From an uncultured bacterium (lineage in GTDB: Bacteria > Bacillota > Clostridia > Oscillospirales > Acutalibacteraceae): a stretch of 64,000 bases of DNA. The stretch is taken from assembly GCA_949283655.1 (NCBI GenBank), contig CASDTH010000043.1:1-64000 (forward strand). The letters run 5' to 3'. The translations under genes and the position numbers were made by a program. Shown here in pieces: positions 1 through 64,000 of the stretch. Under the pieces are notes generated by a model. That model saw only the letters and a program-made list of their open reading frames with translations. It did not search any database and was not told where the DNA came from. Positions within the stretch are counted from its first letter, which is position 1, and the number at the start of each line of letters is the position of its first letter.

Positions 1-2
1 TG

Positions 3-86
3 GCCGGTACCCAGTGGGGCAACAAGAAGTACATGAACATGAAGCACCTGGAGGCGGCTCTTGCGGATACCTCCATTGCCGGCTGA
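3..86 (+). CDS. 3' end of an unrecognised reading frame cut by the window edge
   Basis: An open frame enters from the left edge and ends at TGA 84-86, giving 27 residues that include KKYMNMKHLEAALAD. It lies directly beside an IS3-type fragment on the other strand, so it may be the end of a mobile-element gene. I do not recognise the family and cannot see its start. Confidence 0.3.
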   Translation, partial: AGTQWGNKKYMNMKHLEAALADTSIAG

Positions 87-135
87 CTTCACTCATGCCA
101 GAGCCTGCAAACCTTTTTGCGAAAATTCCTTGACA

Positions 136-210
136 CTACCTTCCGGATTCCAGCATCTGCTCTATTTCTGGCAGTAAAACTAACATATTCGTGTATCTGC
201 GTTTGCTCAT
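136..210 (-). pseudogene. N-terminal remnant of an IS3-family transposase OrfA
   Basis: Read on the minus strand from ATG 208-210, behind a run of G that can serve as ribosome binding site, the frame gives MSKRRYTNMLVLLPEIEQML and stops four codons later at TAG 136-138. The pattern RYTNM..LLPEI is how OrfA proteins of IS3/IS150-type elements begin. The full protein is about 100 residues with a helix-turn-helix, so only the first quarter is left. No OrfB or terminal repeats were seen. Likely a dead fragment. Confidence 0.55.
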
Positions 211-216
211 ATGAAT

Positions 217-252
217 CCCCCCTGATGTAGTTATTATCCTACATCAGGGGGG
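217..252. repeat. 14-bp perfect inverted repeat upstream of the IS3 remnant
   Basis: CCCCCCTGATGTAG (217-230) is matched by its reverse complement at 239-252 with an 8-nt loop. The right side is not followed by a T-run, so a simple terminator is unlikely. It sits just upstream of the OrfA start on the minus strand and may be part of the element's end. Confidence 0.5.
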
Positions 253-330
253 GTGTCTATTGTCCAGTTTTACTGGTTCAGTTCAAAATCCAACAGGGGC
301 TTGCTCCTTTTTTATATACAGGCCAGGGCC

Positions 331-2001
331 TCAAGCAGCGTTGTTAATGGCCAAATTTTTCTTCATCTGCTCCATCAGCTTATCGATGATCTTCTGCACC
401 CGGTTGCCCTTGAGCACAACCTGATTTTCCTCTTTCTCCACCAGCTCCTCAATATAGGTCTGCGCATCCTCCTGGCTCAGCGCCTCGCGGATCTGGCTCT
501 TCCAAAGCGGCTCCTCGTTTTTCTCAACGAAATACATCACATGGTAGCCATTCTCCGATTCCACAATGCCTGTGTCGCCCGGCTTACGTGCCTCATCAAA
601 GCACCAATCCTCAAACGACTGCACCATTTGGCCCTCATAAACATTTTCATACAAACCGCCTGTGCTCTGGGAGCCGGGGTCCTCCGTCAGCTCCGTGGCC
701 AGGGCGGCAAAACTTTCCTCTGTTTTATCGCCCTTCTCCCATTCGGCGAGCGCATCCTCAGCCTTCTGCTTTGCCTCAGCCTTTGCGGCCTCCTGATCCT
801 CCGCCTCGGAGTCAACCTGGAACAGGATATGGCGAACATCGATCGTTGCAGATTCGTTGCGGTGGGCAGCCTCTACGATATAAACAACATAGCAACCCAT
901 ATCGGTTTCAAACACCCGCTTATCGCCCGCCTTAGCAGAGGAAACCCATTCCACGGCGTCATCACCGATCTGAGAGAAATCTGACACTGCGGAATTCTCC
1001 ATCAGTGTAGCCTCATCCTTCTCGTAATTTTCCTTTTCATCCTCAGAGGCATTTGCCAAAGCCTGCTCCTTGAAGGATTCCTCATCCGTCACACGGCTGA
1101 GCATTTGATCGGCCTTTGCCTTTGCATCGGCGGCCGCTTCCTCGTCAAGCTCTGCCTTTTCCTCATCCGTTGCGTCCTCCGGATAATCCGGCGTTTCAAC
1201 AGAGATCATAAACAGCCGTGCCGTAACGGCATCGTAGGTGTTTTTATCCGCCTGATACTTCTCTTCCAGCTGCTCGTCTGTATATGCCGCAGCAAGCTCG
1301 TCGCCCTTTTGCTCAAACAGCTTGTTGGACAGTGTTTCCAGCTCCATAGCGTGGCGCAGGATATCCTCATTTACGCCGCGGCCATAATACAGCCGAAGGT
1401 AGGCGTTGAGCGAAAAATCATTGCTCGCAGCTTGCTCGCGCAGGCTCTTGATGGATTCGTCAATATCTGCCTGCTCGCTCTCACTGAGCGTGATGCCGGC
1501 CTCCTTCGCCGCTGCGCCCAGCACAACATACTGCTGAATATATTCATTCGTCTTATCCCGCAGGAAGTCAGACCACATGTAATCGTCGCCCTTACCCTCG
1601 GCATCCTCACCATCATAGACCTGCTCGCTGGGGACCTTGCTGTAATCCAGCATGCCGGCGACCCCGGTGATGCCATACTGCGCATACTGCTGCGCCTGGC
1701 TTGCATAGTTGGAATAAATTTGCTGGTAATAATACGTATACTCCGCCTGGTTGATCTTTTCACCGCCCACAGTCATCACCGTTGTCATGCGCTGCGGCAC
1801 ACCCATAAAGTTGAGGAACCAGCCCGCAAAGCAAATAGCTGCAACCGCCACGACCACATAGGGAATCGCCTTGATCAGCCCCTGCTCCGCCGCAACGCGC
1901 CTGGGCGATTTCTTTTCGCGTTTTTTTGCAAGCTTCGCCTGGCGCGCTTTCCGCTCCTCGCGGTACAGCTCTGCCTGCGATTTTTCATTCTTGTTTGCCA
2001 T
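331..2001 (-). CDS. Membrane-anchored PpiC-type peptidyl-prolyl isomerase (PrsA/SurA-like foldase)
   Basis: Predicted to help exported proteins fold outside the membrane by cis/trans isomerisation of prolyl bonds. The 556-residue protein has a very basic N-terminus, one membrane segment (about residues 44-66), a SurA-like helical region and a parvulin domain at about 385-495. The parvulin domain carries the usual VRHILF opening, the EDPGSQSTGG stretch and the GYHVMYF end. No lipobox cysteine is seen, so anchoring is by an uncleaved helix rather than lipid as in PrsA. Start chosen at ATG 2001, which has AAAAGGA at a workable distance. Monocistronic: a terminator separates it from the DHHW gene upstream. 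A further in-frame upstream start is possible but has no binding site. Confidence 0.85.
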   Translation of the reverse strand: MANKNEKSQAELYREERKARQAKLAKKREKKSPRRVAAEQGLIKAIPYVVVAVAAICFAGWFLNFMGVPQRMTTVMTVGGEKINQAEYTYYYQQIYSNYASQAQQYAQYGITGVAGMLDYSKVPSEQVYDGEDAEGKGDDYMWSDFLRDKTNEYIQQYVVLGAAAKEAGITLSESEQADIDESIKSLREQAASNDFSLNAYLRLYYGRGVNEDILRHAMELETLSNKLFEQKGDELAAAYTDEQLEEKYQADKNTYDAVTARLFMISVETPDYPEDATDEEKAELDEEAAADAKAKADQMLSRVTDEESFKEQALANASEDEKENYEKDEATLMENSAVSDFSQIGDDAVEWVSSAKAGDKRVFETDMGCYVVYIVEAAHRNESATIDVRHILFQVDSEAEDQEAAKAEAKQKAEDALAEWEKGDKTEESFAALATELTEDPGSQSTGGLYENVYEGQMVQSFEDWCFDEARKPGDTGIVESENGYHVMYFVEKNEEPLWKSQIREALSQEDAQTYIEELVEKEENQVVLKGNRVQKIIDKLMEQMKKNLAINNAA

Positions 2002-2220
2002 TGTGTTCATCCTTTTCTCATGTACTATCCGGCAGCCGGTGCGGCTGAAAAGCAGCTGCCAATCAGCCACAGCGCTTACGCCATGATTTCAACATAACAA
2101 AGGTATTCTATCCTATTTAACCGAATTTTTCAAGCGTATTCCAAACAATTCCGTCCTTATTACATCATTCTTCATATTTTACGCAAATTTGTTTTGCTTA
2201 TTGGAAATACAAAGAAAACC

Positions 2221-2252
2221 AGCCGTGCCGCAGAAAAATCCCCGGCACGGCT
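2221..2252 (-). terminator. Intrinsic terminator after the DHHW gene
   Basis: Perfect 10-bp stem AGCCGTGCCG (2221-2230) with its complement at 2243-2252. On the minus strand it is followed by a T-rich stretch (2211-2220). It closes the acetylation operon before the foldase gene. Confidence 0.8.
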
Positions 2253-2264
2253 GTAGCTCACTTT

Positions 2265-3662
2265 TTAGCCAAGCATCTGTTCCAATGCTTTCAGATAGGA
2301 TGCGTTCCCTCCAATCAGAGAATAGTTGACCAGAAGGATATCCTGAATCCCGTGTGCCTTCACAAAGGCCGGCAGATTCGTTTCCAGATTACGCGGGTCG
2401 AGCACATAAATCTCCTCATAATTATCCACGAGGAACGGCACCAGCGCATTGCCATAGGAATCCTTGATGACGAGAATCTTTTTGCCATTTTTTTGATCCG
2501 TCACAATTTTAGAAAGCGGCGTATCGCCCTGAATAAAGGCGAGGTATTTATTATCCGCATTCACCTTGGTAGAGATAATTGTCAGATGGTGTCCATTCTG
2601 CATGCTCGCATCATCATAGTATTCGCCCTCCGCCTCACGCCGTGGCAGGAAATATTCCAGGTAATCCGGGTTATCCTGAAGCACCTGCGCATTGGTGTAA
2701 CGATACATGCTGCCGACAAAACCGTCGATTCGCCCGCTCTTCAGGGAAGAAAGCGGCACTGGCTCCAGCCCTGCCGCCCGGCAAAATGCCACATAGGCAT
2801 AGTAAGCGCCGCGCGCCGTCCAGTGGTGATCCGTACGGAAATAGAGGTATTCCTCCAGATGCAGCCCAATTTCTGAAACAGCGTCAATGCCCTTCAGATT
2901 CGGCTGCTTGAACTGCTCATAGGCATAGGCGATGCCCGCCTTTTGGGAGCGGCTGCCCGTGTGGTAATCCTCCGGGCTATAAAACTCTGTTGCGGTCGGC
3001 GCCAGCAGCGCATAGATCTTCTGCTCCGGTAGCGTCTGGGCCAATCGGTTGACCACATCTGTATAATCTCGAATCCTCGGTTTATTGATGGTGTAGATCT
3101 CCAGCGCCGCTTTTCGGTCCTTATCCACCAAAATATAACCGCTCTCATACACTTCATCATCATTGACTTGCGGCTGATAGGGCGCTTTTGCCTCTGCTTC
3201 CTGGCGGGAAGGCTGCTCGCCGCCCGTTTCTTCTTCCGGTATGAGTGCTTCCCCACCGAAATCATCCTTGCCCTCTTTTTCGATCAAGACGAGGTCATTC
3301 TTCCCAGCGGCCTGCGTAAAAACGCCGCTGAGCTTCTGATTGACAGAGAGGAAAAAATCCCGCAGTGGGAACGTATCTGCATAATACTCCTCAAAATCCT
3401 TGGTGTAGCTGCCGTCAAACAACGCCTGAAAGCTAAATTCCGGCCGCGCTTTCAAAGTACGGTTCTCCTTCTCTGAGATCGTTTGATCCGTATCCAATAA
3501 GCTGGCCACACCCAATGCGAACAGCGGCACAACAAACAGCACCACCGCCACAAGGCAAAGTATTCTCTGAATGCTGCGCGCCTTGCGCCGCCTGCGATCC
3601 GCAGAAAGATCGCCCCGCGCCCCCACATGATAAACGGAGGGGGAATTTGTCTTTTTTCTCAT
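2265..3662 (-). CDS. DHHW-family protein (AlgJ/AlgX-like SGNH fold), partner of the MBOAT acyltransferase
   Basis: A 465-residue anchored protein with a basic N-terminus and one membrane helix (about 32-54), followed by an extracellular domain. The family motif TDHHWT lies at about 277-282, and the serine motif KDSYGNA at about 400-406. Together they are the catalytic features of AlgJ/AlgX-like acetyl transferases. It lies 23 bp downstream of the MBOAT gene on the same strand. The pair matches the two-component layout in which the MBOAT protein passes acetyl groups across the membrane and the DHHW protein places them on a surface polymer. The polymer cannot be told from the window. Confidence 0.85.
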   Translation of the reverse strand: MRKKTNSPSVYHVGARGDLSADRRRRKARSIQRILCLVAVVLFVVPLFALGVASLLDTDQTISEKENRTLKARPEFSFQALFDGSYTKDFEEYYADTFPLRDFFLSVNQKLSGVFTQAAGKNDLVLIEKEGKDDFGGEALIPEEETGGEQPSRQEAEAKAPYQPQVNDDEVYESGYILVDKDRKAALEIYTINKPRIRDYTDVVNRLAQTLPEQKIYALLAPTATEFYSPEDYHTGSRSQKAGIAYAYEQFKQPNLKGIDAVSEIGLHLEEYLYFRTDHHWTARGAYYAYVAFCRAAGLEPVPLSSLKSGRIDGFVGSMYRYTNAQVLQDNPDYLEYFLPRREAEGEYYDDASMQNGHHLTIISTKVNADNKYLAFIQGDTPLSKIVTDQKNGKKILVIKDSYGNALVPFLVDNYEEIYVLDPRNLETNLPAFVKAHGIQDILLVNYSLIGGNASYLKALEQMLG

Positions 3663-3685
3663 ATCCGATACCTTACCTCCCCGCT

Positions 3686-5098
3686 TTAAAATCGGAAATA
3701 TAAAAATGGATTGTAGCTTGCGCCGACCAAAGCCGCAGTGGAGAAGAACAGCAGCACCACATCATAGGCGATGCTAACCGCGCCAGCCGCAATTTCCTGT
3801 GCGCTCCCTCTGCGGGCAAACCGGACCAACAACCCCTTCACCAGCTTCGAAACAGGCAGGCATGCCACGATAGCCACCAGGAAGAACACAATATGGTTTT
3901 TCAGCAGGATCGTATCCGTCGGCGATACGCCTGCCTGCCCGCTCAACCCGAACATCAGACGGAGCATCTGCCCCAGGCGTGACATATCGTCAAAGTAGAA
4001 GAATACCCAGCCAACCACCACAATCAACAGTGCGTAAATATGGCCGACCACCGGCAGCTTCTTCAGGTATTTTCCGAGGAACAGCTTTTCAATCGTCAGG
4101 AATACAAAATAATACAAGCCCCACAGCACAAAATTCCAGCTTGCACCATGCCAGAGACCCGTTAGCGCCCACACGATAAACATATTGCGCAACTGATGCC
4201 TGCGGTTTCCCCCCAGCGGAATGTACACATAGTCGCGAAAAAAGGTGCTCAGGCTGATATGCCAGCGCCGCCAGAATTCCGTAATGGATTTGGAAATATA
4301 GGGATAGTTGAAGTTTTCAACATACGTAAACCCGAACATGTGCCCCAGGCCGATCGCCATATCGGAATAGCCGGAAAAATCAAAGTAAATTTGAAATGCA
4401 TACGCCAGAATTCCCGCCCATGCGCCGAGCACAGAGGCCTGCGTTAAATCTCCGCCAATCAGAGAGGTTGCAATCTGGCCCGCAATATTCGCCAGCAGAA
4501 CCTTCTTGCCAAGGCCTGTAACAAAGCGTGTAATTCCTTTGGAGAAGCCCTCCAAGGTGACCCGCCGGTCCTCCAGCTGCTCAGCGATATCAATATATCG
4601 CACGATCGGGCCTGCGATTAGCTGAGGGAACAGCGCAACATAGAGCAACAGCTTCGCATAGGAGCGCTGCACCGGCGTCTGACCCCGATAAACATCCACC
4701 ACATAGGTGATCGCCTGGAAGGTGTAAAATGAAATACCAATCGGCAAGGTAAACGGCTGCTCAGGCAGCTGCGTGCCAAAAATCCCATTGAAATTCTGAT
4801 TGAAAAAGCCTAGGTATTTAAACACAGCTAAAAAGGAGAGCGTAATAACCACCGCACCGGCCAGTGCCCATTTTGCCTGCTTTTGGCCCCGGTATTTGTC
4901 AACCAGCAAACCCGCGCCATAGTCGATCAGCGTCGTCAACAGCATGAGGATAATCCACTTTGGCTCTCCCCACCCATAAAACAGCAGCGACATAACCAAC
5001 AGCAGATAGTTGCGTGCCCGGATACCGCGCAGTGCAAAATGCAGCAACAGGCATACCGGCAGGAATAAATACATAAAATTCAAGCTGGAAAAAACCAA
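3686..5098 (-). CDS. MBOAT-family O-acyltransferase (AlgI/DltB-like)
   Basis: A polytopic membrane protein of 470 residues that moves acyl, usually acetyl, groups from the cytoplasm to an extracellular acceptor. Visible marks are FYTFQAITYVVDVYRG, the WRRWHISLS stretch (about 276-284) and the conserved LWHGASWNF (about 315-323) with the presumed catalytic histidine. I place the start at TTG 5098: it has GGGGGAT seven bases upstream and gives MVFSSLNF, the usual beginning of AlgI-like proteins. A TTG eight codons earlier is less likely. It is read together with the DHHW gene downstream. Confidence 0.88.
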   Translation of the reverse strand: MVFSSLNFMYLFLPVCLLLHFALRGIRARNYLLLVMSLLFYGWGEPKWIILMLLTTLIDYGAGLLVDKYRGQKQAKWALAGAVVITLSFLAVFKYLGFFNQNFNGIFGTQLPEQPFTLPIGISFYTFQAITYVVDVYRGQTPVQRSYAKLLLYVALFPQLIAGPIVRYIDIAEQLEDRRVTLEGFSKGITRFVTGLGKKVLLANIAGQIATSLIGGDLTQASVLGAWAGILAYAFQIYFDFSGYSDMAIGLGHMFGFTYVENFNYPYISKSITEFWRRWHISLSTFFRDYVYIPLGGNRRHQLRNMFIVWALTGLWHGASWNFVLWGLYYFVFLTIEKLFLGKYLKKLPVVGHIYALLIVVVGWVFFYFDDMSRLGQMLRLMFGLSGQAGVSPTDTILLKNHIVFFLVAIVACLPVSKLVKGLLVRFARRGSAQEIAAGAVSIAYDVVLLFFSTAALVGASYNPFLYFRF

Positions 5099-5283
5099 GA
5101 CAATCCCCCATTTTGATGTCAAATATCGTTCGTCATCCAGACCGTTGAACCGGCCCTTCTATCTCTGCAGCAAAAGCGGCCGCTTCCACAGCCCACATAC
5201 ATTGCTGCCCACTTTTTATGCGCACCGCCACCGTCTCAGAAGATGCCGAAGCCGCCCCTAAAGTTGCAGGCCCTGTAAAAAAA

Positions 5284-5751
5284 TCAGACGCAAACCTGTG
5301 AGCGCAGCTTCGCAAGCGTCTTTTCCCCGATGCCGGGCACCTCCAGCAACTCATCCACGGATTGAAACGCGCCATTCTCCAACCGGTAAGTAAGAATAGC
5401 TCTGGCCTTCACCTCGCCGATTCCATCCAGCTCCATCAGCTCTTCCTGCGACGCCGTGTTCAAGTTGATCAGGCCGCTTTGCTTTTGCGGAACGGTTTCG
5501 TCCGATGCAGATGGCCGGGCAACGGCAATGCGCGTCTGCTCCGGTATCTGCTCGCGCTGTGCCTGCACAGAAGCAGCCTGTGCACTGCTGACAGGGGCAG
5601 GCTGTGCAAGGCTCTCTGAGGGGGAGGGCATAAAGGTTTCTACTACCGGCGCTAGCGGCTGCGCATCAAAAGCATGGTATAAGATGAGCCCTGCCGTCAA
5701 CAACAGTGCGGCGGCGAGCACAGTCATTTCCGTACGGCTTAAACGCTCCAT
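5284..5751 (-). CDS. comEA: ComEA-like helix-hairpin-helix DNA-binding protein
   Basis: 155 residues with an N-terminal membrane segment (about 8-26), a proline/alanine/serine-rich linker and a C-terminal double helix-hairpin-helix domain (about 93-155) containing LNTASQEELMELDGIGE and VPGIGEKTL. In competent Bacillota ComEA is the membrane receptor for incoming DNA. This protein lacks the SLBB-type region of longer ComEA, and no comEC or comEB is adjacent, so a DNA-uptake role is not proven here. Start at ATG 5751 with AGGAGGG six bases upstream. A 185-bp gap separates it from the MBOAT gene. Confidence 0.75.
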   Translation of the reverse strand: MERLSRTEMTVLAAALLLTAGLILYHAFDAQPLAPVVETFMPSPSESLAQPAPVSSAQAASVQAQREQIPEQTRIAVARPSASDETVPQKQSGLINLNTASQEELMELDGIGEVKARAILTYRLENGAFQSVDELLEVPGIGEKTLAKLRSQVCV

Positions 5752-6272
5752 CAGCAACCCTCCTGACAGCTCTCAGGCGCGGCAACGACCCTACCGCGAT
5801 AAGGCGGTACATATCAGCGGGTCATAGCGGGAGGTTCAAACGGCAGCGCGGCATTCCTCTGCCCGCGCCGGAATCCGTCCATTCACATCTGAGGCTTGAA
5901 ATCCAAAATCCGGTACCCGGCATTTAGTATACCTGTTTCCGCCGGAAAATAACAGCCCTTTCGCGATTTTTAGCCTAGATATTTCGCCTGAATATATTAT
6001 TGCAAATCAGGCTATTTTTAACATAAAACCATTAAAAAACCTCTCGCACTGTCTGAATTGCGCACCCAACTAGACTGCCCCGACCCGCTTTCTCTCACAG
6101 ATGATATCAACGGTTTTAGCGCGTCAGCTACGTGCATTTTTTGTTTAGAAGCGCAAAATAAAAGGCTTAATTTTCTTATCTATAATTTATTAAATTTAGA
6201 ACATATGCTACACTAGCCTGCGGGAGAAATCGGCAAACGATTTCAATTTCTATATAATCGAAGGGAGATAAC
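5752..6272. other. 521-bp intergenic region
   Basis: AT-rich spacer between the divergent comEA-like gene and the glycosidase-like gene. A TATAAT box lies near 6181-6186, but no good -35 is paired with it. AAGGGAG before ATG 6273 is the ribosome binding site of the right-hand gene. No RNA gene or reading frame that I can support. Confidence 0.4.
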
Positions 6273-7715
6273 ATGAAAAAGATTCGAATCTTTGCGCTGG
6301 TTGTTACGATCATTTTTGTCGTAGTCAGCGTAGCGGCCGACATTGCGTTTTACTTTACCCACAAGCCGGATGATTACCTCGCGGATGAGATCTCTGTCTC
6401 CAACGGCAACCGGATCCTGCGGGAAAAAGGCTTTGCCCTGCAGGCCTGGTTCCCTGCCGAGCAATCCGGCGAAAAGCAGATCTCCTTTGAGAATTTGAAG
6501 CAGTTCGGTTTTGGCCCAACCTATTACGACGGCAACCTCTTTAACGCGCCGATCCACCAGAAGGATAACGCGCTGCTTTGGAGCATTGCGAAAGCGCCCA
6601 ACAACGTCAACGCTGTAGACACCGCGCCAAGTGGGCAAGAATGGATGAGTGTGGAGCAGCTGCAATATGCAAACAGCCTGATCAGCGTTTGCTTTGGCGA
6701 CGAGCAGGCATATTCTACCCATCAGGTAGAAATGCTTGGCCAATGGTTTGCCGATTTCAGGAGCAGGAACAACAACGTGCTTCTCCATTCCAACCAATGG
6801 GCAGGCCAGTGGAGTGAAAAAGAATACGAAGAATACATGCGCCTCGCACAACCCGATATGCTGACTTATGATTCCTATTACTTCGACGAGCCCGGAACCA
6901 ATAAGGATTATAAAGTAGCGGCCGTGATTGCCGACGATATCAATCGCATTCGTATCCCCGCCATGAAGGGCTATGACGGCAGCGGTACCTCTCCAATTCC
7001 GTTTGGCCAATACCTGCTTGGTTACAAATCTGGCGAGAACCCCGCCGCTGTCGGATGGTATGAGATCACCGAATCGCAGAAAAAGCTTGTTGCAAATCTC
7101 ACGGTAACCATGGGCGGCAAATGGCTGAATCTCTTCCGGGTGATTGATAGCGATCAGTTTCTCCTGTTTGATGGGAATGGGAACCAAACCCATCATTATC
7201 GGGAATATGCACAGATCGCTGCTGAAATCAAGGCGCTCTCGCCGCACCTTGTCAACCTGCAAACGGAAAACGTTCAGGTGCTTAGCGGCAGGCATAAGCT
7301 GGGCCTTGTGAGCGTGCCCAACCAAAAGCCCTCAACCGTCAGCAAGTTCTCCTCCAAAAACAGCTGTGGCATCGAATCAATCGAGGCACAAAATCTCGGC
7401 ACCGAAAACGATGCCTTGCCTGGCGATATTTACATCGGCTATTTCCGTACACTGCCTGGGTCGGGCGAGATGGAAGGCAGGCGCTATTTCATCGTCTGCA
7501 ACGCGTTGACATCGGGCAACGGCCTGCATCCGGAGCAGCAGCATGGCTCCAGCCAGGAAACCACGCAAAGTATCACGCTCGCATTTGATGAAAGCGGCAA
7601 AGAGCTTTTCCGGGTAAACAGTAAAAACGGACAGAGTGAAAAAACAACTCTCGAAAACGGTAAGTATACCTTTACGCTCGGTGGGGGAGAGATGCAGGTA
7701 TTCTATCTGGAATAA
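6273..7715 (+). CDS. Membrane-anchored glycoside hydrolase-like protein, family not recognised
   Basis: 480 residues. MKKIRIFALVVTIIF begins an N-terminal signal-anchor (about 5-29), and the rest should lie outside the membrane. Stretches such as QAWFPAEQ, GFGPTYYDGNLF, PDMLTYDSYYFDEPG and the following repeated beta-rich segments resemble a TIM-barrel glycosidase with a C-terminal beta domain. The acidic pair in YYFDEPG is a tempting catalytic site, but I cannot assign a family. Single gene with a clear AAGGGAG binding site. A weak G+C-rich hairpin and T-run follow near 7728-7750. Function is inference only. Confidence 0.6.
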   Translation: MKKIRIFALVVTIIFVVVSVAADIAFYFTHKPDDYLADEISVSNGNRILREKGFALQAWFPAEQSGEKQISFENLKQFGFGPTYYDGNLFNAPIHQKDNALLWSIAKAPNNVNAVDTAPSGQEWMSVEQLQYANSLISVCFGDEQAYSTHQVEMLGQWFADFRSRNNNVLLHSNQWAGQWSEKEYEEYMRLAQPDMLTYDSYYFDEPGTNKDYKVAAVIADDINRIRIPAMKGYDGSGTSPIPFGQYLLGYKSGENPAAVGWYEITESQKKLVANLTVTMGGKWLNLFRVIDSDQFLLFDGNGNQTHHYREYAQIAAEIKALSPHLVNLQTENVQVLSGRHKLGLVSVPNQKPSTVSKFSSKNSCGIESIEAQNLGTENDALPGDIYIGYFRTLPGSGEMEGRRYFIVCNALTSGNGLHPEQQHGSSQETTQSITLAFDESGKELFRVNSKNGQSEKTTLENGKYTFTLGGGEMQVFYLE

Positions 7716-7856
7716 GCGCCCAGCCGTGCCACGGGGCTTGCTGTTTTCAGGCTTTTGCTCCGATTCGCCGCCGTGTGTTCTGGGAGTCAGATCAGATAAA
7801 AGCGCATGAGCAAGCTCCAAAAAACACGGAAAAAATGCTGAAAATTGTATCCTCTC

Positions 7857-7885
7857 TTGCAACGCCTTCCCCCGGATGCTATGAT
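7857..7885 (+). promoter_or_regulatory. Promoter of the MATE transporter gene
   Basis: TTGCAA (7857-7862), 17 bp, TATGAT (7880-7885). The predicted transcript starts near 7892, just before a strong leader hairpin. Confidence 0.55.
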
Positions 7886-7897
7886 AACGGAAGGGAA

Positions 7898-7936
7898 CCC
7901 TCCTCCAGTGGCACGCCTATCGCCGCCGGAGGAGGG
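7898..7936 (+). promoter_or_regulatory. 5' leader hairpin of the MATE mRNA
   Basis: CCCTCCTCC (7898-7906) pairs with GGAGGAGGG (7928-7936), followed by GCTATTCTATT. It forms at the very start of the predicted transcript, about 50 bases before the gene. It could be an attenuator or an mRNA-stabilising stem. No known riboswitch was recognised. Confidence 0.45.
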
Positions 7937-7986
7937 GCTATTCTATTCCCTGTATTTTGTTGATTTCCAAGAAAGAGGGGCACTGT

Positions 7987-9366
7987 ATGCGGCAAATACA
8001 GTTACATAGGCGCGCATCTCGCGTGTTTGAAAATCCATTGTTTTTTTCGAACCAGGCGCTCGCCCGGCTGCTGGTTCCACTCGTCATTGAGCAGTTGCTG
8101 GCCGTGACCATCGGCATGGCGGATACCGTTATGGTTACAAATGTTGGAGAGGCCGCCGTATCTGGTATCTCTCTGGTGGATTCCATCAACATTTTGTTTA
8201 TACAAATCTTCTCCGCCCTGGCAACCGGAGGCGCCATTGTCACCGCGCAATATCTTGGGCGACAGGAGCGAAAAAATGCCTGCATTGCAGCAAAACAGCT
8301 TCTATATGTCACAACCATTCTAGCAGCCGTTATCATGGTGATCTCTCTGGTGTTTCACCGGCAGCTGCTACGCCTGATCTTCGGTAACATTGAGCCTGCC
8401 GTGATGGAGAATGCTATCACCTATTTCTGGATTTCAGCAATTTCTTACCCCTTTCTTGCAGTCTACAACGCCGGGGCGGCGCTTTTCCGCTCCATGGGCA
8501 ACAGCAAAATTTCCACGCTGGTTTCCTTTTTAATGAACGTTGTCAACATCGGTGGCAACGCGATCCTCATCTACGGCTTTCACTGGGGCGTGGCAGGCGC
8601 TGCAACGGCCTCTCTCGCCTCCCGCGCCATGGCGGCGGTCATCATGCTGGTGCTGATCTGCCATAAAAACAACCCCATCCACATTGAGCGCCTTTGGAAG
8701 CCGGAGCTGCATTTGGAGATGATCCGCCGTATTTTAAAAATCGGTGTGCCCAACGGCGTGGAAAACGGGATGTTCCAGATCGGCAAGCTGATCGTGCAAG
8801 GGCTTGTGGCCACTTTCGGTACCTCCGCAATTGCAGCAAATGCAATTGCCAACACCATTGCTTCTTTTATCAACACGCCGGGCACTGCCATCCAACTGGG
8901 CCTGACTACCGTGGTCGGCCAGTGCGTAGGCGGCCGGGATTATCCGCAGGCAGTTTATTACACAAGGAAGCTCCTACTCCTGACCTATGGGTTGATGGGA
9001 GTGTTAAACTTAGCCGTCTTTTTCACTGCCGGCCCACTGATCAGCCTGTTTCATCTCAGCCCGGCAGCTGCTACGGGGGCTCGCGAGGTACTTTACACCT
9101 TCACTATTGCATGCATCGTCATCTGGCCGCTCTCCTTCACGCTGCCCAATGCGCTGCGCGCCTCGGGCGACGCCCGTTTCACCATGATCGTCTCGATGGT
9201 TTCCATGTGGGCGTTCCGCATCGGCTTTAGCTACCTGCTCGGCAGCACGGCTAAAATGGGGTTGATAGGTGTCTGGATTGCGATGTATATCGATTGGTTT
9301 TTCCGCTCCGTAGTGTTCATCGCACGATTCGCACGCGGCAAATGGAAAACGATCCGCGTCATCTAA
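7987..9366 (+). CDS. MATE-family multidrug/toxin efflux transporter
   Basis: 459 residues with twelve hydrophobic segments in two similar halves, the MATE layout. Marks include the N-terminal LVPLVIEQLLAVTIGMADT (the usual P and E of helix 1 and the MADT turn), a half-repeat at PNGVENGMFQIGKL and AAATGAREVLYTF. MATE proteins export cationic drugs or metabolites using Na+ or H+ gradients. The substrate is unknown. Start at ATG 7987 with GAGGGG upstream. It ends at a terminator shared with the ROK gene on the other strand. Confidence 0.9.
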   Translation: MRQIQLHRRASRVFENPLFFSNQALARLLVPLVIEQLLAVTIGMADTVMVTNVGEAAVSGISLVDSINILFIQIFSALATGGAIVTAQYLGRQERKNACIAAKQLLYVTTILAAVIMVISLVFHRQLLRLIFGNIEPAVMENAITYFWISAISYPFLAVYNAGAALFRSMGNSKISTLVSFLMNVVNIGGNAILIYGFHWGVAGAATASLASRAMAAVIMLVLICHKNNPIHIERLWKPELHLEMIRRILKIGVPNGVENGMFQIGKLIVQGLVATFGTSAIAANAIANTIASFINTPGTAIQLGLTTVVGQCVGGRDYPQAVYYTRKLLLLTYGLMGVLNLAVFFTAGPLISLFHLSPAAATGAREVLYTFTIACIVIWPLSFTLPNALRASGDARFTMIVSMVSMWAFRIGFSYLLGSTAKMGLIGVWIAMYIDWFFRSVVFIARFARGKWKTIRVI

Positions 9367-9399
9367 TCTGCCCGATTCAATGCCCCAATACAGCAAAAA

Positions 9400-9447
9400 C
9401 CTCGCAGCAACCGCATGGCATGCGCCTATGCTTTAGTTGCTGCGAGG
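9400..9447. terminator. Bidirectional terminator between the MATE and ROK genes
   Basis: A 12-bp perfect stem (9400-9411 with 9436-9447) has TTTTTTATTT on its right and AAAAA on its left. It can therefore end transcription from both convergent genes. Confidence 0.9.
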
Positions 9448-9471
9448 TTTTTTATTTCTTGCTGTTAAAAA

Positions 9472-10602
9472 TTAATCCATATCGTCCAGATATCGCTCCA
9501 GAATCGCCAACCCAGCGCCCTTATGGCAAGCAGTGCGAATATCCTCTGCACAAGGCAGGATCTTGGGCATAAAATCGCCGCGCCGCGGCAGAAGGATTGC
9601 CTCAAACGCCTCACGCAGCTTATCAATAAACGCCGGGTCCAGTTTTGTGAAGTGTGTCTCCACAATGATAATCTCCGGGTCAAGCAGCCATGTGACGTTT
9701 GCAAATAAAAGCGCCAACTCCGGAATTGCCTGCTCCATATAGGCGAGCACACGCGGATCGCTGCCATATTTTTCAGCGACATCCTGGAAGGAGGGCACCG
9801 AGCCATCCGGCTCCGTGAACAGCCGGCGCAGCCCGCCAATGCCGACCGCCTCCTCAATCATTTTGCCGCTTCGGGTATACATCTGACCAATTTCACCGGC
9901 ATAGGAATAGGCGCTGTCAAGCACACGGCCGTCATAAAAAATCGCGCTGCCGACGCCCTCGCCGATGATGGCGTAAAAAACGCTGTCCGCCTGCTGCACC
10001 AAACCGCCGTCAAATCGGACGGAGCACTTCACATCCTCGTCGATATACAAAATCTGATCCGGAAAGAAGGGCGAGAGCGTCTTCTTCAGTTTAGCAGTGG
10101 ACAGCTCCGGAATGCGGGAATCTAGCACCGCATCGCCCTTTTCATAATAAGGCCCTGGCACACACACGCCAACTCCGATCACACCCTCCAGCGAATCATT
10201 CAGCCGGCTGTGCATGAAGTAAGCAACCGCCTCTCGCAGGTTGTCCTCATAGCTTTTTTGATAATCATAGGTGTGCTGATACAGCTCGCCCTGAATTTGC
10301 AGATCCATCTGGAGAACGCCGAGCTTAAAATGGTGGCGCTCCAGATCCAGCAGAATGATTTTTTTGTGATCTGGCAGGATGGAGACCAAATTCCCCTTGC
10401 GGCCCACCTTGGAGGTATCTTCCTTCTCCTCATAGGCGATATCATACCGCAGGAACTGATCGACGATTTTGCCCACCGTCATAAGACTGACGCCCGTTTT
10501 GGCGGATAAAACCTGCCTTGAGACACAGCCCTGGCGATAAATTTCCTGAAAGACCTTCATCATATTTTGAAGCTTGATGTTTTTTTGTGTAATCAGCTGC
10601 AT
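9472..10602 (-). CDS. ROK-family transcriptional repressor (NagC/XylR type)
   Basis: 376 residues: an N-terminal winged helix (GCVSRQVLSAKTGVSLMTVG as recognition region, about 26-45) followed by a ROK sugar-kinase-like domain (about 80-370). The cysteine cluster that binds zinc in many ROK proteins (CxCGxxGC) is absent; the corresponding place reads MYTRSGKMIEEAVG. ROK repressors usually sense sugars or sugar phosphates. The regulated genes are not evident. The divergent deacetylase gene and the gene itself are the closest candidates. GGGGGAG lies before the ATG. Its own promoter is at 10688-10716. Confidence 0.85.
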   Translation of the reverse strand: MQLITQKNIKLQNMMKVFQEIYRQGCVSRQVLSAKTGVSLMTVGKIVDQFLRYDIAYEEKEDTSKVGRKGNLVSILPDHKKIILLDLERHHFKLGVLQMDLQIQGELYQHTYDYQKSYEDNLREAVAYFMHSRLNDSLEGVIGVGVCVPGPYYEKGDAVLDSRIPELSTAKLKKTLSPFFPDQILYIDEDVKCSVRFDGGLVQQADSVFYAIIGEGVGSAIFYDGRVLDSAYSYAGEIGQMYTRSGKMIEEAVGIGGLRRLFTEPDGSVPSFQDVAEKYGSDPRVLAYMEQAIPELALLFANVTWLLDPEIIIVETHFTKLDPAFIDKLREAFEAILLPRRGDFMPKILPCAEDIRTACHKGAGLAILERYLDDMD

Positions 10603-10687
10603 GATACTCCCCCGTTTCTTCAGAGATCGTGATACTCGCCCACACTGCCTGCGAAGCAGTTCCGCAGGGGGCTATATTAATATCTTT

Positions 10688-10716
10688 ATTGTATGCTATT
10701 TCACTTGGAAAATCAA
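10688..10716 (-). promoter_or_regulatory. Promoter of the ROK repressor gene
   Basis: On the minus strand TTGATT (10716-10711), 17 bp, TACAAT (10693-10688). The 315-bp gap to the deacetylase gene also holds a short G+C-rich inverted repeat near 10644-10670 that could serve as an operator. Confidence 0.6.
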
Positions 10717-10917
10717 GGAAAAATAAGCTTTTCTCGCGTTTTTTCCGGTTCAAAGCGAAAAAATACGGCAATTTTACTTTCTATGCTCCTCCTTTCTCCC
10801 TGAGAGCAAGCTTTTTGAAAAAATAAAGGGGATTCATGGAGACAAGCCGCACCCGCATATGCATACAGTAACTGAGCGCATACTTCCGCGCCGGTGTGGC
10901 TACAAGGAGGAGTTTTT

Positions 10918-11715
10918 ATGAAGGTCATGATTTTTACGCGCAGGCGTCTCGCTGTTCTGGCCAGCTGCATGGCGGCGGGCCTGCTGGTGGCAGTGCTGGC
11001 GGCACAGGGGCTAAGCGTTGTCACCGCTGCGAGCCGAAAGCTCTTGCCCATTTATAGCGTAGATACTACACAGAAAAAGGCCTGCCTGACCTTTGACGCC
11101 GCATGGGGCAATGAGGACACGCAGCAGCTCATTGATGTGTTGTCAAAATACCATGCAAAAGCAACCTTTTTCATTGTGGGCGAATGGGTGGATAAATACC
11201 CGGAGAGCGTCAAAGCCCTGCATGACGCCGGGCACAGCATCCAGAACCATTCTGACATGCACAAGCATCTGCCCAAGCTGAGCCGGGACGAGATTATAAG
11301 GGATTTAAATGCTTGCAATGATAAAATTGAAAAAATAACTGGGGTACGCCCCACGCTCATTCGCCCACCCTATGGGGATTATAACAATGCTGTGATCGAG
11401 GCCGTCAATGCTATGCCCATGACGGCCGTACAGTGGGATGTTGATTCACTGGATTGGAAGGGCCTGGAGGCGGATGCAATTTACCAAAAGGTTATCCCCA
11501 AGGTGCGCAACGGCTCTATTATTCTGTTCCATAACGCGGCAAAGCATACGCCGGAGGCGCTGCCCGCTATTATCGAGGCGCTGCAAAGGGAGGGCTACGC
11601 CCTTGTAACTGTAGAAGAGCTTCTGCACAAAGGGGATTATACGCTCAATCACGAGGGCCGTCAGTTTCCAAAGCCAAGCGCCGCGCAGACAACTATCAGT
11701 GGCGCGGCATCATGA
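10918..11715 (+). CDS. Polysaccharide deacetylase, PdaB-like (NodB domain)
   Basis: 265 residues with a signal-anchor (about 8-29) and a NodB-type catalytic domain. Motifs: LTFDAAWG (about 57-64, the TFDxxxG motif in the form usual for PdaB-type proteins), NHSDMH (about 110-115, metal-binding histidines), RPPYGDYN (about 149-156) and ILFHN. The family removes acetyl groups from peptidoglycan or chitin-like sugars. PdaB-type members act in spore formation in Bacillota. Strong AAGGAGGAG five bases before the start. Whether this organism sporulates cannot be judged from the window. Confidence 0.85.
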   Translation: MKVMIFTRRRLAVLASCMAAGLLVAVLAAQGLSVVTAASRKLLPIYSVDTTQKKACLTFDAAWGNEDTQQLIDVLSKYHAKATFFIVGEWVDKYPESVKALHDAGHSIQNHSDMHKHLPKLSRDEIIRDLNACNDKIEKITGVRPTLIRPPYGDYNNAVIEAVNAMPMTAVQWDVDSLDWKGLEADAIYQKVIPKVRNGSIILFHNAAKHTPEALPAIIEALQREGYALVTVEELLHKGDYTLNHEGRQFPKPSAAQTTISGAAS

Positions 11716-11800
11716 TAAAGCATATTTCTTCCAAAATATAAAAAATACGCTCTCTGCATACAGTATACTATGAGGTATCCTGCATTAGGAGGGCGCATAT

Positions 11801-12949
11801 ATGGTAGATCTGACCGAAGCGGTTGCCGCCGCTTTCCATGATGGTGTATATCGATGTATTTTGAGCAACCCCGTATCCAAAACCGGGGGATATCGTAAAA
11901 TCGTTTTAAAGCAAATAGAGGGCCGTGGCTATCAACTTGAAAAATACACAGAGAAGCAGGTTTTTCATGAGTGGCTGGCCAAAGAGATGGCTGCGGAATG
12001 GATTTGTAGCGCGCTGCGCGATCAGTTCCGCCAATATAACGGATGGGATGCCTCGCATGAATATCAGCTTCGCATCAGTGCCAAGGGGAAGCTTCTCTGC
12101 TCACGCAAGCTCACCGCCGGGCAGTCGCCCCAGGCAACGAAAGCGCACAACCGCAAAAAGCGCTATCTGCTGGAAGAGGGCATTGTAATTGAGCCGCTTG
12201 TTGATATGGGCATTTTCACAAAAGAAGGAAAAGTCGTCCATGCAATGTATGATAAATACAAGCAAATCAACCGTTTTCTTGAGCTGGTGGAGGATGAAGT
12301 GGAAAAGCTCCCCCGCCAGGGCACGCTGCGGGTCATCGATTTCGGCTGCGGGAAATCCTACCTCACCTTTATTCTTTATTATTACCTGACTGCAATCAAA
12401 AAGCGTGAGGTACAAATGACCGGCCTTGACCTGAAAGCGGACGTGATCGCAAAATGCAACCAGACAGCCCGTAAATACGGCTACAGCGGACTGCGGTTTG
12501 AGCTTGGGGATATCAACGGCTATCAGCTTGAGGGCGAGGTTGACCTGGTGATCACGCTCCATGCCTGCGACACCGCTACGGATTACGCCCTGTTCAATGC
12601 GGTGCAATGGGGCGCACGCGTGATTTTATCCGTCCCCTGCTGCCAGCATGAACTCAATGGGCAGATGCAAAGCGAGCGGCTAGCGATCCTGACCCGCTAT
12701 GGAATTGTTAAGGAGCGCACCGCCGCCCTGATGACAGATGCAATCCGTGCCAACCTGCTGGAATGCTGCGGCTATAAAACACAGCTGCTGGAGTTTATCG
12801 ACCTTACGCATACGCCGAAAAATTTGCTTATCCGCGCCGTGAAGCGCGCCCCCGGGGAGAAAGCCCCCGCCGGGGTGCTGGAAGAAGCACGGGCGCTGAT
12901 GGAAGAATTTTCTTTAACGCCAACATTGTACAAGCTGCTATTCGTTTAG
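11801..12949 (+). CDS. SAM-dependent methyltransferase of the Methyltransf_32 (METTL25/RRNAD1-like) type
   Basis: 382 residues. The SAM site is VIDFGCGKSYLTFILYYYL (about 180-198) and the later motif LHACDTATDYAL (about 248-259). The N-terminal 160 residues contain VDMGIFTKEGKVVHAMYDKY, a stretch typical of this bacterial family, which resembles eukaryotic METTL25-type proteins. The substrate is unknown. AGGAGG precedes the ATG. A TATACT box is seen upstream at about 11763. No terminator is evident after the stop, and the repeat-rich gap begins there. Confidence 0.75.
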   Translation: MVDLTEAVAAAFHDGVYRCILSNPVSKTGGYRKIVLKQIEGRGYQLEKYTEKQVFHEWLAKEMAAEWICSALRDQFRQYNGWDASHEYQLRISAKGKLLCSRKLTAGQSPQATKAHNRKKRYLLEEGIVIEPLVDMGIFTKEGKVVHAMYDKYKQINRFLELVEDEVEKLPRQGTLRVIDFGCGKSYLTFILYYYLTAIKKREVQMTGLDLKADVIAKCNQTARKYGYSGLRFELGDINGYQLEGEVDLVITLHACDTATDYALFNAVQWGARVILSVPCCQHELNGQMQSERLAILTRYGIVKERTAALMTDAIRANLLECCGYKTQLLEFIDLTHTPKNLLIRAVKRAPGEKAPAGVLEEARALMEEFSLTPTLYKLLFV

Positions 12950-13025
12950 ATGCCGGATTTTAGAAATGAGACGTGGTTATATTTAGGCTCCGCCTCTGAG
13001 GAGGTTGCAGGGCACATTTCCGTCC

Positions 13026-13045
13026 GGTCGGGTCAAGACCCGACC
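13026..13045. repeat. 20-bp palindrome GGTCGGGTC-AA-GACCCGACC
   Basis: A perfect 9-bp stem with a 2-nt loop and no T-run. It looks like a small dispersed palindromic repeat rather than a terminator. It lies in the 178-bp spacer between the methyltransferase and the first toxin module, which holds nothing else I can support. Confidence 0.5.
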
Positions 13046-13163
13046 CTACAATCAGCTTTGTAGTTCCGGCCCAGCGGCACCCGTAAGCAGTTTAGAGCCT
13101 CAAGCGGAAAGATAGGCCCAGGCGGCATTTGATGCCACCCATTTCGTGCAAAAGAATGTCGAT

Positions 13164-13192
13164 TTGACAAATCCCAATTTTTCCTTTATGAT
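13164..13192 (+). promoter_or_regulatory. Toxin promoter of module 1
   Basis: TTGACA (13164-13169), exactly 17 bp, TATGAT (13187-13192). Predicted mRNA start near 13199. Confidence 0.8.
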
Positions 13193-13198
13193 AAGCAT

Positions 13199-13234
13199 GT
13201 GGCACTACCGTTTTGGCAGGCAGTTAGCGTCCCC
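13199..13234 (+). repeat. Left arm of the long inverted repeat, module 1
   Basis: The 5' end of the predicted toxin mRNA (GTGGCACTACCG at 13199-13210 and TTAGCGTCCCC at 13224-13234). It is repeated in inverse orientation at 13384-13414, with a 5-nt length difference and one G/A change. It therefore equals the 5' end of the antisense RNA, and can pair with the mRNA's own downstream flank. Confidence 0.75.
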
Positions 13235-13269
13235 TCTTCTTGATGTGCCAGTCTGGCACAGGGAGGAGG
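13233..13269 (+). promoter_or_regulatory. Shine-Dalgarno-hiding hairpin, module 1
   Basis: Inner stem TGTGCCA/TGGCACA (13244-13250 with 13254-13260, loop GTC). Outer stem CCTCTTC (13233-13239) pairs with GAGGAGG (13263-13269, one G-U), which is the ribosome binding site of the peptide. The second module keeps both elements with different bases. Confidence 0.7.
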
Positions 13270-13277
13270 TGAGGCCG

Positions 13278-13343
13278 ATGGAGTACATTATCATTGTTTT
13301 AACTTTGATTTTATTACTCATTTTGGCTATAAAAAAGGACTAG
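13278..13343 (+). CDS. 21-residue single-helix membrane peptide, candidate type I toxin (module 1)
   Basis: Starts at ATG 13278 behind a very strong GGGAGGAGGTGA. The product begins MEYIIIVLT, has an unbroken leucine/isoleucine-rich helix and ends in KKD. Its stop codon TAG lies inside the terminator stem of the antisense RNA. A short hydrophobic helix with a charged C-terminus, a convergent antisense RNA and a hidden binding site are the marks of Fst-, TxpA- and BsrG-like type I toxins, which damage the membrane when over-produced. I find no direct sequence match to those peptides. The assignment rests on architecture and on the preserved second copy. Confidence 0.65.
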   Translation: MEYIIIVLTLILLLILAIKKD

Positions 13344-13374
13344 CTGCCTTCCGTCTCCACTGGAACAGCTAGTC
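13338..13374 (-). terminator. Terminator of antitoxin RNA 1
   Basis: GACTAGCTG (13338-13346) pairs with CAGCTAGTC (13366-13374). On the minus strand it is followed by CTTTTTTATA. On the plus strand it is followed by TAAAAC, so it is one-directional and the toxin mRNA probably runs past it. Confidence 0.75.
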
Positions 13375-13383
13375 TAAAACAAT

Positions 13384-13414
13384 GGGGACGCTAACGCCTG
13401 AGCGGTAGTGTCAC
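13384..13414 (-). repeat. Right arm of the long inverted repeat, module 1
   Basis: Reverse complement of the toxin mRNA 5' end (GGGGACGCTAA at 13384-13394 and CGGTAGTGTCAC at 13403-13414). It encodes the 5' end of the antitoxin RNA. Confidence 0.75.
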
Positions 13415-13425
13415 TCTCTATTTAT

Positions 13426-13454
13426 ATTGTAGCCGCAAGTTCTCATCTTGTCAA
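13426..13454 (-). promoter_or_regulatory. Antitoxin promoter of module 1
   Basis: On the minus strand TTGACA (13454-13449), exactly 17 bp, TACAAT (13431-13426). This is a better match to consensus than most housekeeping promoters in the window, as expected for an abundant antisense RNA. Confidence 0.8.
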
Positions 13455-13537
13455 GCCCAATTTCAGATTTCAGAATTTGCCCACTATGCAACAAAAAGCG
13501 GCATTCTCCCCTTCCATTTGAGTGCAAGAATGTCAAT

Positions 13538-13566
13538 TTGACAAATCCAAATTTTTCCTTTATGAT
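13538..13566 (+). promoter_or_regulatory. Toxin promoter of module 2
   Basis: TTGACA (13538-13543), 17 bp, TATGAT (13561-13566). The flanking bases from about 13514 to 13610 are nearly the same as in module 1. Confidence 0.8.
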
Positions 13567-13572
13567 AAGCAT

Positions 13573-13608
13573 GTGGCACTACCGTTTTGGCAGGCAGTTA
13601 GCGTCCCC
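13573..13608 (+). repeat. Left arm of the long inverted repeat, module 2
   Basis: Identical to the left arm of module 1. The matching right arm is at 13771-13801, where GTGCCAC restores a perfect match to GTGGCAC; module 1 has GTGTCAC, a G-U pair in RNA. Confidence 0.75.
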
Positions 13609-13610
13609 TC

Positions 13611-13639
13611 CCCTTTGCACCAGTCTGGTGCAGGAAGGG
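13611..13639 (+). promoter_or_regulatory. Shine-Dalgarno-hiding hairpin, module 2
   Basis: Inner stem TGCACCA/TGGTGCA (13616-13622 with 13626-13632, loop GTC again). CCCTT (13611-13615) can pair with AAGGG (13635-13639) in the binding site. The base pairs differ from module 1 but the pairing is kept. Confidence 0.65.
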
Positions 13640-13650
13640 TGGTGATGCAG

Positions 13651-13731
13651 ATGGAGTACTTAGTGATTTTAGCTTACATGCTAAGCATCATTTTGTTCGC
13701 CATTTTGTCTCTTAAAAATAAAAGAGACTAG
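13651..13731 (+). CDS. 26-residue single-helix membrane peptide, candidate type I toxin (module 2)
   Basis: Diverged copy of the module 1 peptide. It begins MEYLVILAYMLS, continues as one hydrophobic helix and ends KNKRD, with the TAG stop again inside the antisense terminator stem. Start at ATG 13651 by alignment with module 1; an in-frame ATG two codons upstream (13645) is possible. GGAAGGG serves as binding site. The central residues vary while the MEY start, hydrophobic core, basic tail and final D-stop are kept, which argues for selection on a membrane peptide rather than chance. Confidence 0.65.
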   Translation: MEYLVILAYMLSIILFAILSLKNKRD

Positions 13732-13762
13732 CTGCCTCCGTCCCTAAGGAATCAGCTAGTCT
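13725..13762 (-). terminator. Terminator of antitoxin RNA 2
   Basis: A 10-bp stem AGACTAGCTG (13725-13734) pairs with 13753-13762. A T-rich run follows on the minus strand only. Confidence 0.75.
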
Positions 13763-13770
13763 GAAAAACC

Positions 13771-13801
13771 GGGGACGCTAACGCCTGAGCGGTAGTGCCA
13801 C
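13771..13801 (-). repeat. Right arm of the long inverted repeat, module 2
   Basis: Reverse complement of the module 2 toxin mRNA 5' end. Gives the 5' end of antitoxin RNA 2. Confidence 0.75.
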
Positions 13802-13812
13802 TCTCTATCTAC

Positions 13813-13841
13813 ATTGTAGCCGCAAGTTCTCATCTTGTCAA
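13813..13841 (-). promoter_or_regulatory. Antitoxin promoter of module 2
   Basis: On the minus strand TTGACA (13841-13836), 17 bp, TACAAT (13818-13813), the same boxes as module 1. Confidence 0.8.
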
Positions 13842-13921
13842 GCTAAATTGTAGATTTTAACAGCCAGAGATCAACCACAAAACTCCCCGCGTGCGTTGTG
13901 AGACGCGCGCGGGGAGCTATG

Positions 13922-14690
13922 TTGTAATGCATGGGAGCCATCCAAAGCGCTCTGTCTCCAGCGCCGTGGAAGGTTATGGGGAGGGCAAACAACGGTTCAT
14001 CCCGCACCCGCAAAGGCGGGCGTTGCCTCCCGTTCGCCCAAAGGAACGGGCTGTCTAAGCAACCCGCGCTTCCACCGGGCGAGGGTGGAGAGCTTCACGA
14101 AAGGCCCCGCGGCCAAGCCGCCTGTGGGCCTGCCCAAATGCTTGCAAGCGCCTGTCGATTTCCATTCTTCTCAAACGTGTCATGCGCCGATTCATTCAAA
14201 TGGTTGAGGACGTGCAGTCTTGTTGAAAAACGGAGAATGCAGGCTCGGCTTTCGGGCTTGACCCGCGGGCTGCCGCCCGCCAGCCGAGGCGATTCGTTTT
14301 TTGTAATTCATGGGAACCACCCAAGGCGCCCTGTTTCCAGCGCCGTGGAAGGTTATGGGGAGGGCAAACAACGGTTCATCCCGCACCCGCAAAGGCGGGC
14401 GTTGCCTCCCGCTGCCCAAAGGGACGGGCTGTCTGCTCAGCCCGCGCTTCCACCGGGCTCACGTGAAAGCGAAACCGAAACGCCGTTCACGGCAAATCCA
14501 GCGCCTGCCAGGCCCGCCTGATTGCTTTCAAACGCCTGTCGATTTCCATCCCCCTCAAACGTGTCATGCGCCGATTCATTCAAATGGTTGAGGACGTGCA
14601 GTCTTGTTGGAAAACGGAGAATGCAGGCTGGCTTTCGGGCTTGACCTGCGGAGCCAGGCCCGCCGGTCGAGGCTTTTCGGTTTTTGTTGG
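13922..14690. repeat. Two tandem copies of a G+C-rich repeat of about 380 bp
   Basis: Copy A begins near TTGTAAT 13922 and copy B near TTGTAAT 14301. Long blocks are nearly identical, for example the stretch around 13967-14034 against 14340-14412, and that around 14178-14245 against 14562-14630. All six frames give low-complexity arginine/proline/alanine-rich translations that shift between copies, so I read it as non-coding. Confidence 0.75.
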
Positions 14691-14972
14691 CCGGGCCAAG
14701 AGCTTGCCTTTGCGGCAGTGCCCGGCGGCACACGGTTTGGCTACAGGCCAATGGCTGCTCCGCCACCTTTCTGGCGCGTCATCCCCCACATGTGGCCACC
14801 ATGCAGGCGATGCTGGTAGAGAGCTCCGGATCGATGCGGGAGCAATGCCCCGCGGGGCCGGCGCCAACCGTGGCATAACAAGGGTGCGCACCCTTTCAGA
14901 GCAACCTCCCCCGGGCGGAGGGAACCGCCCGGGCAAGGTTCTCACAGCAGAAAAGGAAGTGTAAAATTCAGA
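14691..14972. other. Intergenic region with two palindromes
   Basis: Holds AAGGGTGC-GCACCCTT (14880-14895) and a perfect 9-bp stem CCCGGGCGG (14910-14918 with 14925-14933). Neither has a T-run. They may mark the 3' end of the minus-strand gene to the right. Confidence 0.4.
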
Positions 14973-16622
14973 TCAGCCAATCTGGGCGCCCAAGCCGTCA
15001 AAGAGGCCCATAAACCACTCCACAACCTTCATCAGGAAGTTGAGGATCGCTTCCCCAATGCTCTGGAAGAAGAGCTGGATGGAGAAGGAGGTATCCGCCG
15101 TGATTGTGACAGCCTCATCCGGCATGGTGAAGGAGATGGTCCGCTGCGTGAGGTCAACGACACCAACATCTAACGTCTCGCCTGCGGCATTGGTGATCAC
15201 CCAGCCGTTAAAGACGTCGTATTTGCCCAGTAATGTGGTATCGAATTCCACGCGGACGGTATCGCCCGGCCTGTAGGAGCCGGAGCCGGAGCCGCCCTCC
15301 ACCGTGACGGTGTGCGGCAGCACAACCTCACGTGTGACAGAAGCGGAAAGGAAATGGAAGCCATCTCCCTCGGCAGGCGTGTAAACCGCCTCGATTGTGT
15401 AAGAACCGCTTTCCTTCACTTCGTAGGAGACTACGGCGTCAAGCGGCTGATTTTCAGCCAGCACTTCACCGTTGACCGAATAGGTTACGGTGCCGTTACA
15501 AGTGCCATAGAGAGAGCCAGTGACGCTCGCGCTAATCTCCAGTGTGTTTGCTTCGGTCACGACAGCGCTCAGAGGCAGCGCTGTGGTGGTGTTGGGCAGA
15601 ATCCGCACGATCACATCATGCCAGCTGCCCTCATAGAGGCCCTCCAGCGAACCGCCGAAGTACCTATCCGTCGGATCGACCCACACTTTCACCGTGTGGT
15701 CGCCCACGGTCATGTACTGCTTGGCATCCTCTGAAGTGACGCCGCCTGAGACGTTTCTCGTCCCGAAATCCAGCTCGCTCCCGGAGGGGCTGACCTTGCC
15801 GGGCTCCACCACGTCATTCCAATCCAGAGCGAGATCTTCCAGCTGTGTGTTTGCTTCGTAGATATACTGGAAGACCGGCATCTCTTCAATCTCGATAACG
15901 CCCTTTTCGATTGTGACGGGCACCATGAAGGTGACAGCCTCGGCCAATGTGGGATCATCCGGCGTGAAGGTGACGGAAACCTCCTTCGTCGCCGGGCCGA
16001 CCGCCCGATCCGGCTCAGTGAAGGCAAAAGTACCCTCCACGTTCGCCTTGCCGCCGGTCAACGTCAGATCAGAAGCTGTCATATTCTCCACATATTTAGC
16101 TGAAGAAACGACAGGGTCTTCCGTAATCTCTGCGGGGGAAATCCCACTTCCCTCAACCGCTTCAAATGTGAACCAATACTCTACCCATATAGGAAGACCA
16201 TATGGATTCCCAGAAATTCGAACAAGTTCTCTATTAGTCCCGACGTTTTTTACGACATCGTCCTTATTCACAAATTCAACGGTACACTTCGTTGCAAGGC
16301 AGTTTTTAGTTTTCCCAGTCTCCGGGTCGTAATATTTCATAGTTACGCCACGGCTGGTAAACTCACCATCCTCAAGAGGAACCGTCAAATCATTTGTTCG
16401 AAACTGATAATCTCCAAGTCGAGTTCCTACTATAGCAGTATTTTGGCTCTCATCCTCTAAAAGTGCTTTGGTTAAATAGACGTAATCTGCGCTCTTTGCA
16501 TAAACCTCAACAACATCTGCCAGGTCTGCTGCAAAAGTGAATAGCGGTACAGCGCCAAGGATCATCAAGAGGGAAAGTAAAATGGACAATCCCCGGCGGA
16601 AATGCTTGCCTCTCTGACTCAT
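14973..16622 (-). CDS. Large secreted protein with Ig-like/beta-sandwich repeats
   Basis: 549 residues. A signal peptide (LSILLSLLMILGAVPLF then FAADLADV) predicts export. The body is rich in beta strands with segments such as TVTFTPDDPT-like, VTIEKGVIEI, SGSYTIEAVYTP and VEGGSGSGSYRPGDTVRV, resembling bacterial Ig-like and InlB-type repeat domains. It ends in an amphipathic stretch (IGEAILNFLMKVVEWFMGLF) with no LPXTG signal or dockerin. No catalytic domain was recognised. It lies downstream of the giant dockerin protein on the same strand, 255 bp away, and may be a partner. ATG 16622 preferred; GTG two codons upstream is possible. Confidence 0.65.
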   Translation of the reverse strand: MSQRGKHFRRGLSILLSLLMILGAVPLFTFAADLADVVEVYAKSADYVYLTKALLEDESQNTAIVGTRLGDYQFRTNDLTVPLEDGEFTSRGVTMKYYDPETGKTKNCLATKCTVEFVNKDDVVKNVGTNRELVRISGNPYGLPIWVEYWFTFEAVEGSGISPAEITEDPVVSSAKYVENMTASDLTLTGGKANVEGTFAFTEPDRAVGPATKEVSVTFTPDDPTLAEAVTFMVPVTIEKGVIEIEEMPVFQYIYEANTQLEDLALDWNDVVEPGKVSPSGSELDFGTRNVSGGVTSEDAKQYMTVGDHTVKVWVDPTDRYFGGSLEGLYEGSWHDVIVRILPNTTTALPLSAVVTEANTLEISASVTGSLYGTCNGTVTYSVNGEVLAENQPLDAVVSYEVKESGSYTIEAVYTPAEGDGFHFLSASVTREVVLPHTVTVEGGSGSGSYRPGDTVRVEFDTTLLGKYDVFNGWVITNAAGETLDVGVVDLTQRTISFTMPDEAVTITADTSFSIQLFFQSIGEAILNFLMKVVEWFMGLFDGLGAQIG

Positions 16623-16785
16623 GAACACCAGCCCTTCTTATTAATACTCCTATACTCTTATTCGTGCACGAATTGATAGGGCAAGTTTATTTTAGCATCA
16701 TTGGATAAATATGTAAAATATTTTTCATCGTGCTTTTTCGCGCACAAATAAGAGCATAGGAGCATATTCCAATCATTTTGACAAT

Positions 16786-16860
16786 CTTCCTCCCCCACCT
16801 GTAACGGCGGGGGAAGAACTTTGATTATCTCCTTCCCCCATCAGTATCGATGGGGGAAGG
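16786..16860. repeat. Pair of related G+C-rich hairpins
   Basis: The first is an imperfect stem of C-rich 16786-16796 with 16809-16816. The second is a perfect 11-bp stem CCTTCCCCCAT (16831-16841 with 16850-16860). They share the CTTCCCCC / GGGGGAAG core and lie between the two secreted-protein genes without T-runs. They resemble REP-like elements or mRNA-stabilising ends. Confidence 0.5.
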
Positions 16861-16877
16861 AAAAAGAAGGCCTGGTT

Positions 16878-19800
16878 TTATGAGCTAGAGCTAGTGCCAG
16901 CGGGGCCCTGCTGATCAAAATCCCCGGATTCCAGAAGATCCTGGTCAGCAGCATCGATCACGCCGTCACCGTTTAAGTCGGCTGCGGTGAAGAAGGGTCC
17001 GCCCGCGAAGAATTTCGCAGTATCCCCCGTGCCATCCACCAAGCCACTCATGATAGCTTCATCGGCCTCATCAATTGCACCGTCTCCATTGAGGTCGCCA
17101 AAGAGCACCACTGTGTAGAGAGCCTCCTGAGAGGTTCCTTCAGCGGTAACACCCATGACATACACATAAGAGCCAGTACCCAGAGACTCGCCAGACATAT
17201 CGTAGGTCAGCGTTGCGCCGACTACCGTCGTGGCGAAACCTTCCCCTACAAGATCAGTAGCACCCTCTTCTAAGCCATAAATAAACATCTGGCGAGAATC
17301 AACCACCAGAGAGTCATCCAACGGGATAATCCACTCTGGCTTCAGGTTGCGGTGCGCCTTCATCAATTCGACGCGGGCCGCATTTACCTTGCCCTGCACG
17401 GCGGTGCCATCCGCGCTCACCTGCTCGGCAAAGGCCTTGGCCTCGGCATAATCCGCCCAGGTATCCGGCGCATAGCCGGCGCTGCTGGAAATCGTGCCAA
17501 ACTCTGCGATCGCGGCGTTGAGCTGCGTCTTATCGGCTGCCTGCGGGATCATCCTCGGGTAAAGCAGCTCGACCATATGCTTGGCATACAGGATATCCAG
17601 CGAGCGGACGGGCTCCTCCGAGTTCACCAGGCTCCACGCATGGTTGAACCAGCTCTGCCAGCGGCGGAAGGTGAAGAGCTCATAGTTGACAAAGTCAAAA
17701 TACTCCGGGCTCTCCTGCTGCTCAAGCACTGCCTTGAGCGCGGCAATCTGCTCCGCGTTGGTATCGGCAAGCTTGGCGTCGAGCGCCTCCACAGCGGCGT
17801 TGACATCCTCAACCATCTTTTCATAGGCATTGTCGTAGGTGACATCGCCCACAACGATATCGTCAAACATCTTCGCATGGTCGGGGTTGCCATCCACGAG
17901 GGCGTAGGCATCCTTCAGGATGCTCTGATAGGCCGCCCACTCTGCGGAAGCATCCGCATAGTCCGCATACTGGCGGTCGGCGCTGTCGATTGCATCGAGC
18001 AGGCCGGGCAGGCCATAATCGTTATAAACAACGATGGTATGGTTCTGCGCGCTGGTGGTGACCGTCTCATGGCTGGCACCGCCCTCGAGATCAAAGCTGA
18101 TCTGCAGCGGATAGATGCCATAGGGCTGCGGGTCATCCGGGTCGCGCTCCACCAGATAGGGGTTTGCCGTGCCGTAGGAGGCGGTAGAGCTCACGGACAC
18201 GCCATCCAGCGTGAAGATGCCGCCCTCGGCCGGGACATTGGCGGTGAGATAGCTCGGCAGCGTGCCGGAGACATTCGCCTTCACGATCTGCTGGCTGTCG
18301 TTATCGCCGCCCAGGAACTGATAATCGTGGCGCAGGGTGACGGAGAAAATGGCCGCCTGGTCGATATTCGTGATATACAAATAGGACGGGAAGGCGAGCA
18401 CCGCCGTCTTATGCACCTGGCTGGATTCGGCCGTGGTGGCCTCATAGTTGCCAGCCGTGGCGAAGAACTGCGCATAGGTGGAGGTGACAAGCGGCGTCGC
18501 ATTGAGCACGTCGCCATCCTCATCGAGGATGTTATAGGTCAGGTCGAACCGGACCTCCGTATTCGCGCTCACTGTGCCGGAAACCGCCACATCCAGGTGG
18601 CCGTTGGCATTGATCGCGCCAACATCCGCCGGGAGCGTGGCCGTGATGGCCGTGTTATCCGAGGTGAGCGTGAGGGGCTGAATCTTATACATTGCATCCT
18701 GATGCAGGGTGCCGCTCGCATCGCGGTACGCGCGGTTGACGCCCGCAGTCAGGTTGGAGATGCGAATCTCCGTGCCGGCCGGCACAGAGCCGCCCGTGCA
18801 GTTGATACGATCCGCAATGCTGAGATTCGCCTTGCCGAGGGACTGCTCATTGGCAGAGCCCATGAAGCCCGTCAGCAGGTTGAGCACGGAGGGAAGCAGC
18901 GTCCCCTGCTTGGAGGCAAGGCCCTGCAGCAGGGTTGTGAAGGCTGCTTTCAGCCGTGTGGTGCTCAGCGCATCCTCAAAGGTGATGATATCGCTCGGGA
19001 TTGTGCCCGGCACAACGCCGTTGACAATATTCGTGACCAGCTCGATGAGCACGCCTCTCGCCGTCATGGTGTTGAGGGAGCTGTTCTCATTGTGGTCAAA
19101 GAATGCGAAGAGCGCATCAAAATCGAGATCGAGGAACGTATCCAGCACATAACCTACAAGGCTCTGCACCGTGAGGTCAGCTTCCGTGCCGGCCACGCCG
19201 GCCTCTGTGCGGAACATATCCTCATAGTTGAACCAACGCTTATCCGCGATGGAGAAGATGATGGTATCCAGCTTCTGCCACACGGTTTGATCCGCGCTGT
19301 TCGTCGCCACGATGCCGTTTGCATACTGCATCGCATAATCGAGCAGGTTTGCGAGGAACTGATCGAACGTGACATTCTCCGGGCACTGGAAATCAAAGAG
19401 GTTGTTGAAATAATACACCCCAATGACCTTTGCGCACTCGAGAATGGCCTCGTTGCTATCCTCATTCGTGACAGTGTAGGTTGCATCCGGCACGATGGAA
19501 GCAATAAACTCCTTCATGCCGAGCACGGCGATCTGACGGAGCGTTGCACCCTCCGGGACCTCGACGTGCTTAACGAACTCCTGCACTGCGGCGCGGGCCA
19601 CATACTGGCCGAGCTGCTGCGTCGTCCAGTTGGACGGATCGACGGTGTCGCCGCCGAGCGGGATGATGACCTTGAGGAGGTTTTCAATATTCGTCCTCAC
19701 AAGGTCGGCCTGGCTCTCGCCGGCATTCGCCGTCATCCGCCAGGTGAAGAGCTCCTGATTCTCCTGAAGCATCTCGCCCACATAATGGCCAAGGATTGCA

Positions 19801-20738
19801 TTGATCTGCTCCGTGAAACCCTTGGTGCGGTCATACTCGAACTCCGTTACGACATAGTCCGGGTTGACGAGATCCTCCAAATGGCCGCCCTTCTGGGCAT
19901 TAGCGACCATGGCATCCTGAATGACGCCCTTGAGGCCGCTGTTCATCAGCGGAACAAGGAACTCATTCATTGCCGAGTAGGCAACCTCCTCAATAGCGCG
20001 GTAGGCGTTATCGGTTGCCAGATCGAGCTCAAAGCCGGGCAGCAGGCCGTCAAAGCCAAGTGCCTCCGCATTGTGCCCTCCAATCTGGTTATCGAGCACG
20101 TACTGCACGATTTGATCAAGAGTTTGCCCATTGTAGGGATCGCTGGTGGTTGGATGAATCAGATCCCACAGCGTCTCTTTGATGAAACCGGGGATATCAT
20201 CCAGAATCAGACGAACCTCCGCAGGAAGGAAGCCCTTGACGATCTTCCAATCAAAAGTATCGTCAATGATCTTCGAAAGCGTGGGCGCGCAGTGGCCAAG
20301 ATAGGTCACAACGCTGGCGAGCACGTCGTCGTCATAATAGCCCTCGCTAGAACGGCGGATCGTCGCGATGTCGCTGCGGTTATCTTCCAGCACAACCAGG
20401 TCGCCAACTGTGGCAGAGCCGAACAGCCAGTTACCTGTGACACTGTAGATAGAACCCAGCGCAGCGTCAACAGAGGTCAAATCCAGCGTGCCGATGAGGG
20501 GGATATCAATAGACAGCCCCGCATCCTCGAGCGCCTGATCGACCTTGTCCAGCAGCAGGGAAGCCTGCTGCTCGGTGGTCAGCGTGACCTGATCGATGGA
20601 GTTGTAGTTGTTGCCCGTGATCAGCGCATCATCAAGATACGGCGAATATGCCGCACTGACGCCGACGGAAACGCAACCAAACACCATAACGACTGCCAGG
20701 AACACACTGAGCAAGCGTTTGGACTTTTGCTTTTTCAT
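16878..20738 (-). CDS. Giant secreted protein with FIVAR-like segment and C-terminal dockerin
   Basis: 1286 residues with a clear signal peptide (MKKQKSKRLLSVFLAVVMVF, cleavage after VSA). The long helical N-terminal two thirds match no domain I know. About residues 1100-1170 carry a FIVAR-like unit (ADGTAVQGKVNAARVEL). The last 75 residues hold two calcium-loop repeats DLNGDGAIDEAD and DLNGDGVIDAAD, the pattern of a type I dockerin. Dockerins bind cohesins, so the protein may dock on a cell-surface or secreted scaffold. No cohesin is in the window. Start at ATG 20738 with AAAGGAG. No glycosidase domain seen. Confidence 0.75.
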   Translation of the reverse strand: MKKQKSKRLLSVFLAVVMVFGCVSVGVSAAYSPYLDDALITGNNYNSIDQVTLTTEQQASLLLDKVDQALEDAGLSIDIPLIGTLDLTSVDAALGSIYSVTGNWLFGSATVGDLVVLEDNRSDIATIRRSSEGYYDDDVLASVVTYLGHCAPTLSKIIDDTFDWKIVKGFLPAEVRLILDDIPGFIKETLWDLIHPTTSDPYNGQTLDQIVQYVLDNQIGGHNAEALGFDGLLPGFELDLATDNAYRAIEEVAYSAMNEFLVPLMNSGLKGVIQDAMVANAQKGGHLEDLVNPDYVVTEFEYDRTKGFTEQINAILGHYVGEMLQENQELFTWRMTANAGESQADLVRTNIENLLKVIIPLGGDTVDPSNWTTQQLGQYVARAAVQEFVKHVEVPEGATLRQIAVLGMKEFIASIVPDATYTVTNEDSNEAILECAKVIGVYYFNNLFDFQCPENVTFDQFLANLLDYAMQYANGIVATNSADQTVWQKLDTIIFSIADKRWFNYEDMFRTEAGVAGTEADLTVQSLVGYVLDTFLDLDFDALFAFFDHNENSSLNTMTARGVLIELVTNIVNGVVPGTIPSDIITFEDALSTTRLKAAFTTLLQGLASKQGTLLPSVLNLLTGFMGSANEQSLGKANLSIADRINCTGGSVPAGTEIRISNLTAGVNRAYRDASGTLHQDAMYKIQPLTLTSDNTAITATLPADVGAINANGHLDVAVSGTVSANTEVRFDLTYNILDEDGDVLNATPLVTSTYAQFFATAGNYEATTAESSQVHKTAVLAFPSYLYITNIDQAAIFSVTLRHDYQFLGGDNDSQQIVKANVSGTLPSYLTANVPAEGGIFTLDGVSVSSTASYGTANPYLVERDPDDPQPYGIYPLQISFDLEGGASHETVTTSAQNHTIVVYNDYGLPGLLDAIDSADRQYADYADASAEWAAYQSILKDAYALVDGNPDHAKMFDDIVVGDVTYDNAYEKMVEDVNAAVEALDAKLADTNAEQIAALKAVLEQQESPEYFDFVNYELFTFRRWQSWFNHAWSLVNSEEPVRSLDILYAKHMVELLYPRMIPQAADKTQLNAAIAEFGTISSSAGYAPDTWADYAEAKAFAEQVSADGTAVQGKVNAARVELMKAHRNLKPEWIIPLDDSLVVDSRQMFIYGLEEGATDLVGEGFATTVVGATLTYDMSGESLGTGSYVYVMGVTAEGTSQEALYTVVLFGDLNGDGAIDEADEAIMSGLVDGTGDTAKFFAGGPFFTAADLNGDGVIDAADQDLLESGDFDQQGPAGTSSSS

Positions 20739-21641
20739 GCCATTCTCCTTTCTAAAAAAATATTCAATCAACCCAGCCTCCTAATGCCCAGTGCAGAGAA
20801 GGCGTAGGGATAATTGCGAGGTGGAGCAGCCGCTGGCTGCTAGAGGAATCTGCCCCGCTCAGCCCGGGGCGGCGCTTGCGGCCCTTTTGCCGATGACGGG
20901 AAACTAGGTGTTTTATGGATGATAAATTCTTGGCATGTGGTGAAGGACCACAGGTTAAAAATAACTTTTTATCAAATGCTTGTATTACTTTGCTGCCTAT
21001 TATATCACATGTTATTTAAAATTGCTATAAATTCCCTAAACTTTTTTCGGATTTTTATTTTTAGGTGACGGTTTTCGTTGAAACAGCGCGGTTTGCGGCG
21101 CTTTACAATTTTTTTGAGCGGCCTGTTTCAGCGATCAAACGGAATGATTTTGCAGCTTCTTCCATGATTTCCCCGAAATTGTGACGTGGGAAGGGGAGCG
21201 GGCGCCGCGCACCGCCAGCCACACGGAGCCATGCATCGGGCGGGCCATACCCTCCTGCAAAAAAAGGGGAGCAGGAGCACAATGCTGCCTCGCCTGCCGG
21301 AGGGAAATCATCTGCAAACAAGGTGCAGGCTTGCGGCCGTGGCAAGAGCGTCCATCTACTCATGGAACCCCTTTGCCTGCCATAGTGTGATCCCTCTTCA
21401 TGTGACCGTCAGGAATTCAAAATGAGATCATTTTCTCCTCTTGCTTCCAATATACCCCCTTCCATCATCATTGTCAACATATACTTTGACAAAATTTTCT
21501 GATTTTAGTTTGATTTTACTTTTTAATCTACAACAAATGTAAAAGTGTCTACAAATAAACACGCCATCGTGTAATTCGCACAACCTTTTTGACCCCGAAT
21601 AAAAAAATTCAGCCTCATGAAAGCGTTTTTTGCAAAAAAAT

Positions 21642-21669
21642 AAGAGTAAAGCTGTTTTGCTTTACTCTT
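21642..21669 (-). terminator. Distal terminator downstream of galT
   Basis: Stem AAGAGTAAAGC (21642-21652) with 21659-21669. On the minus strand it is followed by ATTTTTTTGC. Confidence 0.7.
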
Positions 21670-21729
21670 CCTCACGCTTCGTTTTGCTTGTAAGGTAATT
21701 ATACTTTACGCATAAAATCCGCAGAAAAA

Positions 21730-21755
21730 CGGCCGCCGCATCCCTGCGGCGGCCG
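21730..21755 (-). terminator. Terminator of galT
   Basis: Perfect 11-bp stem CGGCCGCCGCA (21730-21740) with 21745-21755. On the minus strand it is followed by TTTTTCTG. Confidence 0.85.
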
Positions 21756-21792
21756 CTGCTCTCCGTGGTGCCCTTTCACCTGGAGCTATGGC

Positions 21793-22770
21793 TCAACGCC
21801 CGGCACGCTTCTCCAGCATCCGCTGGTAGGCAGCGCGCAGCTCCTGCGAGGATTCCTCCGGCGCACGCGGGTTGCAGTGCGCCCAGGCGCCCGTTTCACT
21901 GGAGGCGTTAAACTTTTGCTTATCCGCCGACCGCATCGGCGGGAAGAATTCAATATGGAAGTGATAATCCCGGCTATAATCCCCCGCGTTGACCGGCGCA
22001 TTATGCATGCACATCATGTAGGGGAATTTATAATCAAACAGGCTATCGAACATGGCAACCGTATCCCGGATGGTAACGCCCAGAGCGAAGCGCTCCTCCT
22101 CATTCAAATCCGTCATATAAGGCACATGGCGGTTCGGGAAAATGTAAACGCCATAAGGATATTCGCAGAAAAAGGGTAAGAATACCGTAAAATGCTCATT
22201 ACGGAAAATAATCCGCTTCTCCGCAGCCAGCTCATGCTCCAGCATATCGCAGAAAATACACTTACCAGTTTGCTCATAGTGCTCCTGCGCCGACTGCACC
22301 TCCAGCTCCAGCTTCTTGGGGATGTAGGAGTAGCCATAAATCTGCCCGTGCGGATGCGGCATGGAAACCCCCACTAGCTCCCCACGGTTTTCAAATGGAA
22401 AAACATATTTGATCTTTTCATCCGCGCGCATCGCCTCAAACCGCTCGCACCAAAGCGCAACCAGCTTTTGCATATGCGCATCTGACAGCTCCGGCAGCGT
22501 GACCGTATGGCCGGGGGAATACAGGATCACCTCGCACTTGCCATAGGATGGGCGCACCTTGAAGAAATCATCCGCCACATCATCCGGCTCCGGCGGGTTT
22601 TGCGACAGCGCCGGGAAGTCGTTATCATACTTGAGCACCTCATACTCCGGCACGTTGCCAAAGCTCGGGCAAAACGGGCAATAATCCTTGGGCATGTTGG
22701 GCCGGTTTTGCCGGTTGCTCGCAATCATGACCCAATCCTTCGTTAGGGGATGCCATCTTAATTCAGCCAT
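21793..22770 (-). CDS. galT: Galactose-1-phosphate uridylyltransferase
   Basis: Transfers UMP from UDP-glucose to galactose-1-phosphate in the Leloir pathway. 325 residues of the class I (HIT-fold) type. Opening RWHPLTKDWV, zinc cysteines in CPFCPSFG, catalytic MPHPHGQIYGY (about residue 140), a second HIT-like region around CIFCDM, and the C-terminal HFHIEFFPP. All expected elements are present. galK and galE are not in the window. The GH20 gene lies 187 bp upstream on the same strand, which suggests use of galactose from host or dietary N-acetylhexosamine-containing glycans. Confidence 0.93.
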   Translation of the reverse strand: MAELRWHPLTKDWVMIASNRQNRPNMPKDYCPFCPSFGNVPEYEVLKYDNDFPALSQNPPEPDDVADDFFKVRPSYGKCEVILYSPGHTVTLPELSDAHMQKLVALWCERFEAMRADEKIKYVFPFENRGELVGVSMPHPHGQIYGYSYIPKKLELEVQSAQEHYEQTGKCIFCDMLEHELAAEKRIIFRNEHFTVFLPFFCEYPYGVYIFPNRHVPYMTDLNEEERFALGVTIRDTVAMFDSLFDYKFPYMMCMHNAPVNAGDYSRDYHFHIEFFPPMRSADKQKFNASSETGAWAHCNPRAPEESSQELRAAYQRMLEKRAGR

Positions 22771-22957
22771 ACCATCAGTCGCTCCTTTTCACTGCTTCGC
22801 GGCCAAACCGCCTGCCGCCGCCTTTTATTCTAGCCTATCTGCCCGCTGAGCGCAATTGTTTCAGCGCGCGAATCTGAAAATAGGAATGTAGAATTTCGCT
22901 ATTTTGATCCGAAAAATATGTGCAAATTAAACCTTCACCTGCATCGCGGCAGCGTAA

Positions 22958-24403
22958 TCACTCCGACAGCATAGAGGGCACTTTCGGCAGGAAGAACTCT
23001 GCCACCCCTTTCAGGCGAGTGAGCGGCCTCGGATTCCACAGCTGCGGCGCTGCCGGATGCACGCCTACCGCCGCCAGCACCGGCGTGAGCAACTGAAACC
23101 GCCGCTCAAAGCTCGCGGCATTGCGGCGCTCCTCCCGCGTCCACCCCACCTCGGCCACTGCGGCAAAGCGCGGATAGCTCATCTCGCTCATACGTGCAAA
23201 GGTGGTGATATATTCCGTCCAGACCGTTGCTTCTACGCCCCAGATATTCCCCGCCTCGCGCACCCCCCGCGGAACCGGGCGATAAGCGTAGGTTTTGCGA
23301 AGCGGCGTCATAGCATATGGATAATCGCAATAGCAGTGGTAATAATCGGATGCAATTACCCGGCCGCCGCCATTCGCCCAGCGCGCGCACTCGCCATTTT
23401 TATCCATCCACAGCTGCACCACGGCGGAGGCATCTAAGTTCCCTCCACGCACGGATTCATTCCACACAATCGCTAGCCGCCCGCGCTCGCGTAGCCAGGC
23501 GATAACGCGGTTCATAAAATACCCCTGCAACGCCTGCTCATTGCTCAGGCCCTCTGCCCGCATGCGTGCCTGGCAATCCGGGCAAGCTTTCCAGCGTGCC
23601 TTCGGCGCTTCATCTCCTCCGATGTGAATATAGCGTGAAGGAAAAATCGCTAGCATCTCCTCCAGCACATCAAACAGGAAGCGGAAGGTCTCCTCCTTGC
23701 CTGCGCAGAGGATATCCTTGAAAATCCCCTGCTTTGTTTTCACCTGGAACGGCCCGCCTGTGCAGGAAAGCTCCGGATAAGCGGCCAGGGCGGCGGTCAT
23801 ATGCCCCGGCATATCAAGCTCCGGCACAACCTCAATATACCGCTCTGCGCAATACGCCACAATCTCCCGCAACTGCTCCTGGGTGTAGCAGCCGCCATAG
23901 GGGCCTGCCATGTGCACGCCGCCAAAATCCGAGCTGGCGCGCGTGGAGCTGATCTCTCCCAGCTTGGGGCGCTTTTTGATTTCAATCCGCCACCCCTGAT
24001 CATCCGTGAGGTGCCAGTGGAACACATTCATTTTAAATAACGCCGCAGCGTCGATCATCTTTTTGAGCTCTGCCACCGTAAAGAAGTGCCGCACACAATC
24101 GATCATAAAAGCGCGGTAGGAATAAACGGGCTCATCCACGATGCACACGCATGGAATTCGCCCAAGCCCAGTAGCCGCCAACTGCCGAAGGGACTGCGCG
24201 CCATAAAAAAGGCCACGCGGTGTGCCGGCGCTGAGCGTAATTCCATCCGGTTGGATATTTAGGCGGTAGCTCTCCGCACCGGTGATGCGCGTATCAATTT
24301 TACGTGTTACAAAATCTTCCAAACGACCTTCGCGCGGTATCGCAAAAAATCCGCTTTGCGGCTGAAGCTGATTTGGCATCGGGATGATGTTGCAGCGATA
24401 CAT
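22958..24403 (-). CDS. Beta-N-acetylhexosaminidase, glycoside hydrolase family 20
   Basis: Removes terminal beta-linked N-acetylglucosamine or N-acetylgalactosamine. 481 residues, with an N-terminal GH20b-like domain (about 1-110) and a TIM barrel beginning YRAFMIDCVRHFF. The catalytic Asp-Glu pair is in HIGGDEAPKARW, with substrate tryptophans at FHWHLTDDQGW and WGVEATVWTEYI. There is no signal peptide, so it is probably cytoplasmic and acts on imported sugars. Start at ATG 24403 with GGAAG upstream; the frame runs further upstream without a better start. Same strand as galT. Confidence 0.9.
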   Translation of the reverse strand: MYRCNIIPMPNQLQPQSGFFAIPREGRLEDFVTRKIDTRITGAESYRLNIQPDGITLSAGTPRGLFYGAQSLRQLAATGLGRIPCVCIVDEPVYSYRAFMIDCVRHFFTVAELKKMIDAAALFKMNVFHWHLTDDQGWRIEIKKRPKLGEISSTRASSDFGGVHMAGPYGGCYTQEQLREIVAYCAERYIEVVPELDMPGHMTAALAAYPELSCTGGPFQVKTKQGIFKDILCAGKEETFRFLFDVLEEMLAIFPSRYIHIGGDEAPKARWKACPDCQARMRAEGLSNEQALQGYFMNRVIAWLRERGRLAIVWNESVRGGNLDASAVVQLWMDKNGECARWANGGGRVIASDYYHCYCDYPYAMTPLRKTYAYRPVPRGVREAGNIWGVEATVWTEYITTFARMSEMSYPRFAAVAEVGWTREERRNAASFERRFQLLTPVLAAVGVHPAAPQLWNPRPLTRLKGVAEFFLPKVPSMLSE

Positions 24404-24539
24404 CTTCGTCTTCCTCTCCTCTTCCGGCGAAACTCCCCAAAATCTACTATCTATTATAAAACAAAGCTGCGCCCAGATGCAAGATAGCGCGCCTGACTTT
24501 TCTGATTTGTACACTTGGCGCCTTTACTAAACAACAAGA

Positions 24540-24580
24540 GGGGCGCCCCCTCGCGCAGCACTGCGCAGAGCAAGCGCCCC
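24540..24580 (-). terminator. Possible terminator of hppA
   Basis: GGGGCGC (24540-24546) pairs with GCGCCCC (24574-24580). On the minus strand it is followed by a weak T-rich stretch (CTCTTGTTGTTT). Confidence 0.45.
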
Positions 24581-24610
24581 AAAGCCTTCGCCACTCTCCC
24601 CCAGCGCCCC

Positions 24611-26617
24611 TTACAGGTGAATCACTCCGCCAACCTGTGTAATCAACGGCGCAAATACGAGGGAAATGATCGTCATCAATTTAATCAGGATATTGATAGA
24701 AGGGCCGGAGGTATCCTTGAAGGGGTCGCCCACCGTATCGCCGACTACAGCCGCCTTGTGGGCTTCGCTACCCTTACCGCCATCTTCCCCTTCCTCAATA
24801 TATTTTTTGGCGTTATCCCAGGCACCACCTGCATTGGACATAAACACCGCCATCATCACACCTGTCACCAACGAGCCCGCAAGCAGACCGCCCAAAGCCT
24901 GTGGCCCTAGCAGCAGCCCAACAATCAGCGGCGAAAGTACTGCCATGATACCAGGCACCAGCATCTCCCGCAGCGCAGCCTTGGTGGAAATCTCTACACA
25001 GCGCTTGTAATCTGGCTCTCCCTTTCCCTCCATCAGGCCGGGAATAGCCTTAAACTGACGGCGTACCTCTTCAATCATCTGATTCGCCGCCTTCCCGACA
25101 GATTCCATCGTCATCGCGGAGAAGAGGAACGGGAGCATCCCCCCAATAAACAACCCACAAATAACTGCAGGGTTCAAAATGCTGATGCCGCTTGTGATCC
25201 CCACTGCCTCGGCATAAGAGGCGAACAGCGCCAAGGCCGTCAACGCGGCGGATCCGATGGCGAAGCCCTTGCCGATGGCCGCCGTGGTGTTGCCCACTGC
25301 ATCAAGCTTATCTGTAATGCTGCGCACACTTTCATCCAGATTGGCCATCTCTGCAATACCGCCTGCGTTATCCGCAATCGGACCGTAAGCGTCCACAGCA
25401 ACGGTGATGCCCGTGGTGGATAGCATCCCCACGGCTGCCAGTGCAATACCGTACAGGCCGGAGAATTTGTAAGCCGCCAAAATTCCCACTGCGATAATCA
25501 GCACAGGCACCGCCGTGGATTTCATGCCGACAGCTAGGCCGCTGATAATCGTCGTAGCAGATCCAGTGCGAGACTGTCTGGCAATCTCTTTGACAAAGCG
25601 GTAATCCCCGGAGGTAAACACCTCCGTCACCTGGCCGATAATCAGCCCCACGACCAAACCGGCCAGTACTGCCCAAAACGCTTTGAAATCTCGGAAGAAA
25701 TACCAGCTCATCCCTCCAGCACCTAAAAGCACCAGCACAGAGGAAACATAGTTGCTTACTTTAAGCGCTTTGTGAGGGTTGCTGCCCTCCTTGCAGCGCA
25801 CACAGAAGGTTGCCAAAATCGAGGCGACAATCCCGATACCGGAAAGGAAGATTGGAAACAGCGCCCCTGCGGATGCGCCCTCCTCTGCCGTAAATGCAAC
25901 CACACCTAATGTAATCGCCGAAATAATCGAGCCGACATAGGATTCAAACAAATCAGCGCCCATGCCAGCCACATCGCCGACATTATCACCCACATTATCC
26001 GCGATCACTGCCGGGTTGCGCGGGTCGTCCTCGGGGATACCGGCCTCCACCTTGCCGACCAGATCCGCACCTACATCGGCTGCCTTGGTATAGATGCCAC
26101 CGCCCACGCGCGCAAACAACGCAATAGAGGAAGCGCCCAGACTAAAGCCCGTTAAAACATTCACATCCTTTGTGAGCAGATAGATTGCCGCAATGCCCAA
26201 CAGCCCCAGGCCAACCACGGACATGCCCATCACCGCGCCACCGGAAAAGGCGATAGAGAGCGCTTGGTTCATCCCCTTTTCCCGGGCCGCGTTTGCCGTG
26301 CGCACATTCGCCTTTGTGGCTACATTCATGCCAAAGTATCCCGCCAGCGTGGAGAAGAGCGCACCCACAACAAAGCAAACCGCTGTCACCCAGTTGCCAA
26401 GCCCAAAGCCGATAAGCAGGAACAAAACTCCAACAAAGAGAATCAGCACCTTATACTCTGCAAAAAGGAATGCATTTGCGCCCTGGTGGATGGAGGCGGC
26501 AATCTCCTTCATGCGCGCGGTGCCCGCATCAGCTTTCCCAATTTTCACTGCGAGCAGCAACGCATAAAGCAATGCCAAGGCCCCCGCCGCCAGGGAAAGG
26601 ATCAGAAACAGATTCAT
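24611..26617 (-). CDS. hppA: Membrane-bound ion-translocating pyrophosphatase, K+-dependent type
   Basis: Uses pyrophosphate hydrolysis to pump H+ and/or Na+ across the membrane. 668 residues with about sixteen membrane helices. Pyrophosphate-binding motifs: [40 protein letters not shown], and near the C-terminus [15 protein letters not shown] with [15 protein letters not shown]. The stretch [20 protein letters not shown] has the alanine that marks K+-dependent enzymes; K+-independent ones have lysine there. Which ion is pumped cannot be read with certainty. Start at ATG 26617 with AGGAGGG. A promoter and leader hairpin lie upstream. Confidence 0.95.
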
Positions 26618-26670
26618 AAAAACCCTCCTGATACGAAATTTTGAGCGAAATTGACCTTCGAACAAAGAAA

Positions 26671-26689
26671 AGCTGCATAAAACGCAGCT
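26671..26689 (-). promoter_or_regulatory. Leader hairpin (possible attenuator) of hppA
   Basis: AGCTGC (26671-26676) pairs with GCAGCT (26684-26689). On the minus strand it is followed by TTTTCTTTG, so it looks like a small intrinsic terminator inside the 5' leader, about 55 bases before hppA. Confidence 0.5.
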
Positions 26690-26700
26690 AGTTTATAAAA

Positions 26701-26729
26701 ACTATACCATTTTTAATCCGTTTTTGCAA
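26701..26729 (-). promoter_or_regulatory. Promoter of hppA
   Basis: On the minus strand TTGCAA (26729-26724), 17 bp, TATAGT (26706-26701). Confidence 0.6.
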
Positions 26730-26832
26730 GTAATTTATACAAAGATTCATTCCGAAATCATAAGAGATTGTGCGAACGTGAATCCTGTTCAGTGACCTGC
26801 GTGAACAGTTTCCTTTCCAAAAGAATGAGCGG

Positions 26833-27891
26833 CTATATAGAAAGACGAACTTTGAGTTTACCTTCTGCTGTGAAATTGACATAGATTGTGCCGGTCACCG
26901 TCTCGCCAGTTGTACTTTCCACAAGTACGGTAACTGCATCGCTGATTTTCGTTAGGTCTAAATCTTCTTTGCGCTGACCGAAAAATTGCTTTCCGTAGTC
27001 AGAAGAAAAGTCAATATACCAAGATACCGTATCGTCGGCACTGGCAGTAATGGTTTTTGCTTGAACCGGTTTCTTCGGCGGATGTTCGGGATTTACAATC
27101 TCGATAATGAGGCGATCTCTTATTACTTCGCCAGTTAGAACAAACTGGTTAAAGTCAATCGGTTCACGGCATTTTTCCTGAAACTTCTCATAGATTTTCT
27201 GCTTTACATAATTGTTTTTGCCATCCATTTCGGCCCTATCAGCGTTATAGATTCGATTATAAAAACCAGTTAGCTCCTGCCGAGAATGCATATCATTTAG
27301 AATCCTAACCATTTCTTCTTTTGTTGGGGAATAAATATCCTCACACCATGTTGCATATTTTTCTATGGGAGCCTCAGCTGAATAACTCGACCAAATATAA
27401 TTGCCATCTTCATCGTGATCGTAAGAGTTAAACTCTGAGAACAGAACGCCATTGCCTGCTGTATAGGTGACCGATTTAATCTCCTGGCCGCTTACGATAA
27501 AATCTGCCGCTATCATTGCATCCAGTATTTCAACTTTTTCGCCGTCAACAATCTTTTCCGTAAATAAAAGGCTACTGGAGTTCGGAACCAGCATCTCCAT
27601 ATTTTCTTCTAATGATAAAGTTTCTTTCCCGCCGGCGCTCACTTTGAACGATAGCGTGTCTATCCATGCAATTTCCGTTGTGCCTGTGTGGATGTTGTGA
27701 TAAACAACCGGGATACCTGTAATAACAAGTGCAATAGCAACTAGACAAGCCGCAGCGGTTATAATAGGCCGCCTAAATGACAATGCTTTCTTTTGCGGTT
27801 TCATCGCTTTGCACTTTGCAATGATTTTATCCTCCAGAGCGGGATCTACATGAATCTGATTGATAGCATTCACAAAATCTTGCTCTTTCAT
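26833..27891 (-). CDS. Membrane-anchored anti-sigma factor-like protein
   Basis: 352 residues. A short cytoplasmic N-terminus (about 1-42, MKEQDFVNAINQIHVDPALE) is followed by one membrane helix (about 43-64) and a large extracellular domain with no recognised fold. This one-pass layout, directly after an ECF sigma gene (4-bp gap, AAAGGAG inside the sigma 3' end), is typical of anti-sigma factors that hold the sigma at the membrane until a signal arrives. It has no zinc motif HxxxCxxC. The signal is unknown. Its base composition is less G+C-rich than most neighbours, as is that of the sigma gene. Confidence 0.7.
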   Translation of the reverse strand: MKEQDFVNAINQIHVDPALEDKIIAKCKAMKPQKKALSFRRPIITAAACLVAIALVITGIPVVYHNIHTGTTEIAWIDTLSFKVSAGGKETLSLEENMEMLVPNSSSLLFTEKIVDGEKVEILDAMIAADFIVSGQEIKSVTYTAGNGVLFSEFNSYDHDEDGNYIWSSYSAEAPIEKYATWCEDIYSPTKEEMVRILNDMHSRQELTGFYNRIYNADRAEMDGKNNYVKQKIYEKFQEKCREPIDFNQFVLTGEVIRDRLIIEIVNPEHPPKKPVQAKTITASADDTVSWYIDFSSDYGKQFFGQRKEDLDLTKISDAVTVLVESTTGETVTGTIYVNFTAEGKLKVRLSI

Positions 27892-27895
27892 AAAA

Positions 27896-28378
27896 TTACT
27901 CCTTTCCGTATTTAAGTTTAAGCATAACTCTGCCTTTTTGAAGGCGCTTTCGGACTACTGCAGATGATACGTGCAAAATTTTAGATATCTCCTCTGTCTT
28001 ATAACCTTCAATGTGATACAAAATAAGCGGAAGTTTATACATTTCAGGCAGCTGCACAATTTGGTGAAGAACGTCAATAGTTTCGTCTGTTATGCCGATG
28101 TTGAAGCAGTCATCAAGATTAAGATCATTGTGTCTTCTTCTAAGAATATCACGACAGATGTTGGAGGCTACGCGGATCAACCAACTTTTCCTGTGCTGTT
28201 CGTCCGTTGCTTCTGGCCCCTTTTTATAGTAACGAAGCATGGTTTCCTGTAAGGCATCCTCAGCATCTTCCACGTTTCCTAGAATTACCAGACAAATACG
28301 ATAAACTGTGTCACTATATTTCCGCACAACAAACTCAATGTCATCCGCTCGATCAGCTGGCCGGACTGGTCTCTGCAT
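27896..28378 (-). CDS. ECF-type RNA polymerase sigma factor
   Basis: 160 residues. Region 2 (about 20-85) contains YSDTVYRICLVILGN, EDAEDALQETMLRYY and the WLIRVASNICRDILRRRH stretch that contacts the -10 box. Region 4 (about 105-155) has LPLILYHIEGYKTEEISKIL followed by the recognition helix VSSAVVRKRLQKGR. It is read with the anti-sigma gene downstream. No autoregulated ECF promoter could be placed with confidence. ATG 28378 preferred; a GTG seven codons upstream is also open. Confidence 0.9.
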   Translation of the reverse strand: MQRPVRPADRADDIEFVVRKYSDTVYRICLVILGNVEDAEDALQETMLRYYKKGPEATDEQHRKSWLIRVASNICRDILRRRHNDLNLDDCFNIGITDETIDVLHQIVQLPEMYKLPLILYHIEGYKTEEISKILHVSSAVVRKRLQKGRVMLKLKYGKE

Positions 28379-28576
28379 TCCTGTTTCAACTCCTCTCACT
28401 ATAAAAAACGAAATTTAGGGCCGTTTTGTGAACTCCAAAATTAAAAAATTTTTTCACTGCCAACAAGGCGTGCTCATATGTGAGAAACAACGCACTAGCG
28501 CCTGTGTATCCAGTGTATTGCTAAAGTAAAGTCAAATCGCTTTACAGTACGTGTCTAAAGCATAAAACAAATAGAA

Positions 28577-28614
28577 GCAGCGCCCGGAGCCTATCCGAGG
28601 GCTCCAGGCGCTGC
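28577..28614 (-). terminator. Terminator after the alpha/beta hydrolase gene
   Basis: A 15-bp near-perfect stem (28577-28591 with 28600-28614). On the minus strand it is followed by TTCTATTTGTTTTATG. Confidence 0.85.
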
Positions 28615-28644
28615 ATACCATTTTCCTATTCTGGCTTTGACTTC

Positions 28645-29469
28645 TCATGCCCCATTGGGATAAAAATCAAAATGCTCGCCCAACCATTCCTGCGCAAGGC
28701 TAAGCCAGCGCGCGGCATGGGGATGCGGGCGGTCACAGGTGCGCAGGGATGCATCTGCAAGGCCGTGATGGCCCGTTTCAAAGGCGTGCAGCTCAAGCGG
28801 AATTCCCTTTTGCGCAAGGGCCGCTGCAAAAAGCAGGCTGTTCTGCACCGGCACACCCGGATCATCCACCGTATGCCAGAGGAACACCGGCGGCATATCC
28901 AAAGGGATGTGCTCCTCCAGCGAAAGCCGGGCACGCCGCTGCGGCGTATCCGGCGTTGTGCCTATCAACCGTTGGATAGACCCCGCGTGCGCATATTCCG
29001 GATTCGCCGTCAGCACCGGATAGCACAGAACAACGGCATCCGGGCGGGCGGAAAAGCAGCTCGCCTGCGGGCAAGCCCATGGCTCCCCAGAGAAAACGCC
29101 CAGACCGGCGGCAACATATCCCCCTGCGGAAAAGCCCATCACCGCCACCTTGGCCGGATTTATTTGAAAGCGACCCGCGCCCTCCCGGATCGTCCGCACC
29201 GCCCAAGCGGCATCCTCCACCGGAGCGGGAAAAGCAGCCCGCTCCTCCAGGGAATATTGTAACACAAACGTCTGATAGCCCTGCGATGCAAAATGCATGG
29301 CAATCGGCTCCATCTCACGGTCAGAACAAAAGGAAAAGCCGCCGCCCGGGCAGATGAGCAGAGCCGGGCGAGCATCCGCAAACGCACAGCATTCCACCGA
29401 ATCAAGCAAATAAGCCGTTAGAAAAACCTCTCTTCGCTCTGGATAGCGGCAAATCGTTTCCAGCCTCAT
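28645..29469 (-). CDS. Alpha/beta hydrolase, Aes/acetyl-xylan-esterase-like
   Basis: 274 residues with the oxyanion motif CPGGGFSFCSDRE (about 40-52), nucleophile VMGFSAGGY (about 108-116), acid in LWHTVDDPGVP (about 203) and the catalytic histidine in ETGHHGLA. The HGGG motif of hormone-sensitive-lipase-type esterases appears here as PGGG. Likely a cytoplasmic carboxylesterase or deacetylase of small esters or sugars. Ends at a strong terminator. It follows the EEP gene with a 7-bp gap, so the two are one operon. Confidence 0.8.
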   Translation of the reverse strand: MRLETICRYPERREVFLTAYLLDSVECCAFADARPALLICPGGGFSFCSDREMEPIAMHFASQGYQTFVLQYSLEERAAFPAPVEDAAWAVRTIREGAGRFQINPAKVAVMGFSAGGYVAAGLGVFSGEPWACPQASCFSARPDAVVLCYPVLTANPEYAHAGSIQRLIGTTPDTPQRRARLSLEEHIPLDMPPVFLWHTVDDPGVPVQNSLLFAAALAQKGIPLELHAFETGHHGLADASLRTCDRPHPHAARWLSLAQEWLGEHFDFYPNGA

Positions 29470-29476
29470 ACCAGGC

Positions 29477-30319
29477 TCATCCCTCCTGATTCTCTACTGT
29501 GATCTCGGCCATTAGCATAATGTGGTCAGAAACCGTCTGGTGATAGGGCTTCACCCACTGGCAAGTAATCCCCTCTGAAAGCAAGATATGATCAATATAC
29601 GGATAGCTTCCTCCATATCCGCCCGTGGGGAAGGTGATAATTGGATTCTCCGGGGAATTCAAAGCTTTCAGGCCCTGAAACCCCTCCAGCTCATCCAGGC
29701 TCCCAAGATTCATATCCCCCATCAATATGCACGGCGCTTTTCCCTGCAGCTTCTCACTGATCAACGCAATTTGACCGGTGCGCAGCGGTGTGCTCTCATA
29801 GGAAAGATGCGTGTTATAAACGCGAAATAAAACACCGTTTACCCGGAGCGTCACGCCACCCAGCACGCGGCCTTCCTCCTCCCCCGTCTCCAACCGGTAA
29901 AGCTCCGCCTGCTCAAATGGATAACGGCTCAGGATGCCAATGCCATATTCGTTGCCCGGGAACCCAATCGCCGGGAAAAAGCGGTAATACGGCAGCGTCC
30001 GGCGCGACAGCATCCGCAGCAGGTTCTTGCCGCCCGCTCGGGTGCCTCCGCGGTCCAACTCCTGCAGGCAGACGATATCAAGGTTGTTCGCATTGATATC
30101 CTGTGCGATCTCCTCCACCGTTGTGCCGCCCTCACAATTTTTCACATTGTAAGTTGCTACGCGCAGCGTCACGCTCTGTGCGGGCTGCTCTACCACCTGT
30201 GGTGCAACAAGCTTCGAGCCGCTGCCCGGCGCACCATCCAAGTAGCCAAGCATCCCGGTGATAAACTGCACCACGATCAATAGCCCCGTCACCAATATCC
30301 CTCCAATATTTGGCAGCAT
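29477..30319 (-). CDS. Membrane-anchored endonuclease/exonuclease/phosphatase-family protein
   Basis: 280 residues. MLPNIGGILVTGLLIVVQFI is a signal-anchor; the domain after about residue 50 faces outward. EEP motifs: LRVATYNVKNC, CLQELDRGGTRAG (metal-binding glutamate), YNTHLSYES, ILMGDMNLG and the final VSDHIMLMAEI. The substrate could be a phospholipid, sugar phosphate or nucleic acid; extracellular placement points to a phosphodiesterase. Co-transcribed with the esterase downstream. Confidence 0.8.
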   Translation of the reverse strand: MLPNIGGILVTGLLIVVQFITGMLGYLDGAPGSGSKLVAPQVVEQPAQSVTLRVATYNVKNCEGGTTVEEIAQDINANNLDIVCLQELDRGGTRAGGKNLLRMLSRRTLPYYRFFPAIGFPGNEYGIGILSRYPFEQAELYRLETGEEEGRVLGGVTLRVNGVLFRVYNTHLSYESTPLRTGQIALISEKLQGKAPCILMGDMNLGSLDELEGFQGLKALNSPENPIITFPTGGYGGSYPYIDHILLSEGITCQWVKPYHQTVSDHIMLMAEITVENQEG

Positions 30320-30480
30320 ACAACCAACCTCCTTATGCCGTTATTATACACCGCCTTTTCTAATTTGAAAAGGCACTATATGATTCTTTTGCGTACATAA
30401 TAAAATATATAATGATATAGAAGTAGCACTCTGCAAGCCGGGCGCTGTTGATGAAAATCAGGAAGTTCACATTTCGTTTA

Positions 30481-30509
30481 TTGACATCCCTTTCACAATC
30501 ACGTACACT
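30481..30509 (+). promoter_or_regulatory. Promoter of the radical SAM gene
   Basis: TTGACA (30481-30486), 17 bp, TACACT (30504-30509). Confidence 0.65.
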
Positions 30510-30553
30510 AATACGGTGGGCCGTAACGTGCCCGCAAGGAGGGAGCTATCAGA

Positions 30554-32011
30554 ATGGCTGTTAAGCATAGAGCGCAGCGGGCGGCGGCCGGGGCCGTGCT
30601 CGATCAACTGCTCAAATACGTGGATAAAGATCCGCAAGCAAACCTTGTTAAATTGATGGACAAGGTGCAGGGCGTTGTCGGGAATCTCTTCCCCGCCAAA
30701 TCGCTGGAGGGTATCCGGCGCGGCGCGGCCGATCCGAATAACGTCTGGAATCAGTTCGCAGTGGGCATCCTGCGAGATGTGGATCACGAGGTCATCAAAA
30801 AAATGTTTCTCGCTTTGGGTCTGCACGCCGCCTACTATGGCACGAAGACGGTGCGGGAAAATCGAGAGAAATACCATTGCAATATCCCATGGATCATTTT
30901 GCTCGACCCAACCAGTGCCTGTAACCTCAAATGCAAGGGCTGCTGGGCGGCGGAATACGGCTACCGCCAGAGCCTGAGCTACGAAGAGCTTAGCGATATT
31001 GTCCGCCAGGGCAAGGAGATGGGCACGCATTTCTATATGTTCACGGGTGGCGAGCCGCTCGTGCGGAGGGATGATATCATCCGCCTGTGTGAGGAGAACC
31101 CGGACTGCGCCTTTCTTGCCTACACAAACGGTACCCTCGTCGATCAAAAATTCTGCGACGATATGAAGCGCGTGGGCAACTTTTCACTCGCTATCAGCGT
31201 GGAGGGCACGCGCGAGAGCAACGATAGCCGCCGGGGCGACGGCGTGTACGACAAGGTGATGGCCGCAATGGATCTGCTTAAGAAAAACAAGCTGTTTTTC
31301 GGCATCTCCGTTTGCTACACGAGCGCCAACGTCGAGGCGGTCACGAGCGACGCTTTTATTGACCTAATGATTGAAAAGGGCGTGAAATTCGGCGCCTATT
31401 TCAACTATATGCCCGTCGGGCACGACGCTTATCCGGAGCTGATCCCCACGCCGGAGCAGCGCAAGCATATGTATGCGTGGCTGCGCAAAATGCGCAACGG
31501 CAAAACTGGAAAGCCCATGTTCGTTTTCGATTTTCAGGATGACGCCGAGTATGTCGGCGGCTGCATCGCTGGCGGGCGCAACTATTTCCATATCAACTCC
31601 GCAGGCGCTATCGAGCCCTGCGTGTTCATCCACTTCTCAGATTCCAACATCCGCACCCATACGCTCATTGAGGCGCTGCGCCGCCCGCTGTTCCAGGCCT
31701 ACTGGCGCGGGCAGCCGTTTAACGACAATCACCTGCGCCCCTGCCCGATGCTGGAAAACCCGGAGTGCCTGCGCAAAATGATCGCGGAGACGGGCGCAAA
31801 ATCCACCGATCTCATTTCACCGGAAAGCGCGGATATGCTCTGCGCCAAATGCGACAAATTTGCCGCCGCGTGGGCGCCGGAAGCAGAAAAGCTCTGGGCC
31901 TCCCGCGAGCACCCGCACCCCAAAACGCAGTATTACCGCGACACGCCGGAGGGCAGGCGCGAGGCAGCGGAAAAGGCCGCTCAAGAGCCAAAGCGGCAGG
32001 CAAACTTGTAA
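30554..32011 (+). CDS. Radical SAM protein with C-terminal cysteine-rich (SPASM-like) region
   Basis: 485 residues. The [4Fe-4S]-SAM motif CNLKCKGC is at about 123-130, followed by FTGGEPL. An N-terminal helical extension of about 110 residues precedes the barrel. The C-terminal half carries further cysteines (GGCIAGGRNYFHINSAG, EPCVFIHF, RPCPMLENPEC, LCAKCDKF) that may bind an auxiliary cluster. The substrate is unknown: no precursor peptide or typical partner is adjacent. The downstream Smr gene is 76 bp away. AAGGAGG precedes the start. Confidence 0.85.
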   Translation: MAVKHRAQRAAAGAVLDQLLKYVDKDPQANLVKLMDKVQGVVGNLFPAKSLEGIRRGAADPNNVWNQFAVGILRDVDHEVIKKMFLALGLHAAYYGTKTVRENREKYHCNIPWIILLDPTSACNLKCKGCWAAEYGYRQSLSYEELSDIVRQGKEMGTHFYMFTGGEPLVRRDDIIRLCEENPDCAFLAYTNGTLVDQKFCDDMKRVGNFSLAISVEGTRESNDSRRGDGVYDKVMAAMDLLKKNKLFFGISVCYTSANVEAVTSDAFIDLMIEKGVKFGAYFNYMPVGHDAYPELIPTPEQRKHMYAWLRKMRNGKTGKPMFVFDFQDDAEYVGGCIAGGRNYFHINSAGAIEPCVFIHFSDSNIRTHTLIEALRRPLFQAYWRGQPFNDNHLRPCPMLENPECLRKMIAETGAKSTDLISPESADMLCAKCDKFAAAWAPEAEKLWASREHPHPKTQYYRDTPEGRREAAEKAAQEPKRQANL

Positions 32012-32087
32012 GAATTGCATTCACTTGCAAAAGGGCAGGGAACGGGCGTTCTCTGCCCTTCTCCGATCAGCAAGGGAGGAAAACGGT

Positions 32088-32354
32088 ATGCGGATCACCC
32101 GGGAGGGTAGCCAGATGACCATAGACCTGCACGGCATGTATGCGCAGGAGGCACGCGACCGGCTCGATTCGCTGCTGGACAGCGCGCCGGAGGATGTCAA
32201 GGAAATCGTTGTCATCCACGGTTACAGCCATGGGCAGGTGCTCAAAAACATGGTGCGCAACGACCTGACCAGCACGCGGATCAAAAATATCCGGGCCACC
32301 TACAACGCCGGGCAGACCGTGATAGAGCTGCGCAAGCATAAGGCGAAGCGGTGA
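32088..32354 (+). CDS. Stand-alone Smr-domain protein
   Basis: 88 residues, essentially one Smr (MutS2 C-terminal-like) domain: IDLHGMYAQEARDRLDSLLD and the loop IHGYSHGQVLKNMVRNDL. Smr domains nick DNA or cut RNA. Here the catalytic-loop glycines of the usual HGxGxG pattern are partly changed (HGYSHG). Start at ATG 32088 with GGGAGG. Could be co-transcribed with the radical SAM gene. Confidence 0.8.
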   Translation: MRITREGSQMTIDLHGMYAQEARDRLDSLLDSAPEDVKEIVVIHGYSHGQVLKNMVRNDLTSTRIKNIRATYNAGQTVIELRKHKAKR

Positions 32355-32508
32355 AGCGAGCTGGAAACGTTCCGACCATAGAGCAAAACCGGGAGACTTA
32401 TGCGCTTTTTACGGCGCGTAAGCCTTCCGGTTTTTACATATAATACACACCTAGCGGTAAAATATTTGCCGCCGCCCCACAGGCGGTTTTGCTATTTGCA
32501 AGTTATGC

Positions 32509-32670
32509 CTATGCCTTCCCCTCGGTGCCGGGTTCCTGCTCCGCGCTGGGGTTCTCCCTATAGTAGGAGGCGATGCGGGAACGCACCAGTAAACAGGCGA
32601 TGAGGAACAACAGGCCAACAGCGCCAACCACCATACCGGCGATCACAACATTCTCCCCACCGGTGGTCAT
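32509..32670 (-). CDS. Possible small membrane protein downstream of carB
   Basis: 53 residues if started at ATG 32670: MTTGGENVVIAGMVVGAVGL, one hydrophobic helix, basic VRSR, then an acidic tail. The frame is open a little further to a TTG. TTGGE plus helix plus arginines recalls a sortase sorting signal, but there is no protein in front of it. It lies directly after the carB terminator without a clear promoter or binding site, so it may be spurious. Confidence 0.3.
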   Translation of the reverse strand: MTTGGENVVIAGMVVGAVGLLFLIACLLVRSRIASYYRENPSAEQEPGTEGKA

Positions 32671-32712
32671 AATCGCGCCGCTTAGAGTCAATACCGCGCC
32701 ACGAATCAAAAG

Positions 32713-32747
32713 GCGCCTCCGGCAGGCCTGAACCGCACCGGAGGCGC
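32713..32747 (-). terminator. Terminator of carAB
   Basis: A 10-bp perfect stem GCGCCTCCGG (32713-32722) with 32738-32747. On the minus strand it is followed by CTTTTGATT. Confidence 0.8.
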
Positions 32748-32764
32748 TTTGCTATTTTTTTATG

Positions 32765-35700
32765 TTACAGCGTTGCGATATCCGTCAAATTCACGGTATC
32801 CGATTCAACGATGCGCGTGCTCTCCATGATCGCCTTTGCTGCGTCAAGGCTCGTCAGGCAGGAGCAGCCCGCCTCTACCGCCAACCGGCGCAGCTTGAAG
32901 CCATCGCGGTTCTCCAGCCTGCCGTGCGTGGGCGTGTTGATGATGAGGGAGACATCCTCCGCCGCGAGCATATCATGGATGTTGGGCGACTCGCCGGAAA
33001 TTTTGTTGACCGGCTCCGCCTGCACGCCCGCCTCCAGGAGCGCCTTGCGCGTGCCGGGCGTGGCGTAGAGCCGGAATTGCATATCCTTCATGTTTTTGAA
33101 TATTTCACAGATTTCGGCCTTATCCTTATCGCGGACGGTGACGATGATCTTGCCATCCTTCGGCAGATGCACACCCGCGCCGTCAAAGGCCTTGAGCAGC
33201 GCCTCGTCATAGCTTTTGGAGATGCCGAGCACCTCGCCGGTGGATTTCATCTCCGGGCCGAGGCTGGTATCCGCGCCGAGAATCTTCTCAAAAGAAAACA
33301 CCGGCATCTTGATCGCATAATAGCCGCTGTGGCGGTAAAGGCCGGTGCCATAGCCCATATCGGCCAGCCGCTCGCCCAGCATGGCGCGCGTGGCGAGCGC
33401 AATAGCCGGGATCCCCGTCACCTTGCTGATATAGGGCACCGTCCGGGAAGAACGGGGGTTGACCTCGATGATATACACCGTCTCATTATAAACGATGAAC
33501 TGGATATTCATCATGCCGACCACCTGCAAGGCGGAGGCAAGGCGGCGGGTGTAGTCCACAATCGTATCCTGCACCTTCTGGCTCAGGCTGATTGCCGGAT
33601 AGACGGAGATTGAGTCGCCCGAGTGGATGCCCGCCCGGTCGATATGCTCCATAATGCCGGGGATGAGGATATCGTGGCCGTCGCAGATCGCATCGACCTC
33701 AACCTCCTGCCCCATGAGGTATTTATCGACCAGCACCGGGTGATCCTGCACCGTCCGGTTAATGATCGCCATGAATTCGCAGATATCCGCGTCAGAGGCG
33801 GCAATCTGCATGCCCTGCCCGCCGAGCACATAGCTCGGGCGCACCAGAACCGGATAGCCCAGCATATGCGCGGCGGCGAGCGCCTCCTCCTCGGTGAAGA
33901 CCGTCTGCCCCTTCGGGCGCGGGATGGCGCACTGCTCGAGGATCTCGTCGAAGCGCTCGCGGTCCTCCGCCGCGTCCACATGGTCGGCGTCCGTGCCAAG
34001 GATATGCACGCCGAGGTTGTTGAGCGTTTCCGTAAGCTTGATGGCCGTCTGCCCGCCGAACTGGACGATGGCGCCATCCGGTTTTTCCAGCTCCACAATA
34101 TTGGTCACATATTCCGGCGTGAGCGGCTCAAAATAGAGCTTATCCGCCACGTCGAAATCCGTAGAGACGGTTTCCGGGTTGTTGTTGACGATCACAGTCT
34201 CGCACCCCGCCTGCTTCAGCGCCCACACACAGTGCACGGAGCAGTAGTCAAACTCAATACCCTGCCCGATGCGAATCGGGCCGGAGCCGAGCACCAGCAC
34301 CTTTTTACGGTCACAGGAGGGGTCAACCTCATTCTCCACCCCGTAGTCGGAGTAGTAATACGGCGTCTGTGCCCGGAATTCAGCGGCACAGGTATCCACA
34401 ATCGAAAACGAGGGCTGGATTCCCCACATCCTGCGCATGTTTTTCACCGCTGCGGGCGTGATGCCGATATCTTTGGCAATCACACTGTCCAAAAAGCCCA
34501 TCTGCTTAGCCCGGAGCAGCGTCTCCTGATCGCAGACACCGCTGCGCAGCTTTTTCTCCATATCGGTGATGGAGCGGATTTTATAGAGGAACCAATAATC
34601 AATTTTTGTAATGGCATGGATCGTTTCCAGCGAAATGCCGTTATAGATCGCAGCGGCCACCACATAGAGCCGCTCGTTGTCGATGTTGTGCAGAAGCGCC
34701 TTGAGCTCCTCCTCGCCTTTCTCCAGAAGAGCCGGCACCATCAGGCTTTCACGGTGCTCCTCCAGAGAATGCACGGCCTTGAGCAGCGCCGCCTCAAAGG
34801 AGCGGGAGATGGCCATCACCTCGCCCGTGGCCTTCATCTGTGTGCCAAGGGTACGCTTGGCGGTGACGAATTTATCAAACGGCCATTTGGGGAATTTGAC
34901 CACGCAGTAGTCAAGCGCAGGCTCAAAGCTCGCAAAGGTCTTGCCCGTGACGGCATTGGGGATTTCGTCAAGCCCCAGGCCCAGCGCGATCTTCGCCGCC
35001 ACGCGCGCGATGGGGTAACCCGTCGCCTTGGAGGCGAGCGCCGAGGAACGGGATACACGGGGATTGACCTCAATGACCGCATATTCAAAGGAATCGGGAT
35101 TCAATGCGAACTGCACATTGCAGCCGCCCTGAATGCCCAGAGCGGAGATGATGTTGAGCGCTGAGGAGCGCAGCATCTGATAATCCTTATCGGAAAGTGA
35201 CTGGCTGGGTGCGACAACGATGGAGTCGCCCGTGTGCACGCCCACCGGGTCAAGGTTTTCCATATTACAAACAGTGATGCAGTTGCCCTTGGAATCGCGC
35301 ATCACCTCATATTCGATCTCCTTCCAGCCGGCGATGCAGCGCTCAATGAGCACCTGCCCCACGCGGGAGAGGCGGATGCCGTTGTGCGCAATCTCGCGCA
35401 GCTCCTCCTCGTTATCCGCGATACCGCCGCCTGTGCCGCCAAGCGTGTAGGCCGGGCGGACGATCACCGGGTAGCCGATGGAGGCGGAAAATTCCACCGC
35501 GTCCTCTACCGTCTCCACCACCTTGGAGGCGACGCAGGGCTCGCCGATGGCAAGCATGGTATCCTTAAACGCCTGGCGGTCCTCCGCCTTTTTAATGGCG
35601 TCGGCGTTGATGCCGATCAGGCGCACGCCAAGCTCCTTTAAAACGCCCTTCTCCTCCAGCTCCATGGCGAGATTGAGGCCTGTCTGGCCGCCGAGCGTGG

Positions 35701-35959
35701 GGAGGATGGAATCCGGCCTTTCCACCTCGAGCACGCGGCGCACCGTCGGCACCGTCAGCGGCTCGATATAGACCTTGTCCGCAATGTCTTTATCCGTCAT
35801 GATCGTGGCGGGGTTGGAGTTGACGAGCACAACCTCCACCCCTTCCTCATGCAGGGAGCGGCAGGCCTGCGTGCCGGCGTAGTCAAACTCCGCCGCCTGG
35901 CCGATGATGATGGGGCCGGAGCCGATGACGAGAACCTTTTTGATGCTTTTATCGATCAT
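32765..35959 (-). CDS. carB: Carbamoyl-phosphate synthase large subunit
   Basis: Makes carbamoyl phosphate for pyrimidines and arginine from bicarbonate, ATP and ammonia delivered by CarA. 1064 residues, the family's normal length, with two ATP-grasp halves: [20 protein letters not shown] at the start and the matching [20 protein letters not shown] at the second half. [20 protein letters not shown] and [20 protein letters not shown] are the paired ATP-site motifs. The C-terminal MGS-like allosteric domain contains NTPTHGR. It overlaps the carA stop by four bases (ATGA), so the subunits are translationally coupled. Confidence 0.97.
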
Positions 35960-37044
35960 TGCAGCTCCTCCTTTTCAATCATACGGATAAATTTATCAAA
36001 CAGAAACGACGTATCGTGCGGACCGGGAGAGGCCTCGGGGTGGAACTGGACGGTAAAAACCGGCTTGCCATGGTAGACGACGCCCTCTACCGTGCCGTCG
36101 TTTACGTTGATGCAGTTGACCTCCGCATTTTTCGGCAGCCCCTCTGCCTTGACCATATAGCCGTGGTTCTGTGAGGAGATATAGGAGCGGTCCTCTTCCA
36201 AAAACTTTACCGGATGGTTCGCACCGCGGTGGCCGTATTTCATATGCTCGGTATCGCCGCCCTGTGAAAGCGCCATCAGCTGATGCCCGAGGCAGATGGC
36301 AAAGGTGGGCATACCGTAATCATAGAGCTTCGCAATTTCGCGAATGATACCCGTACAATCCTTCGGGTCGCCAGGGCCGTTGGAGAGCATAAGCCCATCC
36401 GGCTTTGCGGCGATGATCTGCTCCGCCGTGGCAAAGCAGGGATAAATGGTGACCTCGCAGCCGCGGCTGGCCAAGCTGCGCGCAATGTTGCGCTTGACGC
36501 CGAAATCCATCAGGGCGATCCTAGGGCCGGTGTTGCCCTTACCCACCACCTCGGGCTCCCGGATGCTTACGGACTCCACCAGGTCGATCTGCCGGAAATC
36601 CCGAATAATATCCATGCAGCGCTTCATGTTAGAAATATCGCCGGTCATCATACCGCGCATAGTGCCGCTCTCCCGCAGCTTTTTCACGATCGCGCGCGTA
36701 TCGAGGCCGGCGATACAGGGGATATCGAATTCTTTGAGCACCGATTCCAGAGAAGCGGTACTGCGGAAATTGGAAGGCGTATCGCACAATTCGTGCAAAA
36801 AGAACGCGCACGGCTGTAAACGGATGGATTCAAAATCCTCACGGCTGACGCCGTAGTTGCCGATCATCGGGTACGTCATCACCACGCCCTGCCCAGCATA
36901 GGACGGATCCGTCAAAATTTCAAGGTACCCAGTCATGGAGGTGTTAAAAACGACCTCGCATGCCATCTCGCGGAACGCGCCGCGGGCCTCGCCCTCATAG
37001 ATGGAACCGTCTTCCAGAACCAGATAAGCTCTCAATGGCTTCAC
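35956..37044 (-). CDS. carA: Carbamoyl-phosphate synthase small subunit
   Basis: Glutaminase subunit that feeds ammonia to CarB. 362 residues: N-terminal CarA domain ([28 protein letters not shown]-like region with [17 protein letters not shown]) and a class I glutamine amidotransferase domain with nucleophile in [12 protein letters not shown], and the His-Glu pair in [13 protein letters not shown]. The start is GTG 37044: AGGAAGG four bases before it, and the product opens [12 protein letters not shown] as in other CarA. An upstream extension of the frame covers the leader terminator and is not coding. Confidence 0.95.
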
Positions 37045-37083
37045 CGTGCCTTCCTGAATGATAATTGTTGGGCCCAAACGGGC

Positions 37084-37123
37084 AAAAAAAGAAGCGGGTT
37101 CGGCGCGTCTGCCGGTCCCCGCT
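37084..37123 (-). promoter_or_regulatory. Leader terminator/attenuator of carAB
   Basis: On the minus strand AGCGGG and CCCGCT (37123-37118 with 37098-37093) enclose a second CGGC/GCCG stem. They are followed by TCTTTTTTT (down to 37084). It lies in the predicted 137-nt leader, 40 bases before carA. Pyrimidine- or arginine-dependent attenuation is likely, but no PyrR-binding loop was recognised. Confidence 0.65.
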
Positions 37124-37187
37124 GTTTCCCGCAAAGGGAAGCATAACGCCGTGCGTAAAAGGGCTGTATCCCCTTTTCTAAACGTTA

Positions 37188-37216
37188 ATATTAGCATGTT
37201 TCTCTTTGGATTTCAA
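37188..37216 (-). promoter_or_regulatory. Promoter of carAB
   Basis: On the minus strand TTGAAA (37216-37211), 17 bp, TAATAT (37193-37188). Confidence 0.55.
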
Positions 37217-37606
37217 CAAAAATCCACGTAAAAAAGTAAAAAAGCGAAAGAACGGCATTGCGCACAAATTATCGTTCAGCCAGCGCCACTTTCTCGGGCA
37301 TTATACATATAATATTCGATCGCGCCGTTAAATAAAGAAAAAATATGCAAATTTATGCAGATGATTGAATAAATAATCAGAATAATTCTCTCGGTGCATG
37401 GCTTTTAAAATGATCTCCGAGAATTTTTCATCTCCTGTTGTTACAAAAAATACGCAATTTTCATCACTTCGCACGCTCTTCTGAATTTGCGCTTTCCTTT
37501 CGCACAACAGGGCTTGAAAGTCAAGTGCAAGCACGGGTCCCTCCCGTCCTGACAACATGCCTATTTTTTAAAAGGCATGGAAAGCCGATCCCGCACAATC
37601 TGACAA
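37217..37606. other. Intergenic region between carA and the ANTAR gene
   Basis: AT-rich, about 390 bp. It holds an imperfect hairpin with T-run on the plus strand (about 37387-37430) and a small stem at 37557-37580. A 76-codon minus-strand frame (37328-37558) has no binding site or recognisable sequence and is left out. Confidence 0.35.
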
Positions 37607-37635
37607 TTGATTTCTCCCGAGGCTGGCTATATAAT
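37607..37635 (+). promoter_or_regulatory. Promoter of the ANTAR-dapF unit
   Basis: TTGATT (37607-37612), 17 bp, TATAAT (37630-37635). Confidence 0.65.
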
Positions 37636-37677
37636 AAAGGATATGATAAAACTGGACGGCAGGGAAGGTGAGGCGGC

Positions 37678-38238
37678 ATGAAGCCAATTCTGCTTGCCCT
37701 CCCGCACGCGCGCAGCGCCGCACAGATGAAGCAGGTGCTGGCCGGCGCTTCGCTCCCCGTCTATGGCAGCTACGCATCGGGCGCAGAGGTGCTGGCGGCA
37801 GCCAGCACGCTCATGCAGGGCGTAGTGATCTGCGGCGGCCTGCACGATCTTTCCCCGGTGCAGCTTGCGCGGCTGCTGCCCGCCGGCTTTGATCTGGTGG
37901 AGCTGCTCTCCTCCGGGCAAATCCCCGCGCAGGGCTGCAGCAATCTTGTGAGCCTTCGGCTGCCACTGAACCGGATGGAGCTGCTTCAAACCGTCCGCAC
38001 GCTCGCAGGCTCGTGCGGCGTTGCCTTTGGCGCGCACGGGGAGCAGGGCCGTTCCAGCGGGGAAAAGGAACTGGTCGCACAGGCAAAGGCCCGCCTCATG
38101 CAGGAGCTACAGATTTCCGAGCCGGAGGCGCACCGCCTGCTCCAAAGGCATAGCATGGCCGCTGGCACCCGCATGGCGGATATTGCCCGCCGGGTGCTCT
38201 CGCAGGGCGCCCAAGCGCTCAGGAGGGGGTTGGCATAA
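37678..38238 (+). CDS. ANTAR-domain RNA-binding regulator with a degenerate receiver domain
   Basis: 186 residues. The C-terminal third (about 130-180: AKARLMQELQISEPEAHRLL then AGTRMADIARRVL) is an ANTAR domain, which binds paired RNA hairpins and prevents transcription termination. The N-terminal 120 residues have the size of a response-regulator receiver, but the acidic pocket (ILLALPH instead of xxVDDE) and phospho-acceptor aspartate (GVVICGGLHD) are missing, so phosphorylation control is unlikely. Its stop overlaps the dapF start by one base. Targets are not visible. Confidence 0.8.
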   Translation: MKPILLALPHARSAAQMKQVLAGASLPVYGSYASGAEVLAAASTLMQGVVICGGLHDLSPVQLARLLPAGFDLVELLSSGQIPAQGCSNLVSLRLPLNRMELLQTVRTLAGSCGVAFGAHGEQGRSSGEKELVAQAKARLMQELQISEPEAHRLLQRHSMAAGTRMADIARRVLSQGAQALRRGLA

Positions 38239-39110
38239 TGAAATTCACCAAAATGCATGGCATTGGAAACTGCTACCTGTATTTCAACTGCTTTGAAGAG
38301 CCGGTTAAAAACCCGGCGGAATTAGCCGTCAAGCTTAGCGACATCCACTTTGGCATCGGCTCCGACGGGATCATTCTCATCGAGCCGAGCAGTATTGCGG
38401 ACTGCAAAATGGATATCTACAACGCCGACGGCTCGCGCGGCAAAATGTGCGGCAACGGAATACGCTGTGTGGGCAAATACGTCTATGACCACGGGATCGT
38501 AAAAAAGGACGTCATCACAGTGGAAACATTGAGCGGTGTAAAAACGCTCTATCTCAACATTCAGGACGGCGCCGTTCAAACCGTGCGCGTCGATATGGGC
38601 AGGCCGATCCTGACGCCCGCCGAAATCCCGGTGAAGCTGCCAGGCGATCAAATCATCAACCAGATGGTTAAAATAGAGAATGAGCGCACCGTCAAGCCTA
38701 TTCATGCTCATATCACCTGTGTTTCAATGGGAAACCCTCACTGTGTCGTATTTGAGGATTCTGTAGATGTGGGCAAATTCCCACTTGAGGACTTTGGGCC
38801 GAAATTCGAGCGCGATCCGCTTTTCCCCGAGGGGGTCAATACCGAATTTGTCAATGTGCTCAACGATCATGAGGTGCGTATGCGCGTATGGGAGCGCGGC
38901 AGCGGGGAAACCTGGGCCTGCGGTACCGGCGCATGCGCCGTGGCGGTCGCCTGCGCCTTAAACGGGCGGACCGGACGCCGGGTGCTTGTCCACCTGCGGG
39001 GCGGCGATCTCGAAATCGAGTGGGAGGATGCCTCCGGCACAGTCTGGATGACCGGGCCCGCCGCATTTATCTGCGACTGCGAATGCCAGCCGGCAGACCT
39101 GGGGCTTTAA
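38238..39110 (+). CDS. dapF: Diaminopimelate epimerase
   Basis: Converts LL- to meso-diaminopimelate for lysine and peptidoglycan. 290 residues in two similar halves; the catalytic cysteines are in GKMCGNGIRCVG (about 71-82) and ETWACGTGACAVAVA (about 223-237). Other marks: FTKMHGIGNCYLY at the start and VSMGNPHCVVFE. It follows the ANTAR gene with a one-base overlap and a strong AGGAGGGGG. dapL follows after a repeat-bearing gap, so the two enzymes of the DapL branch are together. Confidence 0.96.
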   Translation: MKFTKMHGIGNCYLYFNCFEEPVKNPAELAVKLSDIHFGIGSDGIILIEPSSIADCKMDIYNADGSRGKMCGNGIRCVGKYVYDHGIVKKDVITVETLSGVKTLYLNIQDGAVQTVRVDMGRPILTPAEIPVKLPGDQIINQMVKIENERTVKPIHAHITCVSMGNPHCVVFEDSVDVGKFPLEDFGPKFERDPLFPEGVNTEFVNVLNDHEVRMRVWERGSGETWACGTGACAVAVACALNGRTGRRVLVHLRGGDLEIEWEDASGTVWMTGPAAFICDCECQPADLGL

Positions 39111-39114
39111 ATAA

Positions 39115-39227
39115 CACCCGTGTACCAGGGGTTACCCATCGGTTTTCAGCACCGTGGCCGTGCCTGAGAACGCAGCGAGCGCCCGCTTGAGCACGCCGGA
39201 CGGCGATGTTCCCCTTGTATACTGATG
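39115..39227 (+). repeat. Dispersed 113-bp repeat, copy R1
   Basis: Matches the copy at 42881-42991 in the opposite orientation over its whole length, with about 15-20 differences and a few single-base gaps. Ends are imperfect inverted repeats (about 25 bp, CCGTGTACCAGGGG.. and ..CCCCTTGTATACTGATG). Non-coding and MITE-like. Confidence 0.75.
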
Positions 39228-39309
39228 ATACCGTTTGCTTTTACAGGCCGCCGCATGTGTCTGCTTGCCGGCGGGGCGGCCATATCCCAGCAGGGAAAGG
39301 ATGATCCCC

Positions 39310-40521
39310 ATGAAACTTAACGAAAACTTTCAAAAGCTCCAGAGCAGCTATCTGTTCTCCACCATTGCCAAAAAAGTTGCCGTCTATCAGGCGGCACACC
39401 CGCAGGCGGATATCATCCGGCTGGGTATTGGCGATGTGACCCGTCCGCTGCCCCCTGCTGTCATTCGCGCAATGCATCAGGCGGCAGACGAAATGGCCCG
39501 GGCGGAAAGCTTCCAGGGCTATCCGCCGGAGTATGGCCAGGATTTCTTGCTGGAAAAAATTCGTGAATACGATTTTGCCGCGTATGGCGTTTCATTGGAG
39601 GCAGATGAGATTTTCGTCAGCGACGGCGCCAAAAGCGATACGGGCAACATCGGCGATATTTTTGACGTAGATAACATTGTGGCTGTTTGCGACCCGATCT
39701 ACCCTGTGTATGTGGATACCAACATCATGGCGGGCCGCTCCGGGGATTTGATGGAAAACGGCCGCTGGAGCAACTTTGTCTACCTGCCCTGCACGGCGGA
39801 AAATCACTTCCTGCCGGAATTACCCAAAACGCACGCGGATTTGATCTATCTCTGCTTCCCGAATAACCCCACGGGTATGGCGATCGATTTCGACGGTTTA
39901 AAGGCGTGGGTCGACTATGCCAACCGGGAGGGCAGCGTCATCCTGTATGACGCCGCATATGAGGCTTATATTACACAGGAAAACATTCCGCACAGTATTT
40001 ACCAGATAGACGGCGCTAAAAGCTGCGCGATCGAATTCCGCAGCTATTCCAAAACAGCAGGCTTCACCGGTGTGCGCTGCGCCTACACCGTCGTCCCCAA
40101 GGAGCTTAAGAGAAACGGCGTTTCTCTTAACAGCCTCTGGGCCCGGCGCCAAGCCACGAAGTTCAACGGCGTTTCCTACATCACCCAGCGCGCGGCAGAA
40201 GCCACTTATTCTGAGGAGGGGCGCCAAGAGGTCCGCGATATCATCAGCTATTATCAGAAAAACGCCAGTGTGATTACGCAAGGCCTTCGCAGCGCCGGTT
40301 TTCAAACATGGGGCGGCGTCAACTCCCCCTATATTTGGATGCAAACGCCGGGCGGCCTCACCTCTTGGGCGTTTTTCGATCAGCTTTTGGAGCGTGCGCA
40401 GGTGGTCGGCACCCCTGGCTCCGGCTTCGGCCCGGCCGGCGAGGGATATTTCCGCCTGACGGCATTCGGCAGCGCCGCGCGCACAGCCGAAGCGCTGGAG
40501 CGGATCGCCACCGCTTTCTAA
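39310..40521 (+). CDS. dapL: LL-diaminopimelate aminotransferase
   Basis: PLP enzyme that makes LL-diaminopimelate directly from tetrahydrodipicolinate, bypassing the acylated intermediates. 403 residues: NFQKLQSSYLFSTIAKK at the start, LGIGDVTRPLP, DGAKSDTGNIGDIF, CFPNNPTGMAID, YDAAYEAYI, and the PLP lysine in RSYSKTAGFTGVRCAY. All are typical of DapL. Start at ATG 39310, with GAAAGG ten bases upstream; an ATG three codons earlier is possible. It lies in the dapF-dapL-purCFB series on the plus strand. Confidence 0.95.
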   Translation: MKLNENFQKLQSSYLFSTIAKKVAVYQAAHPQADIIRLGIGDVTRPLPPAVIRAMHQAADEMARAESFQGYPPEYGQDFLLEKIREYDFAAYGVSLEADEIFVSDGAKSDTGNIGDIFDVDNIVAVCDPIYPVYVDTNIMAGRSGDLMENGRWSNFVYLPCTAENHFLPELPKTHADLIYLCFPNNPTGMAIDFDGLKAWVDYANREGSVILYDAAYEAYITQENIPHSIYQIDGAKSCAIEFRSYSKTAGFTGVRCAYTVVPKELKRNGVSLNSLWARRQATKFNGVSYITQRAAEATYSEEGRQEVRDIISYYQKNASVITQGLRSAGFQTWGGVNSPYIWMQTPGGLTSWAFFDQLLERAQVVGTPGSGFGPAGEGYFRLTAFGSAARTAEALERIATAF

Positions 40522-40607
40522 ATGCCGCTTTGCTCTATTAGGCGGCGCAACTTCCCCTCTTTATCTTGGTTAGCCAAAAAATTTTTATATTAACGGAGGA
40601 TGTAACC

Positions 40608-41315
40608 ATGGAGAAGAAAGAGATGCTCTATGAGGGCAAAGCAAAAAAAGTATACGCCACAGAAGATCCGGATATTTTAATCGTCGATTATAAGGATGAT
40701 GCCACCGCCTTCAACGGCCTGAAAAAGGGCACGATCACCGGCAAGGGCGTTATCAACAACAAAATGTCCAACTTCATGTGCAGAATGCTCGAAAAAGAGG
40801 GCATCCCCACGCACTACATCGAGGAGCTCAGCGATCGGGAAACCGCCGTCAAGCGCGTTACAATTGTCCCGCTGGAGGTCATCATCCGCAACAAGGCTGC
40901 CGGCTCTATGGCCAAGCGCCTCGGCCTGGAAGAGGGCACAAAGCTGCTCTGCCCGGTGCTCGAATTCAGCTATAAGGACGATGCGCTCGGTGACCCGATG
41001 ATCAACGATTCCCACGCCATCGCCTGTGGATTCGCCACACAGGAGGAAATCAATACGATCCGCTCCATGGCACTGAAAATCAATGAGATCATGTGTAAAT
41101 ATTTCGCAAGCGTTAATGTGGAGCTCATCGACTTTAAGCTGGAATTCGGCCGTTATCACGATCAGATCATCCTTGCGGATGAAATTTCGCCTGATACCTG
41201 CCGCTTCTGGGATATGACCACGCACGAGAAGCTGGATAAGGATCGTTTCCGCCGCGATATGGGCAGCGTAGAGGAGGCCTATGATGAGATGGCCAAACGC
41301 CTGGGCCTGAAATAA
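40608..41315 (+). CDS. purC: Phosphoribosylaminoimidazole-succinocarboxamide synthase
   Basis: Joins CAIR and aspartate with ATP to give SAICAR in purine synthesis. 235 residues: [54 protein letters not shown], and [20 protein letters not shown]. Complete and of normal length. GGAGG lies eight bases before ATG 40608. The gap to purF contains a short palindrome. Confidence 0.96.
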
Positions 41316-41322
41316 ACAGTGT

Positions 41323-41344
41323 ATCCGTGTATACGGATGCTAGC
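41323..41344. repeat. Short palindrome related to the dispersed repeat ends (R3)
   Basis: ATCCGT-GTAT-ACGGAT (41323-41338) followed by GCTAGC. Its right half ATACGGATGCTAGC is the reverse complement of the left border of copy R2 including flank, so it may be a collapsed copy. Confidence 0.5.
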
Positions 41345-41431
41345 TTACAGCCAATCGGGATGCCGGGCGTCAAAGCGATGCGCCGGCATCTGTTGTTCGA
41401 GAGCATCGATACAAGTGTGAGGTGAGTGCAT

Positions 41432-42859
41432 TTGAAGAAGCGTCCGCCTTTTGACACGCTGCATGAGGAATGCGGAGTGTTTGGGATTTTTGGCGGCCAT
41501 GAAATTCCGCCGGCACAGGCGGTTTATTATGGCCTCTATGCCCTGCAGCACCGCGGGCAGGAGAGCTGCGGCATCGCGGTCAACGATCAAGGCGTTTTAA
41601 GCGTCCACCGCGCCATGGGCCTAGTCAGCGAGGTGTTTGACGATAGCACGCTTCGCGCCTTCCCAGGGCAAGCCGCCATCGGCCACGTCCTCTATTCCAC
41701 GGCGGGCGGCAGTCTTGTGCAAAATTGCCAGCCGCTTCTGATGCGCTACGCCAAAGGCCGCCTCGCCATCGCGCATAACGGCAACCTTACCAACGCCGAA
41801 ACCGTGCGCAAGGAGCTCGCCAAAGGCGGCGCCATCTTCCGCACTACCATTGATTCCGAGGTGATTGCACATGTGATTGCACAGGAGCGCCTCACCTCCG
41901 GCAGCATCGAGCAGGCGGTGGTACGCATGATGAGCCGCATTCGGGGCGCATACTCTCTGCTGGTGATGAGCCCTAGGAAGCTTGTCGCCGCGCGCGACCC
42001 CTTCGGCTTTCGTCCCCTTGTCATCGGCAGGCTGGGCGACGCCTATGTAATCGCATCCGAAACCTGTGCGCTGGATGCGGTCAACGCCCAGTTTCTCCGC
42101 GATGTGGAGCCAGGCGAGGTGATTGTGGTGGATACCGCCGGGCTGCACAGCATCCGTGCCCACTGTGGGGAGCATTCTCAGCGCCTGTGCGTATTTGAAT
42201 ATATCTATTTTGCGCGGCCGGATTCCACGCTCGATGGTGTGCGTGTCCACGCGGCGAGGCTTCGGGCGGGCGCCCTGCTTGCACGCGAGCACCCGGTGAA
42301 GGCCGACCTTGTCACTGGTGTGCCGGATTCCGGCCTGGATGCCGCCATCGGCTACGCGCGCGAAAGCGGTATCCCCTTTGAACTGTGCTTTGTCCGCAAT
42401 AACTATGTGGGGCGCACCTTTATTAAGCCGGAGCAGAGCGAGCGCGAGGCCAGCATCCACATCAAGCTTAACGTCCTACGGCAGGCTGTGGCAGGCAAGC
42501 GGCTCATCATGGTGGATGACTCCATTGTGCGCGGCTCAACCAGCGCCAATATCATCCGCGCACTCAAGCAGGCCGGGGCGAAAGAGGTGCATGTGCGTAT
42601 CTCCTCCCCCCCGCTGCACTGGCCTTGCTATTTTGGTACAGATATCCCCACCCGTGAGGAGTTGACCTCCAACCATCATACCGTGGAGGAGCTATGTAAG
42701 GTCATCGGGGCAGACAGCCTCGGTTTTTTGAGCTGCGCCAGCCTCTATCCCCTCGTCGGGACACAGGAGCGCACCTTCTGCGACGCCTGTTTCACCGGGG
42801 AATACCCCATTCCTTTGGAGGAAATTGACGGCAATTTTCTTTCCCTGCAAATCAGTTAA
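41432..42859 (+). CDS. purF: Amidophosphoribosyltransferase
   Basis: First committed step of purine synthesis (PRPP plus glutamine to phosphoribosylamine). 475 residues. A short propeptide (about 11 residues) precedes the glutaminase cysteine in ECGVFGIFG. The PRPP loop is IMVDDSIVRGSTSANII. Four cysteines in the places expected for the Bacillus-type Fe-S cluster are present: CVFEYIYFARPDS, WPCYFGTD and FCDACFTGEYP. Start is TTG 41432: GAGGTG lies seven bases upstream, whereas the GTG at 41426 is too close to it. Confidence 0.95.
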   Translation: MKKRPPFDTLHEECGVFGIFGGHEIPPAQAVYYGLYALQHRGQESCGIAVNDQGVLSVHRAMGLVSEVFDDSTLRAFPGQAAIGHVLYSTAGGSLVQNCQPLLMRYAKGRLAIAHNGNLTNAETVRKELAKGGAIFRTTIDSEVIAHVIAQERLTSGSIEQAVVRMMSRIRGAYSLLVMSPRKLVAARDPFGFRPLVIGRLGDAYVIASETCALDAVNAQFLRDVEPGEVIVVDTAGLHSIRAHCGEHSQRLCVFEYIYFARPDSTLDGVRVHAARLRAGALLAREHPVKADLVTGVPDSGLDAAIGYARESGIPFELCFVRNNYVGRTFIKPEQSEREASIHIKLNVLRQAVAGKRLIMVDDSIVRGSTSANIIRALKQAGAKEVHVRISSPPLHWPCYFGTDIPTREELTSNHHTVEELCKVIGADSLGFLSCASLYPLVGTQERTFCDACFTGEYPIPLEEIDGNFLSLQIS

Positions 42860-42880
42860 CCGCCTATGTTATGCTGCTAG

Positions 42881-42991
42881 CATCCGTATCCAAGGGGGAA
42901 CATCGCGACCCGGCGTGCGCAAGCGGGCACTCGCTGCGTTCTCGGGTGCGGCCACAAGCTGAAAACCGATGGGTACCCCTGTACACGGATG
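42881..42991 (-). repeat. Dispersed 111-bp repeat, copy R2
   Basis: Opposite orientation to R1 at 39115-39227. Borders CATCCGTATCC and GTACACGGATG form imperfect terminal inverted repeats. Located in the purF-purB gap. Confidence 0.75.
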
Positions 42992-43032
42992 CTATACTCT
43001 CATAAAATCTTCCGCTGTGCGGAGAAATGGTG

Positions 43033-44469
43033 ATGGATATGAAAGATATTTACGAATCCCCGCTCAACTCCCGTTACGCCAGCAAGGAGATGAAGTATAT
43101 CTTCTCCCCGGATTTTAAGTTTCGCACCTGGCGCAGGCTCTGGATCGCCCTTGCAGAGAGCGAGCAGGAGCTTGGGCTCGATATCACAGACGAGCAGCTT
43201 GCTGAATTGAAGGCACACAAGGACGATATCAACTATGAGGTTGCTCAGGAGCGTGAAAAACAGGTGCGGCACGATGTCATGTCGCACGTTTACGCCTACG
43301 GCGTGCAGTGCCCCAAGGCAAAGCCGATCATCCACCTGGGCGCAACGTCCTGCTACGTCGGCGATAACACGGATATCATTACGATGACGCAAGGCTTGCG
43401 CCTGCTGCATAAAAAGCTGGTCAACCTCATGGATAAGCTTTCGCAGTTCGCACTGGCACATAAGGATCTGCCCTGCCTGGCCTTCACCCACTTTCAGCCC
43501 GCCCAGCCGACAACGGTAGGCAAGCGCGCCTCCCTGTGGCTTGAGGATCTGCTGCTGGATTTTGAAGCGCTTGAGTTCCAGCTCTCGCAGATGAAGCTGC
43601 TTGGCTCCAAGGGGACGACCGGCACACAGGCAAGCTTTCTGGAATTGTTTAACGGCGATCATGAAAAGGTCAAGCAACTCGATCAAAAAATTGCGCAGAA
43701 GATGGGCTTTGCCGCCTGCTTCCCTGTCTCCGGCCAGACCTATCCCCGCAAGGTGGATAGCCAGGTGCTCTGCGTGCTCAGCGGCATCGCACAGTCCGCA
43801 GCCAAGTTTTCCAGCGATTTAAGGCTGCTTCAGCACCTCAAGGAGATTGAGGAGCCGTTTGAGAAAAACCAGATCGGCTCCTCCGCCATGGCCTATAAGC
43901 GCAACCCCATGCGCAGCGAGCGGATTGCCTCCCTCGCCCGCTACGTGATCGCCGATGCGCTTAACCCGGCCATGACAGCCTCCACGCAGTGGTTTGAGCG
44001 CACATTGGACGACTCTGCCAACAAACGTATCAGCGTAGCGGAGGCCTTCCTTGCAACGGATGCGATTCTCGAGCTGTATATCAACGTGGTCAGCGGTTTG
44101 GTGGTATACCCAAAGGTTATTGAGAAACGGCTGATGGCCGAGCTGCCTTTTATGGCGACGGAGAATATCATGATGGATGCCGTCAAGCGCGGCGGGGACC
44201 GGCAGGAGCTGCATGAGGCGATCCGCGTGCATTCCATGGCGGCCGGCAAGGTCGTCAAGGAGCAGGGTGGAGAAAATGACCTCCTCCAGCGCATCGCGGG
44301 CGATCCACTCTTTGGGACCACGCTCGACGAGCTGAAAAAGCTCATGCATCCGGCGAATTTCGTCGGCCGCGCTCCGCAGCAGACGGAGGAATTTGTGGCG
44401 GAGCATATTCGTCCCATTCTCGACCGCTATGCGGATGAGCTGGGGCTTGAGGTGGAGATTAACGTCTAA
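43033..44469 (+). CDS. purB: Adenylosuccinate lyase
   Basis: Catalyses two fumarate-releasing steps in purine synthesis. 478 residues of the fumarase/aspartase superfamily: HLGATSCYVGDNTD, AFTHFQPAQPTTVGKR, and the signature GSSAMAYKRNPMRSE with catalytic serine. Start ATG 43033 has GGAG eight bases upstream; ATG 43027 and 43039 are alternatives. The 62-bp spacer after repeat R2 holds no obvious promoter. Confidence 0.95.
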   Translation: MDMKDIYESPLNSRYASKEMKYIFSPDFKFRTWRRLWIALAESEQELGLDITDEQLAELKAHKDDINYEVAQEREKQVRHDVMSHVYAYGVQCPKAKPIIHLGATSCYVGDNTDIITMTQGLRLLHKKLVNLMDKLSQFALAHKDLPCLAFTHFQPAQPTTVGKRASLWLEDLLLDFEALEFQLSQMKLLGSKGTTGTQASFLELFNGDHEKVKQLDQKIAQKMGFAACFPVSGQTYPRKVDSQVLCVLSGIAQSAAKFSSDLRLLQHLKEIEEPFEKNQIGSSAMAYKRNPMRSERIASLARYVIADALNPAMTASTQWFERTLDDSANKRISVAEAFLATDAILELYINVVSGLVVYPKVIEKRLMAELPFMATENIMMDAVKRGGDRQELHEAIRVHSMAAGKVVKEQGGENDLLQRIAGDPLFGTTLDELKKLMHPANFVGRAPQQTEEFVAEHIRPILDRYADELGLEVEINV

Positions 44470-44545
44470 AGGCGGACTTCAGAGGGTAGACACCAGCTTT
44501 CAGAAAAGAGCTGGTTGCTTTCTCCGCACTATGAAACGCAAAACA

Positions 44546-44596
44546 AAAGGGCCGAAGGGCTCTGCACAAGCTCTGTGTGCAGGCCTCCGGCCCTTT
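44546..44596 (+). terminator. Hairpin after purB
   Basis: AAAGGGCCG (44546-44554) pairs with CGGCCCTTT (44588-44596), followed by CTCATAAC. The T-run is short, so it is a weak terminator or processing stem. Confidence 0.5.
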
Positions 44597-44669
44597 CTCA
44601 TAACTGCTGCGCAGAAAGGTTCCTCTCGCGGCAGAGCTGCCTTCCTTCACCCTGGATACTAACGAAAAG

Positions 44670-44716
44670 CGGCGCAGGCCCTACGCACAGCCAAAGCGCT
44701 GCGCTGCCCTGCGCCG
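44670..44716. terminator. Bidirectional terminator between purB and glgP
   Basis: CGGCGCAGG (44670-44678) pairs with CCTGCGCCG (44708-44716). TTTTC follows on the plus strand and CTTTTCG on the minus strand. Confidence 0.7.
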
Positions 44717-44760
44717 TTTTCTCCTAAAATTTCAAGGCTGGTGTGTCGGCCCAATCCTCT

Positions 44761-47169
44761 TTATTTTGTCACATTCCCAGTGTGCCAGATATCCTTTGCA
44801 TACTCCTGAATCGCACGGTCTGCTGCAAACCGGCCCGCCCCACTCGTATTCATCAGGGACATCCTGTTCCATCGCTCGCGATCCGCCCAGGCCTTGACGA
44901 CATCCCGCTGCGCACGCCGGTAATCATCGAAATCCGCCATTGCCATATACGGGTCGCTACCCGTCAGAGAGGAGGCAATCTCGGGGAAGGTTGCCCCATT
45001 GATGCCCAGCTTGAGCGCGTCGATCGCGCGGCGCAGCTCACTGTTATTCAGATAGTAGCTGTTGGGGTCATACCCACGGTGCTTGAGCGCATTCACCTCA
45101 GGCGTCGTCATGCCGAAGAGGAACATATTCTCATCGCCCACTGCCTCGCGGATCTCCACATTTGCTCCGTCCAGCGTGCCAAGTGTTAGTGCACCGTTGA
45201 GCATCAGCTTCATGTTGCCCGTGCCGCTGGCTTCCGTCCCAGCTAGGGAAATCTGCTCGCTGACATCAGCAGCCGGCATGAGCCGCTCCGCAAGCGTCAC
45301 ATTGTAATCCTCCATATAAACGACCTTCATCCGGTCACGCACGGCAGGATCCTTGTTGATCACATCCGCCAGCGCACAAATAAAGCTAATGATCTTTTTC
45401 GCCATAAAATAACCCGAAGCCGCCTTCGCGCCAAAAATATAGGTGTGGGGGGTGAAATCGAGGTTGGGATTTTCCTTAAGCATTAAATACTGCGAAAGGA
45501 TATGCAACGCATTGAGGTGTTGCCGCTTATATTCATGTAACCGCTTGACCTGTACATCGAAAATGGAGGTTGGGTCGAGCGTGATTCCATTTGTCTTTTT
45601 TACCAGCGCTGCAAAGCGCTCCTTGTTTTGCAGCTTTACCCTGCCGATCTCCGCAAGCACGCCGGCATCGTCGGCAAACTTGCGCAAGTTAAGCAACTCC
45701 TGTGCGTTATAGACATAGCCATCCCCAATCAGGCTGGTGATCAGCCCGCTCAGCGCCGGGTTGGACTGGCACAGCCAGCGGCGGTGCGCAATGCCGTTTG
45801 TCACATTTTTAAACTTGAGCGGTGTGAGGCCATAGAAATCCTTGAAAACGCTATCCTTAAGAATCTGGCTATGCAGGGCGGATACGCCGTTGACGCTGTG
45901 GCACGCAGCCACGCACAGGTTCGCCATGCGCACGACGCCGTTGGAGATAATCGCCATGCGCTCTACCCGGCCTGCGTCCCCTGTCGCCCCCCACACAAAG
46001 GCGCGGAAGCGGTTGTCAATCTCTTTCGTGATCTGGTGGATACGCGGGATCATCCGCTGGAAGAGATCCTCCGGCCAGCACTCCAGCGCCTCGCTCATCA
46101 CGGTATGATTCGTGTAGGCAAACGTGTTGGTAACGATCCGCCAGGCATCGTCCCATCCATAGCCGCACTCATCGAGCAAAATACGCATCAGCTCCGGGAT
46201 AGCCATGGTGGGGTGCGTATCGTTGATATGGATCGCCACTTTATCCGCAAAATTATCAAGCGACGGATACTGCCGCAAATGACGGTGGACAATATCCTGT
46301 ATGGAAGCGGAAACCAGGAAATACTGCTGGCGCAGCCGCAGGCTCTTGCCCTCTGGGTGGTTATCCGCCGGATACAGCACCTTGCTGATCACCTCTGCCA
46401 TCGCGTTTTGCTCCATCGCGCGCATATAGTCGCCCTGATTGAACAGCGTCATATCAAGGCCCGGGGCCTTTGCCGTCCACAGGCGCAGCACACTGATACC
46501 CCGGCCATCCTTACCGGAGACGAACATATCGTTCGGGATCGCCATGATCGGCTTATAGTTCCGGTGCTCCGTGTGATGATAGGGGCCATCCCATTGATCC
46601 TCGATCTGCCCCTCAAAACGCACCTCAATGGCGCACTCTTCCTTGGGCACGAGCCAGACATCACCTCCGGGCAGCCAAAAATCCGGCAGCTCCGTCTGCC
46701 ATCCATCCACAATCTTCTGCTTGAAGATCCCGTATTCATATAAGATAGAATAGCCCGTGGCCAGATAGCCCTGCGTAGCAAGGCCATCCAGGTAGCAGGC
46801 AGCAAGCCTGCCCAGGCCGCCATTGCCCAGGCCCGCATCCGGCTCGCTGTCATACAGGCTCTCCAGCTTAACGCCATAATCCGCCAGCACCTGGCTAAAC
46901 ACATCTGATAGCCCCAGGTTATAGAGGTTGTTTTTTAAAGAGCGGCCCATCAAAAATTCCATGCAAAGGTAATACACATGCTTCACATTCTCCTGATCTG
47001 CCTTCTGGGCAAACTCCGTGCGCCCATCGCTCATCATATCGCGCACAATCATCGCGATGGCCTTATAAAACTGCTCGTAGGAAGCCTCCTGCGGCGTCAC
47101 GCCGAAAAAGTGAGAAAGCTTCGCTGTGATCAGGCTATTCGCTTGTGCCTTAGAAAGTGTATATTTCAT
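44761..47169 (-). CDS. glgP: Glycogen/maltodextrin phosphorylase
   Basis: Releases glucose-1-phosphate from alpha-1,4-glucans. 802 residues, normal length. GRSLKNNLYNLGL, GLGNGGLGRLAACYLDGLAT and the PLP site EASGTGNMKLMLNGAL with its lysine are complete, as is IHINDTHPTMAIPELMRILL. Start at ATG 47169 with GGAGG upstream. Single gene: no other glycogen genes are adjacent. Ends at the bidirectional terminator shared with purB. Confidence 0.95.
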   Translation of the reverse strand: MKYTLSKAQANSLITAKLSHFFGVTPQEASYEQFYKAIAMIVRDMMSDGRTEFAQKADQENVKHVYYLCMEFLMGRSLKNNLYNLGLSDVFSQVLADYGVKLESLYDSEPDAGLGNGGLGRLAACYLDGLATQGYLATGYSILYEYGIFKQKIVDGWQTELPDFWLPGGDVWLVPKEECAIEVRFEGQIEDQWDGPYHHTEHRNYKPIMAIPNDMFVSGKDGRGISVLRLWTAKAPGLDMTLFNQGDYMRAMEQNAMAEVISKVLYPADNHPEGKSLRLRQQYFLVSASIQDIVHRHLRQYPSLDNFADKVAIHINDTHPTMAIPELMRILLDECGYGWDDAWRIVTNTFAYTNHTVMSEALECWPEDLFQRMIPRIHQITKEIDNRFRAFVWGATGDAGRVERMAIISNGVVRMANLCVAACHSVNGVSALHSQILKDSVFKDFYGLTPLKFKNVTNGIAHRRWLCQSNPALSGLITSLIGDGYVYNAQELLNLRKFADDAGVLAEIGRVKLQNKERFAALVKKTNGITLDPTSIFDVQVKRLHEYKRQHLNALHILSQYLMLKENPNLDFTPHTYIFGAKAASGYFMAKKIISFICALADVINKDPAVRDRMKVVYMEDYNVTLAERLMPAADVSEQISLAGTEASGTGNMKLMLNGALTLGTLDGANVEIREAVGDENMFLFGMTTPEVNALKHRGYDPNSYYLNNSELRRAIDALKLGINGATFPEIASSLTGSDPYMAMADFDDYRRAQRDVVKAWADRERWNRMSLMNTSGAGRFAADRAIQEYAKDIWHTGNVTK

Positions 47170-47556
47170 ACGTTTCCTCCAAAAAATTTTGTTAAAAATG
47201 ATATTAAATCCGGATGCTTTATCTATTTTATACCAAAATTCATAAAATTTCAACTATAACAAGCAGATTTTATCCCACACGCATTTATTTCTCTGGTACA
47301 CAGTTGGCTTTCCTCTTCCGGGGTGCTATCACGCTTGTCTTTTCAGCATGCGCAATTTTGTATGGAACATACTTGCGCACCGGCGCGCTTTTAATGGAGA
47401 AAAAGAGGTTTTCCTCTTTCCCATATTCCTAATCTATAGTATAATAAAACATAGAATGGTTTATGGAGCCCATTTGTTTATCCTCATGCTATTAGGATGC
47501 GTTGCGAAACAGCCGTTCGTTCAGGCGGATTATTGAAGAAAGGGATGGTACTAAAA
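47170..47556. other. 387-bp intergenic region between glgP and zapA
   Basis: AT-rich near glgP. A stem AAAGAGG-TTTT-CCTCTTT lies at about 47403-47420, and a TATAAT box at about 47439 probably belongs to the zapA promoter. No RNA gene was recognised. Confidence 0.4.
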
Positions 47557-47922
47557 ATGGAAAAGAACAGGGTCAAGCTTCAAATTTGCGGTACGGATTA
47601 TTATATCACAACAGAAGATGATGTGGAATACACACAGTCGCTCGGCGCACAGCTGGATGAAACCATCAGCGGCCTGATGCGGGAAAACAACCGCCTCTCG
47701 CTGACGCAGGCGGCCATTCTCGCCTCTCTTGACGCGATGGATGCCTATCGAAAATCAGAGAGCAGCGCAGATAATTTGCGCTCCCAAATTCGGGAATATC
47801 TTGAGGACTCCGCGCGGGCGCGCATGGAGGTTGAAGTCTCCCGCCGCGAGGTTGACCGCCTCAACCGGGAGATTCAAAACCTGCGGGCCAAGCTGGCAGA
47901 AGCCGGGAAGAAGGACAGATGA
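47557..47922 (+). CDS. zapA: Cell division protein ZapA
   Basis: Stabilises FtsZ filaments at the division site. 121 residues: an N-terminal beta region (KNRVKLQICGTDYYITTEDD), a helix with LTQAAILASLDAMD, and a long C-terminal coiled coil (about 65-118) rich in E, R and K. Start ATG 47557; ATG 47545 is possible, but its binding site would touch the codon. Its end overlaps the peptidase U32 start by four bases, a pairing often seen in Bacillota. Confidence 0.88.
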   Translation: MEKNRVKLQICGTDYYITTEDDVEYTQSLGAQLDETISGLMRENNRLSLTQAAILASLDAMDAYRKSESSADNLRSQIREYLEDSARARMEVEVSRREVDRLNREIQNLRAKLAEAGKKDR

Positions 47923-49988
47923 CTGGAGCCCAGAATGCGGAGATTCTCGCCCCTGCCGGCACAATGGAAGCGCTCACCGCAGCGGTGCGCTGCGGTGCGG
48001 ATGCTGTCTATCTCGGCGGGAAGCTGCTTAATGCACGCCGCAATGCGGCGAATTTTGAGGAGGAAGCACTCCGGCAGGCCGTGCGCTACTGCCATGGGCA
48101 CGGCGTTAAGGTGTATTTGACATTAAATACCCTAGCGCGGGATCAGGAGATGCAGGAAGCAGAGCATATGCTCGCTCTGAGCTGCAGCGCAGGGGTGGAC
48201 GCCCTGATTATTCAGGATCTCGGGATCGCCAAGCTTGCGCGCGCTTGTGTGCCTGGCATTCCAATGCATGCATCAACGCAGATGTCCGTTCAAACACTGG
48301 CGGGGCTGGAGGAGTTGGCCGCCCTCGGCTTTACCCGCGCAGTTTTGCCGCGCGAGCTCTCCTTTGCTGAAATTCGGGAGATCGCCTCCCGCGCACCGCT
48401 GGAGCTTGAGATGTTCATCCATGGCGCGCTGTGCATGTGCGTCTCCGGCCAGTGCTATTTAAGCGCCATGCTCGGCTCCCGCTCCGGCAGCCGTGGGCTC
48501 TGCGCACAGCCCTGCCGGCTGCCATTTGCCGCGCCCGGAGGCACGGGGCATGATCTGAGCCTGAAGGATCTCTCCCTCATTGAGCACATCCGGCAGCTGC
48601 ACGCAGCCGGCGTGCATTCCTTTAAAATCGAAGGCCGGATGAAACGGCCGGAATATGTAGCCGCCGCTGTAACGGCCTGCAGGCAGGCTTTGGAGGGCGA
48701 GGTGGCCCCTGCGCTCGCCGCGCAGCTGCAAGCGGTTTTTTCCCGTTCCGGCTTTACAGACGGGTATTTTACCGCCAGGCGGGGCCGGCCGATGTTTGGC
48801 GTACGCGGCAGAGAGGATGTAGCGGCTGCAGCACCTGTGCTGAAGGAGCTCGCCCGGCTTTACGAAAAGGAACAGCCGCTGATTGGCGTATCCTTCTCCC
48901 TCTGTGTCCAGCCAGGCACACCTCCCACACTGCATGCCTGCGCGCGCAGCGTACGCACAGATGTGCAGGCGGAAACGCCGCCAGAGCCCGCTCGTTCTCG
49001 CCCCCTGGAGGAGGTAACGGCGGCGCGCCAGCTCTCCAAATGTGGCGGCACGCCATTTTATGCAAAAGAGATCACCTGTGATATCGCGCCGGGTTTCACG
49101 CTGCCTGCTGCACAGCTCAACGCATTGCGGCGTGCAGCGCTGGATGCATTGGCTCTCCAGCTGGAAAAAACGCATCAAACGCCCTTTCATCCTGCACGGC
49201 ATCCCTCCGTACAGCGCCGGCCGCAACCGCAGCACTCCACTGCATGGTATGCCCGCTTTGCAGATTACACACAGCTGCCTGCTAATCTAAGCGCCTATAC
49301 CTGCGTTTATCTGCCGCTGCATACGCCCCCAGAGCAGCTCGGGCGGTTGGTATCCGCCGGCCACCCCATTGCTGTGGAAATTCCCCGCGGCTTGTTTGGG
49401 CAGGAGGCGACTGCGCGCGCCCGGCTTGCGGCTGCAAAAAAAGCCGGCGTTGCAGCGGCCCTGGCGCATACGCTGGATGGCGTGCACATGGCGCGCGAGG
49501 CCGGGATGGAAATACACGGCGGGTTTGGCCTGAACCTGTTCAACACCGCCGCGCTCATGCAGGCAGAAGCGTTGGGGATCAGCCGCGCCACCCTTTCCTT
49601 TGAGCTAACGTTTGCACAAGCCGCTGCGCTTGGCGGCAGCTTGCCACGCGGCCTGCTTGCTTACGGCCGCTTCCCGTTGATGCTCACACGCAACTGCCCA
49701 CTCGCCAACGGGTATCGTTGTGCCTCCTGCGGCCAAGACGGCGCTATAACGGACCGCAAGGGCGTTTCCTTCCCCATTCGCTGCACAGACGGGTGCAGCG
49801 AGCTGCTCAACTCCCGCCCGGTCTATCTGGCGGACAGGCTCGCTGAGATTCGAAACATCGACTACCTGCTGCTCTATTTTACGCAAGAATCGCCGGAAGC
49901 GTGCGCCCATATCCTCGCCCAATACCAACAGCACGCCGCACCCTCGGGGGAATACACACGCGGCTTATACTACCGTGGTGTCGAATAG
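47919..49988 (+). CDS. Peptidase U32-family protein (RlhA/TrhP-like)
   Basis: 689 residues. The N-terminal U32 domain has AEILAPAGTMEALTAAVRCG, GADAVYLGG and the signature MFIHGALCMCVSGQCYLS, with further cysteines in GLCAQPCRLPF. A C-terminal region (about 370-600, DUF3656-type) follows. Despite the name, studied relatives (RlhA, TrhO/TrhP) are needed for hydroxylation of rRNA or tRNA bases, so an RNA-modifying role is more likely than proteolysis. Translationally coupled to zapA. Confidence 0.88.
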   Translation: MTGAQNAEILAPAGTMEALTAAVRCGADAVYLGGKLLNARRNAANFEEEALRQAVRYCHGHGVKVYLTLNTLARDQEMQEAEHMLALSCSAGVDALIIQDLGIAKLARACVPGIPMHASTQMSVQTLAGLEELAALGFTRAVLPRELSFAEIREIASRAPLELEMFIHGALCMCVSGQCYLSAMLGSRSGSRGLCAQPCRLPFAAPGGTGHDLSLKDLSLIEHIRQLHAAGVHSFKIEGRMKRPEYVAAAVTACRQALEGEVAPALAAQLQAVFSRSGFTDGYFTARRGRPMFGVRGREDVAAAAPVLKELARLYEKEQPLIGVSFSLCVQPGTPPTLHACARSVRTDVQAETPPEPARSRPLEEVTAARQLSKCGGTPFYAKEITCDIAPGFTLPAAQLNALRRAALDALALQLEKTHQTPFHPARHPSVQRRPQPQHSTAWYARFADYTQLPANLSAYTCVYLPLHTPPEQLGRLVSAGHPIAVEIPRGLFGQEATARARLAAAKKAGVAAALAHTLDGVHMAREAGMEIHGGFGLNLFNTAALMQAEALGISRATLSFELTFAQAAALGGSLPRGLLAYGRFPLMLTRNCPLANGYRCASCGQDGAITDRKGVSFPIRCTDGCSELLNSRPVYLADRLAEIRNIDYLLLYFTQESPEACAHILAQYQQHAAPSGEYTRGLYYRGVE

Positions 49989-50073
49989 CACAATCCTCCC
50001 TCTCCGCTTTTTCCTCGGCAGGGTCTTTCTGCCCGCCGCCGGGTTGATTCTTTTTTACAGGAGGCAAATCGCC

Positions 50074-50511
50074 ATGACCACCTTAAAAATCAAAAAAGTC
50101 CGCCCGGCTGCCGTGCTGCCGCAGCGGGCTACCGCCGGCAGCGCAGGGATTGACCTGTGCGCCTGCCTGGAGGCGCCGCTCGTTCTTCCCCCGCGCAGGC
50201 ATGCCCTGGTGCCCACCGGTATCGCCATCGGCTTGCCGGAAAATACGGCAGGCTTCGTCTTTGCGCGCAGCGGGCTCGGCATCAAGCATGGAATTGCGCT
50301 CTCCAATGGTGTTGGCGTAATTGACAGGGATTACACGGGTGAAGTCTGCGTCGGCCTGCTGAATCAGTTTGAAGAGGCCTATGAGATCCAGCCCGGCGAA
50401 CGCATTGCCCAGCTGGTTGTGCTGCCTGTGCTCTGCCCGCCAATAGAAGAGGTTGATGCGCTTGCAGAAACCTCCCGTGGCAGCGGCGGTTTTGGCTCCA
50501 CAGGAAAATAA
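50074..50511 (+). CDS. dut: dUTP diphosphatase
   Basis: Hydrolyses dUTP to dUMP to keep uracil out of DNA. 145 residues, trimeric type: RATAGSAGIDLCA, VPTGIAIGLPENT, ARSGLGIKHGIALSNGVGVIDRDYTGE split across motifs 2 and 3, GERIAQLVV and the C-terminal RGSGGFGSTG. Start at ATG 50074 with AGGAGG upstream. The following maf gene also removes unwanted nucleotides. Confidence 0.95.
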   Translation: MTTLKIKKVRPAAVLPQRATAGSAGIDLCACLEAPLVLPPRRHALVPTGIAIGLPENTAGFVFARSGLGIKHGIALSNGVGVIDRDYTGEVCVGLLNQFEEAYEIQPGERIAQLVVLPVLCPPIEEVDALAETSRGSGGFGSTGK

Positions 50512-50579
50512 CGCTTTATCGCTGGAATTAACTAAGAACTATCCTATTACCTAAATTTTATTTTTCTCAAAGGATGAGA

Positions 50580-51164
50580 ATGCGTATGAATTTGATTCTT
50601 GCCTCTGCCTCTCCCCGCCGGCAGGAAATTCTCGCGAATGCCGGCTATCCCTTCCGTGTACGCCCGGCTGACCTGGAGGAGCATTTTGACCGCAGCCTTC
50701 CCATTGGCCAGGCCGCAGCCGCCCTTGCTGCCCAAAAGGCTGCCTGCGTAGCGCGGAGCGCTGCAGAGGACGAAGTGATCCTCGCGGCGGATACCGTCGT
50801 AGCGCATGAAGGGCGCGTGCTCGGCAAGCCCAGGGATGAAGCGGACGCTTTCGCCATGCTCCGGCTTCTGTCCGGCAGCTGCCATACCGTTTATACCGGC
50901 GTGTGTATCGCCGTGCCTGGAGCCGCGCCTGATACTTTTTTCTGCTCCACTACTGTCCGGTTTTATCCTTTGACGGACGATAGCATCCGGCGCTATATTG
51001 CAACTGGCGAACCGATGGATAAGGCTGGAGCTTACGGGATTCAGGGTTATGGCTGCCTTTTGGTGGCGGGCATTGAGGGCGACTATTTCAATGTGATGGG
51101 GCTGCCCATTGCGCAAGCCGCACGCCGCCTCGCCCCCTATGGGCTAACGGGCCGGGTTTTATAG
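50580..51164 (+). CDS. maf: Maf-family nucleotide pyrophosphatase
   Basis: Hydrolyses non-canonical or excess nucleoside triphosphates. 194 residues: LILASASPRRQEILANAG at the start, AADTVVAHEGRVLGKPRDE, and EPMDKAGAYGIQGYG. Three in-frame ATGs lie close together (50574, 50580, 50586); 50580 has the best spacing to AAAGG. It precedes the mre cluster, as in many Bacillota. Confidence 0.92.
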   Translation: MRMNLILASASPRRQEILANAGYPFRVRPADLEEHFDRSLPIGQAAAALAAQKAACVARSAAEDEVILAADTVVAHEGRVLGKPRDEADAFAMLRLLSGSCHTVYTGVCIAVPGAAPDTFFCSTTVRFYPLTDDSIRRYIATGEPMDKAGAYGIQGYGCLLVAGIEGDYFNVMGLPIAQAARRLAPYGLTGRVL

Positions 51165-51256
51165 CGCCCGCCCGTAAATCTCTTCAGATTCAGGCGGGAT
51201 ATCTATTTTCGCCAGAAAAACGGGCGAAAAACTGCGCAGGTTTTTCCCATTTGCAG

Positions 51257-51285
51257 TTGAGAAAGTCCGCAATTAAGGGTATAAT
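51257..51285 (+). promoter_or_regulatory. Promoter of the mreBCD-PBP2 operon
   Basis: TTGAGA (51257-51262), 17 bp, TATAAT (51280-51285). Confidence 0.7.
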
Positions 51286-51344
51286 AATATACGTTATGGG
51301 CACAGCCGGCTTCCGGCCCCCGCTTGGAAAGGAGTTTGAACGCC

Positions 51345-52361
51345 ATGTTATTTTCACAGGATATCGGCATTGACCTTGGCACTGCTAATACACTCGTCTT
51401 TGTAAAAGGAAAGGGGATCGTCACCCGAGAGCCCTCCGTGGTTGCGGTAGACGTCCGCTCCAATCCAAACCGTGTCGTGGCGGTCGGCATTGAGGCAAAG
51501 GAAATGATCGGCCGTACACCCGGCTCCATCATCGCGGTGCGCCCGCTGAAGGATGGCGTCATTGCCGATTTTGACATCACCGCCGATATGCTCAAGGAGT
51601 TTATCCGCCGCGCAACGAGCGGCTCCCCCTTTAACCGCGCCCGCGTGATGATCTGCATCCCCTCCGGCGTTACCGAGGTAGAGAAGCGCGCGGTGCATGA
51701 TGCAGCGCGCAGCGCCGGAGCAAAGTACGTAAGCCTCATCGACGAGCCGATGGCCGCCGCAATTGGCGCAGGCCTGCCCGTCAGCGAGGCGACGGGCAGC
51801 ATGGTTGTCGATATTGGCGGCGGCACCTCCGAGGTAGCCGTGATTTCCCTGGGGGATATCGTCACCTCCCGCTCTGCACGCATCGCGGGTGACAATTTTG
51901 ATGAGGCGATTATTTCCTATATTAAAAAGAAATATAACCTGCTGGTCGGCGAGCGCACAGCGGAGGATATCAAGATCAAAATCGGCTCCGCCTACCCCTA
52001 CGAGGGCGAGGGCACGATGGATGTGAAAGGCCGCAACCTGATGGATGGCCTGCCCAAAAACATTGAGATCAGCTCTGAGGAGATCCGGGAGGCACTGGCG
52101 GACCCGGTTAACCAGATTCTCGACGCTATCCGCGCCACGCTGGAAAAAACGCCGCCGGAGCTCTCTGCGGATATCATTGACCACGGCATCATGCTCACAG
52201 GCGGCGGCGCGCTCCTGCGCGGTCTGGATCGCCTGATCTCTGTAGAGACAAAGATGCCCGTCCACGTGGCGGAAAACCCGTTGGACTGCGTGGTGGATGG
52301 CACCGGCATGTGCTTGGAATCCAATGTGCTCGGCATCACCGGCACAAGGGATTATAACTGA
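51345..52361 (+). CDS. mreB: Rod shape-determining protein MreB
   Basis: Actin-like ATPase that guides side-wall synthesis. 338 residues: phosphate-1 loop [34 protein letters not shown] (phosphate 2) and [15 protein letters not shown] (adenosine). Complete. Start ATG 51345, with AAGGAG ten bases upstream. First gene of mreB-mreC-mreD-mrdA, which predicts a rod-shaped cell. Confidence 0.96.
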
Positions 52362-52402
52362 CCCCTTTCAAAATCTAACCGAAAGGCAGGCGAGGAGCTT
52401 CC

Positions 52403-53281
52403 ATGCGGCGTTTTTTCCATAGTAAGCGCTTCAAAGTGTTGCTCGGCATCCTTGCCGCGCTGATCATCGGCATCATCATTGCGGCGGCCTCCCATAGCGG
52501 AGCGTCGCCTTCTTCCTCTATTCTGGGCACAATTTTTTCTCCGGTGCAGCGGCTTTCCTCCTATGTAGCAGAAAAAATCGGTGATTTTACAGGCAGCTTT
52601 GTCTCTGCGAGTACTTACGCGAAGGAAATTGACGAGCTCAGGCAGCAGATCGCCGAGTATCAGAAAAAGCTGACGGATTACGATGATATGAAGCGCCAAA
52701 TTGAATCCTATGAATCCGTCTTGGGCGTCAAGGAGGCCCATCAGGATTGGGAGATGACGCCCGCCTCCATTGTGGCGCGTGATTCAGCCGATTTGTTTTA
52801 TGCTTTCACGCTCGATAAGGGCTCTTACGACGGCGTGGAGGTCAATGACCCTGTGATCTCCGGCCAGTATCTGGTCGGGCGGGTAGAGCGTGTGTGGAGC
52901 ACCGGCTGCTCTGTCAAGACCATTTTGGATCCATCCGTTAATGTCAGCGCGGAGGAATCCAACACGAATGAGCAGGGTGTCCTCACCACTGATATTGAGC
53001 TCTCCCGTGAGGGAAAATGCAGGCTCACCGGCTTGGAGCGCACAACGGTTGTCTCCAAGGGCGGCATTGTGCAAACCTCCGGCGCAGGCGAGTTTTTTCC
53101 GCAGGGCATTCTCATTGGCACAGTGGAGGATGTGCAGAATAACACCTATGATATTTCTGCCTATGCAATTGTAGAGCCGGGTATTGACGTCAGCGCGGTC
53201 AGCGATGTGTTCATCATCACCGCCTTTGCAGGGCAGGCTACCGGGGATGAGGCTGCTGGCGAAACGGGCGCCGCGCAGTAA
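52403..53281 (+). CDS. mreC: Rod shape-determining protein MreC
   Basis: 292 residues with an N-terminal membrane helix (about 11-30), a coiled coil (about 70-112, YAKEIDELRQQIAEYQKKL) and a two-lobed beta domain with YAFTLDKGSYDGVEVNDPVI, which includes the usual DkGs.GV..n.pV pattern. It links MreB to the periplasmic/extracellular synthesis machinery, including the PBP2 encoded downstream. An acidic, alanine-rich tail ends the protein. Confidence 0.93.
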   Translation: MRRFFHSKRFKVLLGILAALIIGIIIAAASHSGASPSSSILGTIFSPVQRLSSYVAEKIGDFTGSFVSASTYAKEIDELRQQIAEYQKKLTDYDDMKRQIESYESVLGVKEAHQDWEMTPASIVARDSADLFYAFTLDKGSYDGVEVNDPVISGQYLVGRVERVWSTGCSVKTILDPSVNVSAEESNTNEQGVLTTDIELSREGKCRLTGLERTTVVSKGGIVQTSGAGEFFPQGILIGTVEDVQNNTYDISAYAIVEPGIDVSAVSDVFIITAFAGQATGDEAAGETGAAQ

Positions 53282-53332
53282 GCCGCTTTCATTGTTATCA
53301 TCCTACAGGAGCCCGAGAGGGGGCGCTTTCAT

Positions 53333-53884
53333 TTGCTTAAAAAAGAGAAAAAACAGGTTTACCTGCGCTGGGCGATTACGGCACTCGTGATCCTTCTGGT
53401 TTCCCTCGTGCAGAATACAGGCGGCCTTCTTCCCAAAATTTATGGGGTCAGCGCCATGCCGTTGATCCCTCTAACTGTCTGTATCGCCATGCTGGAGCGT
53501 GAAATGGCGGGCGCCTGCTTTGGGATGTTTGCCGGTATGCTGTGGGATGCCGTCACGGTGCGGGGGGATGGCTTCCACGCAGTGGTCCTGCTGCTCATCG
53601 GTTGTGTGTGCGGCCTCTTGCTACACTATTTGATGCGCATGAATTTTGTCACAGCTCTCTTGCTGGCTGCGTGCGCAGCCCTGCTGCACAATGTGCTTTA
53701 CTGGCTGGTTTTTCTGGCCATCCCAGGCTATGCAGGCGCATGGGGCGCGCTGCTGCGTTTTTATCTGCCCGCCAGCCTGTATTCTCTTATTTTTTTACCG
53801 GTCTTCTTTTTCCCGCTGCGTGCACTGAGCAGGCGGCTCAAGAATCCGCTTTCTACAAATGAGGAGCCGTCTGTGGTTTTATAA
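53333..53884 (+). CDS. mreD: Rod shape-determining protein MreD
   Basis: 183 residues, five to six membrane helices, poorly conserved as is usual for MreD. VSLVQNTGGLLPKIYGVSAM and GCVCGLLLHYLMRMN are among the loops. Start proposed at TTG 53333 with GAGGGGG about 11 bases upstream; no ATG fits. Position between mreC and PBP2 supports the call. Confidence 0.85.
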   Translation: MLKKEKKQVYLRWAITALVILLVSLVQNTGGLLPKIYGVSAMPLIPLTVCIAMLEREMAGACFGMFAGMLWDAVTVRGDGFHAVVLLLIGCVCGLLLHYLMRMNFVTALLLAACAALLHNVLYWLVFLAIPGYAGAWGALLRFYLPASLYSLIFLPVFFFPLRALSRRLKNPLSTNEEPSVVL

Positions 53885-54019
53885 CTCCGGCCGGCAAAAG
53901 AAACGATTCCGGCACAGCAACCCTGCACCGCTGTGTCGGTTCCGGTTTGGGCGAGGGAAGGCACGCCAAAGGGATATCCCCTGGCGCGTTTTCCCCTTTC
54001 TTGCAGAAAGGAGCTTCTG

Positions 54020-56092
54020 ATGAATCAGGAGAAACGCACCTCCCGCATTATCATTTCCCTGTGCCTGCTGGGCGTCTTCCTACTGCTTTTTACAGGCCGT
54101 CTTGTGCAGCTGCAGCTGGTGCACGGCGCAGAATATGCCGAGCAGAGCAAATCCATCAGCTCCGCCAGCACACGGGTAAAGGCGGCGCGCGGCGAAATTC
54201 TGGACCGCAACGGTAACCCGCTGGTGATCAACCGGCAGGGAAATTCCATTGTATTCACAGCAAAGCAGTTCCCCTCTGATAACGAGGAGGAGATCGCGCA
54301 GCGCAATGAGATCGTGCTCAGCCTGATCGAGCTGCTGGAATCCAAAGGAGAGGAATGGATTGATAACATTCCCCTCACATTTGATGCAAATGGCAATATT
54401 GCCTTCCCTGAGGATCGGGAAAGCGACGTAGCCTACCTGAAATCCGATCAAATTCTGCACCTGAACAGCTATGCCACAGCACAAAATTGCCTGGATGCCT
54501 TGATCGAAAAATACAGCCTGCAAAGCTATACTCCGGAGCAGGCGCGCAAAATTTCATCCGTCTACTATGAAATGCACCGCCTGATGTTCAGCGAGCGTAC
54601 GCCCTACACCTTTGCGGAGGATGTTTCCACTGAAACAGTGGCTGAAATCAAAGAGAAAAGCGATTTTTATCAGGGCGTAGAGATTGAAGTCGTCCCCTAC
54701 CGCGAGTATGTGGATGGCACGCTTGCCCCCCATATTCTCGGCATGGTCGGTGCGATCAGCGAAACGGAATATGAGCAAAACAAGGACAAGGGCTACCTAC
54801 AAACCGATACGATCGGTAAAAACGGCATTGAGCGCGCAATGGAAAGCTATCTGCGCGGGACAGACGGTACCAAACGCATCACCGAAGATGACGACGGCAA
54901 CGTGACCACGGAGTATGTGCAGGAGCCTGTGCAGGGCAACACTATCGTCCTGACCATTGACAAAAACCTGCAAAAGGTTGGGGCAGACTCCCTAGCCAAG
55001 CGGATTGCGGATTTAAAAAGCCTGCACCCAGATATCAGCTATTTTGGCGGCGCCCTGGTCGTAATTGACGTCCACACGGGCGAGGTGCTTGCTTCGGTCT
55101 CCTACCCGACCTATGACATTTCCACCTATAACAAGGACTATGCGGAGTTGGCTGAGGCAGAAAATGCCCCGTTGTGGAACCGTGCGATGATGAGCACCTA
55201 TGCGCCGGGCTCCACCATGAAGCCTGGTATCGCCGTTACCGGCTTGGAGGAGGGCGTGTTTAACGCCAACACCACCTATTTTTGCGGCGGGCCGGGCGGT
55301 TACCAGCGGTATCGTGAGCTGGGTCTTGGGTGCAGCACGGGATATCACCGCAACATCAGCGTCGTCCACGCAATTGAGGTCTCCTGCAACAACTTCTTTT
55401 TCGAGGCTGGCTATCAAATCGGCATTGACACAATGAACGAATACTCCCGTGAATTTGGCCTTGGCCAGCCAACCGGGATTGAGATTTCAGAAGAAACAGG
55501 GATTCTTGCAACGCCGGAATACGCAGAATCCATCGGCACGCCCTGGCGTCCTGGCGACACTGTGCAGTATGCCATCGGCCAATCCTACAATGTGTTTACG
55601 CCCCTACAAATTGCAAATTATGCCGCCACACTTGCCAACGGGGGCACCCGCTATGAGGCGCATCTTGTAAAATCCATTAAATCCTATGACTACAGTGAAA
55701 CCATTCTGGAAAAAGAGCCTGTGATTGCGGCCAACCTGGAGATCAGCCAGTCCACTCTGGATTTGGTGCATGAGGGGATGCGGCGCGTTGGTGACACCGG
55801 TTTTTGCGCGAACGCCTTCTCTAAAATTCAAAATGGCATCAAAGCCGCCGCTAAAACTGGCACCGCCCAGGTGTGGCGCACGATCAATGGGGAATCTAAG
55901 CGCACCAACAACGGTATCTTGATCACCTATGCGCCAGCAGAAGATCCAGAGATCGCCATTGGTCTTGTCATCGAGGGTTCCACTACAGGTGTGGACTGCG
56001 CGCCTGTAGCGGCAGATATCTACAACCAGTATTTTTCTGGCACAGAAAGTTCTATGGATCTGCCGCAGGAAAATAACACACTCCTGCAATAA
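54020..56092 (+). CDS. mrdA: Penicillin-binding protein 2 (elongation transpeptidase)
   Basis: 690 residues. N-terminal membrane helix (about 13-35), dimerisation domain with RGEILDRNGNPLVINRQG, and transpeptidase domain with the active serine in APGSTMKPGIAV, the SxN motif in VSCNNFFFEAG and the KTG motif in AAKTGTAQVW. It cross-links peptidoglycan during side-wall growth with MreBCD and RodA (not in window). Start at ATG 54020 with AAAGGAG. In Bacillus subtilis this place downstream of mreD is held by minC. Confidence 0.93.
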   Translation: MNQEKRTSRIIISLCLLGVFLLLFTGRLVQLQLVHGAEYAEQSKSISSASTRVKAARGEILDRNGNPLVINRQGNSIVFTAKQFPSDNEEEIAQRNEIVLSLIELLESKGEEWIDNIPLTFDANGNIAFPEDRESDVAYLKSDQILHLNSYATAQNCLDALIEKYSLQSYTPEQARKISSVYYEMHRLMFSERTPYTFAEDVSTETVAEIKEKSDFYQGVEIEVVPYREYVDGTLAPHILGMVGAISETEYEQNKDKGYLQTDTIGKNGIERAMESYLRGTDGTKRITEDDDGNVTTEYVQEPVQGNTIVLTIDKNLQKVGADSLAKRIADLKSLHPDISYFGGALVVIDVHTGEVLASVSYPTYDISTYNKDYAELAEAENAPLWNRAMMSTYAPGSTMKPGIAVTGLEEGVFNANTTYFCGGPGGYQRYRELGLGCSTGYHRNISVVHAIEVSCNNFFFEAGYQIGIDTMNEYSREFGLGQPTGIEISEETGILATPEYAESIGTPWRPGDTVQYAIGQSYNVFTPLQIANYAATLANGGTRYEAHLVKSIKSYDYSETILEKEPVIAANLEISQSTLDLVHEGMRRVGDTGFCANAFSKIQNGIKAAAKTGTAQVWRTINGESKRTNNGILITYAPAEDPEIAIGLVIEGSTTGVDCAPVAADIYNQYFSGTESSMDLPQENNTLLQ

Positions 56093-56124
56093 GCGTTCAT
56101 TCAAGAGAGAGGAAGGTAAGCTGC

Positions 56125-56859
56125 ATGGCACAAAAAATTGTGATTGCCTCCGGAAAAGGCGGCGCCGGCAAATCCTCGCTCGCGGCTGGTCTCGGCGGTG
56201 CCTTAGCCCGCATGGGTAAACGCGTTTTGCTCATCGATGGGGACATTGGGCTACGCAGCTTGGACATGATCCTCGGCTGTGCTGAAAGCACAGTCTATGA
56301 CTGGGCGGATGTCATCTTAGGCCGTTGCGCACCAGAGAAAGCGCCTTTGCAGGCTGGCGGCATCTTTCTGCTTGCTGCGCCCTTGCGGGATGCGCCAGAA
56401 ATCACGCCCGAATCCATGCAGGAGCTAACCTCCCGCTATGACGCTTTTTTTGACGATATCCTGATTGACGCTCCCGCCGGAATGGAACGCGGCTTTCAGC
56501 TCGCCGCTAGTGCTGCGCAGAGCGCCATTGTGGTTTCTACACCGGATGCAGTCTGCGTGCGCAGTGCCGCCGCATGCGTGGACGGGTTGCACGCGCTGGG
56601 GCTCTCCCCCATTCTATTGGCAATCAATCGCTTTCAGGCCCGCCCGGTCGCCAAGCAGATGCTATTGAATATTGATCAGGTGATCGATGGAGCAGGGGCG
56701 CGGTTGATCGGTGTCATCCCTGAGGATCCGGATATCACCTATCGCGCTGCCATGGGGAAGCCTGTGTTGCCAGATGGCCCCGCCGGCGGTGCCTACCTTC
56801 GGATTGCAAAAAGGCTCGAAGGAGAGAAAATCCCGCTAAAACGTCTTGATAAAATGTAA
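56125..56859 (+). CDS. minD: MinD-like septum-site ATPase
   Basis: 244 residues with the deviant Walker A IASGKGGAGKSS (about 7-18), switch I region LLIDGDIGLRSLDMILG, and Walker B ILIDAPAGMERG. The length is 20-25 residues short of typical MinD. The C-terminal end (IAKRLEGEKIPLKRLDKM) is basic and could be a short membrane-targeting helix, but it is weaker than the usual FLKRLF type. No minC or minE is present in the window. It follows PBP2 by 32 bp and is read in the same operon. A FlhG/ParA-type role is a less likely alternative. Confidence 0.85.
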   Translation: MAQKIVIASGKGGAGKSSLAAGLGGALARMGKRVLLIDGDIGLRSLDMILGCAESTVYDWADVILGRCAPEKAPLQAGGIFLLAAPLRDAPEITPESMQELTSRYDAFFDDILIDAPAGMERGFQLAASAAQSAIVVSTPDAVCVRSAAACVDGLHALGLSPILLAINRFQARPVAKQMLLNIDQVIDGAGARLIGVIPEDPDITYRAAMGKPVLPDGPAGGAYLRIAKRLEGEKIPLKRLDKM

Positions 56860-56874
56860 TTTATCTGATATGAT
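56846..56874 (+). promoter_or_regulatory. Promoter of mgsA
   Basis: TTGATA (56846-56851), 17 bp, TATGAT (56869-56874), overlapping the end of minD. Confidence 0.65.
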
Positions 56875-56929
56875 AGGTATATAATTGTTATTTTCAGCTC
56901 AACATTCTTATAAAAAAGGAGCTGCATAT

Positions 56930-57334
56930 ATGAATATCGCACTAATTGCCCATGACGCTAAGAAGGAACTGATGACACAATTCTGCATTGCTTATTGCGG
57001 AGTGCTCAGCCGCCACACTCTGTGCGCAACCGGTACGACCGGCAAAATTGTCGCGGAGGCGACGGGGCTTTCCATCCAGCGTTTCCTTAGCGGCCAGCAG
57101 GGCGGCGATCAACAGATTGCGGCACGTATTGCCTGCAACGAAATTGACCTGCTCCTGTTTTTCCGCGACCCGCTTAACCCGAAGCCCCATGAGCCAAATG
57201 AGGCAAACCTGCTTCGCCTTTGTGATGTGCACAACATTCCGGTCGCCACCAATATCGCAACGGCGGAGGCTCTCATCCACAGCCTTGACCGCGGCGATCT
57301 CGACTGGCGCGATATTGTCAACCCCAAAATTTAA
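56930..57334 (+). CDS. mgsA: Methylglyoxal synthase
   Basis: Converts dihydroxyacetone phosphate to methylglyoxal, a phosphate-releasing bypass of lower glycolysis. 134 residues: [42 protein letters not shown] with the catalytic aspartate, and [14 protein letters not shown]. Complete. AAGGAG precedes ATG 56930. Own promoter inside minD. Confidence 0.95.
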
Positions 57335-57474
57335 CTCATTTTTGTGGATAGCACATATGGCTGTAAAGTCCGCCCCTTTTGAGGCGGGCTATTTTGGTTG
57401 TGTAGCAATTGAAAACGCTGTCTTTGCTGCGGTACGCCTTATCAGCCGCCAGATAGGTGCTCTTGGGGCAAAAA

Positions 57475-57514
57475 AATATTACCCACAGGGGGCAAGCCCT
57501 CTGCGGGTAATATT
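57475..57514. terminator. Bidirectional terminator between mgsA and the DUF4015 gene
   Basis: AATATTACCC (57475-57484) pairs with GGGTAATATT (57505-57514) around an inner CAGGG/CCCTCTG stem. Long T-run on the minus strand, shorter on the plus strand. Confidence 0.85.
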
Positions 57515-57535
57515 TTAAAATCAACAACCGGTTGC

Positions 57536-58798
57536 TCACTGCAAAGCAGAATAGCTTCCGTTGGCGCTATATACCAAATAATTCTCAAGCCCGGCTTGCT
57601 GGAGCGCATTGACCTGCACACTCAAGGAAACGCCTGCCTCCAGCACTGGCATCAACGTCGCACCGCCAACCGCTGCCTTCAACTGCTCGCCTGCGGCGGT
57701 TAGAAACGCTGCGGGATCAGCTGCGTTAAACACTTCTTCCCCAGCCGTAACGCCGCGCTCCAGCCCCGACAGACGGAAATCAGGCAAGTAGCCATCTGCT
57801 CCGCTGCCAAACAAGCTGCCGTGGTATTGCTCCTCATCTCCGCCCAGAGCGCCTGCGCCGGACTGCATCAGCAGGAGCTCTACTTCTCCAGCGGCGTTTT
57901 TGGCAGCCGCCACAAAGTTCTTCAGCACCTCATTGCGAGAAACTCCGCTCTCGCTCTCCCCTGTATAATAGGTACGGTTCAGCGCATATCCGCTGGGGAA
58001 TTGGACGCTGTCCAGCACAATTCCGTCAATTTCCATCGCGGCGAGCTCACCAATCAAACCGGTTAAATAATTTTGCACCGTTTCGGAATAGGGATTTGCC
58101 CAAGGTTTTCCGCCTTGATCCAAGCTGTTATCCAGCCAGAGTGTACCCGGCCGTTCATAATAGACGGCACTGCCCTCGCCCAGCCTGCGTGCTGCAAGAG
58201 GATCACGGAAGCATTGCAGCTGGATCATTACCTTTAGGCCATTTGCACGTATTTTCTCCACGGCCTGAGCAAAATCCGCATAGGCGCTCTCAGCCGCTCC
58301 AATGGTTGCTGCCTGCTCCAAGCTGGTGGGGAACAAAAGCTCCCCCTCCACATTCTTTCCCTCCAAAAGAACGGTGGTGGCGCCAAGCTGCTTGACATTG
58401 GCAAGGAAGGGTTCCAATGCGGAATCGCTGCGGAAGGTATCCGCCGGGAGCCATACCGCCACGCCAAACGTTTGCTGGGCCGGTTCCGTTTGCTGTGGCG
58501 TCTGCTGTGTGCCGGCCTGCTGCGCGCCGGTATCCGTTTGGGAGGGATTGTCAGTCACTACCGGCTGGTTGGAAAGATTCAGCGCAAAATCGGTTACGAA
58601 AAAGGCGATGGCCACCACTGCGGCAAACCCCAACGCCAGCAAAAGAATCTTTCCGATTTTTTTGCCGCGCTCCATATGACTTGTGCTTTTCCGGAAGCGG
58701 CCACGGCGGCTTCCATCCGGAAAATCCTTGCGGAATCCATAATAGCTGGAGCGATAGCCGGAGCCGTAATCCTTTTTCACCTTATACTTTTTACCCAT
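57536..58798 (-). CDS. Membrane-anchored DUF4015-type putative glycosidase
   Basis: 420 residues. A basic, Tyr/Arg/Ser-rich cytoplasmic head (about 1-48), one membrane helix (about 49-70), a Q/T-rich linker and an extracellular TIM-barrel-like domain. The stretch LWLDNSLDQGGKPWANPYSE followed by DGIVLDSVQFPSGYA matches the NPYxxxV...D.IQFDYVRFP pattern of DUF4015 proteins, thought to be glycosidases. Substrate unknown. It lies 156 bp downstream of rnfA on the same strand and ends at a terminator. Confidence 0.7.
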   Translation of the reverse strand: MGKKYKVKKDYGSGYRSSYYGFRKDFPDGSRRGRFRKSTSHMERGKKIGKILLLALGFAAVVAIAFFVTDFALNLSNQPVVTDNPSQTDTGAQQAGTQQTPQQTEPAQQTFGVAVWLPADTFRSDSALEPFLANVKQLGATTVLLEGKNVEGELLFPTSLEQAATIGAAESAYADFAQAVEKIRANGLKVMIQLQCFRDPLAARRLGEGSAVYYERPGTLWLDNSLDQGGKPWANPYSETVQNYLTGLIGELAAMEIDGIVLDSVQFPSGYALNRTYYTGESESGVSRNEVLKNFVAAAKNAAGEVELLLMQSGAGALGGDEEQYHGSLFGSGADGYLPDFRLSGLERGVTAGEEVFNAADPAAFLTAAGEQLKAAVGGATLMPVLEAGVSLSVQVNALQQAGLENYLVYSANGSYSALQ

Positions 58799-58954
58799 CC
58801 TATGGCCTTCCTTTCGCAGAATTCATGGCGCCACACTAAAACCATCAGGGCACGGGGGAAAAACACCATCCGCACTGCTAGCAAGCTACCCCTACCATGC
58901 AAGCCCTAGAGGCAACCTTCTCACCGACAGCACGCCTATCCATTTTTCCGGGCC

Positions 58955-59548
58955 TCAAACAAAAATCGAGTGCCCGGAAAAACCGGTAAACGCAAGCGCT
59001 AGCAAAGAAACATAGAGAAACAGCGCCGGCGTTCCCCGGAATGCCCTTGGGATACAGTCATTATGATCCAGCACATGGATCCCTGCATGGATCAAAAACA
59101 CCGCAAGTGCAAATGCCGCGCCCGCGCCAATCCCCGCGCCCAGCGATTCACCCACTGTGTAAGCAGCGCTGCGGTTAATCAATGGGATTGCGAGTAGCAG
59201 CGTATTAAAAGCCGCCATGCCAATCTTACGCAGTATGCGATCCTCCGCATGAAGTGCATAGCGGAAAACCAGCACCGTGATACTATACAGTATAAACAAC
59301 ACGCTGATATATATGAGCAACCGTACAAGCGTATGCGCGCCGCCAATTTGCGGAATCAACTCCAATGCGCGGCAAATCAGCGAGGTTGCAATGGAAAAGC
59401 CTGAAATAAACAGAGCGAAGGAGATCACGTAGCGCGGCTTGGAAGAGATACGGATCGCCTCGCTTGTGCCGAATCCTCCTGTAAAAATAAGGTTTTGCAG
59501 CAAAAGGGAATACATCGCCGTTACAATAAGCGCTACAAACCAGCTCAC
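58955..59548 (-). CDS. rnfA: RnfA-like membrane subunit lacking the iron-binding cysteines
   Basis: 197 residues, six membrane helices. Homology to RnfA/RsxA is clear at the end (AFRGTPALF and LALAFTGFSGHSI against PFRGNAIAL and LAFMGFSG). In canonical RnfA two cysteines, in GLCPF and TTNCAVLG, bind the membrane iron centre. Here the aligned residues are serine (FGTSEA) and threonine (AFNTLLLA). So electron transfer through this subunit is doubtful. Start at GTG 59548, with GGAGGA seven bases upstream. The rnfE end overlaps it. Confidence 0.8.
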   Translation of the reverse strand: MSWFVALIVTAMYSLLLQNLIFTGGFGTSEAIRISSKPRYVISFALFISGFSIATSLICRALELIPQIGGAHTLVRLLIYISVLFILYSITVLVFRYALHAEDRILRKIGMAAFNTLLLAIPLINRSAAYTVGESLGAGIGAGAAFALAVFLIHAGIHVLDHNDCIPRAFRGTPALFLYVSLLALAFTGFSGHSIFV

Positions 59549-59550
59549 GG

Positions 59551-60780
59551 TCAATCCTCCCCCTTCTGTTCTTTCTGCTCCGGCTCCCCGGCCGCCTTTT
59601 TCTCTTCTTCGCGCCGCCTGTTCAGAGCGGCTAAAACCTCTGCAAAGCTTTCCAGCTCTTCCTCCTGCTGAATTCGAATCGGATCCGGCGGCATATGGGT
59701 CCGGGCTTGGCGAGCTGTTTTATCCGCCTGAAGCGGCCTCCCCGCCTTTTTTTCAGATCGCTTCTCCGCACGCTTGGCAGGCTGCGAACCAGCAGCTGAT
59801 CCTGGCATCTGCTCAGGCTCACTGCTTTCCGGCTTTCTGTGCGCGGTGGGCAAGCGCTTTCCATCAAGCGCTTTCTGCTTCATAGCTGGTTTGGCAGGCC
59901 GCTGCTGAGGGGCTGTGGCCTGCTCGGATGCCTCCGCCTTTTTCTTTCCCAACTGTTTGCGCTCAGGCATCTGCCGGTTTTCTGCTTTCATCTTCCTGCC
60001 GCTACCGCCATGCGCTTTGGGCTGGCTGCCCTGCTTTTGATCGCCTGTATGCTGCGCGTGGGCCGCTTGCACAGACCTTCCTTTCTGGATGAACCGGAGC
60101 AGCGGCTCCATCACGGAGCCCTCCTCCTCATCCACATGGGCAACAGGTGTCTCCAGCTCCTCCTCGCCCTGATGGCGGCGGTTATAAAGCCATTTCACTG
60201 CGGCAGCCAAAAAGCCCAGCATCAAAAAACCGCCAAAAGGCATCAGCAATCCAGTCGCCCATGGCCCGGCAAAAACCGGATAGCCCCAAATGGCGCCGGC
60301 CCCCAGCAGCTCACGGAACAGGCCGAGCAACAGCACCACAGCCCCATAGCCAAGCGACGCTCCCACCGCGTCCAGCAAGCTGATGCGCAACCGGCTTTGC
60401 ACAGCGCAGGTTTCACAGCGGTAAACCGTCAGCGAATTGACTGCCAACAGCGGCAGGTAACTGCTTAATGGCCCCAGAAGGTTTGGAAAAAAGCGGTCGC
60501 AAATTGTCATGCCGCCCGCCAGTATTCCATAGCTGAGCAGGACATATAGCCCAATGCGCAGCCAAAAGGGCAGCCGCTTGAGCAGCAGCGTCGTTAAAAG
60601 CTCCATCACGATCAGAATGAACGCTGCAGCCAGAGCAACGATAACCGCTGATTTCACGCTGGCCGCCAACGCAACCGCCGGAAACAGCCCGATAAACTGC
60701 ATCAAAACCGGATTTTCCCGCAGGAGGCCCCGCCGGAACGCGTGCCGGCCGGAGGGCCGGTTTTCTACCTTATCATGCAT
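59551..60780 (-). CDS. rnfE: RnfE-like membrane subunit with a long charged C-terminal tail
   Basis: 409 residues. The first about 210 align with RnfE: RGLLRENPVLMQFIGLFPAV, YLPLLAVNSLTVYRCE and FRELLGAGAIWG. The two iron-binding cysteines of canonical RnfE (GLCP and VTNC) read phenylalanine (GLFP) and serine (AVNS). Two cysteines appear instead in YRCETCA. The last about 190 residues form a hydrophilic tail rich in K, Q, E, A and P, not found in normal RnfE, probably cytoplasmic and disordered with a final helix (about 375-405). Start ATG 60780 overlaps the rnfD stop; ATG 60795 is possible. Confidence 0.8.
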   Translation of the reverse strand: MHDKVENRPSGRHAFRRGLLRENPVLMQFIGLFPAVALAASVKSAVIVALAAAFILIVMELLTTLLLKRLPFWLRIGLYVLLSYGILAGGMTICDRFFPNLLGPLSSYLPLLAVNSLTVYRCETCAVQSRLRISLLDAVGASLGYGAVVLLLGLFRELLGAGAIWGYPVFAGPWATGLLMPFGGFLMLGFLAAAVKWLYNRRHQGEEELETPVAHVDEEEGSVMEPLLRFIQKGRSVQAAHAQHTGDQKQGSQPKAHGGSGRKMKAENRQMPERKQLGKKKAEASEQATAPQQRPAKPAMKQKALDGKRLPTAHRKPESSEPEQMPGSAAGSQPAKRAEKRSEKKAGRPLQADKTARQARTHMPPDPIRIQQEEELESFAEVLAALNRRREEEKKAAGEPEQKEQKGED

Positions 60781-61822
60781 GCGTGCCACCCCCATTCTCT
60801 AATTGGGAGGCTGCCGGAGGCAGCTTTTTCCCCTGACGATCACGCATCATGCTCTCCACCATTGGCCAGGCCGCATTCATCAGCAGCACCGCAAAGCAGG
60901 CCCCCTCCTCATAGGCGCCGAAATAGCGCAGGAGCATGCATAACGCACCGGCGGCCATGCCATAAATCAGCCTTTGCAGATGCGTCTTGGGCAAGGTAGC
61001 GGGGTTTGGCAGCAAAAACAGCGCCGTGAAGACCAGCATACCCGCTGATATCTCCATCGTTAGCGAAAGCTTACGCCCTGTGAGAATGCGCGGAAACAGC
61101 ACCGAGCACACGGAGCACACCGCCACAAAGCCCGCCGAGCTCAGCCACAGGGAGGAGTGAAACATAAAAAAGGCGATTGCAACGCCGAACATCACCAGCA
61201 TACACGTGGCGCCCATCGGCCCGGGCACTTTGCCGATCACAGCGTTAAAATAGCTTAGAATATTGCCGCTAATCGAATTGTGCACCCGCAGCATGGAGGC
61301 AAACGACGCCCCCTCCACAAAATCCTTCGAGCCTGTCACAAGCACCTGCCCCGGCTGCTCCATAGCAACCGCCGGGTAGGTAAACACCAGCTCCGGCCAG
61401 CAGACGCAAAGGAAGGCAATGCCTGCCGCCGCAGGGACAAACGGCGTCTTCTGCGCGCTTCCGAAGGGAAGCTTTGCCGCCACAATGGCAAACGCACTGC
61501 CCGCAGCAGGGAGCCAGTAGGGCGCCGAGGCAGGCAGCAGCAGTGCAATCATCGCACCGGTCAAGGCTGCATATACCGTATCGATCCCGGGCCTTCTGCG
61601 CATCAGAGCCGTGCCCAGTGCATCGCACAGCACCGCCGTCAGGATAGAAACCGCCAAAAGGCCAAGCGCCCTCCACCGGTAATAATAAAACGCCATCACC
61701 GCCGGGGCAATCAGCATCAGCAGTGTGGAAACCGTGTAGGATCGAAATTCCTTCTCAGCAGGCGTCCGTAGCCCTTCACTCGAAGCGGTCAAACGCCTCA
61801 CCGCCTTTCTTTTCAAAGTCAT
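60773..61822 (-). CDS. rnfD: RnfD-like membrane subunit with altered flavin site
   Basis: 349 residues, about nine membrane helices. It aligns with RnfD/RsxD over its length; RLIYGMAAGALCMLLRYFGA and EGACFAVLLMNAAWPMVE are clear. In canonical RnfD the motif DGxSxATPL carries covalent FMN on threonine; here it reads EGASFASML, with serine in that place. The SGATMLGAFF motif is also changed (SAGMLVFTALF). Start ATG 61822 with AAAGGA. First of the rnfD-rnfE-rnfA set; no rnfG lies between D and E, where it normally is. Confidence 0.8.
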   Translation of the reverse strand: MTLKRKAVRRLTASSEGLRTPAEKEFRSYTVSTLLMLIAPAVMAFYYYRWRALGLLAVSILTAVLCDALGTALMRRRPGIDTVYAALTGAMIALLLPASAPYWLPAAGSAFAIVAAKLPFGSAQKTPFVPAAAGIAFLCVCWPELVFTYPAVAMEQPGQVLVTGSKDFVEGASFASMLRVHNSISGNILSYFNAVIGKVPGPMGATCMLVMFGVAIAFFMFHSSLWLSSAGFVAVCSVCSVLFPRILTGRKLSLTMEISAGMLVFTALFLLPNPATLPKTHLQRLIYGMAAGALCMLLRYFGAYEEGACFAVLLMNAAWPMVESMMRDRQGKKLPPAASQLENGGGTHA

Positions 61823-61919
61823 TGTAGGTCCTTTGCCAGAAATTATGCATTGCATGCCCCCTGCCCGGGGCATATGATAAGGGTAGCAGACTGTTATGGA
61901 ACGAAGGAGGGATGCGCCC

Positions 61920-62510
61920 TTGAAAATTGAGGCGCCTGAGAGCAACAAAATCGTCATCCGGCTAACCGCCGGAGATCTGAGTAAGCTGCACATTACATAT
62001 GAGGAAATGGACTATGCCAACATTGAAACGCGACGTGTGATCTGGACGCTGCTCGACGAGGCGCGACGGGAGCTGGGCCACGATATTGACCCCTCCGGCC
62101 GGATGCTCATTGAGGCGCTCCCGGCAAAAGAGGGTGGCTGTGTTTTGCGCTTCACCGTCCTGCAGCAGGAGGAACAAGTGCAGCAACCGCGCCTGTCTCT
62201 CCGGCGGAGCGTCAGCCCGCTGATTTACGAGTTTGCCAATGCGCAGCTAGTACTGGATGCAGCGGCAGCCGTCCGCCGTTTGAAAGCATTCCCTGCGGAG
62301 AGCGAGCTCTACCGGCAGGCAGGGTGCTACCGCCTGATCGTCTCCCCCGCCGGAAAAAACGAGCTACTAACCATCGCGCTCACCGAATTCGGCGCGCTCT
62401 GCGCACAGGGGGAGCTGCCCGCAGCGATCACCCGCGAGCATTGGCGGGAGGTGTGTGGAGTCCATGCACTCGAGCGCATCAGCCCACCCCCGGATCACCC
62501 CTCTTTTTGA
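61920..62510 (+). CDS. MecA-like adaptor protein
   Basis: 196 residues. The N-terminal part (MKIEAPESNKIVIRLTAGDL, RRVIWTLLDEARRELG, GRMLIEALPAKEGGCVLRF) follows the MecA pattern of a substrate-binding domain. The C-terminal domain resembles the ClpC-binding MecA fold. MecA adaptors deliver proteins such as ComK to ClpCP. Start at TTG 61920 with AAGGAGGG eight bases upstream; ATG 61896 lacks a binding site. Divergent from rnfD with 97 bp between, and its 3' end overlaps convergent rpe by 16 bp. Confidence 0.75.
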   Translation: MKIEAPESNKIVIRLTAGDLSKLHITYEEMDYANIETRRVIWTLLDEARRELGHDIDPSGRMLIEALPAKEGGCVLRFTVLQQEEQVQQPRLSLRRSVSPLIYEFANAQLVLDAAAAVRRLKAFPAESELYRQAGCYRLIVSPAGKNELLTIALTEFGALCAQGELPAAITREHWREVCGVHALERISPPPDHPSF

Positions 62511-63160
62511 GCCAGAGACCGCAGCGAGGCAATCATCTGCGCCGCATCCGTTGCACCGAAGACCGCGCTGCCCGCCACAAACACATTGGCGCCGGCCCCG
62601 GCTGCGGCTGCGACCGTTTTTTCACTGATCCCGCCATCCACCTGAATATCAATCGGCAAATTGCGCCGGTCGGCCTCCCGGCGGATCGCCTCCACCTTCG
62701 GCAACATCTCCGGCATGAAGGATTGCCCGCCGAAGCCCGGCTCCACCGTCATCACCAACACCATACCCAGCCTGTCGAGATACGGAAAAACCGCCTCGGC
62801 GGGTGTTTTGGGCTTCAGGCTCAAAGCAGGCACCGCACCGCCCGCGCGGATGAGCGCAATGGTTTCCTCCACCGGCGAATCCGACTCGATATGAAAGGTG
62901 ATGATATCCGCGCCCGCCTTCAAAAAATCCGGCACATATTGGAGCGGATTGCTGATCATCAGATGCACATCAAATGGAATTGAGGCATGGGGGCGCAGCG
63001 CCTTTACAATGGGCGCGCCAAGCGTGAGATTTGGGACGAAATGCCCATCCATCACATCGATATGCAGCCAGTCCGCACCGCATTTTTGCATGCGGGCAAA
63101 CTCTTCGCCCATGTGTGCAAAATCGCAGGAGAGGATGGAGGGGGAAATTTTTATCTTCAT
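62495..63160 (-). CDS. rpe: Ribulose-phosphate 3-epimerase
   Basis: Interconverts ribulose-5-phosphate and xylulose-5-phosphate. 221 residues: ISPSILSCDFAHMGEE, WLHIDVMDGHFVPNLTLG (metal ligands), DVHLMISNP, VEPGFGGQSFMPE and VDGGISEKT. TIM barrel, complete. Start ATG 63160 with AGGAGG. In many Bacillota rpe is beside rsgA; here its neighbours are unrelated. Confidence 0.95.
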   Translation of the reverse strand: MKIKISPSILSCDFAHMGEEFARMQKCGADWLHIDVMDGHFVPNLTLGAPIVKALRPHASIPFDVHLMISNPLQYVPDFLKAGADIITFHIESDSPVEETIALIRAGGAVPALSLKPKTPAEAVFPYLDRLGMVLVMTVEPGFGGQSFMPEMLPKVEAIRREADRRNLPIDIQVDGGISEKTVAAAAGAGANVFVAGSAVFGATDAAQMIASLRSLAQKEG

Positions 63161-63325
63161 GGAATGCCTCCTGAAATCGGCTGAGAACAGCGATTGATAC
63201 AGAATATATTTTAACAATTTTCATGGGAAAGGTCAAGGAAGTCAGAGAACAGGCGGCGTATTTCAGTCAGGCAGTAAAACGCCCTTTGGGCAGGAGGGAA
63301 AGGCCAAAATTTTCTCACTATAAAA

Positions 63326-64000
63326 TCATCGTTTCAGAGGCTTCGCAGCCACGCTTTGCCCCAGAAGCCTTTTTACTTCCGCCTCCCAGGCATGCGCTCC
63401 ATAATGCATGCTATGAAGCGCTCTGCCCAGCCACTCTAACGCTTCGCACCCCAGCTGGGGCGCGGCATTTTGAAAGTCAAGCTGATAGCACGGGTTATCC
63501 GGAGAGGACGACTTATATAGTAGCACCAGCTCCGGGGCGAGATAGGGTATCCCGTCCTTTCTTTGAATTGCCCGTCCCAGTTTCATGCGGACTACCGGGT
63601 TTTTATCATAGAGGAAATCCCCCTCTTCCCGGCGGTTAAACAGGAACTCCACAAAATCAAGGCGCCCCTGCTCCGCACCGTCCTGACGGGCTGTATACCG
63701 CCCTTTGCCACACCATCTGAATTTATAATGTCCATTTTCAGGGGCCACACACCATAGATTATCTCTGGCCCGCCTCTGGTCTGCAACACTGCGAATACGG
63801 TGCAAACGCCTTCCACCGCACGGCTCAAAGACCCGCCAGCCTGTGTGCAGCATAAATCGGATGATCCGATCCCGATCTTCCCAAAATACCGCTACATCCA
63901 GATCCTTATGCGGGCGTGTTTTGTTGCCAAGGAACAGATCAATGGCATGCCCACCGCACACCGCATACTCCTCTACTCCCATTTCCCGCATCAGCTTCCG
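63326..64000 (-). CDS. Nucleotidyltransferase-like protein (LinB/ANT(2'')-like), 5' end cut by window
   Basis: At least 224 residues; the frame is still open at the window edge, so the true start may lie beyond 64000. Near the N-terminus YAVCGGHAIDLFLGNKTRPH and KDLDVAVFWEDR give the GG...D.D pattern of the nucleotidyltransferase fold seen in lincosamide and aminoglycoside adenylyltransferase-like proteins. Such proteins are common and most do not confer resistance. The substrate is unknown. PYLAPELVLLYKS is a shared C-terminal feature. Confidence 0.65.
   Translation of the reverse strand, partial: RKLMREMGVEEYAVCGGHAIDLFLGNKTRPHKDLDVAVFWEDRDRIIRFMLHTGWRVFEPCGGRRLHRIRSVADQRRARDNLWCVAPENGHYKFRWCGKGRYTARQDGAEQGRLDFVEFLFNRREEGDFLYDKNPVVRMKLGRAIQRKDGIPYLAPELVLLYKSSSPDNPCYQLDFQNAAPQLGCEALEWLGRALHSMHYGAHAWEAEVKRLLGQSVAAKPLKR

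Follow-up and report, generated by a model that had tools for sequence, protein, structure and literature searches.

Three genes at positions 58955–61822 of the window, the 64,000-nucleotide stretch of an uncultured Acutalibacteraceae genome that was analyzed, encode homologs of Rnf/Nqr membrane subunits. All three are on the minus strand. D′ (RnfD/NqrB-like, 349 aa; 60773–61822) matches Pfam PF03116 (NQR2_RnfD_RnfE) with 194.6 bits. E′ (RnfE/NqrD-like, 414 aa; 59551–60795) and A′ (RnfA/NqrE-like, 199 aa; 58955–59554) match PF02508 (Rnf-Nqr) with 98.8 and 58.5 bits, and all three Pfam scores exceed the cut-off. Every match of D′E′A′ to the NCBIfam Rnf and Nqr models falls far under cut-off. 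D′ and E′ overlap by 23 bases and E′ and A′ by 4 bases, in agreement with the single overlapping operon described in a first-pass annotation of this DNA. The probable D′ start is the ATG at 61822, set there because the frame, open to 61993, would otherwise overlap a divergent mecA-like gene.

The mecA-like gene is on the plus strand at 61896–62510 (PF05389, 48.7 bits). Upstream on the minus strand, rpe (62495–63217) encodes ribulose-phosphate 3-epimerase (PF00834, 258 bits). Downstream on the same strand, at 57536–58798, lies a gene for a single-TM protein with an extracytoplasmic DUF4015 (putative glycosyl hydrolase; PF13200, 76.6 bits), a possible further operon member. In some relatives this neighbor is reduced to its TM part.

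The AlphaFold model of D′ (pLDDT 80) has the RnfD/NqrB fold, with 8ahx_D as the best PDB match in Foldseek (TM 0.74). Below the Rnf/Nqr matches, urea and ammonium transporters come next and are much weaker (E 0.04–0.3). The model of the E′ core matches Acetobacterium woodii RnfE (9eri_E) with TM 0.90 by target length, so both the D and the E subunit have the fold of their Rnf counterparts. At its C-terminus, E′ continues into a tail of some 200 residues (about 212–414; 59554–60162, minus strand) that the first-pass annotation left unmentioned and that is largely disordered, with pLDDT <50 for most of 212–365. This linker ends in a predicted helix (372–401, pLDDT about 85–88 in its middle) that carries a short hydrophobic-acidic motif (FAEVLAAL in the window). 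The motif is found in 21/37 tails versus 1.4 in shuffles, for a pattern chosen after inspection.

The source genome is 2.59 Mb and 99% complete. Its contig C32 carries one complete rnfCDGEAB with apbE, a NusG-II-like gene, and a heptaprenyl synthase component-like gene, so a check of the genome for a full operon and ApbE recovered both. Genome-wide, RnfC, RnfB, and FMN_bind (RnfG) have a single protein each over cut-off, all on C32, which confirms that D′E′A′ stands without rnfC, rnfG, and rnfB. From the six subunits of an Rnf locus (rnfC, D, G, E, A, B), the window set has D, E, and A only. The genome holds two PF02508 pairs, one from canonical Rnf and one from D′E′A′. This makes D′E′A′ a paralog that coexists with a complete canonical pump.

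Clade, distribution and selection

A tree of concatenated D, E, and A sequences (96 rows, 736 columns) separates D′E′A′ from canonical Rnf with an SH-aLRT support of 100 and a long stem, and D′E′A′ forms one clade, sister to the canonical sets. An RnfC-like gene (C′) precedes D′ in about half of the wider clade. The subclade of the window (37 rows, support 100) is without C′. Four other rows outside it lack C′ in the tree set; two of these (L055 and L052) have C′ on re-search, L133 retains a C′ fragment, and L134 begins at a contig edge. The L054 and f26/f23 lineages look like separate C′ losses. The E′ tail was considered as a general replacement for C′ and rejected, since the separate C′-less f26/f23 lineages mostly have short tails.

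All eight [4Fe-4S] cysteines are present in 42/42 C′ sequences, but the GMGGAGF NADH/FMN motif has been lost. The Pfam FMN-binding domain scores 26–30 bits in two C′ and is unlisted for a third, versus 161 bits in canonical RnfC. A survey of 86 related loci detected no rnfG, rnfB, or apbE. The reported lack of linked partners thus extends to the whole set of loci for rnfG and rnfB and is modified for rnfC by the C′ neighbor. A lipoprotein encoded between D′ and E′ at one locus (L042) was considered as an RnfG relic and set aside; by eye it appears to be a CAP-domain protein and shows no resemblance to RnfG.

The neighborhood is conserved. rpe occupies the upstream position, on the same strand, at 82/86 related loci, mecA is present at 52/86 and always on the opposite strand, and the DUF4015 gene follows A′ at 46 of the 73 loci that show A′. 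DUF4015, alpha-amylase, LytR-CpsA-Psr, and transglutaminase-like genes are neighbors in some relatives.

A single-sequence search found A′ relatives in about a third of 60 family genomes. When 245 genomes of the order were searched by profile, only four families (f1, f26, f5, and f23) gave scores above about 105 bits. Named relatives are Caproiciproducens, Caproicibacter, Anaerotruncus colihominis, Merdimmobilis, and a Ruminococcaceae MAG (UBA1691). A class-wide profile search gave matches of ≤108 bits outside the order, and no members were accepted there because these scores are close to the canonical RnfA range.

With regard to INDEPENDENCE from Rnf, a canonical RnfA/E pair is present in 32/34 genomes with the set. 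Two near-complete genomes, G253 (99%, 2 contigs) and G051 (97%, 10 contigs), have the set without canonical RnfA/E, and both carry C′. Neither has an RnfB over cut-off, each has only one RnfD, and an FMN_bind protein is absent from G253 and represented by only a weak one in G051. The C′-bearing type, at least, is therefore independent of canonical subunits. All 13 window-type genomes examined also have the canonical RnfA/E pair.

Between two species of the genus, dN/dS is 0.095 for A′ and 0.096 for D′, compared with 0.024–0.069 for the canonical copies. E′ has a dN/dS of 0.34, calculated on the whole protein with its tail. D′E′A′ is constrained by purifying selection, somewhat more relaxed than that on the canonical copies.

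Redox centers and ion-gate residues

Cofactor positions were mapped by alignment to 9eri, 8ahx, and 7zc6 and to 16 sets of canonical subunits, 15 of which came from relatives. The [2Fe-2S] cysteine positions are S31 and T118 in A′ and F38 and S121 in E′ in both the structure-based and the canonical alignments. These are the S, T, F, and S that the first-pass annotation had read, and both alignments rule out cysteines that are shifted but present. The four-Cys site is never complete in the clade: 0/95 sequences have the first RnfA Cys and 0/103 the second RnfE Cys, whereas 14/95 have the second RnfA Cys and 55/103 the first RnfE Cys. As judged from the aligned residues, D′E′A′ is shown to be incapable of building an intramembrane [2Fe-2S] cluster of the known type.

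Where RnfA has its first cluster Cys followed by Pro, the window subclade has (Ser/Thr)-Glu, which is S31-E32 in the window by alignment (codons at 59459–59464, minus strand). Glu at A′ position 32 occurs in 43/43 window-subclade and 0/16 canonical sequences and is rare elsewhere. New cysteines had been pointed out in the YRCETCA stretch of E′. The first, C127, is conserved (0.96 in the window subclade), and C130 falls in no conserved column.

The FMN position of D′ is Ser173, as first read. Ser occupies it in 47/49 window-subclade sequences, and Ser or Thr in 94/107 D′. The exchange of Thr for Ser was dropped as a mark of repurposing and is not diagnostic, because 5/16 canonical RnfD, including the source genome's own, also have Ser. 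The A and P that flank the flavinylated residue show no conservation in D′.

The riboflavin ligands of NqrB are T162, N200, N203, and D346 (PMC9325719). In the window D′, N203 is replaced by V129 and N200 by T126. N203 is present in 16/16 canonical and 43/45 C′-bearing sequences and in 0/49 window-subclade D′. Few window-subclade sequences keep N200, 30/49 have Thr at the T162 position, and 37/49 have Asp at the D346 position, so this subclade does not have the riboflavin site of RnfD/NqrB. RnfC encloses the N-terminal RnfD arm (PMC9588780). The window D′ lacks the [AS]PH RnfC-docking arm, and a loose form of the motif, [AS]P[HFY]..[RK], occurs in 14/16 canonical, 24/45 C′-bearing, and 0/49 window-subclade sequences. 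Of 82 near-invariant columns of canonical RnfD that were scanned, just four combine retention in C′-bearing sequences (≥85%) with loss from the window subclade (<30%). They are N203, a glycine in its loop, the proline of the arm, and a single valine.

The R67-E115 ion pair of A. woodii RnfE reportedly plays a central part in Na+ binding; R67A and E115K abolished autotrophic growth, and E115Q strongly reduced it (PMC11889175). The equivalent residues in the window E′ are R80 and E128, and N120 corresponds to N107. Within the window subclade, R67 is kept in 46/46, E115 in 44/46 (Asp in the other two), and N107 in 43/46. Among 69 near-invariant columns of canonical RnfE, which have a mean retention of 0.40, R67 and E115 rank 1 and 5. 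E115 is present in only 4/44 C′-bearing sequences. The NqrB gate residues F338 and F342 are F265 and F269 in the window D′, and 106/107 D′ have Phe at the F338 position. The absence of C′, the missing N203, and the retained E115 essentially amount to a single clade-level contrast. A statistical link of C′ to the N203 and E115 states is not claimed because only 2–4 independent contrasts are available.

Relation to known systems and possible function

Canonical Rnf (RnfABCDEG; A. woodii, Clostridium tetanomorphum) shares with D′E′A′ the homologous D, E, and A subunits in the same relative gene order, the predicted D′ and E′ folds, RnfE R67/N107/E115, and the Phe of the NqrB/RnfD pore gate. D′E′A′ differs in lacking the [2Fe-2S] ligands, the riboflavin Asn, and RnfC/G/B, and in having Glu at the A′ cluster site and a long E′ tail. 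It was not filed as an Rnf complex because its cluster ligands, riboflavin site, and partners depart from those that define one. The membrane subunits of Na+-NQR (NqrB, NqrD, and NqrE) have the same fold, and NqrA, too, is a relative of RnfC now devoid of its cofactors. However, Nqr retains the cluster cysteines, FMN and riboflavin, NqrC, and NqrF, which are missing in D′E′A′, and the NCBIfam scores give no indication of an nqrA-F cluster. The two-subunit NQR/RNF-like flavinylated systems, encoded in apbE clusters, consist of an RnfG-like protein and a fusion of D with an NAD-binding domain (PMC8238504, eLife 2021; PMC10979944, 2024 preprint). These are also reduced Nqr/Rnf derivatives with an RnfD-like subunit that lacks the flavinylated Thr. 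D′E′A′ differs in having E′ and A′ and in having no FMN_bind or NAD-binding domain; FMN_bind and ApbE are encoded on C32.

The clade also includes C′D′E′A′ sets, such as those of Caproiciproducens galactitolivorans (L100) and Anaerotruncus colihominis (L129). They share the clade, the rpe neighborhood, and the loss of the A/E cluster. They differ in having an RnfC-like protein with two [4Fe-4S] motifs, in mostly keeping the riboflavin Asn, and in mostly lacking RnfE E115. A literature search found no paper on such a D′E′A′ set.

D′E′A′ is very likely an old, functional, Rnf-derived membrane set that lacks the known redox path. The first-pass annotation had proposed a repurposed Rnf-like complex, perhaps a transporter, and this reading is favored because the clade is monophyletic and under purifying selection, redox ligands are systematically lost, and ion-gate residues are retained. 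The residue pattern suggests that D′E′A′ may be a redox-independent transporter or gated channel for a cation (Na+ or H+), a tentative assignment given somewhat less than an even chance. The A. woodii model has the cluster, once reduced, draw Na+ between RnfA and RnfE and set off an inward-outward switch. In D′E′A′, the rocker-switch pathway would be preserved in A′E′ along with the Arg80-Glu128 gate, and the Glu32 carboxylate in A′, at the former Cys-Pro site, would take over the Na+-attracting role of the reduced cluster's charge. Because a fixed carboxylate could attract Na+, switching could be driven by the ion gradient, or by a cytosolic partner docked on the C-terminal tail helix of E′, rather than by electron transfer. 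D′ would remain as a structural or conducting partner. Several observations count against a cation transporter. A. woodii E115A grows like wild type (PMC11889175), A′ lacks the equivalent of A. woodii RnfA E88 and has also lost the RnfA path residues T110 and T111, and D′ has lost the Glu of the RnfD GExS motif (NqrB E274). The Ser conserved at the FMN position, which might indicate a residual flavin, and the canonical RnfA/E pair in the window-type genomes, whose partners might serve in trans, weigh on the same side.

A broader proposal, which is possible but rather doubtful, is that the Rnf pump has been taken apart in this clade. The window type would have kept the gate, with a fixed Glu at the cluster site, and act as a gradient-driven or partner-gated cation transporter. 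Its C′D′E′A′ sister would have kept the Fe-S/riboflavin arm and mostly lost the gate Glu, so that the two would be natural separation-of-function variants.

Electron-ion coupling in Rnf and Nqr, and the ion route through RnfD or RnfA/E, are openly debated (PMC12174285, PMC11889175). An Rnf core that has naturally lost its redox centers but keeps RnfE R67/E115 resembles what would be constructed to test the RnfA/E-channel model, and conduction of Na+ or H+ by D′E′A′ without electrons would strongly support it. Fermenting anaerobic Clostridia would then have an additional type of transporter, and it would be a warning that annotation of a gene as RnfA, RnfD, or RnfE in the order of the window need not imply electron transport.

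A redox device with other cofactors, also put forward in the first-pass annotation, fits the C′-bearing relatives better than the window's own subclade. For D′E′A′ it is an unlikely alternative, in which ApbE would attach covalent FMN to Ser173 of D′, electrons would pass between extracytoplasmic partners or from canonical RnfG, and A′E′ would serve as scaffold. The Ser conserved at the FMN position could hold such a residual covalent flavin, the source genome's canonical RnfD has the same residue, and ApbE is present, also in G253 with no FMN_bind protein. However, the residues around Ser173 are not conserved, the locus carries no redox gene, and there is no known electron path to a D′ flavin because the riboflavin Asn and cluster cysteines are gone.

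It is improbable that D′E′A′ is a swap or regulatory module that joins canonical RnfB/C/G or A/E/D and modulates or blocks the pump. Its subunits retain the Rnf family and fold, and their co-occurrence with canonical RnfA/E in all 13 window-type genomes is compatible with in-trans use of canonical partners. Against this, the RnfC-docking arm is gone, the set forms its own old clade with a distinct synteny, and C′-bearing G051 and G253 lack canonical RnfA/E, RnfB over cut-off, and a second RnfD.

Equally improbable is a transporter or channel for another substrate (a small neutral solute, urea- or ammonia-like, or an envelope precursor), linked to the envelope glycosidase neighbors and centered on D′, whose fold also occurs in urea and ammonium transporters. 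The Foldseek ranking of urea and ammonium transporters and the DUF4015, alpha-amylase, LytR-CpsA-Psr, and transglutaminase-like genes near some relatives are consistent with it. The envelope genes may be mere neighbors, however, D′ keeps the hydrophobic pore-closing gate of NqrB/RnfD, and the ion-pair residues of E′ are among its best-preserved columns.

A functionless, decaying remnant of a second rnf operon would agree with the loss of C′, G, and B, the dN/dS above that of canonical copies, and the fast-evolving E′ tail, but is very improbable, as dN/dS of about 0.095 and clade-wide conservation rule out recent decay, subclade-specific invariants (A′ E32 and E′ C127) are kept, and frames are intact and gene order conserved at most loci, in line with the earlier reading that stop codons have not eroded the genes.

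The RnfC-like protein C′

Genes encoding C′, an RnfC-like protein, lie 5′ of the RnfD-like gene D′ in the related loci L048, L049, L050, L051, L053, L056, L100 (Caproiciproducens galactitolivorans), L129 (Anaerotruncus colihominis), and others. All eight [4Fe-4S] cysteines are kept in C′, and the GMGGAGF NADH/FMN motif of RnfC is replaced by a conserved D-E-x-D. C′ is apparently an RnfC derivative not described before. Carriers of C′ include cultured species.

Canonical Rnf in genomes with C′D′E′A′

The near-complete genomes G253 (locus L137) and G051 (loci L050 and L169) encode the C′D′E′A′ set, and canonical RnfA, RnfE, RnfG, and RnfB were found in neither. G253 lacks an FMN_bind protein although ApbE is encoded. 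Genome G027 encodes two canonical rnf clusters, on contigs C2 and C57 (loci L168 and L167), in addition to a C′D′E′A′ set.

The E′ tail and genes downstream of A′

The disordered tail of the RnfE-like E′ ends in a short conserved helix (window 59593–59682, reverse strand), possibly a docking motif for a cytosolic partner. Downstream of the RnfA-like A′, in the window (57536–58798, reverse strand) as in many related loci, lies the DUF4015 gene, whose product has a single TM. The ORF after A′ is reduced in several relatives to an N-terminal stretch and TM, and the glycosidase-like domain is missing. Many loci of the C′-less window subclade are extended by alpha-amylase-family, LytR-CpsA-Psr, and transglutaminase-like genes, which occupy 10413–14368 in locus L045 and occur likewise in similar loci.
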